Shown here: positions 1 to 64,000 of the stretch, piece by piece
How positions within the stretch are numbered: position 1 is the first letter of the stretch
Layout: every line of letters starts with the position of its first letter
Origin: Hirundichthys speculiger
Taxonomy: Eukaryota; Chordata; Actinopteri; Beloniformes; Exocoetidae
Length of the DNA stretch: 64,000 bases
NCBI GenBank assembly: GCA_018398805.1
Contig: JAGFBZ010000738.1
Location: 434,001-498,000 of the forward strand
Reading direction: 5' to 3'
The notes under the pieces: model-generated
Told to the model about the DNA's origin: nothing
The model's database searches: none
Seen by the model: the letters and a program-made list of their open reading frames with translations, nothing else
Made by a program: the position numbers and the translations under genes

Positions 1-139
1 TCGCAGACATGAAAGGGAGAGGAGTAAAACTAGAAAAAGGCATTCAAAAGAAATAAAAGCTTTGAAAGAGAAGCTTAAGAAGGTAACGAAACAGCGAAAC
101 AAACTGAGAAAGCAAGAATGGCCTGGGTCGGCCATGGCA

Positions 140-560
140 GCCCTGTGTGTGTCTGTGTCTGTCAAGTTGGCGTCTCTCCCTGTCTTTAGTGGTTCCTGTT
201 TTACTTTGAAAGGTCTGTCTTGTCTTCATTGTTTTCTGCTTTGCTTCCTTCCTCTCGTTACCCTGATTCCCTGCACCTGTCTCTCGTTTGTTCCTCTGTG
301 TATTTAAGTCCTGTCATTTTCCCCTGTTCTCCTTGAGTCCGTTGTCGTGAGTATATGTTTGCAGTCCTGCTTGTTTTCCTCTCGTCGTCTCCTTGGAATA
401 TAAGTTAAGTTAAGTTATGTTTTTGTATTTTTGTATTTTGGACTTTTGCAGTGTGGACTTTGTGTTTTTGGATAGTGGCTTTTTGTGTTTTGTTAAACCT
501 TTTTGTTTTTGAGATCTCCTGCTCTCTGGTCCTTCTTCAGCCTTCTGCAAACCATGACAA
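140..560. repeat. possible degraded LTR-like or other dispersed repeat
   Basis: T-rich, CT-rich sequence with a 'tatttaagtcctg' TATA-like segment near 300 and a run of poly-T and 'ttgttaaacc' motifs near 490. This layout resembles the LTRs of fish retroelements, but no paired LTR, primer-binding site or coding sequence is visible. No gene is supported in bases 1-560. The short open frames here are not conserved-looking. Confidence 0.25.
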
Positions 561-567
561 CTGTAGC

Positions 568-1147
568 CTATCTGCCTATGGGTAAAGACTTTTTTTCCCT
601 CTTTTGTCCTGTAGCTTTCCCATACCTCTTGCCCCAGCGGCACCTATTGCCTATGCTTGCGGCACACCGTATGTAATATTTGACCCAAGTGGACCTATAT
701 TCCGCCATCTGCACAAACTTTTGTCTATGTTCTTTGTAACTTTTTAGCCATTTGAGCACTCTGATCCCATATCTTTCCAATGTTTGTAGCAGAATATCAT
801 GATTGTGCCAAATGCTTTAAGAGCTATGAAAACCCCTAATGCTAACTTCTTATAAATTGTGTTTGTCAGTTCTTCTACTAGGTCCATTAATGACAATGAT
901 GTTGAATGATTCGTTCTGAATCTGTATTGACTATCAATAAGCAATGTGTGTTTGTCTATGAAACTATCCAACTGTGAAGCAAATATTTTGTACCTTATCT
1001 TTGAAAACTGGGAGAGGAGTGAAACTGGCCTGTAATTGGTAAATAGACTTTTCTCACCTGTCTTATATATTGGCATCACTGTTGCGATTTTCATTTTGGA
1101 GGGAAAGGAACCCAGCTGGAATGAAAGGTTACATATATGCACTAAAG
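568..1147 (-). pseudogene. non-LTR retrotransposon reverse transcriptase fragment
   Basis: Read on the minus strand, 1147 to 744 encodes a reverse-transcriptase fingers/palm segment. It contains 'NYRPVSLLSQFSKI', then an 'FRTNHSTSLSLMDL' segment and a degenerate palm ('GVFIALKAFGT', where an intact copy would read LDLSKAFDT). The reading continues in another frame (780-568) with 'KWLKSYKEHRQKFVQ', the segment that follows the palm. The frame is therefore broken and the catalytic aspartate is lost. There is no 5' end, no endonuclease and no 3' tail. It is abutted at 1148 by a hAT-type terminal sequence. It is a dead, truncated jockey/CR1-group LINE; the exact clade is not decided. Confidence 0.75.
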
Positions 1148-1378
1148 CAGTGGTTCTCAAGGAGTGGGCAGCGACCCCAAAAGTGGGTCACAGACCCGTT
1201 TTCAGTGGGTAATGGGCCTTTGCCTGGGGAAGGAAATGCTTAAAAAAAAAGTGTCATTCATACTCCTTAAGAGTAGATGGCGATGATACCCTGTAATGCG
1301 AGTTGACACCTGCCAGTTCACGCCATAGAAGAAGACCTGCAACGTTTGTTTACATATGTTGAGCATGGTGACACACAG
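1148..1378. mobile_element. truncated hAT non-autonomous element (same family as 60934-61634)
   Basis: Begins with the terminal sequence 'cagtggttctcaaggagtgg' and then follows the same order of segments as the complete element at 60934-61634: the 'gggtcgcagacccgtttt'-type region, an A-run, and 'gttgagcatggtg'. Similarity stops near 1378, so the 3' terminus is missing. Divergence from the 60934 copy is visible throughout, so this is the older insertion. Confidence 0.7.
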
Positions 1379-1579
1379 ATTTTTCTCATTGATCAATTTA
1401 CCATCATCTATAAGTTAATCTGGAAAGCCAGAACTGATTATTTTATTTCTTATTAAGTTTATTATATTCGATGTACCCTTTATATTTTTATTACTTTATC
1501 ATAGTAATCGCTCTTCTTTCCTCATGTCAGTTAGTTTACTTTTGTTTTATAAATTTGCTGCATTGGACAGCCTCTGTCA

Positions 1580-1800
1580 TTTAACAGTAGAAAGATCTGC
1601 AGAAACGAAATAAGCAGAATGATGAAGAACATAGTGAGAAGAGGTCACCAACTTTCTGCAGAGTCGATCACTACAGACCTGCAAATTAATGTGGCCTTCA
1701 GATCAGCTCAACAACAGTGCAGAGAGCTTCATGAATGGGTTTCCATGGTGGAGCAGCTGCATCCAAGCCAGACATCACCAAGAACAATGCAAAGCATCAA
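1580..1800 (+). pseudogene. Tc1-like transposase fragment
   Basis: The DNA from about 1660 matches the fish Tc1 transposase segment that contains 'GFHGGAAASKPDITKNNAK' (bases about 1735-1795), but in a different frame from the long open frame starting at 1619. The region before it corresponds to the helix-turn-helix part. Frameshifts and the loss of everything after about 1800 show that it is dead. Homology between the two arms of the large inverted duplication ends inside this fragment: the match to the other arm stops near 1782 and near 38004. Confidence 0.7.
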
Positions 1801-2026
1801 AGCAGAGAAGAGGATTCTGACATCAGTCCAAGTGGGTCAGTGCTGTGAAAGTGTCAGTACAAGTTCTGAAGACATTTCAAAACTAATCCAGATCCAATCA
1901 CCACCCAGGATGCATTTGTAGGTGGTCTGGGATGTTTGTGTCCTGCAGTCTCTCCCTGGATTTAATCTAATCTCATTGATTTTCCAAGGAAATTAATTTC
2001 ATTGCATTGTAGACACTCAGATATCT

Positions 2027-2168
<142 letters not shown>

Positions 2169-2457
2169 TTTATATTTAAAACAATTATGGGAATCTTTCT
2201 TTGTATATAGAGCAGGGGCTTAGATCGTATCTCTCAAGGCACATTTGGATACACATTTTAATACCATGAGCTAAGCACTGGCCACTTGTGATCATATTTT
2301 TCAGAAATACTGAGTTTTAATGGATGTTCTGACCTGACACCAACCAAGGCCAGTCCGGGTCAGTTACATTATGGTTGGGCTGGTACAAATGATACGTGGG
2401 TGATATGGCAATCCATATCCTTACGTTCGTGATTGAAAGTGACACACGGATAGTTAA

Positions 2458-2465
2458 GCCTAAAT
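2458..2465. repeat. hAT target-site duplication, left copy
   Basis: Octamer 'gcctaaat' directly before the hAT terminus. The same octamer directly follows the right terminus at 11681-11688, and it is present once in the empty site of arm B. Confidence 0.95.
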
Positions 2466-3039
2466 CAGGGATTCCCAAAGTGGGGTGCGCACACCCCCAG
2501 GGGTGCGCAAGCTGCCTCTAGGGGGTGTGCGAGATGAAAAATGTAATGGCGGTCTGATAATTTTTTTTTTTTTTTCACACAATAAAGATGTGTAAATAAA
2601 CATTTCCTTTGTAAAATTTTAAATCAAAAACTGTAATTTTAATGAATAAATAAATGCAGGCTATTCAAAATGCACGTCATCTTATAGTGAAGCGTAGAAG
2701 AAGAAGTTATATTCTTCTACCACTGCATTTGGACCTAGCTTGTGGCCTCTACTTTATTCATTCTCGCAAATATGCTAAATGCTGTGTTATGATGACGGGT
2801 TGTGTTAGTTCCACGGTCATTTAAACTTGCTGCAATTTTTGTTCAATGTTCAAAGTATTCTAACATTTTCCTCAACTTATCTGCTTTCTGCCACTGAGTC
2901 TGAGCATGTCATCCATCCTCTTTGCTCTTAAAGGTCCCATATTATGCTACTTTTAACTCTTTTAATCATGTCTCATAGGTCTTTAGAGCAAGGTTATGAA
3001 TTCTGTTGCAAAAAACCCCACACATTTAGGTTGTGAGAG

Positions 3040-3210
3040 CCCTCCTTTCTCCCACACTTTTTGCTGTGCTGAAATCTGTGCTGTTTTGAGTGGGCGGGAT
3101 GCTATGCAAATGAGGTACTGCTCTGATTGGCTGCCTGATTCCTTGGTCCCGGTGGGCGGCTCCAGCGCCTGCGGTGGGACTTTCAAGACGCTGGAACAGG
3201 GTAAACAAAC
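3040..3210 (+). promoter_or_regulatory. putative promoter of the P2X7-like gene inside the Kolobok
   Basis: Within 170 bp upstream of the first ATG there is a GC box ('gggcggg' near 3092), a perfect octamer ATGCAAAT (about 3104-3111), an inverted CCAAT box ('attggctg' near 3126) and a second GC-rich 'gggcggc' (near 3153). No TATA box is seen. The assignment rests on motif clustering and position only. Confidence 0.45.
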
Positions 3211-4799
3211 ATGGACGTACCACAGGTCATGTTTGATCCTGTTTCGGAGCCTGAAGAGGAGCAGACACCGGTTGAAGAGGTTCAGCCACGGTTACAGCAG
3301 GATGTCAATGAGTGGTAGGTTGAAAATTGAGGGCCTTATCTTATGTGAAACGCCATTTGTTTTGAGCTTTTTCACTTTTCAATGGGTATAAGATAGGGAA
3401 CTTTATATTACATCCAAAGTTTAAATAAATAAATAAATAAATAAAAGGCAAATGGCGCTATTTTGCACTTTTCAATTCATAAGATAGGCATAATATAGGG
3501 CCATGAGTGTCTTATTTTTACTGTTTGCTTTGCTTTTACACTGTTATTGCCCTGGCTATAACAGTGGTTTTTATTTTTTGGCTATGTCAGTGGCTATCGT
3601 TAGCCATTACATGCTAGTGTTATTCAGCCATAGCTCAACAGTTTGATATCTAACAGACTTTATGATGCACAACTATATCTGTAAAAATATATATATTGCA
3701 CCTCATGGAGGCCTACTGTAAGGTTATAAGAGCAGTGTAATAACAGTGGTGCAAGACCAGCTTTGTATTTGACACCATTATTTTTGTTTTACATTACTTT
3801 CTACAGTAGGCTACTGTTATCTAAATTCTCTATTCTTTTTCAACAGGTGCTTATGTGGGAATTGTGCAACAATGCCCACAGAACGTGAAAATGTGTGCTG
3901 CCAGGAGGTCCCACAGGTATCAATCATATGAGAAATGTAATTGCCAGTACAATGTTCTTATGGTTTGCAAAAATTTACTCAGTTGTTACCCTTTTGTTAT
4001 TCCTTAGGTCACAAGAAGGATGAATCAGCTGGAAGATCCACCCAGATGCATGGTTGATCACCCTGGTCTTGAACCAGTTTGTCTGAACTTGTATTCTCTC
4101 CAGAATGCAATGAATATATATAGAGCTGACTATGGGCTCTTACGGCTTAGAGGTATAGAGCAGTAAGTATCTGTTCTACAGTCAAAGCATAATTTGATTT
4201 GCCAATGAATATTGTCAACATGATTTTTTACAATACTATAAATGACAATAAATGTGATTTAAATAATCTGTTATGTTATTACTCTATATAGAGGTAGCTT
4301 TAGCACAGTAGTGTTTTGTTGTGACCGATATAACAAAACCCAGAAGCAGTTACTGAAAAATGGCCTACAATTCTATACACACTATACACTTGCATGGTCC
4401 TTTATTGCAATTGCAGATATTTTCTCACCAGACATCCATGTACAGTATATGTGAAGACAATAAGTAATCACAACACTGACTGTTGATACATAAGATACTT
4501 TATTGCAGAGTAAAAATATAAAAAGGCATATAATTAACCAACATAAATAAAACAAACTTATAAGTAACACAGTATTAACAAGTATAAATAAGTAATACAA
4601 ATAAAAATCCTGAGATGTGCTTGTATGTCTTTTCAGTCGTTACAGATTCTTGGCATACAGATCCTTTGTGAGCTGGTGCTGGGGATTTCTGGGTCGAAGG
4701 ATCAGAGTAGTCATACCAGCTTGTGTGGTGCTACGCATACGCACTGAGTTCCCTGATGCTCAAGGCGTATATGTAGGGTTCAGACTGCCTCAAGATTAA
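3211..4799 (+). CDS. P2X7 receptor cytoplasmic 'ballast' (zinc/nucleotide-binding) domain-like protein, carried by the Kolobok
   Basis: Four exons, 3211-3314, 3847-3916, 4008-4162 and 4637-4799, join with GT-AG junctions and matching phases into a 163-residue open frame with no lesion. The start ATG has A at -3 and G at +4. Residues 1-34 are an acidic leader ending in 'DVNEW'. Residues about 35-58 hold a cysteine cluster 'WCLCGNC...VCC', which matches the WCxCGxC and CC zinc ligands of P2X7. A middle segment (about 59-110) includes further cysteines. The C-terminal part reads 'YRFLAYRSFVSWCW' and 'RIRTEFPDAQGVYVGF', matching the P2X7 segments YRCYATWRFG and RIRKEFPKSEGQYSGF. No transmembrane helix or channel domain is present, so it is a free ballast domain. 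The gene lies tail to tail with the transposase; their coding ends overlap by 20 bp (4780-4799). Its role in transposition, if any, is unknown. Zinc or nucleotide binding is inferred from the family. Confidence 0.88.
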
Positions 4800-7700
4800 A
4801 CCGCGACACGTAGCTGGCAATGACATCCTCCTTGGCTGGCCTCTCAAACTCTGCACACAGGTCTGCCGGGATGGGGATCTCCAAAACCTTGTTGGCAAAA
4901 GGTCCAGGATCCAGGATGATGTGATCGAAAATCAGGTCCATCAACTCATCAACGTATTCTGTGGAGTACAAAACCAATATCACTATATCATCCATTACAA
5001 AAGAATGTGTAACATTTTAGTCTGTACAGACACTGTCATACACCAAAATGTCCTTTGGTGTTTTCTAAATTATGTTGTAATATATTTTATACTAACTTAT
5101 TCCATGTATATATTTACTTATTTTCTTTTGATTACCCCCAAAACAGTTTGCACACTCCAGCTCCCTTATGCAGTTTGTAATGATATCCACCAGCGATTTT
5201 TGGAGCTACATGCTCTTCTTTAGACAATGTTTGAAAAAGAGTGGCTCCAAATGTCAATTATGGATGTCATTAAAAACTGCATAAGAGAGCTGGAGTGTGC
5301 GAACCTTCAATTTGTTTTGATTACTCTGTTTTATAGGTCCAGCACCTTGTTTTATATTGTATGGATGTGTGCATTTTGTTGTCATTTTTCTATGTTTTGT
5401 GTGTGCAATAAAAAAGTTGGTTAAACATACTGAAGGTTGCATCTGTTTTGACCGGCTTGGCTGTGCATTCCCCCTTCTTGGACTTGGGAAAGTGGACCTT
5501 GAAGAGAGGTGCACCGTCAGCAGTCTTTTGGGGGCGGTTCGCATTTTCATTGAAATGCAGAGCAGACAGGTAGAGTCTGGGGAAATAAATGAAAGTAAAT
5601 TAGTGATAATTAAAATACATAACAGTATTTTCAACAGGCCGTAGACATTGTGATTTCACTGAAAACTATGCATATTCACATAAATTTAGACTATAATCAT
5701 TAACATACAGAATTAGTACAACATATATGTAGTACAATGAACTGGGTGTAACCACAAAACATTTGTAAAACAAGGCTTACAATGAATGGATTAGAAATGA
5801 TTTTCTCATCCTCCCATACTCAGGCTGTAACCACTAACCAGCTGCACCGTGTACGGTTGATGTTATCTTTATCTTATCCATATGCTCTGTTCTCTATCAA
5901 TAGTTTTTAATTTCAAACCTTTTTTCAAATTAAATTAATAACAGGATTAACTGACTTATTTTAGAATCTGACAAATAATGTATACAGCATAAGTCTGTGG
6001 ATATTCTCATTTATCCAGGTAGGTTCCATTCTCGCAACAATTGAATCATAGACAACTGGACTTAGATTTGTCTAGAAGACGTTTCGCCTCTTATCCAAGC
6101 GGCTTCATCAGTTCTCAACGCAACAGTCTGACTAGTCCGCACTAGTCAGACAAACAGTGGAGTATGACTCTGGTTTTTAACCTCTGTGGGGGTGTGCACC
6201 CACCACTTCCTAACGACAGTACTTCGTTAGTCGAGTTTCACTGGACCCTTTGTTTGGGTCAGGAGAGACACACCAGTGAAAGGACAGTCGTTAGGAGTGA
6301 GTGGGGCCACTGGTGGACAACAGTCGTTGGGCATGAGGTGTGATTACCAGTGAACGACTGTCGTTATGTTTCTTTGAGCAGCTTGAGTTTGGTTTCGGGC
6401 AGTCCTTGTTATTCAGTCTTTTAGGCACAGTAGCGAGGGCTGCATTGTAAATGGGAGAAAGATGAAATCTTAAGCCACCTCCCCTGTTTAGAGACGGCTT
6501 CTCTAATTTAACGTAGATGGATTCTTTTACTCCTCTCTCAAACCATCTGTCCTCTCTGTCCAAGATTTTCACATTTTTGTCCTCAAAAATCTTCGACTAA
6601 CGAAGTACTGTCGTTAGGAAGTGGTGGGTGCACACCCCCACAGAGGTTAAAAACCAGAGTCATACTCCACTGTTTGTCTGACTAGTGCGGACTAGTCAGA
6701 CTGTTGCGTTGAGAACTGATGAAGCCGCTTGGATAAGAGGCGAAACGTCTTCTAGACAAATCTAAGTCCAGTTGTCTACGATTCAATTGTTGCGAGAATG
6801 TATACAGCAGCAATAGTAATGTTTAGAACTGCAAAATCACTACATAAACTAAATATCTCACCGGAAACTAATAAAAACAAGTCAGTGAAACAAATAATAC
6901 TCCTCACAAAATTTGTTTCGTTTTGTGTTATTTACCTGCACAGCATTCCAAGAAATGGGAAAAAAACAACATTTTTTGGGGCAAAGCGAAGTATCACACT
7001 GTGGAAAGCTTCGAGAGAGGAGGTCTGATGGTGAGGGCTCAGCTTTTCCACATCTTTCAACACTCGCTTGCTGGTCAGCAACTTCTCCAGTTTGTAGAAA
7101 GCAGGAGTTGCTGAAAGAACAGAATCAAGTGGGTCAATACATATGCAAGTGTTATGCCAGTGGTAACAAATAATTTTCATCCTATCAACAACTGAAAAGC
7201 TTACAAAACTCAATCCATGCATAATTTCAGGTTCAAATGTAAGTCTGTTAGTGACTTCAGTGTACAGATGAGAACATACCAGCTCTCAACCATTTACGCC
7301 TGTCCGTTGTGACGCGGACTGGATGCAGGCAATTGGGGAACAAGGGGTCATCATGGGTGTGGATGTCCTGCACATGGTTGAGGATTGAAGTCCACTTTGC
7401 CACTCTCTCAGGCCCGGAAGTAGAGGAAGCTGCAGTCCAGTATATGTGATTTTTTATACTGCGCATCCACTTCTTCAAAGGCTCACATTCCTTGTTTTTG
7501 CAGATCTTCTCCAGTTGCTTGGACAATCCTAGTAATGCAGAAACAAAGTGAATGAACACAGTGAATTGATATATGAATGTTTTATTCTAATGGAGAACAG
7601 TTGACTTGACAAGAAAGTAGAATGTGCAGTTGCTTATGTAAAAAAATTGAAATGTGGCCATGATGGGAAAAAAATTGTTCACCTATGATTGTGTGTTCTA

Positions 7701-10700
7701 TATTTTTGAACCAGACATAAAAACAGGAACAGACAAAAACATTACCTTTCTCCATGTGCCAGACATCATAAAATTGGGTGATGTTGGATTCCCTCAGGAA
7801 TTTTTGGATCTGCGGGTGACGATCTGTCACTATGCAATCCAGGGTCACACCAAATTCCTCCAGGAGTGTAAGGCTCCTTTTCAGGCCCTCTTTCTCCATA
7901 TGATAACTCCCCCCAACTTCATTGCTCTGGTTAAAAAAAGGGGGGAAAGGGGATGTGATTGATGATTGATAAACGTTTGTCTGTCTGTGAGCTGCTTCAC
8001 TACAGGCTGTCAGGATGGAAGCAGAAACACGTCAAGGATTTTTTTTTTTACCCAAAATGACAATTGCATTTTGCAGAAAAACTTTCAATGTGTAGCCCCA
8101 GATTTAACTTGTGTGACATCATTCTTTTCACCGCTGCATATACATTTTCACTAACCTGCACTAGCTGTACATCGATGACAGTGTTGCGCTTCAGGTCCAT
8201 CATCGTATAACTCCCGTACTTGGCACAGTGTCCTGAGAACATAAATTTAGAGAATGGAATTGCAACAAAGTGAGTGATTATTCAGAAAGGATGTCCTTTT
8301 TTATCGTAACGTCTGAAAATAATGCTAATTTGTAATAAGCATAGTACCTGGTGAGTCAGCCCTCATATCACCACCAACAATCACGCTCTGCTCTTGACTG
8401 AGCTGTTGCAACATGGCTTCCTGCTCCGTCTTCCACTTATGCACGACAGCTGGCTCAAGGTACATCCTGGCATGTCTTCTGAAGGTGTCATACCTGTACA
8501 CCTTCAGCTGCATTGCCCTGAAGATCTGATTTGAAAGACAAAAAACATTATCAGTTATCCAGCTTCACACAAACGCCTCCAGTTATTAGATTTTTTTCTG
8601 TCAAACACATCAGCATGCAAATGACACTTATTAGCTGCTTTCCAAATACCTTTTCCAGTTTGAGAAAGGAGGATGCCCCACTGAAGTACACAGCTGCAGA
8701 AAGTTGGAGGTTCCCGGCTGGGGTGCTTCCAACAACCGGCTGACTCCTCCATTCTCTCCCATAGGCACAATGAGGGCACTGCTGTTTCACTGCAAGGAAT
8801 GTACCAATTCTCCTCGTATTGACATCACAGACCCTCTGGCACACCGGGCAAATTTCAAAGAGCTCCAGGAGGCAGTTCTCATACACAATGTATTTCCATA
8901 TTTTCTGGATGGGAGTGGATGCTTCTCTATTTGCCAAAAAAAAAGAAAAACATGCGATTTCATATCGAAAGAGGACAGATAAGCGAAACAAAGATATGTT
9001 TTATAAAAGTGTAGTGGCAATATAAAATAACTTACGACATAGTGGTTGACTCTTTTAACACAGTCACAGAATCCTCTGGATTGTATGTTGAGTCGTGTGG
9101 TTCTGGAGCCTCCATAGAAGAGCTGCCCTCCATCGGATCGTCCTCACCCTCTTCCTCATCCACCAGGTCGAGAAAAAGGCCTCTTGATGGGTGTCGAAGT
9201 CATGAGAGGTTGTGTAGACAATACAGTTTCCGTCTGAGTACCTTTATATGCACAGGAGAAACACACACACACACACACACACATGAATATATGTCATTAA
9301 AATGATCAGACTTAACGTTTGAGATGCAATTAATTATTACTTTATTTTTTATGAAATCGTCTGACAGATCACAAACCTGTACTTCTGAAGTGAGGCTGTA
9401 GAGTTCTAATGGATAACTGTGTGCTGGTCGTTGCTGTCGCTGGAGGGTCTGTCTGGCAGCCAACATCTCGAAATGTTGGCCATGCCGTAGATGTACTGGC
9501 CTAACAGAGAATAAAAATATGTATTTATATGTTTTATACTTTGTGTCAAAGCATATCATTGACACATTTACGGTTCTTTAAATCTTGACATTTTTTATAG
9601 CTTTTATAATAGGTAAAATCAATTTAGTGCAAAAAAGAAAAATTGCAACAGCAGTACACTAATCATTTTAGTTTGTTTGATTTATTCTGTTATCAGACAG
9701 TTTGTCATAACGTACATGATATTTATCAGGTATGTCATGACAAACTGTGTCCGATAACAGAAAAAAACTATATTTACTACAGCTGATGTAGATGCTATGA
9801 TATGAAATCCAAAGCAGTGAACAGTGAACACTGGTTGTGTGAGTGAGTGTGTGCCTGGGTGTTTTTTTTTTTTCTTTAGGTGTTCCATCTATTACAGACA
9901 GCCGTTTAAATAAATAATTATTAGCCTCTTTGTGTTTAGCTCGTTGAGTGACTCTCGCCTTTTTACGTTTGTGCTTTTCACTCATTATTTTGATCCTTGT
10001 TGGAAGACCACGGGGCAGACCAGGACCCGGTGGAGAGATGATATCTCTCAGCTGGTCTGGTGGAAGCGCCGGGGGGAGGGAGGTCTGGGCCCCTCTGCTG
10101 AAGCTGCTAACCCCGCGAGCCGACTACGGACCAAGCGGGAGCTAATGGATGGATGGAACTGATCCTTGCACGTATATTTTGTGTCCATTCAATCGCGTGC
10201 TGGCAAAACTTGCAGAATTTTAAATTGCCAGACACATAATAATCTCGGATAAACTGCTCTGCCCTGTACCTGAGAGTAAAACCGCTAGTTCCTTTGCTTC
10301 TTCGCCGGTTTCTCGGGTGCCGCTTCGACGTGTTTTTTTTTTCTATGATGAGGAAAGCGGGGGCAGAGAAGCTAGAATGTCCCCACCTTTTCGTGAACCC
10401 TCTTGGAACATTTTCTCGAAAGAAAAGTTCCTTTTAGTCCGGGAGAAAAAAAAAGAAAAAACTTTTACGCAAATTGCCGTTCAGTTCTTTTATATTGTGC
10501 ATTTTAAAGTGAATTCCGTTTTTAATCTCCAATTCCGTGATTCCGTCCGCGATTCCGTGATCGCGGATTCCATAGGGCTCTAAATCTTCCAGCTACCTGG
10601 CGATCTCCCTCCAGCCAGCTGCCACCTTATTTTAGACTAACTATGAATCAGCTGTTCCTCACATAACGTTACTGCAGCGCTCTCCAACACGAGCGACAGG

Positions 10701-11252
10701 CAGAAAATATTAACAGGGCGTCCGACAAAAGTTCAGCTGAAAACGGCACGGCGCGGTCAGTTAGGACATTAAAAAAACAAAGCTATCAAATTGATTTTGT
10801 CGCTGATGCTCGCTCGCGTCTCATGCAGTTAGGACACGGTACAAACAGACACAGGACGGTCACCGCGTTAGCAAAGCATAACATGCTATCAAGCTATCTG
10901 ACTGCACCTTAGTAGGAATAACCAGTAAATATTATCACAAAATGTAGACACTTACCGATGGTTGGTTTGCAGTTGCTGGGTCACGTAGAGTTGGTACTGA
11001 ATCTTTGTTGAGAGTCAGTTTAGAAGCTAATCCAGCTTTGAACTGACCCTCGTTGCCGAAGCAGTCCGAAGTGAAGTGGGTAGCACAGACCAGCAGAGTT
11101 GAAGAAGAAGTTGTGGTCGGCACGTTATTATCAAAAATAAATGCTAGCCACTGTTGTTTAACATCCTCCGATGCTGGGAGGGAAAACAAACATTTATGTT
11201 GGTTTGTACAACCGACAACGTTGCACCTAGAGTGTCTCACTCGCTTCGACAT
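4780..11252 (-). CDS. Kolobok transposase (THAP zinc finger plus RNase H-like DDE domain), 11 exons, one frameshift
   Basis: Exons read from right to left: 11252-10956, 9500-9377, 9241-9036, 8926-8650, 8525-8348, 8232-8156, 7926-7746, 7528-7280, 7110-6936, 5576-5431 and 4958-4780, about 695 codons. All have GT-AG junctions with compatible phases. Exon 1 is a THAP domain: C-x4-C ('CNVVGC'), then 'CATHF' (C-x2-H) and 'SVPTL', for sequence-specific binding of the transposon ends. Exon 2 has 'RDVGCQTDPP'. Exon 3 is an acidic linker, exon 4 a CxxC zinc site ('CPVCQRVC...CPHC'). The probable first catalytic aspartate is in 'GGDMRADSPG' (exon 5), the second in 'CIVTDRHPQ' (exon 7), and a candidate glutamate in 'TSSLEAFHS' (exon 9). 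The last exons carry 'LHFNENANR' and 'YVDELMDLIF'. Exon 3 contains a net one-base gain or two-base loss near 9175 (after 'STPIKRP'), which stops the frame. This copy is therefore probably inactive unless an internal acceptor is used. Confidence 0.9.
6072..6115 (-). ncRNA. hammerhead-ribozyme-like motif, left arm of the Penelope element
   Basis: On the minus strand the order is AGAA, CTGATGA, a GCC...GGC hairpin, GAAAC, GTC, TTCT. This is the conserved hammerhead core (CUGANGA, stem II, GAAA, then the GUC cleavage triplet), with AGAA/UUCU able to form stem I. Stem III is almost absent (only ACGU, self-complementary), as in minimal hammerheads that act as dimers. Hammerheads are known from Penelope-like elements. 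Activity here is inferred only. Confidence 0.6.
6712..6755 (+). ncRNA. hammerhead-ribozyme-like motif, right arm of the Penelope element
   Basis: Mirror copy on the plus strand: CTGATGA at 6716-6722, stem II 'gcc...ggc', GAAA at 6742-6745 and the GTC triplet at 6747-6749, followed by TTCT that can pair with AGAA before the core. All core nucleotides are intact, as in the left-arm copy on the opposite strand. Confidence 0.6.
9255..9285. repeat. (AC)n microsatellite
   Basis: Short CA/CACA run ('acacacacacacacac') in the intron between transposase exons 2 and 3. It has no coding role. Confidence 0.9.
9990..10160 (+). mobile_element. LINE 3'-end fragment with ATGG tail
   Basis: In frame it reads 'GQTRTRWRDDISQLVWW' and later 'RELMDGWN', then 'atggatggatgg'. 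Fish CR1/Rex-group LINEs end with such a 'RWRDYISxLAW' segment and a short tandem ATGG tail. It is a 5'-truncated retroinsertion inside the large intron between transposase exons 1 and 2. Confidence 0.6.
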
Positions 11253-11420
11253 GATTAGGCGGCAATGGCAATGGCGGCCCGCGGCCGGGTCGGCTCAAGG
11301 CGAAGAGGGAGAGGGGGAGTGGTTATGGTAATAGCATGTAAATGAGGGCCTGTTGTTACGTCACTCCAGGCCAATTCTGAATTGGCTCATTTCAGACATG
11401 AATTCCTACTTTGCAGGCTA
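11253..11420 (-). promoter_or_regulatory. putative promoter of the Kolobok transposase
   Basis: GC-rich block at about 11275-11325, then a CRE-like 'ttacgtcac' near 11357 and two CCAAT boxes in opposite orientation ('ccaattctgaattgg', about 11371-11385), within 170 bp upstream of the THAP ATG. No TATA box is clear. Together with the left-end promoter this gives the element two inward-facing promoters. Confidence 0.4.
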
Positions 11421-11689
11421 GAGAAACAATGCAGATTCTTTGACTTTTTTCATGCCACAGCTTTGGTAGGCTGAAGGATGACTAAGATATATATGTATAG
11501 GTATGAAAAAACATGTTTTTCACAATATGGGACCTTTAAAAGTGGAAGCCTGCGCATAACTTTGTTTCATTATATTGGAACTGTGTTACAGTGTTTCAGT
11601 TTAATTTAAATGCGAGAGCGCATTGTTGTGATTGTGATTATTATGTTATATGTGCGGCTAAAAAAGTTTGGGAACCGCTGGCCTAAATG

Positions 11690-13100
11690 AACAGAATTCG
11701 AGGATCAAATAAATGATTCAGGCTGTTTTTCATAGAATGTAGTGACCAGTATATAATGCATACTGGTCCAGTGGTTGTTGGTACATAGTATCCCACCATA
11801 AAATCAACCCTGCCACAGCACTAATGGAAGAAATAAACATGATCCCCCTGACTAGCTCCCATTGCACTGTGGGATATAGTAAGCAAGCTATTCAGTTACA
11901 CGCTATACATTTTTATGGAGATAAAGCATCAGCCTGACACGCCGATATACTTGTTACACACCACAGATTGTAATTTTATTTATTTTAAAATATATACACA
12001 CTGCATATAATATACTACATTTGGTCAAAATCAATGCACACTAATACTATGGTAGCAGTTTCTGTTATTAACTGTTATTTAAATGTACCTGTATCATGTT
12101 TAAGCAAACATGTATGAACCTTTTTGGGGACTTTTCTTTTCTTTTTCTTTTTTTATTTCGGGTTTTCCGCACCCTCAGCCTGGAACTTCCTGCAGAAGGA
12201 TTTAAAACTGAAGAAGCTTGTGTTGCTAAATGTTTTTAAATCTAAGATGAAGGACTTGGAACCTTGATGTTTGTATAAAAGACTCCCTGAAACTCTCATC
12301 TTGTTTTATAGATAGTTTTATTTCATGCAAATTTTACTGCTTGTAAATTGTACTTTGTTTCCTTGTATGTCTTGTCTGCAGCTTTGTGTTCTGCTGCTGC
12401 TGCTCGTCTTGGCCAGGTCTCCCTTGAAAAAGAGATTCTTAATCTCAACGGGACTAACCTGGTTAAATAAAGGCTAAAAAATAGAAATAAATGTTATGAT
12501 GACATTACATCTGAGATCAGTCTAAACCTGAGCTGCAGATTAAAGCCCAGGTGCAACACAACAGTGGCAGGAGGTTTAAGAAGTCATGTGACTGTCTTAA
12601 ACTCTGAACCCGACTTCAGAACACTTTCTTCTAAAACAACTGACACTTCTGTGCATATATAATTTATTACACAAGACTTGTTTTAATAACTAAATTAGTA
12701 CATGCAACATTGCTATAAGCTGGGTGCAGAGGGAGGGTAGAAAGGTGAACCTTTAAGACATCAAACCAGGTAAGGCTCCTTTAAACACACTCAACAGAGT
12801 TTATGATCTGCAGTAGTCTACAGCACAAATCTACAAATATCTGGATTGAATGAAACATCTGGAAAAGACACAAAACCAATCCAGGGATGAAAAAAATAAT
12901 ATTTGAGCAATTTAAAAAGGGCCTGAGATGAGAACACTTCCAATATTTCTGACAACAAACTGAATGAATTGATAATATTTAGTCTCATTGAAATGCTGAT
13001 GCAGCTTCTCACATATCACCTGATGTCCCTGCAAGACAAAGGAAGTAGTATTTCATTGAATGTCCTTTGACAAAATGTGTTTCAGTCCAACTGATGTCGA
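11690..13100. repeat. outer flank of arm A, with LINE-tail-like repeat (about 12150-12480)
   Basis: No gene is seen. The segment about 12150-12480 contains the common fish repeat 'aagagattcttaatctcaac...ggttaaataaaggct', a 3'-tail-like sequence, mirrored at about 36690-37010. The rest is AT-rich and matches 36050-37470 in reverse complement with scattered substitutions. Confidence 0.6.
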
Positions 13101-13260
13101 ATCTACTTAGAGGAGACGAGTCAGTTCATATCTACAGATATAATGAATATGTTTAGTCTCATTGACGCGCTGCTGCAGCTTACAGCCCATGTCCCTGAAA
13201 AAATAAAAATAAAAAAACCTTTTATTGATATTATAAAACGCGTTTTCAGTCCAGCCGATG
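13000..13260 (-). repeat. duplicated about 165-bp exon-like unit upstream of H1
   Basis: On the minus strand two related units follow each other (clearest in arm B, about 35890-36045 and 36050-36215). Each ends in an acceptor-like AG followed by 'ggacat', and each contains 'caatgagactaaatat'. In arm B the units read 'KLQQRVNETKY' and 'KLHQHFNETKY'. A divergent transcript away from H1 is possible, but no complete gene can be built. Confidence 0.4.
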
Positions 13261-13700
13261 TTGAATGTCCATTTAGTGGAGACGGAAGTTTGTTCCAGCG
13301 GATCATCTGGACATGAATATCCGCCCCGAGCAGCGACAGCGTCGGTGTGTTTACCTCCACACAAAACTGCCCCGTTACAAGCCAACAAATCACAGCACCG
13401 CCACCATTTCACTGTCAATCTGTCCACAGGGGTCTCTGCTAACGGAAACACAACTGTTACACTGCACACACACAGCTTTGGTATCATTTAGGAGACGAAA
13501 AGAGGAGAAAAGTGGCTGCAAACGGCTCAGAGTCAGCGAGTATCCGAGAGGTTTGAAGCTTCCTGAAACGAAGAGAAAAAGTCCTGGAATGTAAAGATGA
13601 GCTGGATCTGGAGGGAAGACTGTTTCCTTCCTGTTCCGGTAACAAGCGTGTGGGCAAATGTTAGTTTAGAGAGGATTTAGTGGTGAAAATGTGGCGGAGA

Positions 13701-13707
13701 AAACACA
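13701..13707 (+). promoter_or_regulatory. H1 box AAACACA (arm A)
   Basis: The sequence AAACACA, the conserved proximal element of replication-dependent H1 genes, lies about 75 bp upstream of a TATA-like 'attataag' (about 13776-13783) and about 140 bp upstream of the H1 ATG. Both elements are conserved in arm B. Confidence 0.75.
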
Positions 13708-13843
13708 AGTGAGAAGACATTTGAGGCGGCAGCAGAGCGGCGGCGTGTGTTGCTTCTCCACGGTTCTCATGTACATTATAAGTCCCGCCTCCTGTCTCGA
13801 GCTCCGACACGTTGAGACGAACAACCCGAGAAGAGAAGCGAAC

Positions 13844-14452
13844 ATGGCAGAGGAAGCTCCAGCAGCTGCACCGGCTAAGGCCCCGGCCAAAGCCCCGAAG
13901 AAGAAGTCTGCTCCCAAGGCCAAGAAGGAGGGACCCAGCCTCCCCAAGCTTATCGTGGCCGCTGTAGCCGAGTCCAAGGAGCGGAAGGGGACGTCTCTGG
14001 CTGCGCTGAAGAAGCTCCTGGCAGCGAAGGGCGTCGATGTGACCAAGGCTAACAAGCGTATTAACACCGCCGTCACCAAGCTGGTCACCAAAGGGACCCT
14101 GAGCCAGACTAAAGGCACAGGGGCCTCCGGTTCCTTCAAGCTCGCCAAGAAGGAGCCCGCTGCCGCCAAACCAGCCAAGAAGGTGCTGAAGAAGAAGGCT
14201 CCCGCCAAAGCCAAGAAGCCCGCTGCTGCCAAGAAGACCGCAGCCAAGAAACCCGCAGCTAAGAAACCCGCAGCAGCTGCCAAGAAGTCCCCGAAGAAGG
14301 CAGCGGTCAAGAAAGCGCCTAAGAAGGTCGCCAAGAGTCCCAAGAAGGCGCCAGCTAAGAAGCCAAAGGCTGCAAAGAAGCCTGCAGTCAAGAAAACTGC
14401 TGCCAAGAAACCCGCAGCTAAGAAACCTGCAGCCAAGAAGTCCAAGAAGTAG
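13844..14452 (+). CDS. H1: linker histone H1 (arm A)
   Basis: Intronless 202-codon gene. Linker histones bind nucleosomal dyad and linker DNA and compact chromatin. The N-terminal tail (1-28) is rich in A, P and K. The winged-helix globular domain runs from about 29 ('[12 protein letters not shown]') to about 100 ('TGASGSFKL'), with the expected '[12 protein letters not shown]' helix. The C-terminal tail is about 100 residues of KKPAAK/SPKK-type repeats, including two SPKK sites. The start was chosen at the ATG with '[10 protein letters not shown]', 61 bp after the TATA-like element; an in-frame upstream ATG at 13691 would lie before the promoter. Two histone stem-loops follow. The arm B copy is seven residues shorter. 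Confidence 0.97.
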
Positions 14453-14483
14453 ACGCTGTTTCAGCAGCTCTGCCTGCAACAAA

Positions 14484-14499
14484 GGCTCTTCTAAGAGCC
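14484..14499 (+). terminator. histone 3' stem-loop, H1 arm A, first copy
   Basis: GGCTCTTCTAAGAGCC, a 6-bp stem with a 4-nt loop, about 32 bp after the stop. It is followed by 'accacc' and is the SLBP-dependent 3'-end processing signal of S-phase histone mRNAs. Confidence 0.95.
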
Positions 14500-14627
14500 A
14501 CCACCTCCTCCACTTAAGACCATTCAACCATCACTGGGTCTGCTTCTAGTCCTAGTCCTGGTTCCAGTTCTGCTTATAGTCCTAGTTCTGCTTCTAGTGC
14601 TGTTTCAGCAGCTCTGCCTGCAACAAA

Positions 14628-14643
14628 GGCTCTTCTAAGAGCC
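14628..14643 (+). terminator. histone 3' stem-loop, H1 arm A, second copy
   Basis: An identical stem-loop 144 bp after the first, inside a tandem copy of the surrounding 3' flank ('gctgtttcagcagctctgcc...gccaccacctc'). The duplication is also present in arm B. Confidence 0.93.
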
Positions 14644-14649
14644 ACCACC

Positions 14650-15728
<1,079 letters not shown>

Positions 15729-15753
15729 ACTGCTTCTCTGGACTCAAACCAAC

Positions 15754-15769
15754 GGCTCTTTTCAGAGCC
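15754..15769 (+). terminator. histone 3' stem-loop, H4 arm A
   Basis: GGCTCTTTTCAGAGCC, canonical metazoan histone stem-loop 26 bp after the stop, flanked by 'aac' and 'accc'. Confidence 0.96.
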
Positions 15770-15849
15770 ACCCACAACACCTGGAGAGCTCAGACCACTT
15801 TCACCACTTTATACTGTCACTAACAAAGGTTTTCAGATCTGCTTTATAC

Positions 15850-16600
15850 TAAAGCTGGGCAATACTGGGAATTTTGGTATCAATCCGATACAGAGTAAAT
15901 ACATAGCAAGTATTGTTGGTACCAATACTTTTACATATTAATCTCTGTCATGCAACTGCTGACCTCTTTATTAAAACTTAAGAGGATTTCAGCAAACTTT
16001 ATAGGTGACAGCAAAATACTTTGTCACAACTAACTTTTTTGTTTTGAAACAATGGAACAGTAAAAAGCAAAGTTTTCCTTAACATTAGGAAATAAACACA
16101 TTTTTTTAAGGAATAAAAGGAAAAACCACAATACAAAATAGAATTGTTGTTCAGAAAAATATAAAAATAAGGAAACTCTTCCTTTCAGAACAAATTCAGA
16201 ATTTGTTTTTTAAAGACTGAATTATTAATTTTCTTGACATTGAATATAACTGGACTTTGATGGTTCTGCAGTTATTTACATCATTAAAACAGTTATTGAA
16301 CTACATGCTTGTTGCTTATTCACTGAGTCATAGTCTCAGATTTTAAGAGAATACAGTTTATTAAATAGTACTATACCTTAATCCTAAATAACATGGAAAC
16401 CTGACACGTAACTTACCTTAAGTATGATACCATACTTCCTAAAAAAGATTGAACCATTTAAATGTTTAACAATACAGTAAAATGTTATCTCTGTGTGACT
16501 TTTTTCTATAATAGTTGTTCAATAAAAGGTTGTTTTATGAATAACCCTATTGCCTTCATCATGTTTCACCATTTTATACTGTCATTAACAAAGGTTTCAG
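15850..16600. repeat. degraded MITE-like repeat between H4 and tRNA-Trp
   Basis: Starts near 15856 with 'agctgggcaatactgggaat', which matches (inverted) one end of the MITE at 32499-33156. The other terminus is not found. A roughly 45-bp H4 downstream sequence ('tttatactgtca...taacaaaggt') is present both before (about 15808) and after (about 16562) it, so the insertion or a repair event duplicated local sequence. No gene is seen. Confidence 0.5.
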
Positions 16601-17142
16601 ATCTCCTCTATACGGACCAAAGCAGCTCACATTTGTGTCAATAATGATAAGAAAATTTGACGTTTGCACCGAAGACACAGAAGCAGTTTCTCTGGTTGTT
16701 CTCCAGATGTCTCTGCTGGTGTTCACATTTCACAAACTTACAAAGGAACACAGGAGAAATCAGACTTGGCTCGCTGCACTTTGTGCTTTCATCAGGCGCT
16801 GCTCTTTTTGAACATTTCCCAGCATAAATACGTGCAGTTTGTTTGCTGCATTAGAAAGTATGTTAGTTATGTTGGTACCTGAACCATAAGAACATGGGGG
16901 GAGGTGTTTAAACTCATCTGTACTTGTTCTGATATTATTACGCAGGTGTACATTTATGGAACATGTTGAATATTTAATTATGTCATAGAATATTAGAGCA
17001 ATCAGTGTTGTATAAGACATCCCAAAAAAAGCTATTGATCAGTGATGACGCTGACTGATGTCACATGGCTTGTGATGCTGTTTGGGCTGCAGTCATATAA
17101 ATATTCTCTGGGAAAATAGTGGCTTTTCCAACATCATCATCA
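16600..17142. other. unassigned spacer before tRNA-Trp
   Basis: No gene, RNA or recognisable repeat seen. Short open frames here are not supported by codon pattern or by conservation in arm B, which has no counterpart for most of this interval. Confidence 0.6.
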
Positions 17143-17214
17143 GACTCTGTGGCGCAATGGTAGCGCGTCTGACTCCAGATCAGAAGGTTGCGTGTTCAAC
17201 TCACGTCAGGGTCA
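17143..17214 (+). tRNA. tRNA-Trp (CCA), copy A1
   Basis: 72 nt. The acceptor stem GACTCTG/CAGGGTC has one G-U pair. D-loop 'ggcgcaatggtagcgc', anticodon loop 'ctccaga' with CCA, T-arm 'cgtgttcaactcacg'. A and B boxes are intact. Matches vertebrate cytosolic tRNA-Trp at almost all positions. The 3' CCA is not encoded, as expected for a nuclear gene. Confidence 0.95.
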
Positions 17215-17683
17215 CTTATGCTCATCTTGTACATAGTTATGGTTGTCATGTATGCACAGAAAAACAAGCCATTGTACAGTATATCACACATTAATAGTTG
17301 TTCCCAATAAGGAGAGCACCCATTAAATTATGTGAAAAATATAGAAAAAAGACATAAACGACCTGAAATCAAAATAAATTTACCACATCAACATTATAAA
17401 ATGGAAGTTGTTAGTGAAATGTCAAAAATCCTGCCAGTCATCATCAGTGCTTCAGTAACTGTTGGAGACAGTTTCATCGGGTCAAAGGCTGTTCCAGTCT
17501 TCCAGGGCTCAGTCAGCTACTGCTGCCTTTACTGCTGCTTCCAACGGGGATCACGATTCTTGATCAGCTGCTCTTGTTTCCACACTGGGATGCTAGTGGC
17601 TCAAACACATGTGGAGTCAAGTATCAATTACTTATTGTATATTGTAGATTTTAGTTGATTAAAAATCCCTCACGGAGTTTAAA

Positions 17684-17756
17684 GCATCCTGTGGTGCAAT
17701 GGTGACGTATCTGACTCCAGATCAGAAGGCTACATGTTCACCTCACATCATGGTGT
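17684..17756 (+). pseudogene. tRNA-Trp-derived pseudogene, copy A2
   Basis: Keeps the anticodon arm 'ctgactccagatcag' but has changed acceptor (gcatcct/catggtg), D-arm and T-arm bases, so the cloverleaf is weak. Mirrored at 32018-32090 in arm B. Confidence 0.8.
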
Positions 17757-18149
17757 TGGTTGCTTCAGTTGCTTTATACTCAGTGGAGCATTTATGCCAT
17801 TTTGTTTTCTATAAAATAAAAACCAAGACTAACACAACTTTATTAGTCGTGAAAGATGCATATTGGACTGCTCTACTTCAAAATCCCCCCATACTAGCAG
17901 CTGAAGGACTCCACACCAAGAGTGACCACAAAACCAAGAATCTGCTGATGCTGAGTCAAAACATTTGACTTGTCAAACTCACACGCCTCACTGGACAGAA
18001 CATCCAACAACATTTCTGTCACAAATCCACTCTGTGCACTATTTCTGGAAGGAACCAGCCTTCCCTCAACAACCTTCTGAGCTTTGAAATGAGCCGACAG
18101 CTTCAGTGTTTGAAAACATGTGGAGGATGTTGGGAAGGATTCCTCTGAC

Positions 18150-18420
18150 ATCTGGCTTGGTGGTTAGCACTGTTACCTCACAGCAAGGAGGTTCCTGGTT
18201 CAAACTCCAAAGACTGGCGTGTCAGGTTAAATGGTGGTTCTAAATTGCCTGTAGGAGTGATTGTGAGTGTTCATGGTTGTTTGTCTACGTGTGGTCCTGC
18301 GATGGACTGGTTACCTGTCCAGGTGGACAACTGCTTTCTGCCTGCAGAGCTGGGTTAGGACTCCAGCAGATCCCTGTGACCCTGCAGAGGATTAAGTGGA
18401 CATAGATAATACATGGATGT
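18150..18420 (+). repeat. dispersed fish repeat with tRNA-like head
   Basis: Contains 'ggtggttagcactgttacct', 'ttctaaattgcctgtagg' and 'gatggactggttacctgtcc' in the fixed order of a very common fish repeat family, ending near 'gtggacatagataatacatggatg'. It is degraded and codes for nothing. Confidence 0.65.
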
Positions 18421-18424
18421 TACA

Positions 18425-18690
18425 ATGTCAATTGTCTCTAGGCGCTTTACAGAGACCCAGATTATGACCTCCGAGCAAATATCATTAACTAAAATTATGA
18501 AATTAAATCCAAATCAAGGATAATGGCAGGTAAAAAACTCTCACAGAAGAAGAAAAAAAACCTTTAAGCCAAACAGTGGCAAGAAAAAAACACTTTAAGA
18601 GGAAGAAACCTTGAGCAGAACCTGGATCATACGGGGGACCTTCCTGATGAAGACCAGCCGGGTAAAGAACAACTGTTTGACCTGTTACTC
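18425..18690 (-). repeat. dispersed fish repeat ('aggcgctttacagagaccc' family), arm A
   Basis: Contains 'caattgtctctaggcgcttt', 'gagcaaatatc', 'taatggcaggtaaaaaactc' and 'cttgagcagaacctgg'. Mirrored at about 30070-30365. A third copy lies at about 21365-21605. Confidence 0.75.
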
Positions 18691-18743
18691 CTGCAAATAC
18701 AAGAACAGAGGATAAAGTCAAACAGCTGATCACTGAACAAACA

Positions 18744-18815
18744 GACTCTGTGGCGCAACGGTAGCACGTCTGACTCCAGATCAGAAGGTTGTGTGTTCAA
18801 CTCACATCAGGGTCA
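18744..18815 (+). tRNA. tRNA-Trp (CCA), copy A3
   Basis: 72 nt, anticodon CCA. Differs from A1 by 'gcacg' in the D-stem (one mismatch, C-A) and 'tgtgttcaactcaca' in the T-arm. The mirrored copy B3 has 'gtgcg' at the D-stem site, restoring pairing as G-U. Functional status is a little less certain than for A1. Confidence 0.88.
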
Positions 18816-18819
18816 CAAT

Positions 18820-20240
18820 GTTCAAGTTATGTTTATGATTCACAACAGTTGTTGCGTAATGAACCACTGACAAATAATCCCTCCATTTCATCAGGACTCT
18901 AATTCAGGAATGTGATCAGAAGAGAACCACAATGATGACAAAACCAAGAATCTGCTGATGCAGAGGAAGAAACTTCTCCAGTTCATTATCACACCTAAAT
19001 CCAAGAGACAGCTGATCAAACCTCTGGAGAAGAAAAATGAACTGTGCTGGGACTTAATGTCCACTCTTTACCAAAAACCAAGACCTGCGGCCCAACACCA
19101 GTCTCAGTATGTCAACATCAGCAAAGAAGCAACCTTCCTCTGAGTCAGCGTCCAAAATAACCTGACCTGGATGAAACCCATGAAGAAGCTGAAGCAAAAA
19201 ATGAATGAAGACCTTCTTAAAGCTCTCTGGAAATATGGCGCACCACCCTCAACAGAAGAGGCTCTCAACTTTTCTACATCTCACCATCTATCCTATCAGA
19301 GCTGTGTGTTTAGTGAGTGCTGTCTAGTCAGGGTTAAGATGTCTATATGATCAATACTATGGGAATGGGACTAATTATTTTCCTCTCATTAAGAATCTGT
19401 GTGAGGAGCAGCAGTCTCCCGACTGCTCAAGGCCACGTTCTGGCCTTCACTCGCTGAAGCTACTTGAGGCTGAAATGAAACTCAGCTTGGAGATCTTCCA
19501 GCTCTGTGGATCTAGTTTGAACCAGTTTCCTGCAGAGTCTTGACAGACAGATGGGTGGAACATCTTCGTTCTTGAAAACAACTCTCTCATGCAACTTTGA
19601 TACACTCTGAACAAAAGCATCAAATTAACAAAAGCACCAAATAGAATTTCTATGACACAATCATCAGTCTTATTCCAATAATCTGATTAGCTCCCGCTCA
19701 TACATTAATGTCAGATATGATGAAAATAAAAGCAACAGAAATGTCTGTTTCTAGTGCAATAATACCATTATTGATAATATTCCTCCTTTAATTAACTTCA
19801 AACACATTCAAAATTGAATCCATTGATCAATGTTGCTCACACGTGATTTGTTGTCATTGAGCTGATGCACATATTTATCTTTATTTCTGAGAGCTTTAAA
19901 CATACGTTCACGTCCTCATCAAAGCGTCATCCTTGACTGTGAACATCTGTTCAACTGTGTCACTGGTTCCTCTGAAGCTTCAACCACAGGACACAAACAC
20001 TGTCACTGATCATGTGCTTTACACACCGCTGATTAAATGTGCTTTAAAGTTGGTTTTTGGTGTTTGTTTCAGTTTTGGCACTCACATTTAGCAAGGCTGG
20101 ATGCTTTTAAAAAGGTTAAATTCAGGCCAGATATATCAAATATAAATTATATATAATCTACTATTTAAATCACAACAGCACTGGACAGATATGAAGGATT
20201 TTTAATGATTTAATTTATCACTCTTGTGTTTTTCACAGTA
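18820..20240. other. spacer between tRNA-Trp A3 and H2B, arm A
   Basis: 18840-19060 mirrors 29740-29960 and contains a lysine-rich short open frame ('MQRKKLLQFIITPKSKRQ', from 18958) also found in arm B, unrecognised. From about 19060 to 20300 there is no partner in arm B and no gene is seen. Confidence 0.6.
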
Positions 20241-20382
20241 CGATAGATGTAGATGTGGCAGACAAACATCGCTTCACAAACCATGAATATTGTCTAGCAG
20301 CTTTTTCTACCTTCCAGCCGCTCTGCAGACCTCATACTCCTACAAGACCGCAGTCTGACGCTCCTCCTCCAACCAGGCCCAG

Positions 20383-20420
20383 CCAATCACAGCTGAGGGA
20401 CAGCGCAGTTAGATTTACAT
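20383..20420 (+). promoter_or_regulatory. H2B promoter elements (arm A): CCAAT and octamer
   Basis: CCAAT at 20383-20387 and ATTTACAT at 20413-20420, one base from the H2B-specific octamer ATTTGCAT, 70-110 bp upstream of the ATG. The same pair is present in arm B (24809-24816 and 24842-24846). Confidence 0.7.
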
Positions 20421-20433
20421 GCAGTCTGGATAA

Positions 20434-20865
<432 letters not shown>

Positions 20866-20892
20866 ACTGCTTTAAGGAACCACCAACCCAAC

Positions 20893-20908
20893 GGCTCTTT
20901 TCAGAGCC
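20893..20908 (+). terminator. histone 3' stem-loop, H2B arm A
   Basis: GGCTCTTTTCAGAGCC, 28 bp after the stop. Confidence 0.96.
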
Positions 20909-21099
20909 ACCCACTCAGTCTGGAGAGCAAACTCACAACTTCACACATCAAACCTGACTTTACTGATAAACTGCTAAATATTAAATATTCAGAGGCGAAG
21001 TATAGTTTCTAGTGCATTCTGGTGCAAGCTGCATTCAAACTCCATGCTTTTATTCATTGTAGCTGGATTAGCTGCGGACACTTAACTGAAAATGATCTA

Positions 21100-21265
21100 A
21101 GAACTGCGGACGTAAAAGAAAACAAGTTTGGCTGTAAAGGACCAGCGGGCAGTGCGCGAAGAAACCATATTTGTTGCTTTATATTTCCAACTGGATAATT
21201 GTTTTAGGACTTTTCCTTGTCAGAAAAGTTGCTCCAAATAGATAAAACTCACACACGTCTGAACA
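21100..21265. other. promoter-like remnant downstream of H2B (arm A)
   Basis: Contains 'tgcggacgtaaaagaaaac', which resembles the segment just before the TATA-like element of the central H4 gene ('tgcggacgtgaaagagaac', about 23270). No gene follows it. It is also present in arm B (about 24075-24095). It may be the leftover promoter of a lost histone gene. Confidence 0.35.
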
Positions 21266-22840
21266 TAGATCTTTTTGTAAATATCCTGTTTCACAGATTG
21301 TAGGACAAAGTTACCTTTTATCCAGAGTTGCTGTTTTCAGCACTAAATACTGCCATCTGCTGTTCAAGCCAATTCAATTCAATTTCAATTCAGTTTTATT
21401 TATATAGCGTCTGTTACAATGACAATTGTCTCTAGGCGCTTTACAGAGACCCAGAGCATGACCCCCGAGCAAATATCAACTAAGATTATATCATTAAATC
21501 CAATCAATGATAATGGCAGGTAAAAAACTCCCACGTAGAGAGAAAAAAAACCTTTATACCAAACAGTGGCAAGGAAAAACTCCACTTAGGACAAAAAGAG
21601 GATGTAGGACAGAGAGGAGAGCACAAAAAAAGTAAAAAATAATAATAAGTAGTTGAATTGTTGTAGGGTGAATGCAAGCGGGCTATGGAGGGCCCTTGGG
21701 CGTGTGGTCAGCGTAATGAGCCATGATAGGCTCTTGAGTATCAATAATGCCACATATTACTGTGACCTCAGCTGACATGGATGAGCAGTTTGTTTGTGAC
21801 AAACTTCAGTATTTGCAAGTATATGAACACCCACACAGACACCAGTCTGACTGGAAACAAACTGAACAGAAGCAACGCTGGAAAAAGGCTCCACCGTTGG
21901 TGTCCACTGTTCTTTCATTCACCAAAAAAGACCCGTTCAAAGGAGAATAAACGCATTTTAATTGCATAATGATCAACATAAAACAAGTATGTTTTCATAA
22001 AAGTAGTTCTGAGGAGTTTGTTGGTTAATGCAAATGTTTTTGATAAATTATGGAAAAATATTTCTTTACCCATAAAATCTTCCATAATTGTTTTAAAATA
22101 AAACCAAACAACAAAGATATCTGGTCGAACTTTCAAACAATACTGACTGGTCTTTTGTAAATAATCTGTTCATTTTCCAAAAGCATGAACATGACAGGGA
22201 GGACAAATGGAAAGTATCTCCAAAGATCTGATGTTGGAGTTTCTTCTTCTTCAGGAGTTGTTGATCGGTGATTTCCCTCTGTGGAGTCCCAACAGAGACC
22301 TGACTAAACCAGGTGATGCTTTTTCCCTATTTTCTTTCCCTCTATTTCTTAGTCTTAGATTCATCATTACCCATCTGCACCTCAAATAGTTTCTTCTTCA
22401 CGCTGTTGTCTTAAACTAAAATAAACTGAACACAGAAGGGAAGAGAAGGTCTTTGTTGAAACAAAGCTTCTCAGAGTTCAGTCTCCTGCTGTTGGAACAA
22501 GCAGCACAGCTGATGAGGAGGGTTGGAGCCATGAACGATCTGCCTGATCTGCTCTGGTCCTGGTTTTGGTTCTAGCCATGGTTCTGGGTCTAGTCCTGGT
22601 TCTTGTATTCGGACATTTTATTTGCATTTACTTTCATTAATTTTGTTAGCTTTATTACAAGCATTTCTTCAAAGTGTTGTAAAGGAGTTCATGTTATTTT
22701 TAACACTAATATTTTCTCCATTTTATGAGCCAAAGTATCAACATGAAATCAAAACCCATACACCATTGGTATGACCCGCCCCAAGTTATGAATAATGTAA
22801 CTTCATCAGAACAGGTCTGAGCTCTTTTAGCTAAGTGGGT
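21266..22840. other. left half of the unpaired palindrome centre
   Basis: Contains a dispersed repeat (about 21365-21605, same family as 18425-18690) and otherwise AT-rich sequence. No gene seen. The sequence has no partner in either arm. Confidence 0.6.
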
Positions 22841-22856
22841 GGCTCTGAAAAGAGCC
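22841..22856 (-). terminator. histone 3' stem-loop, central H4
   Basis: On the minus strand GGCTCTTTTCAGAGCC, 33 bp after the stop of the central H4. Confidence 0.95.
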
Positions 22857-22889
22857 GTTTTGTTCGAGATGTCCTAATGAAAAGTGGGT

Positions 22890-24320
<1,431 letters not shown>

Positions 24321-24321
24321 T

Positions 24322-24337
24322 GGCTCTGAAAAGAGCC
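24322..24337 (-). terminator. histone 3' stem-loop, H2B arm B
   Basis: Minus-strand GGCTCTTTTCAGAGCC, 27 bp after the H2B stop. Confidence 0.96.
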
Positions 24338-24364
24338 GTTGGGTTGGTGGTTCCTTAAAGCAGT

Positions 24365-24754
<390 letters not shown>

Positions 24755-24928
24755 TCACAGCAGCGAGTGAGGAAATGAGAGCAGAGCGACTGTTGTCATC
24801 CAGACTGCATGTAAATCTAACTGCGCTGTCCCTCAGCTGTGATTGGCGGGGCCTGGTCGGAGGAGGAGCGCCAGACTGCGGTCTTGTAGGAGTATGAAGT
24901 CTGTAGAGCTGACCATTGCGCCATTCGT

Positions 24929-25010
24929 GCTGCGATGGCCGAGTGGTTAAGGCGTTGGACTTGAAATCCAATGGGGTCTCCCCGCGCAGGTTCGAACCCT
25001 GCTCGCAGCG
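24929..25010 (+). tRNA. tRNA-Ser (TGA)
   Basis: 82 nt with the long variable arm of a type II tRNA. Acceptor stem GCTGCGA/TCGCAGC, D-arm 'tggccgagtggttaaggc', anticodon loop 'cttgaaa' (TGA), variable arm 'tggggtctccccgc', T-arm 'caggttcgaaccctg'. All stems pair. Present only in arm B, head to head with H2B. Confidence 0.97.
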
Positions 25011-25174
25011 ACAGCTTCTTTGGAGAAAATGGTGGCGAATCAGATGGGCGTACATCTTTTCACTCTGTCGGGTAGTTTTGGAAGTTTGTGGTTAAACAGC
25101 CAATGTAAGATCAAGTTTTTACAAAAGACAATGCACAAGTGACATTTTAACACCCTGCACTGAAACTAACTTGA

Positions 25175-25519
25175 ATGGGTAAAAGAAAAGTCAGGAAAAT
25201 CTCGCTTATGGCCACGACGATGGAGGAAGTTAACAGCGACACACCAAACTCCCCAGTCGACTCCGAGATCACCAAGCGTCAGACGGTTTCTAAAGAAAAA
25301 GAGTTGACAGAAGAAGCTAACTGGTTTGAAGCTAACCACGACCCTGAGTGTCTCGCCATCCCGCTCCCAGACAGCAACTACGGACTACAACTGTTTGTTT
25401 TCTGTTTTGATGCAATATACATAATCATTTCTCAGTTGCATCTTGATATCTCCTTAAATGATGCTCAAAACTTTATTTACTTATTTTTTACTTTTTTATC
25501 CTTTTTCACTCAGTGCTGA
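25175..25519 (+). CDS. unrecognised open frame, 114 codons, possibly a LINE ORF1 start
   Basis: 'MGKRKVRKISLMATTMEE' followed by an acidic, serine-rich stretch and then a hydrophobic, probably non-coding end after residue about 70. It lies upstream of the Tx1-like LINE in the same orientation, so it could be the start of that element's ORF1 or a truncated host exon. No family is recognised. Confidence 0.3.
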   Translation: MGKRKVRKISLMATTMEEVNSDTPNSPVDSEITKRQTVSKEKELTEEANWFEANHDPECLAIPLPDSNYGLQLFVFCFDAIYIIISQLHLDISLNDAQNFIYLFFTFLSFFTQC

Positions 25520-25859
25520 ACTAGCAGTAACTTGCCCCTGTCATAATGGGCATTCTTTTTATTTAACTACTTAATTTAAAATATACAAGAGCATTACTCA
25601 GTTATAATGTTGTTTACATGTTACTTGGTACCCAAATTCATCTCCCTTTAATTTAAATATACTTAAGACAAAAATGGGTATAAAAACGGGGAAAAGATGA
25701 TCCTTTTTACTTCTTACCTATTTACAGTATAGTGGACTATGTTCCTGCCATTATAAGAATTTTATATCTTAAACTATGTTGTTTCACTGCAATATAGTAG
25801 ACCCTGGAAGCCATAAGCTTCTATCTGAACCGAATCCTGATTTACCCTAGCGTTATGTA

Positions 25860-28835
25860 TTATTATTTGTAGCTATAGATTTACAACATCACTTGATGTT
25901 AGAAAGTTTAATTAGTTGTTGATCACCACCTCACTCTCGGTGATCTTTATTGTTTGCAATTGGTACGGCTATGACTCCCATGCCTCTAACAAAATACGTT
26001 TTAATGAGATAATAGATAAATTAAAAGAACTGGACAAGAAATACCATGATTTGCATATAATTCTAGGCGGTGACTTCAGTGAGTGCCCAGACGACACAAT
26101 AGATTGATATCTTCCCAAACCAACTCATATATCACAAAATAATAACCTTATTTCTCTTCTTTGTTCTAGCCTTTCCTTGAATGAAGCATGGCGTTTTTTC
26201 AACCCCATCACAAAAGAATACACGTGGTGTAATAACCGACAATCCTTAAAATCTAGAATAGATTTATTTTTAATTTCATCCTCTTCACTTCAATATGTAA
26301 AAGAGATTAGCCATTTTCCTGCCCCTCTATCAGACCACAAACAAATCATCCTGAAATTAACTGCTAACCAAAAGACCTCTGATGTAAGAGGTTACTGGAA
26401 ATTCAACAATTCTCTCCTAAACGATGTATCTTTTAATACTGCAGTTAAAAATCTTGTTAAAGAGATTCTCAATGATGGTTTGAATGATAAATATAAAAAC
26501 AAATGGGAAGTATTCAAGTATAAAGTCAGAAATGTTGCTATAAAAATAAGTAAAGAGCTAAAGAAGGAAAAACAGGCTAGAAACTGACTTGATGTATAAA
26601 CTTGATCTCCTTCTCTCAAAAGAACTACTTACCTTAGAAGATGAACTTGAATTAAAAAACATCCAGCTACACCTGGATCAGTTTTTTTTAAACTTGGCTA
26701 AAGGAGCTTTTTTTTAGGTCCAGAGCCAAATGGCTAGAAGAAGGAGAAAAGAACACAAGTTACTTTTTTGCTTTAGAAAAAAGAAATGTAAAAAGAAAAT
26801 CTTTAACTGCCCTTAATATAAATGGATCACTGTCCAAAGATCCAAATCCGATAAATAAATTTGTTTCTGAATTTTATGGAAAACTATATAACTCTTACTT
26901 CAATGCAAAAGATTGTGCAGACTTTCTTGAAAAAAATCCAACCTAATATGCGCTCAATTGATGAAAATTGTAAGTCCACTTGTGACTCTGACCTCTCTAT
27001 TATTGAAATTAAAAATGCCTTGTTTTCAATGAAGAAAGGAAAATCACCAGGTATCGACGGATTATCTGTTGAATTTTATACTCACTTTTGGGAACTTATT
27101 CAAAATCCTTTAATGTCTATGTATAAAGAATGCATCAGTCAAGGGGAGATGACAACCACAATGAAACAGGGGATTATTTCTCTTATTCCCAAACCTGACA
27201 AAGACCCCCACACAATAGAAAACTGGCGCCCTATAACTCTCCTAACAATTGATTACAAAATATTGGCATTAGTATATGCTAACAGATTAAAAGATTGGCT
27301 AGATACCATAATTGTGGAAATTCGAACAGGCTTTATGAAAAATCGACATATTAGCTGTAACATTAGACTCATTTTAGATTTACTGGAATATGCAACCGAA
27401 GTACACTCTGAAGCTCTTATCTTCTTCTTAGACTTTTATAAAGCCTTTGACACGATTGAGCATAACTTTCTTTTACAATCGCTTAATGCATTTGGTTTTG
27501 GTAACAACTTTATTAATATTATTAACATTATTAACACATAGAGATATCAACAGCTCTGTAATAATTAACATGAACACCTTTAAAAGATTCCAAATTAACT
27601 GAGGCGTACGTCAAGGTTGCCCTTTATCACCCTTTTTGTTCATCTTAGTCACTGAATTGTTGTCAATTCATACAGTAAACGATAAAAATCTTGAAGGTAT
27701 ATCTATTTTTGGCAGAGAATTAAAAATTTCCCAACTAGCAGATGACACAACACTCTTCTTAAAAGATAAACTCCATTTATCTAATTCTGTTACCTTGATC
27801 AATCAATTATCTAATGCTTCAGGATTAAGACTAAATATGGCTAAATGTGAAATTTTATCCTTGCACAAATGCAATGACTTGTTTATTGAAAATATACCTG
27901 TAAAGGAATCTGTAAGATATTTGGGAGTTTTTATAACCAAAAATCTTATATCCAGGCAACATTTAAACTTCTCAAACAGAATAAATAAAACTAAATCCAT
28001 CTTTAATACCTGGCTTCAAAGAGATCCGTCTGTTCTCGGTAGAGTCCCTCTCTCTAAAGTGGAAGGCCTATCCCCTTTTGTGTATCCATCATTTTCCCTT
28101 TTTGTGAATGATTCAACAGCCACACAAAAAAAGTTTTTTTTAATTTTATTTGGAAGAACAAACCACACAAACTTAAAAAAGGTGTACTTTCTAACTGCAA
28201 AGCAGAAGCTGGTCTGGAAGTCTTAGACTCTATTGATACTATTAACACCTTCAAAGTTAACTGGCTAAAAAAATGTCTCAAAAAGCCCGACTCAATGTGG
28301 TTCTTCATCCCCAAACCACATCTTTAGTAGATTAGGAGGCCTAGCTTTTCTCTTGAAATGTGACTTGTTACCCAGCAGATTACCAGTCAAACTTTCAAAA
28401 TTCCACCAGCAAGCCCTTCTAGCTTGGAAGTTGTCTTTCGTCCATAATTTCTCAACCCACAAAGCTCTTCTCTGGAATAACAGCAATGTCCTTATCAGAA
28501 ACAAATCCTTGTTTCTACATAAATGGTTTGAAAAGGACATTAACCATATTCTCCAACTCTTCGATGAATCTGGCAACATGCTATCTTATGAACACTTTAT
28601 GTCTGTATATAATTTCCCTGTTCCTTTTAAAGAATTGAATACTGTAACCCGTGCTATTTCGAAAGAATTCATTCAACTTGTGAAAAACCACCTGAGTTAT
28701 AGTAATTTTACGAAAGCGCTACCTGCATTAACGTTAGGTGGAACAGAACTAACAGATAAAAAATGTAATAACAAGCATATATGCCAGTGTTTTCAAAAAA
28801 AGAACCAAGTTATTCCTGGAGGTAAATTCTAAATT
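25860..28835 (+). pseudogene. Tx1/L1-clade LINE ORF2, broken
   Basis: Parts in order: apurinic endonuclease with 'GGDFSECPDD' (about 26070) and 'SDHKQI' (about 26333); linker; reverse transcriptase with 'KGKSPGIDGLSVEFY', 'ENWRPITLL', 'FFLDFYKAFDTIEHN' (palm motif A) and, after a break near 27541-27600, 'QGCPLSPFLFILV' and 'LADDTTLFL' (catalytic ADD); then the C-terminal region to about 28830. Several stops and frameshifts (26105, 26587, 27541, 28226) make it inactive. It sits in arm B only, next to tRNA-Ser. Clade assignment is from motif style only. Confidence 0.88.
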
Positions 28836-29186
28836 CTAAATTGGAACTGGAATTTTAAGAGTTTAATTCTCTCAGATGTAAAAAAAAGGAGGATTCGAGG
28901 GTTGGCAGCCAAACCAACAATCCAGGGGACGACGAAGGCAAGGAGGTGGCACTGTGAATGGCTGGATCAGGCGTTTCTGTGGGAAGATCTGGAGACGAGT
29001 CTGGTTGAATGATGACTGAATAGGTACAGGTGTGCAGTGCCACACCTGGGCTGCTCGTCGGATGGGAAGGTGAAAGAGAGGTGGATCTGAGTGTCTATGT
29101 AGAGGATTGAAGGTGGCACAGTGGGTTGTGCGCAGGAGCCCCAGAGGTGGAAGGTTGCGGTTCACAACCAGGCTTGAGACTGTAAC

Positions 29187-29510
29187 ATGCGCTCAATGGG
29201 GCCGGAAATTTTGTTTCTTAACATCTCCGTTAATTATTGCCCACAGCTCATTAAATTTCACTCAGGTATTGACAATGAAAACCTCTATAAAATGTTAGAG
29301 ACTGATCCGGATCTGATCCAGAATTTTAGCGTAATCTGTAAATCACTATATGGGAGAACTGTTGTGCTTGGCGGAGGTCTGCGCTCTCTGAGTGCTTTTC
29401 TAGTTAAGAAATGCTTTCCTGGAAGCTCACTGGCTCTATTTTTTTCTGAGAAGTTTGTTGAAACTTCTTGGAGTACAAAAGAAATGATTAAACCATTTGT
29501 TCCACATTAG
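29187..29510 (+). CDS. unrecognised open frame, 107 codons
   Basis: Starts 'MRSMGPEILFLNISVNYC' and contains 'NLYKMLETDPDLIQNFSVIC' and 'GRTVVLGGGLRSLSAFLVKK'. The composition looks protein-like (balanced, with amphipathic stretches) rather than random. No start context or splice signals single it out. It may be the last exon of a domesticated or transposon gene; no function is assigned. Confidence 0.35.
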   Translation: MRSMGPEILFLNISVNYCPQLIKFHSGIDNENLYKMLETDPDLIQNFSVICKSLYGRTVVLGGGLRSLSAFLVKKCFPGSSLALFFSEKFVETSWSTKEMIKPFVPH

Positions 29511-29978
29511 TTAGAGCTAGTTATGTATATATCAGTGCAGAGGAGGAGGAGGAAGGAAGAGGAGGAAGCTCTACAGCAGAGTCCCAGACGAGCTGCACAT
29601 GAGAGCTGCTCTGATCTGGATGAAAAGACGCTCCATAGCAGTTTGCAGGTACCAACCTGCTCTTAAAGGTGGAAGATTGCGTTCTTTGTGGGGGAACGCT
29701 GCTATCCCTTAATAGCAGCTTTAGGAGGTTTGGCGCAAGATGGGGTCTTAAGTCCCAGCAGAGTTCATTTTTCTTCTCCAGAGGTTTGATCAGCTGTCTC
29801 TTGGATTTAGGTGTGATAATGAACTGGAGAAGTTTCTTCCTCTGCATCAGCAGATTCTTGGTTTTGTCGTCATTCTGGTTCTCTTCTGATCACATTCCTG
29901 AATTAGAGTCCTGATGAAATGGAGGGATTATTTGTCAGTCAACAACTGTTGTGAATCATAAACATAACTTGAACATTG

Positions 29979-30050
29979 TGACCCTGATGTGAGTTGAACA
30001 CACAACCTTCTGATCTGGAGTCAGACGCACTACCGTTGCGCCACAGAGTC
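29979..30050 (-). tRNA. tRNA-Trp (CCA), copy B3
   Basis: Mirror of A3. 72 nt, anticodon CCA. D-stem 'gcgc/gtgc' pairs through a G-U. Flanks match arm A. Confidence 0.92.
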
Positions 30051-30069
30051 TGTTTGTTCAGTGATCAGC

Positions 30070-30365
30070 TGTTTGATTTTATCCTCTGTTCTTGTATTTG
30101 CAGGAGTAACAGTTCAAACAGTCGTTCTTTACCCGGCTGGTCTTCATCAGGAAGGTCCCCCGTATGATCCAGGTTCTGCTCAAGGTTTCTTCCTCTTAAA
30201 GTGGAGTTTTTTTCTTGCCACTGTTTGGCTTAAAGTTTTTTTTCTCCCTCTGTGAGAGTTTTTTACCTGCCATTATCCTTGATTTGGATTTAATTTCATA
30301 ATTTTAGTTAATGATATTTGCTCGAGGGTCATGATCTGGGTCTCTGTAAAGCGCCTAGAGACAAT
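30070..30365 (+). repeat. dispersed fish repeat, arm B copy
   Basis: Mirror of 18425-18690, with the same motif order. It ends at 30365, where an unrelated insertion begins ('tttcggtaagcaccgccccc'). Confidence 0.7.
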
Positions 30366-31100
30366 TGACCTTTCGGTAAGCACCGCCCCCCTCCCTAGTT
30401 ACTGTTGCTAGGTCGGACATTCTCGCTGCTCCTCCATTAAGGACAATGTTATTTTGCCATTTTTCCAATGTGTATCATCAGTGTTAATATTATACTAAAA
30501 TAACTCCATGGTGAAATATTGCTGCTGGGGACCTGCAACAGTGACTCGAGGTGTCCAGAACGTTTGGAGGGACATTTTTATTCTCTTTCCCAAACCAAAA
30601 CAAACGCTGGAGAATGCAGGCTGTGGGTTTAGTTGTGTCCGTCCACACAATCAACTGAACGTGGGGAAAGTTACAAAACACACCTACATTTACTCCAAGG
30701 TAAGTTTACTTTGTTTATTAGATGATTGATTTAACCACCGTTTAGTAAAAGTAATATGATTTAGCGGGAAGGAGGGTGATGAGTTCTCTGTTAGCATTAG
30801 CTCTGGTCCATAGGTCTATCCCACACCAGAGCTATGTTAACATCAGACAGTCGCAGCATTGTATTAATATAATTAATAAAGTGATGTTAACATCACTAGC
30901 CTCACCTTATACCTAACAAAATAAATATCCAGGGCCATATATATTCGTAGACAACGAGGCAGGCTTATAGGTGGCTAGCAAGCTATCCGGAATGCTAACG
31001 GAGAGATGTTTTCACTCATCACCCTCCCTGCTGCTAAATCATATTACTTTTACTAATTTTTACTTTTACTAATTACTTTTACAATTTCATGGCCAGTCCC
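30366..31100 (+). mobile_element. transposon relic with broken THAP exon
   Basis: From 30508 the frame reads 'MVKYCCWG', and after frameshifts DNA for 'TCNSDSRCPERLEG' is visible, then 'FPKPK', 'RPHNQLNVGKVTKHTY' and a donor-like 'aagg|taagt' near 30700. This is the N-terminal half of a THAP zinc finger of the kind used by fish transposases. Indels and the loss of the tail make it dead. It is absent from arm A. Confidence 0.65.
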
Positions 31101-31259
31101 AGTGAAGCATTGCAGGATTTCAAAGAATCTTCCCCAAAACCTTCATGGAGTGTTAATGTTAGACTACTGTATTGTTCTGTTTACTCACGGATCCATGTCC
31201 CTAAAAGAGAAATGATCAACTGAATATGGAAAGAATGAAACGCATGTGTAGAATTTGAG

Positions 31260-31560
31260 GAACTAAAGTGTTTTCTTACTCTGCAGCTTCATCAGGTTCA
31301 CTGGCCCAGCTGCTGATTGGCTGGGAGATGTCAGAGGAATCCTTCCCAACATCCTCCAACATGTTTTCAAACTCTGAAGCTGTCGGCTCATTTCAAAGCT
31401 CAGAAGGTTGTTGAGGGAAGGCTGGTTCCTTCCAGAAATAGTGCACAGAGTGGATTTGTGACAGAAATATTGTTGGATGTTCTGTCCAGTGAGGCGTGTG
31501 AGTTTGACAAGAGTCAAATGTTTTGACTCAGCATCAGCAGATTCTTGGTTTTGTGGTCAT
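31260..31560. repeat. mirrored tRNA-flank block, arm B
   Basis: Reverse complement of 17940-18150, near-identical ('cagaggaatccttcccaaca'). No gene. The following 31578-31880 has no counterpart in arm A and no recognised content. Confidence 0.6.
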
Positions 31561-32017
31561 TCTTGGTCTTTTCTGATCACAAGGTTTGGCACAAGTTTGA
31601 CATATTAAAGTTTTTTTTTTTTTTTTCAATTTCCAATATTTTTTTCATCATCAATCAGTTTGCTCACAAGTACAATTACATTTTTAAAAAAAGTGCAGTC
31701 AGAACAACATCAGGTTCATTATTTACTGATTTATTTAAACACTGGTAAATATACAAATGAACCAAAAACATCAGTGCTTCAAGCCACCAGTCCCTCTGTG
31801 CAGCAATTCTTCTTCTTCTTCTGCTGTTTCCTTCAGGGGTCTCCAGAGCAGAACATCTGCTCCGTCCAACCCTGTCTTCTAGTATAGTGCTGCTAGTATA
31901 GGGGGATTTTGAAGTAGAGCAGTCCAATATGCATCTTTCACGACTAATAAAGTTGTGTTATTCTTGGTTTTTATTTTATAGAAAACAAAATGGCACAAAT
32001 GCCAACTGAAGCAACCA

Positions 32018-32090
32018 ACACCCTGATGTGAGGTGAACATGTAGCCTTCTGATCTTGAGTCAGATACGCCACCATTGCACCACAGGATGC
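32018..32090 (-). pseudogene. tRNA-Trp-derived pseudogene, copy B2 (anticodon changed to CAA)
   Basis: Mirror of A2. The anticodon loop reads 'ctcaaga' instead of 'ctccaga', so the anticodon is CAA rather than CCA. Acceptor and D-arms are mispaired as in A2. Confidence 0.8.
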
Positions 32091-32119
32091 TTTAAACTCT
32101 GTGAGGGATTTTTAATCAA

Positions 32120-32500
32120 CTAAAATCTACAATATACAATAGGTAATTGATACTTGACTCCACATCTGTTTGAGCCACTAGCATCCCAGTGTGGAAACAA
32201 GAGCAGCTGATCAAGAATCGTGATCCCCGTTGGAAGCAGCAGTAAAGGCAGCAGTAGCTGACTGAGCCCTGGAAGACTGGAACAGCCTTTGACCCGATGA
32301 AACTGTCTCCAACAGTTACTGAAGCACTGATGATGACTGGCAGGATTTTTGACATTTCACTAACAACTTCCATTTTATGATGTTGATGTGGTAAATTTAT
32401 TTTGATTTCAGGTCTGTTTATGTCTTTTTTCTATATTAGTCACATAATTTAATGAGTGCTCTCATTATTGGGAACAACTATTCATGTGGGATATACTGTA
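32120..32500. repeat. tRNA-Trp flank repeat unit (arm B)
   Basis: Near-identical to 17285-17655 of arm A in reverse complement. Its 32275-32500 part is repeated in the same orientation at 38690-38880 next to tRNA-Trp D1. It belongs to a repeated unit travelling with the tRNA-Trp genes. No gene. Confidence 0.75.
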
Positions 32501-33013
32501 GAGGTGGGCGGATCGATCCAAATACCGATAATATCGATACCAACGCTGGTATTGATATCAAACGATTCTTGTGTAAAAAGATCGATACTCAAGCTTTTTT
32601 TTTCTTTTTCTTCTTTCCAACACAGAGTATCCAGGTAGATAAGAGTGCTTATCTTAAGTATCAACTAATATTAACATTCAAAGTACAATTCACTTAAGTC
32701 ATACGTTACTGGAACCAACTCAAGAAAATATAATTAAGACTTTGATATAACCCAGTACATGACATGTATCACATTGAAATGTGTTATCTAAGACAAAATA
32801 ACATTAAATAATCCTTTATTTATCCCATAAATTAATTAAAATTATAGAGTTAAAGCAACAGGAAAGGGCACAAAGTATTGAAAGATATAATATAAAAGGT
32901 AGGCTAGAAAAAAACATGAACAGAAATTTACCTCCAAGGAATATTTACACAAAAATGTTGAAGACGTTGACGAAGTTTGACGAAATTCTGTTGTTGGTTT
33001 AAACAAAATAATT

Positions 33014-33047
<34 letters not shown>

Positions 33048-33156
33048 CAAACGTGTATGATAGATAGAGCTTAAAATGAAAAAGCATTGGCCATACTGGC
33101 CCTGTATTTACTTGGTATTGGATCAATACCAAAATTCCCAGTATCGCCCAGCTCTA
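32499..33156. mobile_element. 658-bp MITE, hAT-like, inserted only in arm B
   Basis: Ends 'tagaggtgggcgg' and '...cgcccagctcta' form imperfect inverted termini. Flanks 'atatactg' (32491-32498) and 'atatacta' (33157-33164) look like an 8-bp target duplication with one change. Arm A has the empty site at about 17277-17286. The interior has an A-run of about 34 (33010-33043) and no coding capacity. Confidence 0.75.
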
Positions 33157-33235
33157 ATATACTATACAATGGCTTTTTTTTTTTTTTTTCTGTGCACACA
33201 TAATAAGACATAACTATGTACAAGATGAGCATAAG

Positions 33236-33307
33236 TGACCCTGACGTGAGTTGAACACGCAACCTTCTGATCTGGAGTCAGACGCGCTACCATTGCGCCA
33301 CAGAGTC
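33236..33307 (-). tRNA. tRNA-Trp (CCA), copy B1
   Basis: Mirror of A1, identical cloverleaf, anticodon CCA. It lies 108 bp from the H4 stem-loop of arm B. Confidence 0.95.
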
Positions 33308-33414
33308 TGATGATTTAGTCCCAGAAACATGCAAAAGGCAGATCTATGATCTATAGATAGTTAATGACAGTATTAAACGGTGAAAGTGGTCTGAGCTCTC
33401 CAGGTGTTGTGGGT

Positions 33415-33430
33415 GGCTCTGAAAAGAGCC
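33415..33430 (-). terminator. histone 3' stem-loop, H4 arm B
   Basis: Minus-strand GGCTCTTTTCAGAGCC, 25 bp after the H4 stop. Confidence 0.96.
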
Positions 33431-33455
33431 GTTGGTTTGAGTCCAGAGAAGCAGT

Positions 33456-33827
<372 letters not shown>

Positions 33828-34536
33828 TTATCTTCCGGCTGCGGACGTAAATGAGCAAAGATGACGCAGGTTTCAGTGGGCGGGGCTAAAGTCTGCCGCT
33901 GCTCCTTCAGTGAGATTAGAGACAGATACTTTTATCCCTTTGACTTTAATCATGATCTTGTTATGAATGTCATTCAGAGGGGGGGGGTTGTTAAAGCATC
34001 GGAACACTTGTTCCACCTGATTGTGTCTGATATAAACCACATCAGATAAGAGGCTTTTGAAATGACTTTGTTAAATCTAGGAAGACGTATTTGATGCTAC
34101 AGTGGAGAAGTTTCAGAGTACAGCAGCAGCAGGTCAGAAAAATGATGTAGGTAAAGACATAAATCCAAATGAATATAGTATATACAAAAAATTAAACAGT
34201 AATAAAAATGATGTAAATATGAGAAATCAGGGCTGATGACTGAAATGAGCTGCTGTGATGAGACGTGACAACTGCGTGTAAATGTGCTGAAAGATGCACT
34301 GATGGAAGAATATAGTGATTAAATGAGTGAGTGGAAGTGTAGAAACAGTTGTCTTCTAATGAGGATGAACAGATATTAATGATAGAAATGACTGTAGTGT
34401 TACTACGACGGCATTATAACGTCCTAATATATCTGATGAACAGAGAAATAAAGTGTCTAAATAAATGCAGGTGATAAGTTGGTTGAAGCTGTTGGTGAAA
34501 TGAGTGAGGGAAGAGCTCTGAAGTGGATGAGGTGGT

Positions 34537-34552
34537 GGCTCTTAGAAGAGCC
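34537..34552 (-). terminator. histone 3' stem-loop, H1 arm B, distal copy
   Basis: Second of two stem-loops behind H1, mirroring 14628-14643 of arm A. Confidence 0.93.
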
Positions 34553-34680
34553 TTTGTTGCAGGGAGAGCTGCTGAAACAGCACTAGAAGCAGAACTAGGA
34601 CTATAAGCAGAACTGGAACCAGAACTAGGAATATAAGCAGACCCAGTGATGGTTGAATGGTCTTAAGTGGAGGAGGTGGT

Positions 34681-34696
34681 GGCTCTTAGAAGAGCC
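34681..34696 (-). terminator. histone 3' stem-loop, H1 arm B, proximal copy
   Basis: Minus-strand GGCTCTTCTAAGAGCC, 31 bp after the H1 stop, mirroring 14484-14499. Confidence 0.95.
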
Positions 34697-34727
34697 TTTG
34701 TTGCAGGCAGAGCTGCTGAAACAGCGT

Positions 34728-35315
34728 CTACTTCTTGGACTTCTTGGCTGCAGGTTTCTTAGCTGCGGGTTTCTTGGCAGCAGTTTTCTTGACTGCAGGC
34801 TTCTTTGCAGCCTTTGGCTTCTTAGCTGGCGCCTTCTTGGGACTCTTGGTGACTTTCTTGGGCGCTTTCTTGACCGCTGCCTTCTTCGGAGACTTCTTGG
34901 CTGCGGGTTTCTTGGCTGCGGTCTTCTTGGCAGCAGCGGGCTTCTTGGCTTTGGCGGGAGCCTTCTTCTTCAGCACCTTCTTGGCTGGTTTGGCGGCAGC
35001 GGGCTCCTTCTTGGCGAGCTTGAAGGAACCGGAGGCCCCTGTGCCTTTAGTCTGGCTCAGGGTCCCTTTGGTGACCAGCTTGGTGACGGCGGTGTTAATA
35101 CGCTTGTTAGCCTTGGTCACATCGACGCCCTTCGCTGCCAGGAGCTTCTTCAGCGCCGCCAGAGACGTCCCCTTCCGCTCCTTGGACTCGGCTACAGCGG
35201 CCACGATCAGCTTGGGGAGGCTGGGTCCCTCCTTCTTGGCCTTGGGAGCAGACTTCTTCTTCGGGGCTTTGGCCGGGGCCTTAGCCGGTGCAGCTGCTGG
35301 AGCTTCCTCTGCCAT
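34728..35315 (-). CDS. H1: linker histone H1 (arm B)
   Basis: 195 codons, same gene as 13844-14452. The globular domain is identical in the translated region. In the C-terminal tail seven residues of the AK-rich repeat are missing (arm A '[18 protein letters not shown]', arm B '[11 protein letters not shown]'), and 'KKVAKSPKK' has become 'KKVTKSPKK'. Start at the '[10 protein letters not shown]' ATG. The H1 box (minus-strand AAACACA, about 35452-35458) and the TATA-like element are conserved. Confidence 0.97.
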
Positions 35316-35319
35316 GTTC

Positions 35320-37480
35320 GCTTCTCTTCTCGGGTTGTTCGTCTCAACGTGTCGGAGCTCGAGACAGGAGGCGGGACTTATAATGTACATGAGAACCGTG
35401 GAGAAGCAACACACACCGCCGCTCTGCTGCCGCCTCAAATGTCTTCTCACTTGTGTTTTCTCCGCCACATTTTCACCACTAAATCCTCTCTAAACTAACA
35501 TTTGCCCACACGCTTGTTACCGGAACAGGAAGGAAACAGTCTTCCCTCCAGATCCAGCTCATCTTTACAATCCAGGACTTTTTCTCTTCGTTTCAGGAAG
35601 CTTCAAACCTCTCGGATACTCGCTGACTCTGAGCCGTTTGCAGCCACTTTTCTCCTCTTTTCGTCTCCTAAATGATACCAAAGCTGTGTGTGTGCAGTGT
35701 AACAGTTGTGTTTCCGTTAGCAGAGACCCCTGTGGACAGATTGACAGTGAAATGGTGGCGGTGCTGTGATTTGTTGGCTTGTAACGGGGCAGTTTTGTGT
35801 GGAGGTAAACACACCGACGCTGTCGCTGCTCGGGGCGGATATTCATGTCCAGATGATCCGCTGGAACAAACTTCCGTCTCCACTAAATGGACATTCAACA
35901 TCGGCTGGACTGAAAACGCGTTTTATAATATCAATAAAAGGTTTTTTTCTTTTTTTCGGGGACATGGGCTTTAAGCTGCAGCAGCGCGTCAATGAGACTA
36001 AATATATTCATTATATCTGTAGAAATAAACTGACTCGTTTCCTCTAAGTAGATTCGACATTAGTTGGACTGAAACACATTTTGTCAAAGGACATTCAATG
36101 AAATACTACTTCCTTTGTCTTGCAGGGACATCAGGTGATATGTGAGAAGCTGCATCAGCATTTCAATGAGACTAAATATTGTCGATTCATTCAGTTTGTT
36201 GTCACAAATATTGAAAGTGTTCTCACCTCAGTCCCCCTTTTAAATTGCTCAAATATTATTTTTTTCATCCCTGGATTGGTTTTGTGTCTTTTCCAGATGT
36301 TCCATTCAATCAAGATATCTGTAGATTTGTGCTGTAGACTACTGCAGATCATAAACTCTGTTGAGTGTGTTTAATTGAGCCTTGCCTGGTTTGATGTCTT
36401 AAAGGTTCACCTTTCTACCCTCCCTCTGCACCCAGCTTATAGCAATGTTACATGTACTAATTTAGTGAATAAAACAAGTTTTGTGTAATAAATTATGTAT
36501 GCACAGAAGTGTCAGTTGTTTTAGAAGAAAGTGTTCTGTAGTTGAAGTCGGGTTCAGAGTTTAAGACAGTCACATGACTTCTTAAACCTCCTGCCACTGT
36601 TGTTTGCACCTGGGCTTTAATCTGCAGCTCAGGTTTAGACTGATCTCAGATGTAATGTCATCATAACATTTATTTCTATTTTTTAGCCTTTATTTAACCA
36701 GGTTAGTCCCGTTGAGATTAAGAATCTCTTTTTCAAGGGAGACCTGGCCAAGACGGGCAGCAGCAGCAAAACACAAAGCTGCAGACAAGACATACAAGGA
36801 AACAAAGTACAATTTACAAGCAGTAAAATTTGCATGAAATAAAACTATCTATAAAACAAGATGAGAGTTTCAGGGAGTCTTTTATACAGACATCAAGCTT
36901 CCAAGTCCTTCATCTTAGATTTAATAACATTTAGTAACACGAGCTCCTTGAGTTTTAAATCCTTCTGCAGGAAGCTCTAGGCTGAGGGTCCAGAAAACCC
37001 GAAAGAAAAAAAGAAAAAGAAAAGAAAAGTCCCCAAAAAGGTTCATACATGTTTGCTTAAACCTGATACAGGTACATTTAAATAACAGTTAATAACAGAA
37101 ACTGCTACCATAGTATTAGTGTGCATTGATTTTGACCAAATGTAGTATATTATATGCAGTGTGTATATATTTTAAAATAAATAAAATTACAATCTGTGGT
37201 GTGTGACAAGTATATTGGCATGTCAGGCTGATGCTTTATCTCCATAAAAATGTTTATAGCGTGTAACTGAACAGCTTGCTTACTATATCCCACAGTGCAA
37301 TGGGAGCTAGTCAGGGGGATCATGTTTATTTCTTCCATTAGTGCTGTGGCAGGGTTGATTTTATGGTGGGATACTATGTACCAACAACCACTGGACCAGT
37401 ATGCATTATATACTGGTCACTACATTCTATGAAAACAGCCTGAATCATTTATTTGATCCTCGTATTCTGTTCATTTAGGC
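35320..37480. other. H1 upstream and outer flank, arm B
   Basis: Mirror of arm A 11690-13830. Includes the duplicated exon-like units at about 35890-36215 and the LINE-tail-like repeat at about 36690-37010. No complete gene seen. Confidence 0.65.
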
Positions 37481-37486
37481 TTAACT
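37478..37486. other. empty insertion site of the hAT/Kolobok composite
   Basis: The target octamer 'atttaggc' (reverse complement of gcctaaat) occurs once, with flanks that match both sides of the 2466-11680 insertion. It is a pre-insertion allele preserved in the other arm. Confidence 0.9.
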
Positions 37487-38053
37487 ATCCGTGTGTCACT
37501 TTCAATCACGAACGTAAGGATCTGGATTGCCAGATCACCCACATATCATTTGTACCAGCCCAACCATAATGTAACTGACCCGGACTGGCCTTGGTTGGTG
37601 TCAGGTCAGAACATCCATTAAAACTCAGTATTTCTGAAAAATATGATCACAAGTGGCCAGTGCTTAGCTGATGGTATTAAAATGTGTATCCAAATGTGCC
37701 TTGAGAGATACGATCTAAGCCCCTGCTCTATATACAAAGAAATATTCCCATCATTTTTTAAATATAAAAACATATATATTCAATAGATATCTGAGTGTCT
37801 ACAATGCAATGAAATTCATTTCATTTGACAAAATTCAGGGAGACTGCAGACACAAACATCCCAGACCACCTACAAATGCATCCTGAGTGGTGATTGGATC
37901 TGGATTAGTTTTGAAATGTGTTCCGAACTTGTACTGACACTTTCACAGCACTGACACAGTTGGACTGATGTCAGAATCCTCTTCTCTGATGCTTTGCATT
38001 GTTTTTCTGTACATACATGATAACCAACAATTTTGAGCAACATCTTTCATATG

Positions 38054-38125
38054 TGACCCTGACGTGAATTGAACACGCAACCTTCTGATCTGGAGTCAGA
38101 CGCGCTAACATTGCGCCACAGAGTC
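38054..38125 (-). tRNA. tRNA-Trp (CCA), copy C1
   Basis: 72 nt, anticodon CCA. Small changes: D-loop 'aatgttagc' and T-loop 'ttcaattc'. Stems still pair. It lies just outside the end of arm homology at 38004. Confidence 0.88.
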
Positions 38126-38149
38126 TGATGATGAGAGTTCTGATATGGT

Positions 38150-38900
38150 TTAGTCATTTCAGATCTAATAATAAACAGTTACCTAGCAATGGACTGCATT
38201 TATGCAGCTCTTTTCTTCTATATCTTGTCCACGGACACTCTCTTTTTTGTTCTTTACCCGCTGGTCACCGGGTACCGGGTGTAATCTCGCCTAGGGCACC
38301 AAATTAGGTAGAGCCAGCTTTGTTCACAACAATGACAAAATATGAATGGATTCAGTCTACTGTAAATGTATTCAGCAAAGCTGTCTTTGCCACTACCAAT
38401 AAGAATATTATTTTTAAATTTATTACATGTAAGTGTGGTCACAAAAATAATAAATACACATTATGGCAAATATTTACCGAAATGAATTTGGAAACAATCA
38501 TTTTGGCTGCATCTCCCACCTGAATCCGTTCAAGTTGATTGACAGGTGAGACGTTTGGAGCGACTGGCGGATACATGAACCACATGACTGGGTGTCGGCG
38601 AAATCAATGACGTAACTGTCCGACTCAAAGGCTCTGGTCTGAGGAACAAAAAGGAAGTTAACTAAAGGACTCCAACTTTGGAACAGCCATTGACCCGATG
38701 AAACTCTCTCCAACAGAGTTACTGAAGCACTTATGACTGTCAGGATTTTTAAAATTTCACTGACAACCATTTTAGAATGTTGATGTGGTAAATTTATTTT
38801 GATTGCAGGTCTGTTCATAACTTTTTTTCCAAATTTGATGAGTGCTCTCATTATTGGGAGCAACTGTTGATGTGGGATATGTTGTACAAGCATTTTCCTC
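38150..38900. other. spacer between tRNA-Trp C1 and D1
   Basis: 38150-38230 is repeated after D1. 38690-38880 matches the tRNA flank unit of arm B (32275-32500). The middle has no recognised content. C1 and D1 with flanks look like a tandem duplication of about 893 bp. Confidence 0.6.
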
Positions 38901-38946
38901 TGTACATGAATGATAACCAACATTTATGTACAACACTACCCATAAG

Positions 38947-39018
38947 TGACCCTGACGTGAGTTGAACACGCAACCTTCTGATCTGGAGTCAGACGCGCTA
39001 CCATTGCGCCACAGAGTC
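38947..39018 (-). tRNA. tRNA-Trp (CCA), copy D1
   Basis: Sequence as in A1 and B1, 72 nt, anticodon CCA, all stems paired. Confidence 0.95.
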
Positions 39019-39019
39019 T

Positions 39020-40500
39020 GATGAGCAGAGCTCAGATATTGTTTAGTCATGTCAGATCTAATAATAGACAGTTACGTAGCAATGAACTGCATTTATGCAG
39101 CTCTATTCTTCTGTATCTTGTCCACAGACATTTCAACATATAGAATTCAGGATCAGGAATTAAACCACCAACTTTCCAGTGAGGAGACGACTGCTCTTCC
39201 TCTTGATCCACCTCCACCCCAACAATGCAGTCATTTACCAGTGGAACGGCAGACTCATTTACTAACAACCTGTTAAAATGCCCCAGAATTCACTCCCACC
39301 ACCACATTACAAACACCTCCGGTTACCACTCTTAGCATTAGCATGCTAACATGGAGTGGGTGGAATGGGCTTTGCTGTCCTGTAAATTACAGCTACACAA
39401 AATTACAAATACAACCCAAATACAATGTTATTTCCTATTTATTCAAAGAATCCTGTAGCGGTGCTTTCAGAGAGGATGGAGGACGGTGCAGTTGGTACCG
39501 TAGTTGGGCTGCAGCACAAGAGCAGCACCAGCACCAGAACAAATCACATCCATGCGGGACGCCAGTTGCTAAACATATGAAAAAGCTTTCCAACAACTCG
39601 TAAGCAAATATCAACTAGCTACAGAGACAGCTGCTGAGATGGATGCATGCTGTATCCCAATCCATGCATCATTCGTTCTTTTCATTTTTAATCAAAAATG
39701 AAAAAATGAAAGAATGGCTGGTTTTGTATTTTTGAATCAGATAACAGAAAACAAACCCTTATTTTTCATACTTGAGACGGTGGTTTTCACATGTTTGAGC
39801 ATCTCAATGTTCACCAAGTTACACTGCATCATTTTAAACTTACTTCAGTTCATGTTTATAATGATATTTTCACTGCAGCCCAAATAGCATCACAGGTCAT
39901 GTGACAACAGTCAGTGTCATCATTGGCCAATAGCATTTTTTTTTTTTTTTTTCGGTTGTGGATGTCTGATACAACATGGATCACTTTTTCTAAGCTTTAG
40001 TTTGACATAATGAAATATTCATGACTCAACAGACTCCAGTGAGCATAAATGTAGACCTGCATACAACACACGACCACACCGCCACTACAGACATTTCTGG
40101 TTGGTTTGGTTTACATCACACAGAAACTCAGAATGCAGATAAACATTTAGCTACTGTGTCGTATCAGGGAAATGTTCAGGAACAATATTTACAAGTGTAA
40201 GATGGAAAATGAAATATATTTCTGGTGGGAGAACTTTACACAGAAACGAGTAGATCAGCTCTACATGAAACCATGACACATTTTAACATCACAGACGTTT
40301 TTCTGAGTCACCGTGTGACATTTTGTGCAGTTGACTATGATGTGATCAGTTCAGCTTTCCAGACATCGAACAGATGGGTTTGACAGGAGGAGTTAGAAGT
40401 CAGAGATCTGTTTAAGTTGATCAAATCTAGTGAAAGCCAGAAATGAGATGTAAAAGCATGAACACGCTGATGTAGACTCTCATGGTAACTCTCAAAGGTT
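39020..40500. other. unassigned AT-rich region
   Basis: No gene, RNA or clear mobile element recognised. Contains a 21-base poly-T run near 39930-39950. The short open frames are not convincing. Confidence 0.55.
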
Positions 40501-40506
40501 TGAATC

Positions 40507-40860
40507 AAGGCAACTGGATTTGTTTCTCTTTATTCTTGAAGACATGACTCCTTTCATCCAGAAGGAATCTTCAGTTCAAACTGACCAGTGGGGAGTTTGG
40601 AGCTGGAAGTTGTTGAAGTCATTCCTGAAATCATTGAGCCCTTCTGGAGGTCTCATCAGTCTCTTGTCCACTGTCAGTTGTCCACCTGGTTTTGGTCGCA
40701 TGAATCCGGATGTAGATGGTTGTGAAACCATTCAGGTTGGAGATTCAAGGCTGCGTTGTTGGTAATGGTTAGATGAAATCTGAGTCCTCCTTCTCTAGTT
40801 AATTTGGGTTTTTTCATGCTTGTCCTCTCAGTCCAAACTGTCTGCATTGTTGTCTTCAAA
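40507..40860 (-). pseudogene. second Penelope-like element remnant
   Basis: On the minus strand 40859-40740 reads 'KPKLTREGGLRFHLTITNNAAL', a decayed version of the Penelope GIY-YIG-region segment seen at 6291-6572. About 40507-40600 resembles the terminal arm ('caactggatttg', 'cttgaagacatga', 'cttcagttc') with the ribozyme core mutated away. Confidence 0.6.
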
Positions 40861-40867
40861 AGAGCTC

Positions 40868-41523
40868 CTTATGGTTGAGATGCAGGTGGACTGCTCTCTG
40901 AAATCTTCTGCTTTTGGGAGGGTCAACATCGCCACTGAAGTGGATGAGAGCTATAGGCTAGCGGTACGCCACCACAAGGACTCGGTGAGCAGGATCAGAG
41001 ACGTCCTGTCCCACCTCATAGACTGTGTGAAGTTCTGTGGGGTGTTTGAAGTAGCCGTGTGAGGCAAAGACAGAAGCCAAGATCCGATAACCCAGACATT
41101 TTTCTGGTATCATTGGATGACGTATTTGAGGAAAATGTCAGGACTGCTACAGTTTCTAAGGGCATGTCGAAGACCGTGCAAAATTAGCTCTTAGAATATT
41201 TCAAAACCAGTAGCACGTCAGCTTCATTTGACAGCGCCACCTTGAGGGAGGCGTGTGGTTTCCTGAGGATGCTGCAGGATGAGGACCTTCAGCTTTTTTC
41301 TGTGGCTCTTCCACTCCATCAGATTGTGCCTCATGATGACATCGTCTACCAGCAGTTACAGAGAAAGGACACTGATGCAGTGTTCATCAAAAAAGTTTTT
41401 CAGAGCTTCACAAGCAGAGTGCAGGCGATAAGGGACTCAGTCACAGCTGGGAGCAGCAGAACTCTCCAGACTAAGGAAAGCCTCGGTGAAGAGGAGAAGC
41501 TGAGGCTGTCTGAGGAGCTCTGA
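40868..41523 (+). pseudogene. hAT transposase relic (DUF4371-type region)
   Basis: 'RHHKDSVSRIRDVLSHLIDC' and 'VKFCGVFEVAV', then a frameshifted part, then from 41242 'MLQDEDLQLFS...VPHDDIVYQQLQRKDTDAVFIKK'. This order is that of the DUF4371 region in ZMYM/hAT-derived fish proteins. Stops at 41060 and 41187 show decay. It is interrupted downstream by the hAT element at 41574. Confidence 0.65.
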
Positions 41524-41573
41524 CTCACACCACAGAGAAGTCCTCATTCACCAACCACCTTGTTCATGCGGCC

Positions 41574-43133
41574 CAGTGCTTTAAGTGGGCCGGTACGCAC
41601 CGGTACGGAGTACCCGCACTTCTCAATATTAGCCTCTGGGACTTCTCAAGAGCTCATAGTACTCTGTTTCTCTCCTTGCGATTTGGCTATACAGTGGTGT
41701 CGCCATGACAACGCCACTGCCCCTCGCGAGACGTTCACTCGTAAAGAGGTCTCGCGAGTCGAGTGTGCCAGAAAGCAATAGAAAGAACGCGAAGAAGAAT
41801 GGCCAGACTGCTGGTCAAATGACCAAATAAGGTACTTTTGCTCACAGAATGAGTGGCTTATAAGTAAGGACAAAAGGCTTGGGTGCAAGGTATGCAGTAA
41901 AGTTAACTCCCTTGCTACCCAAACACATCAGAGACTGAGGTTGTCACATGAGTGGGGTAGATGTTTAATCTCTGCATTTGGAGCAGACAAGGCAACACAA
42001 ATGTTGTCTTTGCGAAAGAAGATCAGCTAAAAGCTGTCCATACCATTGCTGTGTCTACCAGTGAATGTGAGCGTGCCTTCAGTTGTATGAACAACATTCT
42101 TACCCTTGCTGTTACCAGACTTTCAGACCTGATCTTTCTGAAATGTAATGGGCCACCATTAGAACAGTTCAGTCCACAAAGCTATGTGATGTCATGGCTG
42201 GCGAAGGGGAGACGAAGCTCAGAAGACAGGGAATGTAAAGCTCCAAGCTGTTCGAGCAAAGATGAGCCCAAGACCTGCTGGAGCCTTTTCTAAGTAGGTT
42301 GAAATATAATCACAATTTTCTTAAATATTCACAGTCCACTTCTTTTGACACATTTGTACAATATAATGCAAACCAGAACAGCAACACTGCTATGAATTCT
42401 ACTTTAAAAAGCTTAATAGTTTTTAACATTTGTTGTCTGAAAAATTATGATTCTTCTATTTGTTTATTATGGGTTTGTGTGTTATTTTCTCCATGCCTTG
42501 TCTCCATATTTTATATATGTGTGTCTCTCATGTGTCTGTCCACAGGGTATGTTCAGTACCAGTGCCTTGTTTGTCAACCTCCTGTTCAAGATGTGGTTGC
42601 ATTTTTGTAAGTATATGAAGATCTTATTCATCAATAATATCATGTTGTTGGTCCTCTTAAATATGTGAATTTGCCCTTTTAAGTTTCACTACAATCAAAT
42701 ATTTAAGTCTAAAATAATAGACAGTCACTGTCAACCTTTTTTTTATGATAGAAACAAACACATGAGTTTGTTATTTAATTGATTTACTTGTCAACTGCTT
42801 AGCTCACTTCTCCAATTTTCTCCATGCCTTGTCTCCATATTTTATCTATGTGTGTCTCTCATGTTTCTGTCCACAGGGAACTCTAGGTGCCAGTTAGTTC
42901 GGTTGTGCATCAGCCTCTATGCTACCTGAGGGCCACCCCCCTGAGGACCTCCCTTGTGTACACAGAATTTGTTTTGAAATTTCAATAAAACAATTTTCTT
43001 TTTAAAAATCAGTATCATGTCCTAGTATTTAAATATATCACTTAATCATCTGCTGTTACCCACCGCCTAATTTACCTGACATCAGTTGAATAAGGGGAGT
43101 ACCAGCACTTATTTTTTTCCACTTAAAGCACTG
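41574..43133 (+). mobile_element. hAT element relic, 1.56 kb
   Basis: Inverted ends 'cagtgctttaagtggg' and '...ccacttaaagcactg'. Flanks 'ttcatgcggcc' and 'ttcatgcc' suggest a decayed target duplication. The interior keeps an N-terminal BED-like finger region ('EWLISKDKRLGCKVC', about 41851-41895) and, from 42020, the hAT C-terminal dimerisation domain ('VHTIAVSTSECERAFSCMNN', 'TRLSDLIFL'). The catalytic core between them is deleted. Two 60-bp copies of 'tttctccatgccttgtctcc...' lie at about 42487 and 42817. Confidence 0.8.
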
Positions 43134-44330
43134 TTCATGCCACTCTTCTACAAGCAGAGATGTTTGAGCAACACTGCCACCTTTAGTTCTGGAGGTGGCA
43201 AAGGTTAAATGGGCCAGATGTGTCCCAACACCAGAATCCAGCTGTGGGATGAGCTCTGAGCTCTGCTATGGTGGAACAAAACAGCAAATGTACACAAGTG
43301 TTCCACTGGGTGTTCACGAGTTCAGCTAATGTAGTTTCTGTAGTCTGGAAGAGTCAAAACACTTGAACACCAATGAATGACAAACACCAGATAATCTCAT
43401 CTCATCAGACAACTTTTGGACTATTTCTCTTTTTATTTTCACATTTTAAGATTTTCCCAGGCTTCTCTCTACATAAAACGTTGTGCAGAAAATATTTTTC
43501 TGAAGAACTTTGTGCAATATTATCTGAAATTCTCTTTACACATTGATAGAAATCAATTTTTTAAAATACTCTCACTTCAAAACAAAAAAGTATTTCTCAC
43601 CTATGGAAGTGACAGGGCTCCAACAACACATTTATCTATTGTGAACAGGTATCGCATGTTTCTGTGCTTTAAACGAGGGGCTTCAGGTGGCAGTGGAAAC
43701 AAGTTAACAGCGTTTCAGATTCAGAAAACTTTATTTATCCCCTGGGAATATTTAAAGAGAGAGCAAGGAGCCGTGTCACTCCAGCAGACCCTGATGGCCC
43801 TCAGGATGACTGAATTATCATCCATAAATAATGTTGAGACAACAACTATTTTCAATATACACTATAATTTACTATATCACAATAAAAGAGTAGCTGGTAT
43901 AATTAATTTATTAATTCATTCATCAAATATACATATTTGTTTTAAGGTTAAACCAAACTTGTTTTATTTTATCATTGTTGTCTTTTTAATAAAATATAAT
44001 CATTTTATGTAACAGTGACTTGGTAAAATGAATGCATGAAATGAACAAGTAAAAGTGCGCTAAAACTACACGGTGGCAGTGTTCCTATCATTCAGGCTGC
44101 AGCAGGATGCAGAAAGCAACGTCATGACGTCACTTTGACGTGCCTTTTGTCGTCACCTTGTCCATCGGTGGGGGCTGGGTACCCTAACTCTTCATTCCAG
44201 TTGTGTTGGTGGATCGTGGTTGGGCCGGGGCATTGCTTTGACCAGCAGGGTTTATTGTGGGGATTTGTGAACCAGGGTCAGGAAAGACTTTGTATCTGTC
44301 TTTCTCTTATTTATTGATGTTTTTGCAGAG
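43134..44330. other. unassigned region with a dispersed repeat tail
   Basis: A 'gattcagaaaactttattta' repeat tail is seen at about 43720-43745. The rest is AT-rich with no recognised gene; the 198-codon frame at 43416 has no family resemblance and a composition like translated AT-rich DNA. Confidence 0.5.
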
Positions 44331-45300
44331 GATCTGGTTTGCCACCGCAGCTCTTGGAGGTGGATTAAATGTTTACCGAGAATGTTTCGGTCTTTGAAGC
44401 TTTCCAGTCATTGCCGGGCGCTCTCTCTCCAACAAGAATGTTCTTAAAGGCATGGTACTGTCTGCTCCTCCAAAAGACTTTAATTCTGATACTGTCTATG
44501 GCTGGGGCATTTGTAATGGCGTTTCTTTAAACATTCTGAGCACAAACTAGTTATTGTACTTTTTTAGCAACATTTTGTTCATAGGGTTTCACTACAAGGC
44601 ACTTGTTAATAGCAATACTTCAAAAAACTGTAAAGAATAATTTATGTGGTGGCTTTAAACTTGAGCCTGTTTGGTGATGTTTAAGTATCTCTTAAGGATT
44701 TGAGCCAGAGGGTGATGAATGAAATCAGAAAATCTGATTCTTAAGAGCTGCTTTTTAACTTTACAGCAATAGCAACACAAGTCTGTTTTTTTGGTTTTTT
44801 TTTTTTAATATTTCACCATAAAACATTTCAAGTAGGTCAGGAGTGTTTTACAATATCAGAACAGGGTTCTTGTGAATTAGTAAAATAAGTGCTTTGCCAC
44901 TCGGAGGGACTCGCTTTGGAAGTGTACTTTTTATTCCCAACCCAGAAGTTGAATTGAGTAAGTTTGGTTCAGTTTTGCAAAAGCCCGGAGTCTCCGTAGG
45001 ACAGCTGTGCTCATGGAGCATCTAGAGGAGGGAACAAGTGCCACAGCTCCAATAAGTCCCTGTTAAAATGAACCTGAATGGCTTCACAACATCATACTGT
45101 GCTTCATCTGTAGATTTTTCAGGGGAAAACCAAACTTTTCACAGCTGTGTACTTCATGGAAGAAAAGGAAGAGAGAGTTGTTTCAGATTAGTTTCTTTAT
45201 TTTGTCTTTTCATATCTGTAGGTGAATTGCAATACTTTTGTCTATAGTGTCTGCGGTGTTCAGTTTGCAATAAATGGTATATTCTGATGTGTACAGTTAC
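44330..45300 (+). pseudogene. possible retrocopy or untranslated mRNA-derived segment
   Basis: In one frame about 44338-44550 reads 'ATAALGGGLNVYRECFGL', a stop, then 'LSNKNVLKGMVLSAPPKDFN' and 'DTVYGWGICNGVSLNI', which looks like real but decayed coding sequence. An AATAAA lies at about 45270. No family is recognised. An AT-rich spacer with no gene follows to 45790. Confidence 0.3.
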
Positions 45301-45799
45301 ATTTTTTTTTTAATTACAAAAATTGTACTTGGTTTTTGTACATTTTTGTGTGATGGTTTCAAAAAGAACAAAATCTTAAAGTTTAAAGGAAATCTTAGTA
45401 TTTTTTAGCTTTTTTTGTCTTAAGATATTGATGCAGGATTTATTCTTGAAATAAATGAATTTATCTGTCAATGAAGGACATCAATGTACGCAGTATAATA
45501 GTAAGCACAGTAGTAAACAACAACAACAAAAAAATATATTTATATAAAATAAGAAAAAAAAGAACAAAGACAAAAAATGAAAAAAACAAAAATGAAGTTC
45601 TAATCTTAAACAGAGGAAATGTCAGTTTCAGTTTTTTACATGAAGAACAGGTTACAATCTGAAAGATATCCTACACATTTCAGAGCTTTTTTTTTCTCTT
45701 GAATTCTTAAGTGAGGAACAGTACACCTTCATGTCCATAAGAAAATATTGAATATAGGTTTTTGCTTCAAAAATTTTGATTTGTGTATAAAGAATTTGC

Positions 45800-48700
45800 C
45801 TAAAGTAATAAAAAGATTGACAATATATCTGTGTATGTCATTGGCCTTTTTGAAATAAAATAAAATAAAATATCAACAGCTTCTATGTATATAGTTTCTT
45901 TCAAGAGGTTTGACAAATAACTTTCTATGTCTTTCCAAAATCTTTCTGAATATAAACAACTTGAAAATAGGTGTTCTATTGATTCATTTTCTAATTCACA
46001 AAAACTACATTCTTTTTTCACATCAGGGAAGAACCTAGCAATATTTTCATTACAGGGAAAGCATCTATGTTTAATTTTAAATGAAATTTCTTTAACTTTG
46101 TAAGAAAAAATCAGTGTAGTGTAGTCCATGCTACATTCCAATCCACATCATATTCAGAAGCCCACTTAAATACTGCCATCGGGGTAGATTTACTGCTAAA
46201 TGAAGCTCTAATAACTTTATTATTAAATTTTCTACCCAAGAAATTCATCCCATTGATTACTATATTTTTGGGGGGTTCTATATGAAAAAAATGGAAGTGT
46301 TGCTTAGTAACATTAATATTCCTTTTGGTATGGCTTTGATAATCATATTCCTTTCTTGAAATATTTAGATTATATTTTTTCATAAATTCGATAGAAAATG
46401 GAGTACTCCTTTATTACTTGAATGACCAATATGATATTATCATACCATTCACAAAGAAATAGGCTTTTGCGTTTATGGGTTATATAGTTGTTATTCCATA
46501 AGTAGCATTTATGTGGAGAGAATTTGTGATGATATAGTAAATTCCAACAGGTTAAAATTTGTTTGTGAAATGCAGCTAGATTGACAGGAATTTTATCTAC
46601 ATCATAAGAGCATTGTAATAAAAACCTAAGCCCACCCAGTTTCTCAAAAAAAAATGTGGGAAAATATTCCATAAACTGAGAGGATTTTTTTAAATAGTTT
46701 TGTATCCATTTACTTTTAATAATATTGTTAAATAATCCAAAACCAAAACATTTAGTCCTCCTTCTCTAATGTTCGAACATCACCTCTTTTTTAATCTTAT
46801 GTGATTTGTTACCCCATATAAAATTATATAGTAATTTGTCTAAAGTGTGACAGGTGGATTTCGAAACATCCATTGATGAGAAAATATATGAAGCTCTAGA
46901 CAACCCTTCTGCCTTAGATAATAATACCCTACCTTGTAAACTCAAATCCCTACCTAGCCATGAATTAAACTTATTTTTAATAGATTCAGTCATGGACTCC
47001 ATGTTTAAAGACTTCATTTCTGTATTACTTTTTGAAATTTTAACCCCTAAATAAGTAACACTATTTTTAAATGAAATTCCTTCAATACAGGGGCTATTAC
47101 AAGACTTTAAAGATAATACAGTAATCCCCCTCACTTCGCGGTTAATGTGACCCCCCCCTGCGAATGGTGAAAAACCGCGATGTGGATGTACATGTATATG
47201 TACATAGAGTATACATGTACGTATGCAAAATCTCTCACTCTCTCCTCTGTGCGTAGCTGACGAGAGCAAGAGATGGAGATGCAGGGACGCGTGTCAGCCA
47301 ATCAGCTACAGATAACTGACGACACAGTAATGACGTCATAGCAGCCAATCACAGGCCTCGATATTCGTTCATGGAGCCTCCCATCGGCTCTTGTTGCTTC
47401 CCAAGACTCGTTCTTAATATGATGGGTTTCGCTTAAGCCTCAGGCGCTCCGTTTGATTTTTTTTTTCAAATTTTTTTTTTCGAATATTTTTTTTCTATGA
47501 ATATTTTTGAAACTTCCGCGATGTACTGAGACCGCGATTGCTGAGATCCCGAAGTGTGGGGAATTACTGCATTTCACATTTTGAGATGTTTAGAACAAGA
47601 CCAGATACCTTTGAAAAATCTTTAATTATATCAAGAGCTTTGCGTGCCTGAGTTTGATTTTTTAAGAATATTGATCATCTGCTAGTTGAGAAATTTTAAT
47701 CTCTGTATCGTTGAATCTAATCCCTTCAAGACTGATTTTATTAATCAGGGAGCATAACACCTGGGATACTAACAAAAAAGTAAGGGGGAGCTGGGACATC
47801 TTTGTCTGATACCTTTATAAATGTTGAATCTTGGGGAAGTACCATTAAGAAGTTTTACAGGGCTATTACCACCCTTATATAGAGTCTTAACCGCTTGAAT
47901 AAAGAAATCCCCAAAATTCAAAGATTTTAATGTATCAAAAATGAAGTTATGGCAAACACTATCAAAAGCTTTCTGAAAGTCTGAAAATAAAATGAGATAT
48001 TCATCCTCAAGTAGTTCTCTATATTCAATCATATGCAAAATCAGCCTTATATTATTAGAAATATTGCGTCCTTTTAAGAAACCAGATTGACATTCATCAA
48101 TCGAATTATGTAAACTGAATTTTAATCGTTTTGCTAGAATTGACGCCATCACCTTATAAGCGTTATTCAAAAGCGCCAATTATCAACAATGAGCTTATTT
48201 TTTTGAGGCTTTGGAATAAGAGTGATAATGCGTTACCTCATAGAGTGAGGTAATTCACCTTTGTTTATTGAATCTTTAAACACCTGTAACAAGAATTTAT
48301 CCAGCTCAGGCATGAGTTCTGACATTAGACCATCATTCTCAGCTGACTTATTATTTTTAAGCTGTGATATCCCAAATCTGATTTCTTCTAAAGTTAATTC
48401 AACTACAGCATACTTTGTTAAAGTCATCATCGGCTATTGGAAGATCAGAGATTACAGAAAATAATTGAGAGGAATTCAATGAGACTTGGATCTGGCAAAT
48501 AAAGTGTTTTGTAGAATTTCCCTATATATCCTCCAATTGCATTAAGGTCTTCTGTAATATTACCATTCACTTCTAGTTTCCTAATCATATTTAGCTCTCC
48601 CCTGCTTTTTTTTCGAGATTAAAGAAATATTTGCTTTTTTTTCCCCTTTCTTCAACCATTGTCTCCTTGATCGTACAAATGCCCCTTTCGCTTTGTTTTC

Positions 48701-49845
48701 GTAAATCTCATCCAATTGATTTTGCAAAGTATCAAGCTGGTCCTTGTCCTCAAAACTCAATACATTGTTTTGTGTTATTTCTAAGATCTCTCTTGTTATT
48801 TGAACAATGTGTTCTCTCTTCTTGTTAGCTTGCATTTTCCCAAAACGAATACAGGCTGATTTTATTTCAAATTTTAAGAGTTCCCAACATTTCATGTATA
48901 CTTCCTTATTTGCTGCCATATTCCAGAGTCTCTCAATTAGTTTCTTGACTGTAGCCTTTAAAGCATCAAATGATAAGAGAGAATTGTTTTAATTTCCAGT
49001 AACCACTAGCCCCACACTTTTTTGGGGCAGCGCATAAATTCAGACTTAACTCTATTCTTCTGTGGTCTGTCATGACAGCTGACATTATATTGATAGAGGT
49101 AACTTCAGGTTCAAGAACAAAGGAAATCAACCAAAAATCAAGTCTTGACTGAGAAGTAAAATCTTTGTCGCACCAGGTGTATTGTTTTTCTGAGGGATAT
49201 TTAACTCTCCACGTGTCAATTAAATGTAGGATTTGGCAGATATTAAAGAGTTTGTCCTGTACCAGTGTCAGGCCCTGGTCTAGAAGGAATTCTATCTAAT
49301 AAATTATCCATCACTATGTTAAAATCACCACCCCATATAACTTTGCTTAGTGGGTGCTTAACCCAGATATTAAGGATCTCAGCTTCAATCTCCTCTGAAA
49401 GGATGACATTCGAATGAATTCACACAGTAACCACACACATTACATAAGATAAATTGTTTGTCTAAAATGGATATAACCAAAATCAACCAATGTCCCTTTA
49501 AGTCCACTTTTGTGAATAAAACCTTACCTTTGAAATTATTGGCCAATATTTCCACCCCCGCTGAATGGTTTGATCCATGCGCCAACCAAATGTCATCACC
49601 CCATTGGTTTTTCCAAAAACTAAAATCTTCTTTCCATGAAAAAGTCTCTTGAATAAAGAGAGTCTGTTCCTATGTCTTTGCAGAATAAGAAGAATGATTT
49701 CTTCTTTACTAAATTTTGAAGTCCTCTAGCATTAATAGAAGTCAATTTTAAGTTCATACAAACAAAAAACAAAAACGAAAAAGAGTTGTTTTGTCCTCTT
49801 CTGTGTAGAACTCTAGGAACTTCCAACTAATGTTCATCCCTCTCA
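45800..49845 (-). pseudogene. second Tx1/L1-like LINE, minus strand, broken
   Basis: Read right to left: endonuclease start 'LKLTSINARGLQNLVKKK' (about 49770), 'WLAHGSNHSAGVEILANNF' region (about 49585), coiled linker (48919-48581), reverse transcriptase fingers (48430-48233) and palm 'FLKGRNISNNIRLIL...DFQKAFDSV' (48179-47769), a 'QLADDQ' remnant of the catalytic box (about 47690), then C-terminal parts to 45800 with 'CSFCELENESIEHLFSSC' (zinc-knuckle-like). Many frame breaks, plus a MITE inserted at 47119-47569. Confidence 0.85.
47119..47569. mobile_element. Tc1/mariner (Tigger-like) MITE inside the LINE
   Basis: Ends 'cagtaatccccctcacttcg' and (inverted) 'cagtaattccccacacttcg'. The left flank is TA; the right flank is CA, probably a mutated TA. 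It interrupts the LINE sequence. Interior non-coding, with 'cgcgg' motifs near both ends. Confidence 0.75.
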
Positions 49846-49962
49846 GGGAAACAGGTCTTGGTTCAAGAGCACTGTATTTAAAGAATATCTGAACTGATAA
49901 ACCAAAAATAACATTGGCCTTCCAGTAAGCAAAAAGGTAGGCTAAAACAGATGCATGCTAAC

Positions 49963-51321
49963 TAGGAATGCACATTTTGGATTTTTTTTATGACCGTTAA
50001 CCGACGCCCTTTAACGATTAATAACCGTTAACCGATAAGATTTAAATGCCCTTCCACGCTGCCATTCCAACACACCACCATTTAGACACATCACCATCCC
50101 GAAATACCATTATTCTGACACACAAACGTCCCACCATTCCAACCCACCTGACCCCCCCGGGAGAGTTGGCTGCCATGATGTTGCGCCGTTGTCGTGGATG
50201 CATGCAGACACTTATCAGCTGTGTGTCTACCCAGCTGCGTTAACAGGACGGCAGAATTATCTTTCCAGTACTCATCGATATAGCTACATGTAATTGTCAC
50301 GTAGCTCTCTGTTTTAAGCGCGGTCCAGCAATCCGTCGTAATAGCCACGAACTTAGTCGTCGGGTAATGATCGGTCTTGATGGAATTTGGTTAATTAGGC
50401 TCGATATAGACCATTAGCTTCCTGGAACCCTCCACCACTGACCACACTGATGGGCAAAATGTCTTTTTCCATCCATTGAACAGATTTTTTTCCCGTTATC
50501 TTCTCAGACCTCCACGCGTCACACTTTCTCCCGGCCATCATGGGGGGCAAAGTTCGCTGCGATGGTCCTCCATCGTCTGATGCTTGTTTCTTAAGTGGTA
50601 CTGCATTGTACTCGTACTGCTGGAGTATTTCAGCGCTGTACCGCATAATTTTCAATTGACCTCCTCCCCTTTCCGGTCGAAATTGTCCCACACAGAACCA
50701 GTGTTGGGCAAGTTCACTTTCTACACAAACTAGTTAAGTTCATAGTTCAAAGGAAATAGTTCAGTTCATAGTTCACAGAAATTAAAATGAACTAGTTGAG
50801 TTCACCATTTCAAAAAATGAACTAAATAGTACATTTTTGTAATCGACAGAAGCGACAGCCGTGTTGCCATGTTTGATTGATTTTCTCAGATACATATCAG
50901 GCTTGTTTGTGGTGTATTTTAAATGGGGTTCGCTGGAAACCTGGCACTGTTTTGACCGTGCGTGAACTTTGAAAGAGCGTTGTTCACAAATGCCCAAATG
51001 AACTTGTTCACGCCTCACGCTGGTGAAGGGGAAAGTTAACGCACTCAGTTCACATTCGTGAAAAATAGGAACTAGTTCGTGAACTTTCGTTCAATGAACG
51101 CGTTCAGGTACAAAACTGCACATTACTCCTTTTTGCTCTCTTTATCTTCGCTGTAAAGTGGGCTGTGATGGGACGCACGTGATGGCATGTGTTGCACCTG
51201 TCGATGCGCCCCCATGAGTTGATTGAATTACGTATCCTAAAAAAAAATTGACCGTTAGTATTAATCGGTTAGAGTTACTGTTATCGGTTGACGGTTAAAC
51301 GGTTAACCATATGCATCCCTA
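49963..51321 (-). mobile_element. hAT (ZBED-type) relic with a nested repeat
   Basis: Ends 'taggaatgcacattttgg' and '...atatgcatccct(a)' are inverted, and the interior shows 'accgttaacc'-type subterminal repeats. On the minus strand 50348-50250 encodes 'ITTDCWTALKTESYVTIT' and 50540-50440 'CDAWRSEKIT...DILPISVVSGGGF', both typical of ZBED/hAT transposases. An unrelated repeat ('cagtgttgggcaagttcac', about 50698-51125) is inserted next to them. No target duplication is seen. Confidence 0.75.
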
Positions 51322-52025
51322 ATCCAGATCCTTCCACCAATCATCCAGATCCTTCATGTCGTTCCTGAGCTCCACCTTTAAATAAAACCTCAACAGGTGT
51401 GAATAAATGAACCAAAGTCCGTTTGAACATTCCTCTTCAGAAACCTCTAAAACTCTGGTTCACAGCTGGAACATCAGCCTGGTCCAGTAAATGAATGTTC
51501 TAGAATGTTGTAGACTGTTTTCACTCCGTGAATCCAGACAGATGTGAGCTGTGGAACATTTGAATACTTGTGTTCTTCTTTTTCTCTGCTCTATAACATC
51601 TAGACTTGATTTTACACTCTTATTTTAATCTCATACTTGTCAGCTTTAATTGGACTCTACATTTGTTCAGATATTTATCAGACGTGTTGTTCCAGAGCAA
51701 CCCAGAGCTGACCTCTGTCACCTCTGACCTCTCTCAGGACCAACAGCTGCTCACCAACAGCTTTTTCTTCTCCAGGTCCATCCACTGCTGCTGCCAGAGA
51801 AGGGCGGAGTCTTGGACTGTCTGGTTGCTACGATACACTCTGCATGTGACCTCAGCAGTTCCTGGCCCCGCCCTCAAAGGTGAGGAGGATGAGTTCAGAC
51901 AGCAGCAGAGGAAGACGGACAGGACAGGACAGGACAGTGAGTTAGTTAGTGGGTTAGTTAGTTCGTGAGAGAGTGAGTTAGTTAGTCAGTGAGTGGGACG
52001 GACGGGACGGACGTGTGGACGCTGG
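51322..52025. other. 5' region of a possible host gene
   Basis: 51770-51890 has 'agggcggagtc' and 'ccccgccctc' GC boxes. 51930-52015 is a run of short 'gttagtta' and 'gggacggac' repeats. It is a plausible promoter/5'UTR zone; no TATA box stands out. Confidence 0.35.
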
Positions 52026-52047
52026 ATGGACGTGGACTTTGAGGACG
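52026..52047 (+). CDS. possible short first coding exon
   Basis: ATG followed by 'MDVDFED' and a good donor 'g|gtaaga'. It ends in phase 1, which does not join directly to the exon at 59776 (that join meets a stop), so it would need an unseen exon between, or belongs to another transcript. Weak call. Confidence 0.25.
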
Positions 52048-52294
52048 GTAAGAGGAGACATTCGGGAGTTTCTGTCTGCAGATGGATCAACTGCGTCTTA
52101 ATCTTCATGTCAGAATCATAATCTTATAATCTGAGATCTGAGGGCTGTTGCCGGGACAACAGGGTGGGCAATCTGCTGTCAGGAGGTGGTGGTAGCAGAA
52201 CGAGATGAGCTGAGACAGGTGAGAGTCACCTGTGAGGTTCACTGGTCACATGATCAGAGGAGTCCTGACTATGGAGATATGGAGGGAGGGATCT

Positions 52295-55200
52295 GGAGGT
52301 GGTACTGGTTCTGGTCCAGGTCCAGGTCCAGGTCCAGCTGATGGAGTAGTCTCCAAGATGAGGAAGTCTGACCCTTGTCCTGGTCCTGGTCCAGGTCCTG
52401 GTCCAGGTCCAGGTCAAGGTCTGGCTGAAGCAGTAGTCTCTGAGATGAGGAAGTCTGACCCTGGTCCAGGTCCAGGTCCAGCTGATGCAGTAATCTCTGA
52501 GATGAGGAAGTCTGGCCCTTGTCCTGGTCCAGGTCCAGGTCCAGCTGGTGCAGTGGTCTCTGAGATGAGGAAGTCTTGTCCTGGTCCAGGTCCAGGTCCA
52601 GCTGACGCAGTGGTCTCTGAGATGAGGAAGTCTGGCCTTGTCCTGGTCCAGATCCAGGTCCATCTAATGCAGTAGTCTCTGAGATGAGGAAGTCTGGCCC
52701 TTGTCCTGGTCCAGGTCAAGGTCAAGGTCCAGCTGATGCAGTGGTCTCTGAGATGAGAAGGTCTGGCCCTTGTCCTGGTCCAGGTCCAGGTCCATCTAAT
52801 GCAGTAGTCTCTGAGATGAGGAAGTCTGGCCCTTGTCCTGGTCCAGGTCCAGGTCCTGGTCCAGGTCCAGGTCCAGGTCCAGGTCCAGCTGGTGCAGTGG
52901 TCTCTGAGATGAGTAGGTCTGGCCCTGGTCCTGGTCCAGGTCCAGGTGATGCAGTAGTCTCTGAGATAAAAAAGTCTGGCCCTTGTCCTGGTCCAGGTGC
53001 AGGTCCAGCTAATGCAGTAGTCTCTGAGATGAGGAAGTCTGACCCTGGTCCAGGTCCAGGTCCAGGTGATGCAGTGGTCTCTGAGATGAGGAGGTCTGGC
53101 CCTGGTCTAGATCCAGGTCCAGGTCATGCAGTAGACCCTGAGATGAGTAAGTCTGGCCCTGGTCCAGGTCCAGGTCCAGGTCCAGGTCCAGGTCCAGGTG
53201 ATGAAGTAGTCTCTAAGATGAGGAAGTCTGACCCTTGTCCTGGTCCAGGTCTAGGTCCAGCTGCTGGAGTAGTCTCTGAGATGAGGAAGTCTGACCCTTG
53301 TCCTGGTCCAGGGCTAGGTCCAGGTTCAGCTAATGCAGTAGTCTCCAAGATGAGGAAGTCTGAGCCTCGTCCTGATCCTGGTCCAGGTCCAGGTAATGCA
53401 GTAGTCTCTGAGATGAGTAAATCTGGTCCAGGTCCAGGTCCAGGTCCAGGTGATGGAGTAGTCTCTGAGATGAGGAAGCCTGACCCTAATCCTGGTCCAG
53501 GTCCAGGTCCAGGTGATGCAGTATTCACTGAGATGAGGAAGTCTGACCCTTATCCTCGTCCATGTCCAGGTCCTGGTGATGCAGTAGTCTATGAGATGAG
53601 GAAGTCTGGTCCTGGTCCTGGTCCTGGTCCTGGTCCTGGTCCTGGTCCTGGTCCTGGTCCTGGTCCTGGTCCTGGTCCTGGTCCTGGTCCTGGTCCTGGT
53701 CCAGGTCCAGGTCCAGGTCCAGATCCAGGTGCAGGTCCAGGTCCAGGTCCAGGTCCAGGTGATTGAGTAGTCTCTGAGATGAGGAAGTCTGACCCTAATC
53801 CTGGTCCAGGCCAGGTCCAGGTGATGTAGTAGTCACTGAGATGAGGAAGTCTGACCCTTGTCCTGGTCCAGGTCCAGGTCCTGGTCCAAGTCCACCTAAT
53901 GCAGTAGTCACTGTGATGAGGAAGTCTGACCCTTGTCCTGGTCCAGGTCCAGGTCCTGGTCCAAGTACAGCTAATGCAGTAGTCTCTGAGATCAGGAAGT
54001 CTGACCCTTGTCCTAATCCAGGTCCAGGTCTTTTTCGAAGTCCAGCTGATGCAGTGGTCTATGAGATGAGGAAGTCTGGCCCTAATCCTGGTCCAGGTCC
54101 AGGTCCAGGTGATGCAGTAGTCACTGAGATGAGGAAGTCTGACCCTTGTCCTGGTCCAGGTCCAAGTCCTGGTCCAAGTCCACGTAATGCAGTAGTCTCT
54201 GAGATGAGGAAATCTGACCCTTGTCCTGGTCTAGGTCCAGCTGATGCAGTGGTCTCTGAGATGAGGAAGTCTGAGCCTAATCCTGGTCCAGGTCCAGGTC
54301 CAGGTGATGCAGTAGTCACTGTGATGAGAAAGTCTGACCCTTGTCCTGGTCCAGGTCCTGGTCCTAGTCCAGCTAATACAGTGCTCTCTTAGATGAGGAA
54401 GTCTGACCCTTGTCCTGGTCTAGGTCCAGCTGATGCAGTGGTCTCTGAGATGAGGAAGTCTGGCCCTTTTCATGGTGCAGGTCCAGGTCCAGCTGATGGA
54501 GTGGTCTCTGAGATGAGGAAGTCTGAGCCTTGTCCAGGTCAAGATCCAGGTCCAGCTAATGCAGTAGTCTCTGAGATGAGGAAGTCTGACCCTTGTCCTG
54601 GTCCAGGTCTAGGTCCAGGTCCAGGTCCAGCTGATGCAGTGGTGTCTGAGATGAGGAAGTCTGGCCCTGGTCCAGGTCCAGGTCCAGGTCCAGGTCCAGG
54701 TCCAGGTGATGCAGTAGTCTCTGAGATGAGGAAGTCTGGCCCTTGTCCTGATCCTGGTCCAGGTCCAGGTGATGCAGTAGTCTCCGAGATGAGGAAGTCT
54801 GGCCCTGGTCCAGGTCCTGGTCCAGGTCCAGGTCCTGGTCCAGGTCCAGGTGATGGAGTAGTCTCTAAGATGAAGAAGTCTAGCCCTTGTCCTGGTCCAA
54901 GTCCATGTCCAGCTGATTGAGTAGTCTCTGAGATGAGGATGTCTGACCCTGGTCCAGGTAAAGATCCAGGTCCAGCTAATGCAGTAGTCTCTAAGATGAG
55001 GAAGTCTGACCCTTGTCCTGGTCCAGGTCTAGGTCGAGGACCAGGTCCAGCTGATGCAGTGGTGTCTGAGATGAGGATGTCTGGCCCTTGTCCTGGTCCA
55101 GATCCAGGTCCACCTAGAGCAGTAGTCTCTAAGATGAGGAAGTCTGACCCTTGTCCTGGTCCAGGTCTAGGTCCAGGTCCAGCTGATGCAGTGGTGTCTG

Positions 55201-58200
55201 AGATGAGGAAGTCTGGCCCTGGTCCAGGTCCAGGTGAGGCAGTAGTCTCTGAGATGAGGAAGTCTGGTCCTTGTCCTGGTCCAGGTCTAGGTCCAGCTCA
55301 GAGTCCAGGTCCAGCTGATGCAGTGGTCTCTGAGATGAGGAAGACTGGCCCTAGTCTAGGTCCACCTCCAGGTGATGAAGTACTCTCTGAGATGAGGAAG
55401 TCTGATCCTGGTCCAGGTCCAGGTGATGCAGTAGTCCCTGAGATGTGTAAGTCTGGCCTTGGTCCTGGTCTAGGTCCAGGTCCAGGTCCAGGTAAGGTAG
55501 TAGTCTCTGAGATGAAGAAGTCTGGCCCTTGTCCTGGTCTAGGTCCAGCTGATGCAGTAGTCTCTAAGATGAGGAAGTCTGACCTTTGTCCTGGTCCAGG
55601 TCTAGGTCCAGCTGCTGGAGTAGTCTCTGAGATGAGGAAGTCTGGCCCTGGTCCTGGTCCTGGTCCTGGCCCTGGTCCAGGTGATGCAGCAGTCTCTGAG
55701 ATGAGGAAGTCTGTCCCTGGTCCAGGTACAGGGCTAGGTCCAGGTTCAGCTAATTTAGTAGTCTCCAAGATGAGGAAGTCTGAGCCTGGTCCTGATCCTG
55801 GTCTACGTCCTGGTCCAGGTCCAGGTGATGGAGTAGTCTCTGAGATGAGGAAGTCTGACCCTGGTCTAGGTCCAGGTAATGCAGTAGTCTCTGAGATGAG
55901 TCAGTCTGGTCCTGGTCCTTATCCAGGTCCAGGTCCAGGTCCAGGTCCAGGTGATGCAGTGGTCTCTGAGATGAGAAAGTCTGACCCTAATCCTGGTCCA
56001 GGTCCAGGTGATGCAGTAGTCACTGAGATGAGGAAGTCTGACCCTTTTCCTGGTCCAGGTCCAGGTCCTGGTCCAAGTCCAGCTAATGCAGTAGTCTCTG
56101 AGATAAGTATGTCTGGTCCTGGTCCAGGTGATGCAGTAGTCTATGAGATAAGGAAGTCTGGCCCTGGTCCAGGTCCAGGTCCAGGTCCAGGTTCAGCTAA
56201 TTCAGTAGTCTCCAAGACGACGAAGTCTGAGCCTGGTCCTGGTCCAGGTCCAGGTCCAGGTCCAGGTCCAGGTCCAGGTCCAGGTCCTGGTCCAGGTCCA
56301 GGTGATGGAGTAGTCTCTGAGATGAGGAAGTCTGACCCTAATCCTGGTCCAGGTTCAGTTCCAGGTGATGCAGTAGTCACTGAGATGAGGAAGTCTGACC
56401 CTTTTCCTCTTCCAGGTCCAGGTCCTGGTCCAAGTCCAGCTAATGCAGTAGTCTCTGAGATGAGTATGTCTGGTCCTGGTCCTGGTCCTGGTCCTGGTCC
56501 TGGTCCTGGTCCAGGTCCAGGTCCTGGTCCAGGTCCAGGTGATGGAGTAGTCTCTAAGATGAAGAAGTCTAGCCCTTGTCCTGGTCCAAGTCCATGTCCA
56601 GCTGATTGAGTAGTCTCTGAGATGAGGATGTCTGACCCTGGTCCAGGTAAAGATCCAGGTCCAGCTAATGCAGTAGTCTCTAAGATGAGGAAGTCTGACC
56701 CTTGTCCTGGTCCAGGTCTAGGTCGAGGACCAGGTCCAGCTGATGCAGTGGTGTCTGAGATGAGGATGTCTGGCCCTTGTCCTGGTCCAGATCCAGGTCC
56801 ACCTAGAGCAGTAGTCTCTAAGATGAGGAAGTCTGACCCTTGTCCTGGTCCAGGTCTAGGTCCAGGTCCAGCTGATGCAGTGGTGTCTGAGATGAGGAAG
56901 TCTGGCCCTGGTCCAGGTCCAGGTGAGGCAGTAGTCTCTGAGATGAGGAAGTCTGGTCCTTGTCCTGGTCCAGGTCTAGGTCCAGCTCAGAGTCCAGGTC
57001 CAGCTGATGCAGTGGTCTCTGAGATGAGGAAGACTGGCCCTAGTCTAGGTCCACCTCCAGGTGATGAAGTACTCTCTGAGATGAGGAAGTCTGATCCTGG
57101 TCCAGGTCCAGGTGATGCAGTAGTCCCTGAGATGTGTAAGTCTGGCCTTGGTCCTGGTCTAGGTCCAGGTCCAGGTCCAGGTCCAGGTAAGGTAGTAGTC
57201 TCTGAGATGAAGAAGTCTGGCCCTTGTCCTGGTCTAGGTCCAGCTGATGCAGTAGTCTCTAAGATGAGGAAGTCTGGCCTTTGTCCTGGTCCAGGTCTAG
57301 GTCCAGCTGCTGGAGTAGTCTCTGAGATGAGGAAGTCTGGCCCTGGTCCTGGTCCTGGTCCTGGCCCTGGTCCAGGTGATGCAGCAGTCTCTGAGATGAG
57401 GAAGTCTGTCCCTGGTCCAGGTACAGGGCTAGGTCCAGGTTCAGCTAATTCAGTAGTCTCCAAGATGAGGAAGTCTGAGCCTGGTCCTGATCCTGGTCTA
57501 CGTCCTGGTCCAGGTCCAGGTGATGGAGTAGTCTCTGAGATGAGGAAGTCTGACCCTGGTCCAGGTCCAGGTAATGCAGTAGTCTCTGAGATGAGTCAGT
57601 CTGGTCCTGGTCCTGGTCCTTATCCAGGTCCAGGTCCAGGTCCAGGTCCAGGTGATGCAGTGGTCTCTGAGATGAGAAAGTCTGACCCTAATCCTGGTCC
57701 AGGTCCAGGTGATGCAGTAGTCACTGAGATGAGGAAGTCTGACCCTTTTCCTGGTCCAGGTCCAGGTCCTGGTCCAAGTCCAGCTAATGCAGTAGTCTCT
57801 GAGATGAGTATGTCTGGTCCTGGTCCAGGTGATGCAGTAGTCTATGAGATAAGGAAGTCTGGCCCTGGTCCAGGTCCAGGTCCAGGTCCAGGTTCAGCTA
57901 ATTCAGTAGTCTCCAAGACGACGAAGTCTGAGCCTGGTCCTGGTCCAGGTCCAGGTCCAGGTCCAGGTCCAGGTCCAGGTCCTGGTCCAGGTCCAGGTGA
58001 TGGAGTAGTCTCTGAGATGAGGAAGTCTGACCCTAATCCTGGTCCAGGTTCAGTTCCAGGTGATGCAGTAGTCACTGAGATGAGGAAGTCTGACCCTTTT
58101 CCTCTTCCAGGTCCAGGTCCTGGTCCAAGTCCAGCTAATGCAGTAGTCTCTGAGATGAGTATGTCTGGTCCTGGTCCTGGTCCTGGTCCTGGTCCTGGTC

Positions 58201-58780
58201 CTGGTCCTGGTCCTGGTCCTGGTCCAGGTCCAGGTGATGCAGTAGTCTCTGAGATGAGGAAGTCTGACCCTTGTCCTGGTCCAGGTCAAGGTCCTGGTCC
58301 AAGTCCAGCTAATGCAGTAGTCTCTGAGATGAGTATGTCTGGTCCTGGTCCTGGTCCTGGTCCTGGTCCTGGTCCTGGTCCTGGTCCTGGTCCTGGTCCT
58401 GGTCCTGGTCCTGGTCCTGGTCCAGGTCCAGGTGATGCAGTAGTCTCTGAGATGAGGAAGTCTGACCCTTGTCCTGGTCCAGGTCCAGGTCCTGGTCCAA
58501 GTCCAGCTAATGCAGTCGTCTCTGAGATGAGGATGTCTGGTCCTGGTCCAGGTCCACCTAATGCAGTCGTCTCTGAGATGAGTAAGTCTGGTCCTGGTCC
58601 TGGTCCACGTCCTGGTCCTGGTCCTGGTCCTGGTCCTGGTCCTGGTCCTGGTCCTGGTCCTGGTCCTGGTCCTGGTCCAGGTCCAGGTCCAGGACGAAGT
58701 CCAGCTGATGCAGTGGTCTCTGAGATGAGGAAGTCTGGCCCTGGTCCAGGTCCAGCTACCGGCAGATCTGTCTACTGGTA
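52295..58780. repeat. giant compound minisatellite of GGTCCW hexamers
   Basis: Runs of GGTCCA or GGTCCT alternate with a conserved spacer of about 36 bp ('gatgcagtagtctctgagat' then 'gaggaagtctg[ag]ccct'). On the plus strand this gives long open frames of Gly-Pro repeats with 'DAVVSEMRKSDP' linkers: 52684-53766, 53841-54392, 54393-54920, 54933-56609 and 56622-58781. All three plus frames and the minus strand are also largely open because the unit is a 6-mer. Frameshifts (around 52676 and 53767-53840) and stops in frame argue against one protein. It lies 1.0 kb upstream of the exon at 59776, so it is most likely intronic or upstream repeat DNA. Confidence 0.93.
54855..58240. repeat. 1,689-bp tandem duplication within the minisatellite
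   Basis: The blocks beginning at 54933 and 56622 are the same for about 1.65 kb, with occasional GGTCCA-number changes (for example two extra Gly-Pro pairs in the second). This is a higher-order unit exactly 1,689 bp (563 codons) apart. Confidence 0.92.
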
Positions 58781-58849
58781 GACCTGTCTACCAGGTGATC
58801 CGTCCACCAGAAGCTCTGTCTACCAGAGCTACTGGTTCACATCTGGCTC

Positions 58850-59100
58850 AGGTTCCATCAACATTTGGCTTGGGTTCCATCAACATCTGGTTCAGTTACC
58901 ATTAACATCTGGTTCAGTTTCCATCAACATCTGGTTCAGTTTTCATCAACATCTGGTTCAGTTACCATCAACATCTGGCTCAGTTTCCATCAACATCTGG
59001 CTCAGGTTCCATCAACATCTGGCTCAGGTTCCATCAACATCTGGTTCAGTTTCCATCAACATCGGGCTGGCTCAGTTTCCATCAACATCTGGCTCAGGTT
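58850..59100. repeat. 22-bp minisatellite
   Basis: About a dozen copies of 'ttcagtttccatcaacatctgg' or the 'ctcaggttcc...' variant. It follows the GGTCCW array directly. Confidence 0.9.
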
Positions 59101-59775
59101 CACAACACAACCACTAAACACATCACAAAATACATTTCATTCTGCATCAGAAAATATGTTTATTAATTTAAGACATTCATCAAAATAAAATCTATTCATT
59201 TCCAATACTTTTTACCAAAATGAAGTCAGTTTAACAAAATTAAATAAAATAAATAAGAAATATAATGTATTAATTTTAACAAGACAAAGTTTAATTATGT
59301 TAAGGAAAAATATTTTTAATTAAATACATTTACAAAAAGAAAAAAAGTACTTTAAAATCTAAATGAGAAAAATCTGTTTCATACTTTTTTTACCAGAGTA
59401 AAATATCATAGATAAAATTAATGAGATAAAATTATTCAACTGCATTAAATTTATCTCAATATTCAGATTAGTTGAGAAAACTTAAAAAAAAAAAAGTTAA
59501 TTTAAATAAATTTGCCAGAATGAAAAGTAATTAAAAAACATTTGAAAGACATTTAATTATTTTTAACTGAATTAAATTTAAGTTTAATTAAGTTGCAATA
59601 AAACAAAAAGCCTGTTTTAATAAAATCAAACAAAATTTTTATAACGTTGATCACACAACTTCACAGCTGGTCACCATGGTGGCACAGCCAGTTACCATGG
59701 AAACAGCTGTGATCACAGCAGGCGACTGTTGTTGAAAACTACAAATGATCCCATGATGCACTGGGTCTGTTCCAG
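59101..59775. other. AT-rich intronic spacer
   Basis: Strongly AT-rich (about 59160-59640), with runs of A and T. It ends in a pyrimidine tract and the acceptor 'tctgttccag' before the exon. No gene seen. Confidence 0.6.
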
Positions 59776-59853
59776 ATGCTGCAGAGAGGCCGGGCGCGCA
59801 GACAGAGCATGCCCAGTGGTCCCATCATGGATACGCCCACCACCAGAATGACA
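59776..59853 (+). CDS. exon of a SynGAP/DAB2IP/RASAL2-family RasGAP gene (pre-PH region)
   Basis: 78 nt, phase 0 at both ends, acceptor 'ttccag' and donor 'gtaagt'. It encodes 'MLQRGRARRQSMPSGPIMD' then 'TPTTRMT'. It joins in frame to the exon at 61988, giving the arrangement 'RRxSxPxG...MxxxxxxxF/M-x-GFLSRRLK' found before the PH domain in this RasGAP family. The first ATG may be an alternative start, or the exon may be internal. Confidence 0.6.
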
Positions 59854-59864
59854 GTAAGTGCACA

Positions 59865-59930
59865 CACACACCACAAACACACACACACACAAACATACAC
59901 ACATATGCACACACAAATGCACACTCTCAC
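59865..59930. repeat. (CA)n-rich microsatellite
   Basis: Imperfect 'acacacac' runs directly after the splice donor of the exon at 59776. Confidence 0.9.
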
Positions 59931-60003
59931 CTCCCTGAGCAGTCTCCATGGTAACAGTAGCCATGCAGCTCCGCCTGCAGGTCAGACGTGATGTTACGCT
60001 CTT

Positions 60004-60933
60004 CTCCATCTGGTCACCAAACTCCATTCATTAAATGACTGATTTAAGGTCTCTGTTCTGAACAGCATCTGGCTCCATCTGGTCACCAAACTCCATTTAT
60101 TAAACAAACGATTTAAGGTCTCAGGTCTGAACAGCATCTGGCTCCATCTGCGCACCAAACTCCATTTATTAAACAAACGATTTAAGGTCTCAGGTCTGAA
60201 CAGCATCTGGCTCCATCTATGCACCAAACTCCCTTCAATAAACAACCAATTTAAGATCTCTGTTCTGAACAGCATCTGGCTCCATCTGTGCACCAAACTC
60301 CATTCATTAAACAATCGATTTAAGGTCTCAGGTCTGAACAGCATCTGGCTCCATCTATGCACCAAACTCCCTTCAATAAACAACCAATTTAAGATCTCTG
60401 TTCTGAACAGCATCTGGCTCCATCTGCGCACCAAACTCCATTCATTAAACGACTGATTTAAGATCTCTGTTCTGAACAGCATCTGGCTCCATCTGGTCAC
60501 CAAACTCCATTCATTAAACGACTGGTTTAAGATCTCTGTTTTGAACAGCATCTGGCTCCATCTGGTCACCAAACTCCATTCATTAAACAAACGATTTAAG
60601 GTCTCAGGTCTGAACATCATCTGGCTCCATCTGGTCACCAAACTCCCTTCATTAAACAACTGATTTAAGATCTCTGTTCTGAACAGCATCTGGCTCCATC
60701 TGCGCACCAAACTCAATTCATTAAACGACTGATTTAAGATCTCTGTTCTGAACAGCATCTGGCTCTATCTATGCACCAAACTCCATTCATTAAACGACCA
60801 ATTTAAGATCTCAGATCTGAACAGCATCTGGCTCCATCTATGCACCAAACTCCATTCATTAAATGACCGATTTAAGGTCTCAGGTCTGAACAGCATCTGG
60901 TTCCATCTGGTCACCAAACTCCATTCATTAAAC
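60004..60933. repeat. 69-bp (23-codon) satellite array, left part
   Basis: About 13 copies of a 69-bp unit ('ctccatctggtcaccaaact' ... 'ctgaacagcatctgg'). 69 is a multiple of three, and the minus strand is open for 254 codons (60758-59994) with a 23-residue repeat containing 'WSQMLFRTEILNQSFNEWSL'. The array is a repeat first; coding is not supported by any start, splice or family evidence. Confidence 0.93.
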
Positions 60934-61634
60934 CAGTGGTTCTCAACTGGTGGGTCGCGACCCAAAAATGGGTCGCAGACCCGTTTTTCAATTGGGTCGT
61001 GGGCCTTTGACCTGGGGAAAGATATGCTAAAAAAAAAAAAAAAAGCATGTCATTCATACTCCTTAACAGTAGATGGCGATAATGCCCAGTAATACAAGTT
61101 GACACCCGCCAGTTCACAACAAAGAAAAAGACCTGCAAAGTTTGTTTACATATGTTGAGCATGGTGAAACACAGATACAACGAAGAATATATGAGATATG
61201 GATTTTCTTATCTTGAAGACAAAGGTCAGTGAGTGGTTATTCAGCTAAAACTATATATTTTGAGTTCTTTTTGAAACTACTGCTCAGTGGTTGCACTTTT
61301 TTATTTCGTGTTTGTGCATGTTGAGTCTTTTAAAAAGGATGAAGTTACTGAAGTGATGTGTTGTGGATTCAATTAAAATACAGCTAATTGAGCATCAAAG
61401 GGAATATTTGCCACTTGAAGTCATTTTGGTTTTTGCCATTTTGGTTCACCAATAAACTTATTTTTTTGACAATCTTGACATTCTGTGATATTCTTTTCTA
61501 CTATCTCCGATTCAAAACTGCACGATCTTTTCATTCAATAAATTTGAGAAGTTGGAAATTTTCCTTGATTTGGGTTGCGGCTTGTCATTAAGGGTGATGG
61601 TGGGTTCTGGAGCCAGACCAGTTGAGAACCACTG
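60934..61634. mobile_element. 701-bp hAT MITE inserted in the 69-bp array
   Basis: Perfect 17-bp inverted ends (cagtggttctcaactgg / ccagttgagaaccactg) and a perfect 8-bp target duplication 'cattaaac' (60926-60933 and 61635-61642). No transposase. A diverged, truncated relative lies at 1148-1378. Confidence 0.95.
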
Positions 61635-61830
61635 CATTAAACGACTGATTTAAGATCTCTGTTCTGTACAGCATCTGGCTCCATCTGGTAACCAAACTCC
61701 ATTCATTAAACGACAGATTAAAGGTCTCAAGTCTGAACAGCATGTGGCTCCATTTGCGCACCAAACTCCATTCATTAAATGACTGATTTTAGGTCTCAGA
61801 TCTAACCAGCATCTGGCTCCATCCTCACCG
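61635..61830. repeat. 69-bp satellite array, right part
   Basis: Continues the same 69-bp unit after the MITE for about three copies, then breaks into unique intron sequence. Confidence 0.9.
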
Positions 61831-61987
61831 TTGAAGCCTCTACTTTTAATTTTTAAAAAAATACATGAAAACCAATCCTTTTCTTTTTCAACCAAGGAAT
61901 TATGGATTGCTAGTTGATCAGTTTTTATTAGTTGATTAGCTATGACCATATTTTCATTGTCCATCTTGTCCTCCGTTCCTCCTCCAG

Positions 61988-62097
61988 GGGTTTCTGTCCC
62001 GTAGGCTGAAGCAGTCTCTTCGTAGAACTCGCTCACAGCCCAAACTATCACGTCACAGCAGCATGAAGACCAACATGATCAATACCAGCGACACCAG
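61988..62097 (+). CDS. exon of a SynGAP/DAB2IP/RASAL2-family RasGAP gene
   Basis: 110 nt, acceptor 'cctccag', donor 'cag|gtactg', phase 0 in and 2 out. It encodes 'GFLSRRLKQSLRRTRSQPKL' followed by 'SRHSSMKTNMINTSDTR'. Human DAB2IP and SYNGAP1 have GFLSRRLKxSIKRTKSQPKLDR at this place, so the family call is strong. The exact paralogue is undecided, and the PH, C2 and RasGAP domains would lie to the right of the window. These proteins speed GTP hydrolysis by Ras and Rap. The exon's 3' end and donor are part of a tandem repeat. Confidence 0.82.
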
Positions 62098-62530
62098 GTA
62101 CTGATAAAAGATATCTGATCAATACCAACGACACCAGGTACTGATACAGGATATTTGATCAATACCAGCAACACCAGGTACTGATACAAGATATCTGATC
62201 AATACCAGGTACTGATACAGGATATGTGATCAACACTGATCAATACCAGGTACAGATACAGGATATCAGATCAATACCAGGTACTGATATGGGATATCAG
62301 AATCAGAATCAGAATCAGAATCAGTTTTATTGGCCAAGTTTGTGCACACAAACAAGGAATTTGACTCCGGTTACTAAGCTCTCTGTACAATTTGAATAAA
62401 ATTAAATAAAATATAACAATTACTGGCACAATATATATATATATATATATATGATCAATACTGATTAATACCAGGTACAGATACAGGATATCTGATCAAT
62501 ACCAGATACAGATACAGGATATCTGATCAA
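62078..62530. repeat. tandem repeat that includes the exon end and splice donor
   Basis: Units of about 30-40 bp, 'gatcaataccagcgacacca' then 'ggtactgatacaggatatct', start inside the exon (62078) and repeat into the intron, interrupted by a SINE/LINE-like tail (about 62287-62455). At least two downstream units keep 'acaccag|gtactg', an exact copy of the donor. Confidence 0.88.
62287..62455. repeat. dispersed fish repeat tail plus short (AT)n
   Basis: Repeated 'gaatca', then 'cagttttattggccaagttt' and 'caaggaatttgactccggtt', a common fish interspersed repeat end, followed by an AT run at 62430-62452. Confidence 0.75.
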
Positions 62531-62905
62531 TAAAGACTATTGAAAGAGGAGACAATAAGAGAAGCGATGAGAAGAGAGATGTGGAAAGAAGATAAGGAAA
62601 AGAGGAGTAGGAAAAAGGAAATGAGGAAATGAGGAAAGGAAAGAAGAAATTAGGACAGAGGAGACAAGGAAAGGAGAAAGGAGATGTAGATGGGAGGAAA
62701 TGAAGGAGAAGAGGAAAGAGGAGACAAGGGAGAAGATTATGAGGAAGGGGAAGATAATGAAAGGAAAGGAAAGGAAGGGGGTTAGGAATGAGGAGATGAG
62801 GAGAGGAGAAAAAGAAGAGTGGAAGAGAGGAGACGAGAAGAGATGAGGAAGGAGACAAGGGAAGGCGGTGAGGAAGAAGTGGAGATGAGAGAAGGATGTA
62901 GGATG
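62530..62905. repeat. polypurine (GA-rich) tract, about 370 bp
   Basis: Almost only A and G on the plus strand (gaggag, ggaaag, gatgag units). The complementary polypyrimidine strand gives a meaningless proline/serine/leucine-rich open frame. Confidence 0.9.
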
Positions 62906-62929
62906 GGGGAAGTAGGGCAGCTCCTCTGC

Positions 62930-63160
62930 AGGGGGGAGGGGCCAGTGCTGACAGCGGCGGGCGAGTCACAAACAGACAGACAGGGAGAGAGAGAGACGGA
63001 CAGAGGAACACAGCATCAGCTGCTGCTCTTCCTCATCAGCATCCTCCTCCTCCTCCTCCTCATCGTCGTCTCCTTCTGCTCCTCCGCTCCTCAGGGCTAA
63101 ACATGTCTGCATAGCGCTCCTCTCCTCCTCCTCTACCTCCTCTCAGAATGCTCGGTGAGT
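62930..63160 (+). promoter_or_regulatory. possible alternative first exon / promoter
   Basis: GC-richer stretch with 'gcggcgggcgag', a 'gacagacaggga' run and a CTC-rich stretch, ending in 'atgctcg|gtgagt', a good donor. It could be an alternative 5' exon of the RasGAP gene. No independent support. Confidence 0.3.
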
Positions 63161-63269
63161 CTGATCTCATTAACACAAATGTGCTGCAGTCTGAGTGTGA
63201 GCGTACACAGTGGCGTCTTCTACCTGATCAGCATCTCCATTCATGCTCCATCTGTTAGCATGGCTGCAG

Positions 63270-63966
63270 TCACCACTGCTAGCCTGCTCTAGTAGCATGT
63301 GGCTATGCTAATCACAAAACAGACAGCTAGTATGTGGCTATGCCTAACACAAAACTGACAGCATGTGGCTATGCTAAACACAAAACAGACAGCTAGCATG
63401 TGGCTATGCTAAACACAAAACAGACAGCATGTGGCTATGCTAAACACAAAACAGACAGCTAGTATGTGGCTATGCCTAACACAAAACTGACAGCATGTGG
63501 CTATGCTAAACACAAAACAGACAGCTAGCATGTGGCTATGCTAAACACAAAATAGACAGCATGTGGCTATGCTAAACACAAAACAGACAACTTGCATGTG
63601 GCTATGGCTAACACAAAACTGACAGTTATCATGTGGCTATGCTAAACACTGAACAGACAGTTAGCATGTGGCTATGATAATCATGAAAAAGACAGTTGGC
63701 ATGTGGCTACGCTAAACACAAAAAAGCCAGGTAGCATGTGGCTATGCCTAACACAAAACTGACAGCATGTGGCTAAGCTAAATTTAAAATAGACAGTTAG
63801 CATGTGGCTATGCTAAACACAAAACAGACAGTTAGCATGTGGCTATGCCTAACACAAAACTGACAGTTAGCATGTGGATATGCTAAAGACTAAACAGACA
63901 GTTGGCATGTGGCTATGCTAAACTTAAAATAGATAGTTAGCATGTGGCTATGCTAAACACAAAACA
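63270..63966. repeat. 31-35-bp minisatellite
   Basis: About 20 copies of 'catgtggctatgctaaacac' 'aaaacagacag', with or without a 'ttag' or 'ctag' spacer. It ends at 63966, where GGTCCA-type sequence begins again. Confidence 0.92.
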
Positions 63967-64000
63967 GTCCAGGTCCAGGTCTGGTCCAGATACCACCAGG
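63967..64000. repeat. GGTCCA-like sequence at the window edge
   Basis: 'tccaggtccaggtctggtcc' resembles the 52-58.8-kb array. It runs off the window, so its size is unknown. Confidence 0.6.

Follow-up and report, generated by a model that had tools for sequence, protein, structure and literature searches.

The element and its two genes

The sequence considered here (hereafter, the window) is a 64,000-nt stretch of the Hirundichthys speculiger genome (assembly GCA_018398805.1, contig JAGFBZ010000738.1, positions 434,001-498,000 of the forward strand). It harbors a Kolobok element of the Kol0 type, 8,604 bp in length, at 2932-11535, with the TTAA target-site duplication at both borders (2928-2931 and 11536-11539); both the exact coordinates and the TTAA-flanked inverted ends given in the original prediction were thereby confirmed. 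The left end reads TTAA and then AGGTCCCATATT... from 2932, the right end reads ...AATATGGGACCT with TTAA after 11535, and the terminal inverted repeats at 2932-2946 (plus strand) and 11521-11535 (minus strand) match each other. In a mechanical inverted-repeat search, the arms were delimited as 2925-2946 and 11521-11542, with 91% complementarity. The termini, 5'-AG...CT-3', fit the rule 5'-RR and YY-3', which is named in the accessible part of PMC9587614 as the criterion separating Kolobok from piggyBac. Within the window, a 12-base end motif (one mismatch allowed; 0.35 occurrences expected) is found at the two ends of the element only, but it turned up at least twice in 7 of 100 shuffles and hence is by itself no proof of the ends. 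The Kolobok is nested in a short element at 2466-11680 (ends CAGGGATTCCCAAAG / CAGCGGTTCCCAAAC), which looks hAT-like by its ends; this outer element is flanked on both sides by its own 8-bp duplication, GCCTAAAT, and so provides an independent boundary for the two flanks of the Kolobok.

The element carries two genes, a four-exon P2X7-ballast gene on the plus strand and an 11-exon THAP/DDE transposase gene on the minus strand. The former, KolX, comprises exon 1 (3211-3314, coding for an acidic N-terminus), exon 2 (3847-3916, with CxCGNC and CC), exon 3 (4008-4162), and exon 4 (4637-4799, with IPAC..RIRTEFP and the stop codon at 4797-4799). All its introns are GT-AG, and the complete frame (3211-4799) of 492 nt including the stop encodes 163 aa, in agreement with the P2X7-like frame predicted earlier. 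The protein matches the Pfam family P2RX7_C (E 1.5e-16, 61.3 bits against a cut-off of 23.5) and the solved P2X7 chains (E 3.9e-12); judged by these profile and chain matches, its similarity to the P2X7 ballast domain is far beyond chance. The second protein of the element is thus KolX, as is characteristic of Kol0, with its similarity to the P2X7 C-terminus and its seven conserved cysteines.

The transposase gene was modelled as 11 GT-AG exons descending from 11252 to 4780: exon 1 (10956-11252), coding for the THAP domain, exon 2 (9377-9500), exon 3 (9036-9241), exon 4 (8650-8926), exon 5 (8348-8525, with the first catalytic D in GGDMRADSPG), exon 6 (8156-8232), exon 7 (7746-7926, with the second D in TDRHPQI and DxxH in YDVWH), exon 8 (7280-7528), exon 9 (6936-7110, with the catalytic E in SLEAFHS), exon 10 (5431-5576), and exon 11 (4780-4958). 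The THAP domain (Pfam PF05485) was recovered with E 3.8e-11 for the window exon and 2e-9 for the protein of another copy, L020. The catalytic residues were located by eye: TDRH, YDVWH, and SLEAFH follow one another in exons 7-9, i.e., DDE with C/DxxH between the second D and E. The accessible part of PMC6004289 names an H2CH motif for Kolobok transposases. The match to the Pfam Mutator family is weak (25.8, just under the cut-off of 26.5). As the initial reading of the sequence had indicated, the transposase gene is broken: its reading frame does not continue through exon 3, and the window copy, in its standing frame, cannot produce a full transposase.

Transcribed towards each other, the two genes share 20 bp at their 3' ends (4780-4799), where exon 11 of the transposase overlaps the end of KolX. 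Candidate poly(A) signals include those at 5407 (plus strand) and 4499 (minus strand), along with other possible signals; if these two are used, the transcripts of the genes would overlap by about 0.9 kb.

Copies and relatives in the same genome

The search covered 1.04 Gb of the genome in 3,002 contigs. The left 279 bp of the element was found at 32 places, the window copy counted, and a match to KolX exon 4 was present at 31 of these among the matches listed. The 32nd place, C328, was considered as a left end without KolX and rejected, since KolX exons 1-3 and a part of exon 4 were found there on reading. The right 280 bp was found at 35 places: 32 pair with left ends (one of them, C2407, is cut by the contig end), and at the remaining three (C61, C2740, and C2010) the contigs terminate inside the element. 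C61 contributes a 33rd KolX copy, devoid of the left end because the contig stops there. Copies with the same ends and without the P2X7-like gene, which the original prediction had named as a refutation, were encountered at none of the 32 left-end places with the 279-280-bp queries, whose reach excludes short copies consisting of the terminal repeat only. Short KolX-free copies retaining just this repeat could exist; short Kolobok elements such as T2-MITE are known in Xenopus, as described in the accessible part of PMC6004289.

Among the 21 copies examined at their borders, including that of the window, all 16 with both ends matched possess TTAA on both sides, and in the other five one end differs from the exact end string. 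The flanking sequences of the 16 copies differ, so these copies represent separate insertions. Thus, the transposase and KolX, convergent within one pair of ends, have jointly entered many TTAA sites that are unrelated to one another. The ballast protein is a mobile part of the transposon, as was proposed at the outset (KolX at 32 of 32 left-end places, differing TTAA sites).

Out of the 32 other KolX copies, 20 were read at length under the assumption that their splice sites are those of the window. KolX is open in 19 of the 20, three of these with an in-frame 3-base difference, and six copies (L018, L020, L022, L023, L026, and L027) have an uninterrupted transposase frame of 692 aa. Three more copies (L010, L014, and L019) lack transposase exons, and in 11 the gene is broken by small changes. 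The transposase proteins of L020, L022, and L023 are identical to the letter. Taken together, the open KolX frames and the open, partly identical transposases show that the movement was recent; the family is young and perhaps still mobile, and six of the 20 other copies can make a full transposase if spliced as modelled.

The youth of the family limits what the intactness of its genes can tell. Two subfamilies (11 vs 10 copies) can be told apart by three sites in KolX exon 1; over the 21 copies, variable sites amount to 1/388 in KolX exons 2-4, 16/1,097 in the KolX introns, and 6/104 in exon 1, and the mean pairwise difference is 0.16% in the KolX introns and 0.45% in the 5' region. With copies so young and changes so few, a selection test within the window family is not informative, and an intact KolX is no proof that the gene is needed. 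The per-base breakage of the transposase, as roughly estimated from the 20 copies, is not clearly above that of KolX. The contrast of an intact KolX with a broken transposase, pointed out in the original prediction, is real in the window copy, but its significance is weak, since the transposase is open in six of the 20 others and the youth of the copies could be explanation enough.

The KolX query also picked up single-exon relatives in the same genome. With one of these as the query, 383 candidates were listed, of which 150 were scored; the rows are sorted by score and hence biased to good copies. Among the top 50 rows, identity to the query is 95-100%, and 40 rows are free of stops. Three copies (L029, L030, and L032) are readable end to end: they measure about 4.4-4.9 kb, start with TTAA-AGGAGCCGT, and carry TTAA on both sides; a fourth, L033, has the left part in common with them. 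In all four, transposase-like pieces (best E 1e-8) lie on the strand opposite to KolX and match positions 459-616 in a profile of fish Kolobok transposases that spans 701 positions; the part of the profile holding the first two catalytic residues found no match in these four copies. The partial transposase is read as a result of decay or deletion, with the proviso that introns could hide further pieces. Additional transposase pieces (best E 2.8e-11) are present at a fifth locus, L031, which is more distantly related. In 16 copies drawn from the best-scoring rows, 18 silent and 25 replacement changes were counted, only mildly below the neutral level.

The intronless family resembles that of the window in its TTAA flanks and in having KolX on one strand and transposase-like pieces on the other. 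At the same time, it differs in its terminal repeat (AGGAGCCGT...), in its one-exon KolX, and in its larger number of copies; its transposase is represented by partial matches only in the four copies read, vs the 11-exon gene of the window family, and its KolX scores nearer to P2X7 (105.8 bits with P2RX7_C vs 61.3 for the window KolX). The genome thus contains two Kolobok-type families that differ in the gene structure of KolX.

KolX and the P2X7 ballast domain

From 149 proteins found, 65 fuller-length KolX relatives were chosen for the alignment; the zinc-site tryptophan and the seven cysteines are retained in 62-65 of them. The relative from Carassius, 75% identical to the window KolX, yielded a structure model with a pLDDT of 85.8, for which P2X7 was the sole confident match in the structure comparison. 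On the strength of this model, KolX is predicted to have the ballast fold of P2X7. The ballast domain of P2X7 and the protein nanor (Rump et al. 2020, PMC7016195) share with KolX this fold, the seven zinc-site cysteines, and the arginines matching R546 and R578, whereas KolX has no channel, and its residues at the positions of R574 and K583 differ. According to the accessible part of PMC9859053, it is not known what the ballast domain does in P2X7.

GDP is held in rat P2X7 by R546, H547, R574, R578, and K583 (PMC7016195, in the part available). The counterparts of R546 and R578 are kept in 63 and 60 of the 65 KolX relatives, respectively, and that of H547 is Y in 42, H in 19, and F in 4. The position of R574 is occupied by V, I, or L in all 65 and is basic in none; that of K583 is D in 56, K in none, and R in one. 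The window KolX displays R, F, V, R, and D at the five positions. The full set of contacts for guanine nucleotide was therefore found in none of the 65 relatives, two of the five being lost, and it is doubtful whether KolX has the nucleotide binding that the original prediction transferred to it from P2X7. R574 and K583 are likewise lost in free ballast proteins and in non-mammal P2X7, as reported in the accessible part of PMC7016195. These residue counts argue for zinc rather than guanine nucleotide as the ancestral feature: the zinc core looks ancestral, and the mammal-type nucleotide binding does not. If so, the ancestral ballast domain was structured by zinc and was not built on guanine-nucleotide binding of the mammal type.

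The ballast-domain tree, proposed together with the original prediction, was built from 35 rows (three of the 38 were dropped, as the domain was not cut out by the pattern); its database rows were grouped by the finding query and not by exon structure, and P2X7 was represented by three sequences, all from mammals. It separates the four-exon-type KolX (support 99/95), the intronless-type KolX (94/89), and mammal P2X7 (100/100), but the three groups meet at one point, so the tree does not single out the donor of P2X7. The ballast domain of P2X7 is encoded in one exon, exon 13 (PMC7016195, accessible part), and such a one-exon tail would better fit the intronless type of KolX, likewise one exon long, as the donor.

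Position among known elements and possible roles of KolX

The original prediction knew of no earlier description of a two-gene Kolobok of this kind; one has, however, been published. As stated in the accessible part of PMC9587614 (Kojima & Bao 2022), the Kol0 lineage of Kolobok encodes a transposase and KolX, KolX matches the C-terminus (ballast domain) of P2X7 and accompanies Kolobok across animals, and P2X7, and probably nanor, derived from KolX; the idea of transposons as the source of the P2X7 domain is thus supported by the literature. The element in the window shows the same pairing of genes as Kolobok-1_XT and its kin and is, accordingly, a good new example of a kind already published in 2022 and not a new kind. 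It differs from the published Kol0 elements in particulars only: the four-exon KolX, the convergent overlapping gene ends, and the many near-identical copies in one fish. The four-exon KolX, the overlapping ends, and the open fish copies were not met in the accessible part of PMC9587614. This was the only text linking Kolobok, KolX, and P2X7 among the literature matches listed; in the accessible part of PMC9319628 the words co-occur with no link of Kolobok or KolX to P2X7, and the other texts with the word KolX among the matches listed belong, by title, to physics, chemistry, or materials. Xenopus Kolobok elements likewise feature THAP/DDE transposases and recent amplification (Hikosaka & Konishi 2018, PMC6004289), whereas the accessible main text of that report does not contain the terms P2X, ORF2, 'second protein', or 'two ORFs'. 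Overall, with a probability of about 0.85, we consider the region to be a single copy of a two-gene Kolobok that is young, has moved recently, and belongs to the Kol0 type known from the literature, a figure that concerns the identity of the element only and not the role of KolX.

The literature search, limited to the accessible parts of the texts, returned no stated role for KolX. Harbinger transposons encode a DDE transposase and a second, Myb-like protein in the same element. As judged from the family, the Kolobok transposase would bind the ends via THAP, cut, and reinsert the element at TTAA. KolX may act as a compact adaptor, structured by zinc, that attaches to the transposase or its complex with DNA and aids assembly, stability, or nuclear entry, comparable to the Myb-like protein in Harbinger. 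The second protein of Harbinger is Myb-like and that of the window element is ballast-like, and no homology between them is claimed. An accessory role of KolX in transposition remains a tentative reading, somewhat short of even odds; that KolX is a working factor and the fish additionally has a still-mobile Kol0, several copies of which keep both genes open, is a little more tentative.

Somewhat unlikely, in our view, is that KolX is a passenger, i.e., an accessory gene of ancient origin that is carried along although transposition in the window family no longer needs it. An unneeded gene would still be intact in copies so young (0.16% in the introns, 0.45% in the 5' region), the 40 stop-free intronless KolX among the 50 best-scoring rows come close to the prediction of neutral decay by our own estimate, and gene-less short Kolobok elements are mobile in Xenopus (PMC6004289, accessible part). 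However, KolX remains with Kolobok across animals (PMC9587614, accessible part), its seven cysteines are retained in 62-65 of 65 relatives, and none of the 32 copies found by the left 279 bp lacks it. Less likely still, KolX would be a regulator instead of a helper, either repressing transposition or countering a host defence or acting on host signalling. A dominant regulator would fit the state of the 20 copies read, 14 of which have no open transposase while KolX is open in 13 of these, and the intronless family also keeps KolX where the transposase is broken or deleted; the overlap of the convergent genes at 4780-4799, which would extend to about 0.9 kb of transcript if the genes use the poly(A) signals at 5407 and 4499, points in the same direction. 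The same facts, however, are also compatible with KolX as a passenger or as an accessory factor. The idea that the P2X7-like gene belongs to the host and lies here by chance, or was captured by the window copy alone, draws on the existence of host genes with the same domain, P2X7 and nanor (PMC7016195, accessible part). It is highly improbable and was ruled out, since at 32 places the gene occupies an identical position between these ends, and the flanks differ where they were read.

Should KolX be a working factor of transposition, the element would offer a first test bed for the role of the ballast domain before it joined an ion channel. The near-identical copies, six of the 20 read having both frames open, provide the material for testing KolX in transposition.

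Insertion site and variable parts of the Kolobok

The Kolobok is inserted inside a short hAT-like element, which it splits into two parts at window positions 2466-2927 and 11540-11680 and which is bounded by an 8-bp duplication, GCCTAAAT, at 2458-2465 and 11681-11688. Judging by its ends, the surrounding element is presumably a hAT.

Within the Kolobok itself, a fold-back insert occupies window positions of about 5990-6797; its arms (6027-6234 and 6593-6800), 208 bp each, are 100% complementary, and a 13-bp repeat, AATGTATACAGCA, is present on both sides of the insert. The insert is missing, with its flanks retained, in 11 of the 20 other Kolobok copies of this family read at length in the same genome; at the one empty site inspected, that of the copy L012, one AATGTATACAGCA repeat is left in its place. 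The same 11 copies are altered in a variable stretch of the first long transposase intron (window about 9592-10580), which is either lost or swapped for different sequence.

Other KolX-bearing loci in the same genome

A second TTAA-bounded family, carrying an intronless KolX, was found at the loci L029, L030, L032 and L033 and at further places (at least 150 scored); in the four copies read, i.e., these named loci, the transposase matches are partial only. A third and older KolX copy, L047 (genome and contig G000:C1895, 2627500-2628900), shares about 70-72% identity with the window protein across three exon-like pieces and contains an internal stop.

Other features of the window

The transposon is adjoined by a histone and tRNA cluster (window 14623-39018), where seven histone 3′ stem-loops and eight tRNA genes are distributed over both strands. 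Window positions 52300-58760 harbor a long GC-rich minisatellite, whose GGTCCAGGTCC-type units recur at periods ranging from about 50 to about 270.
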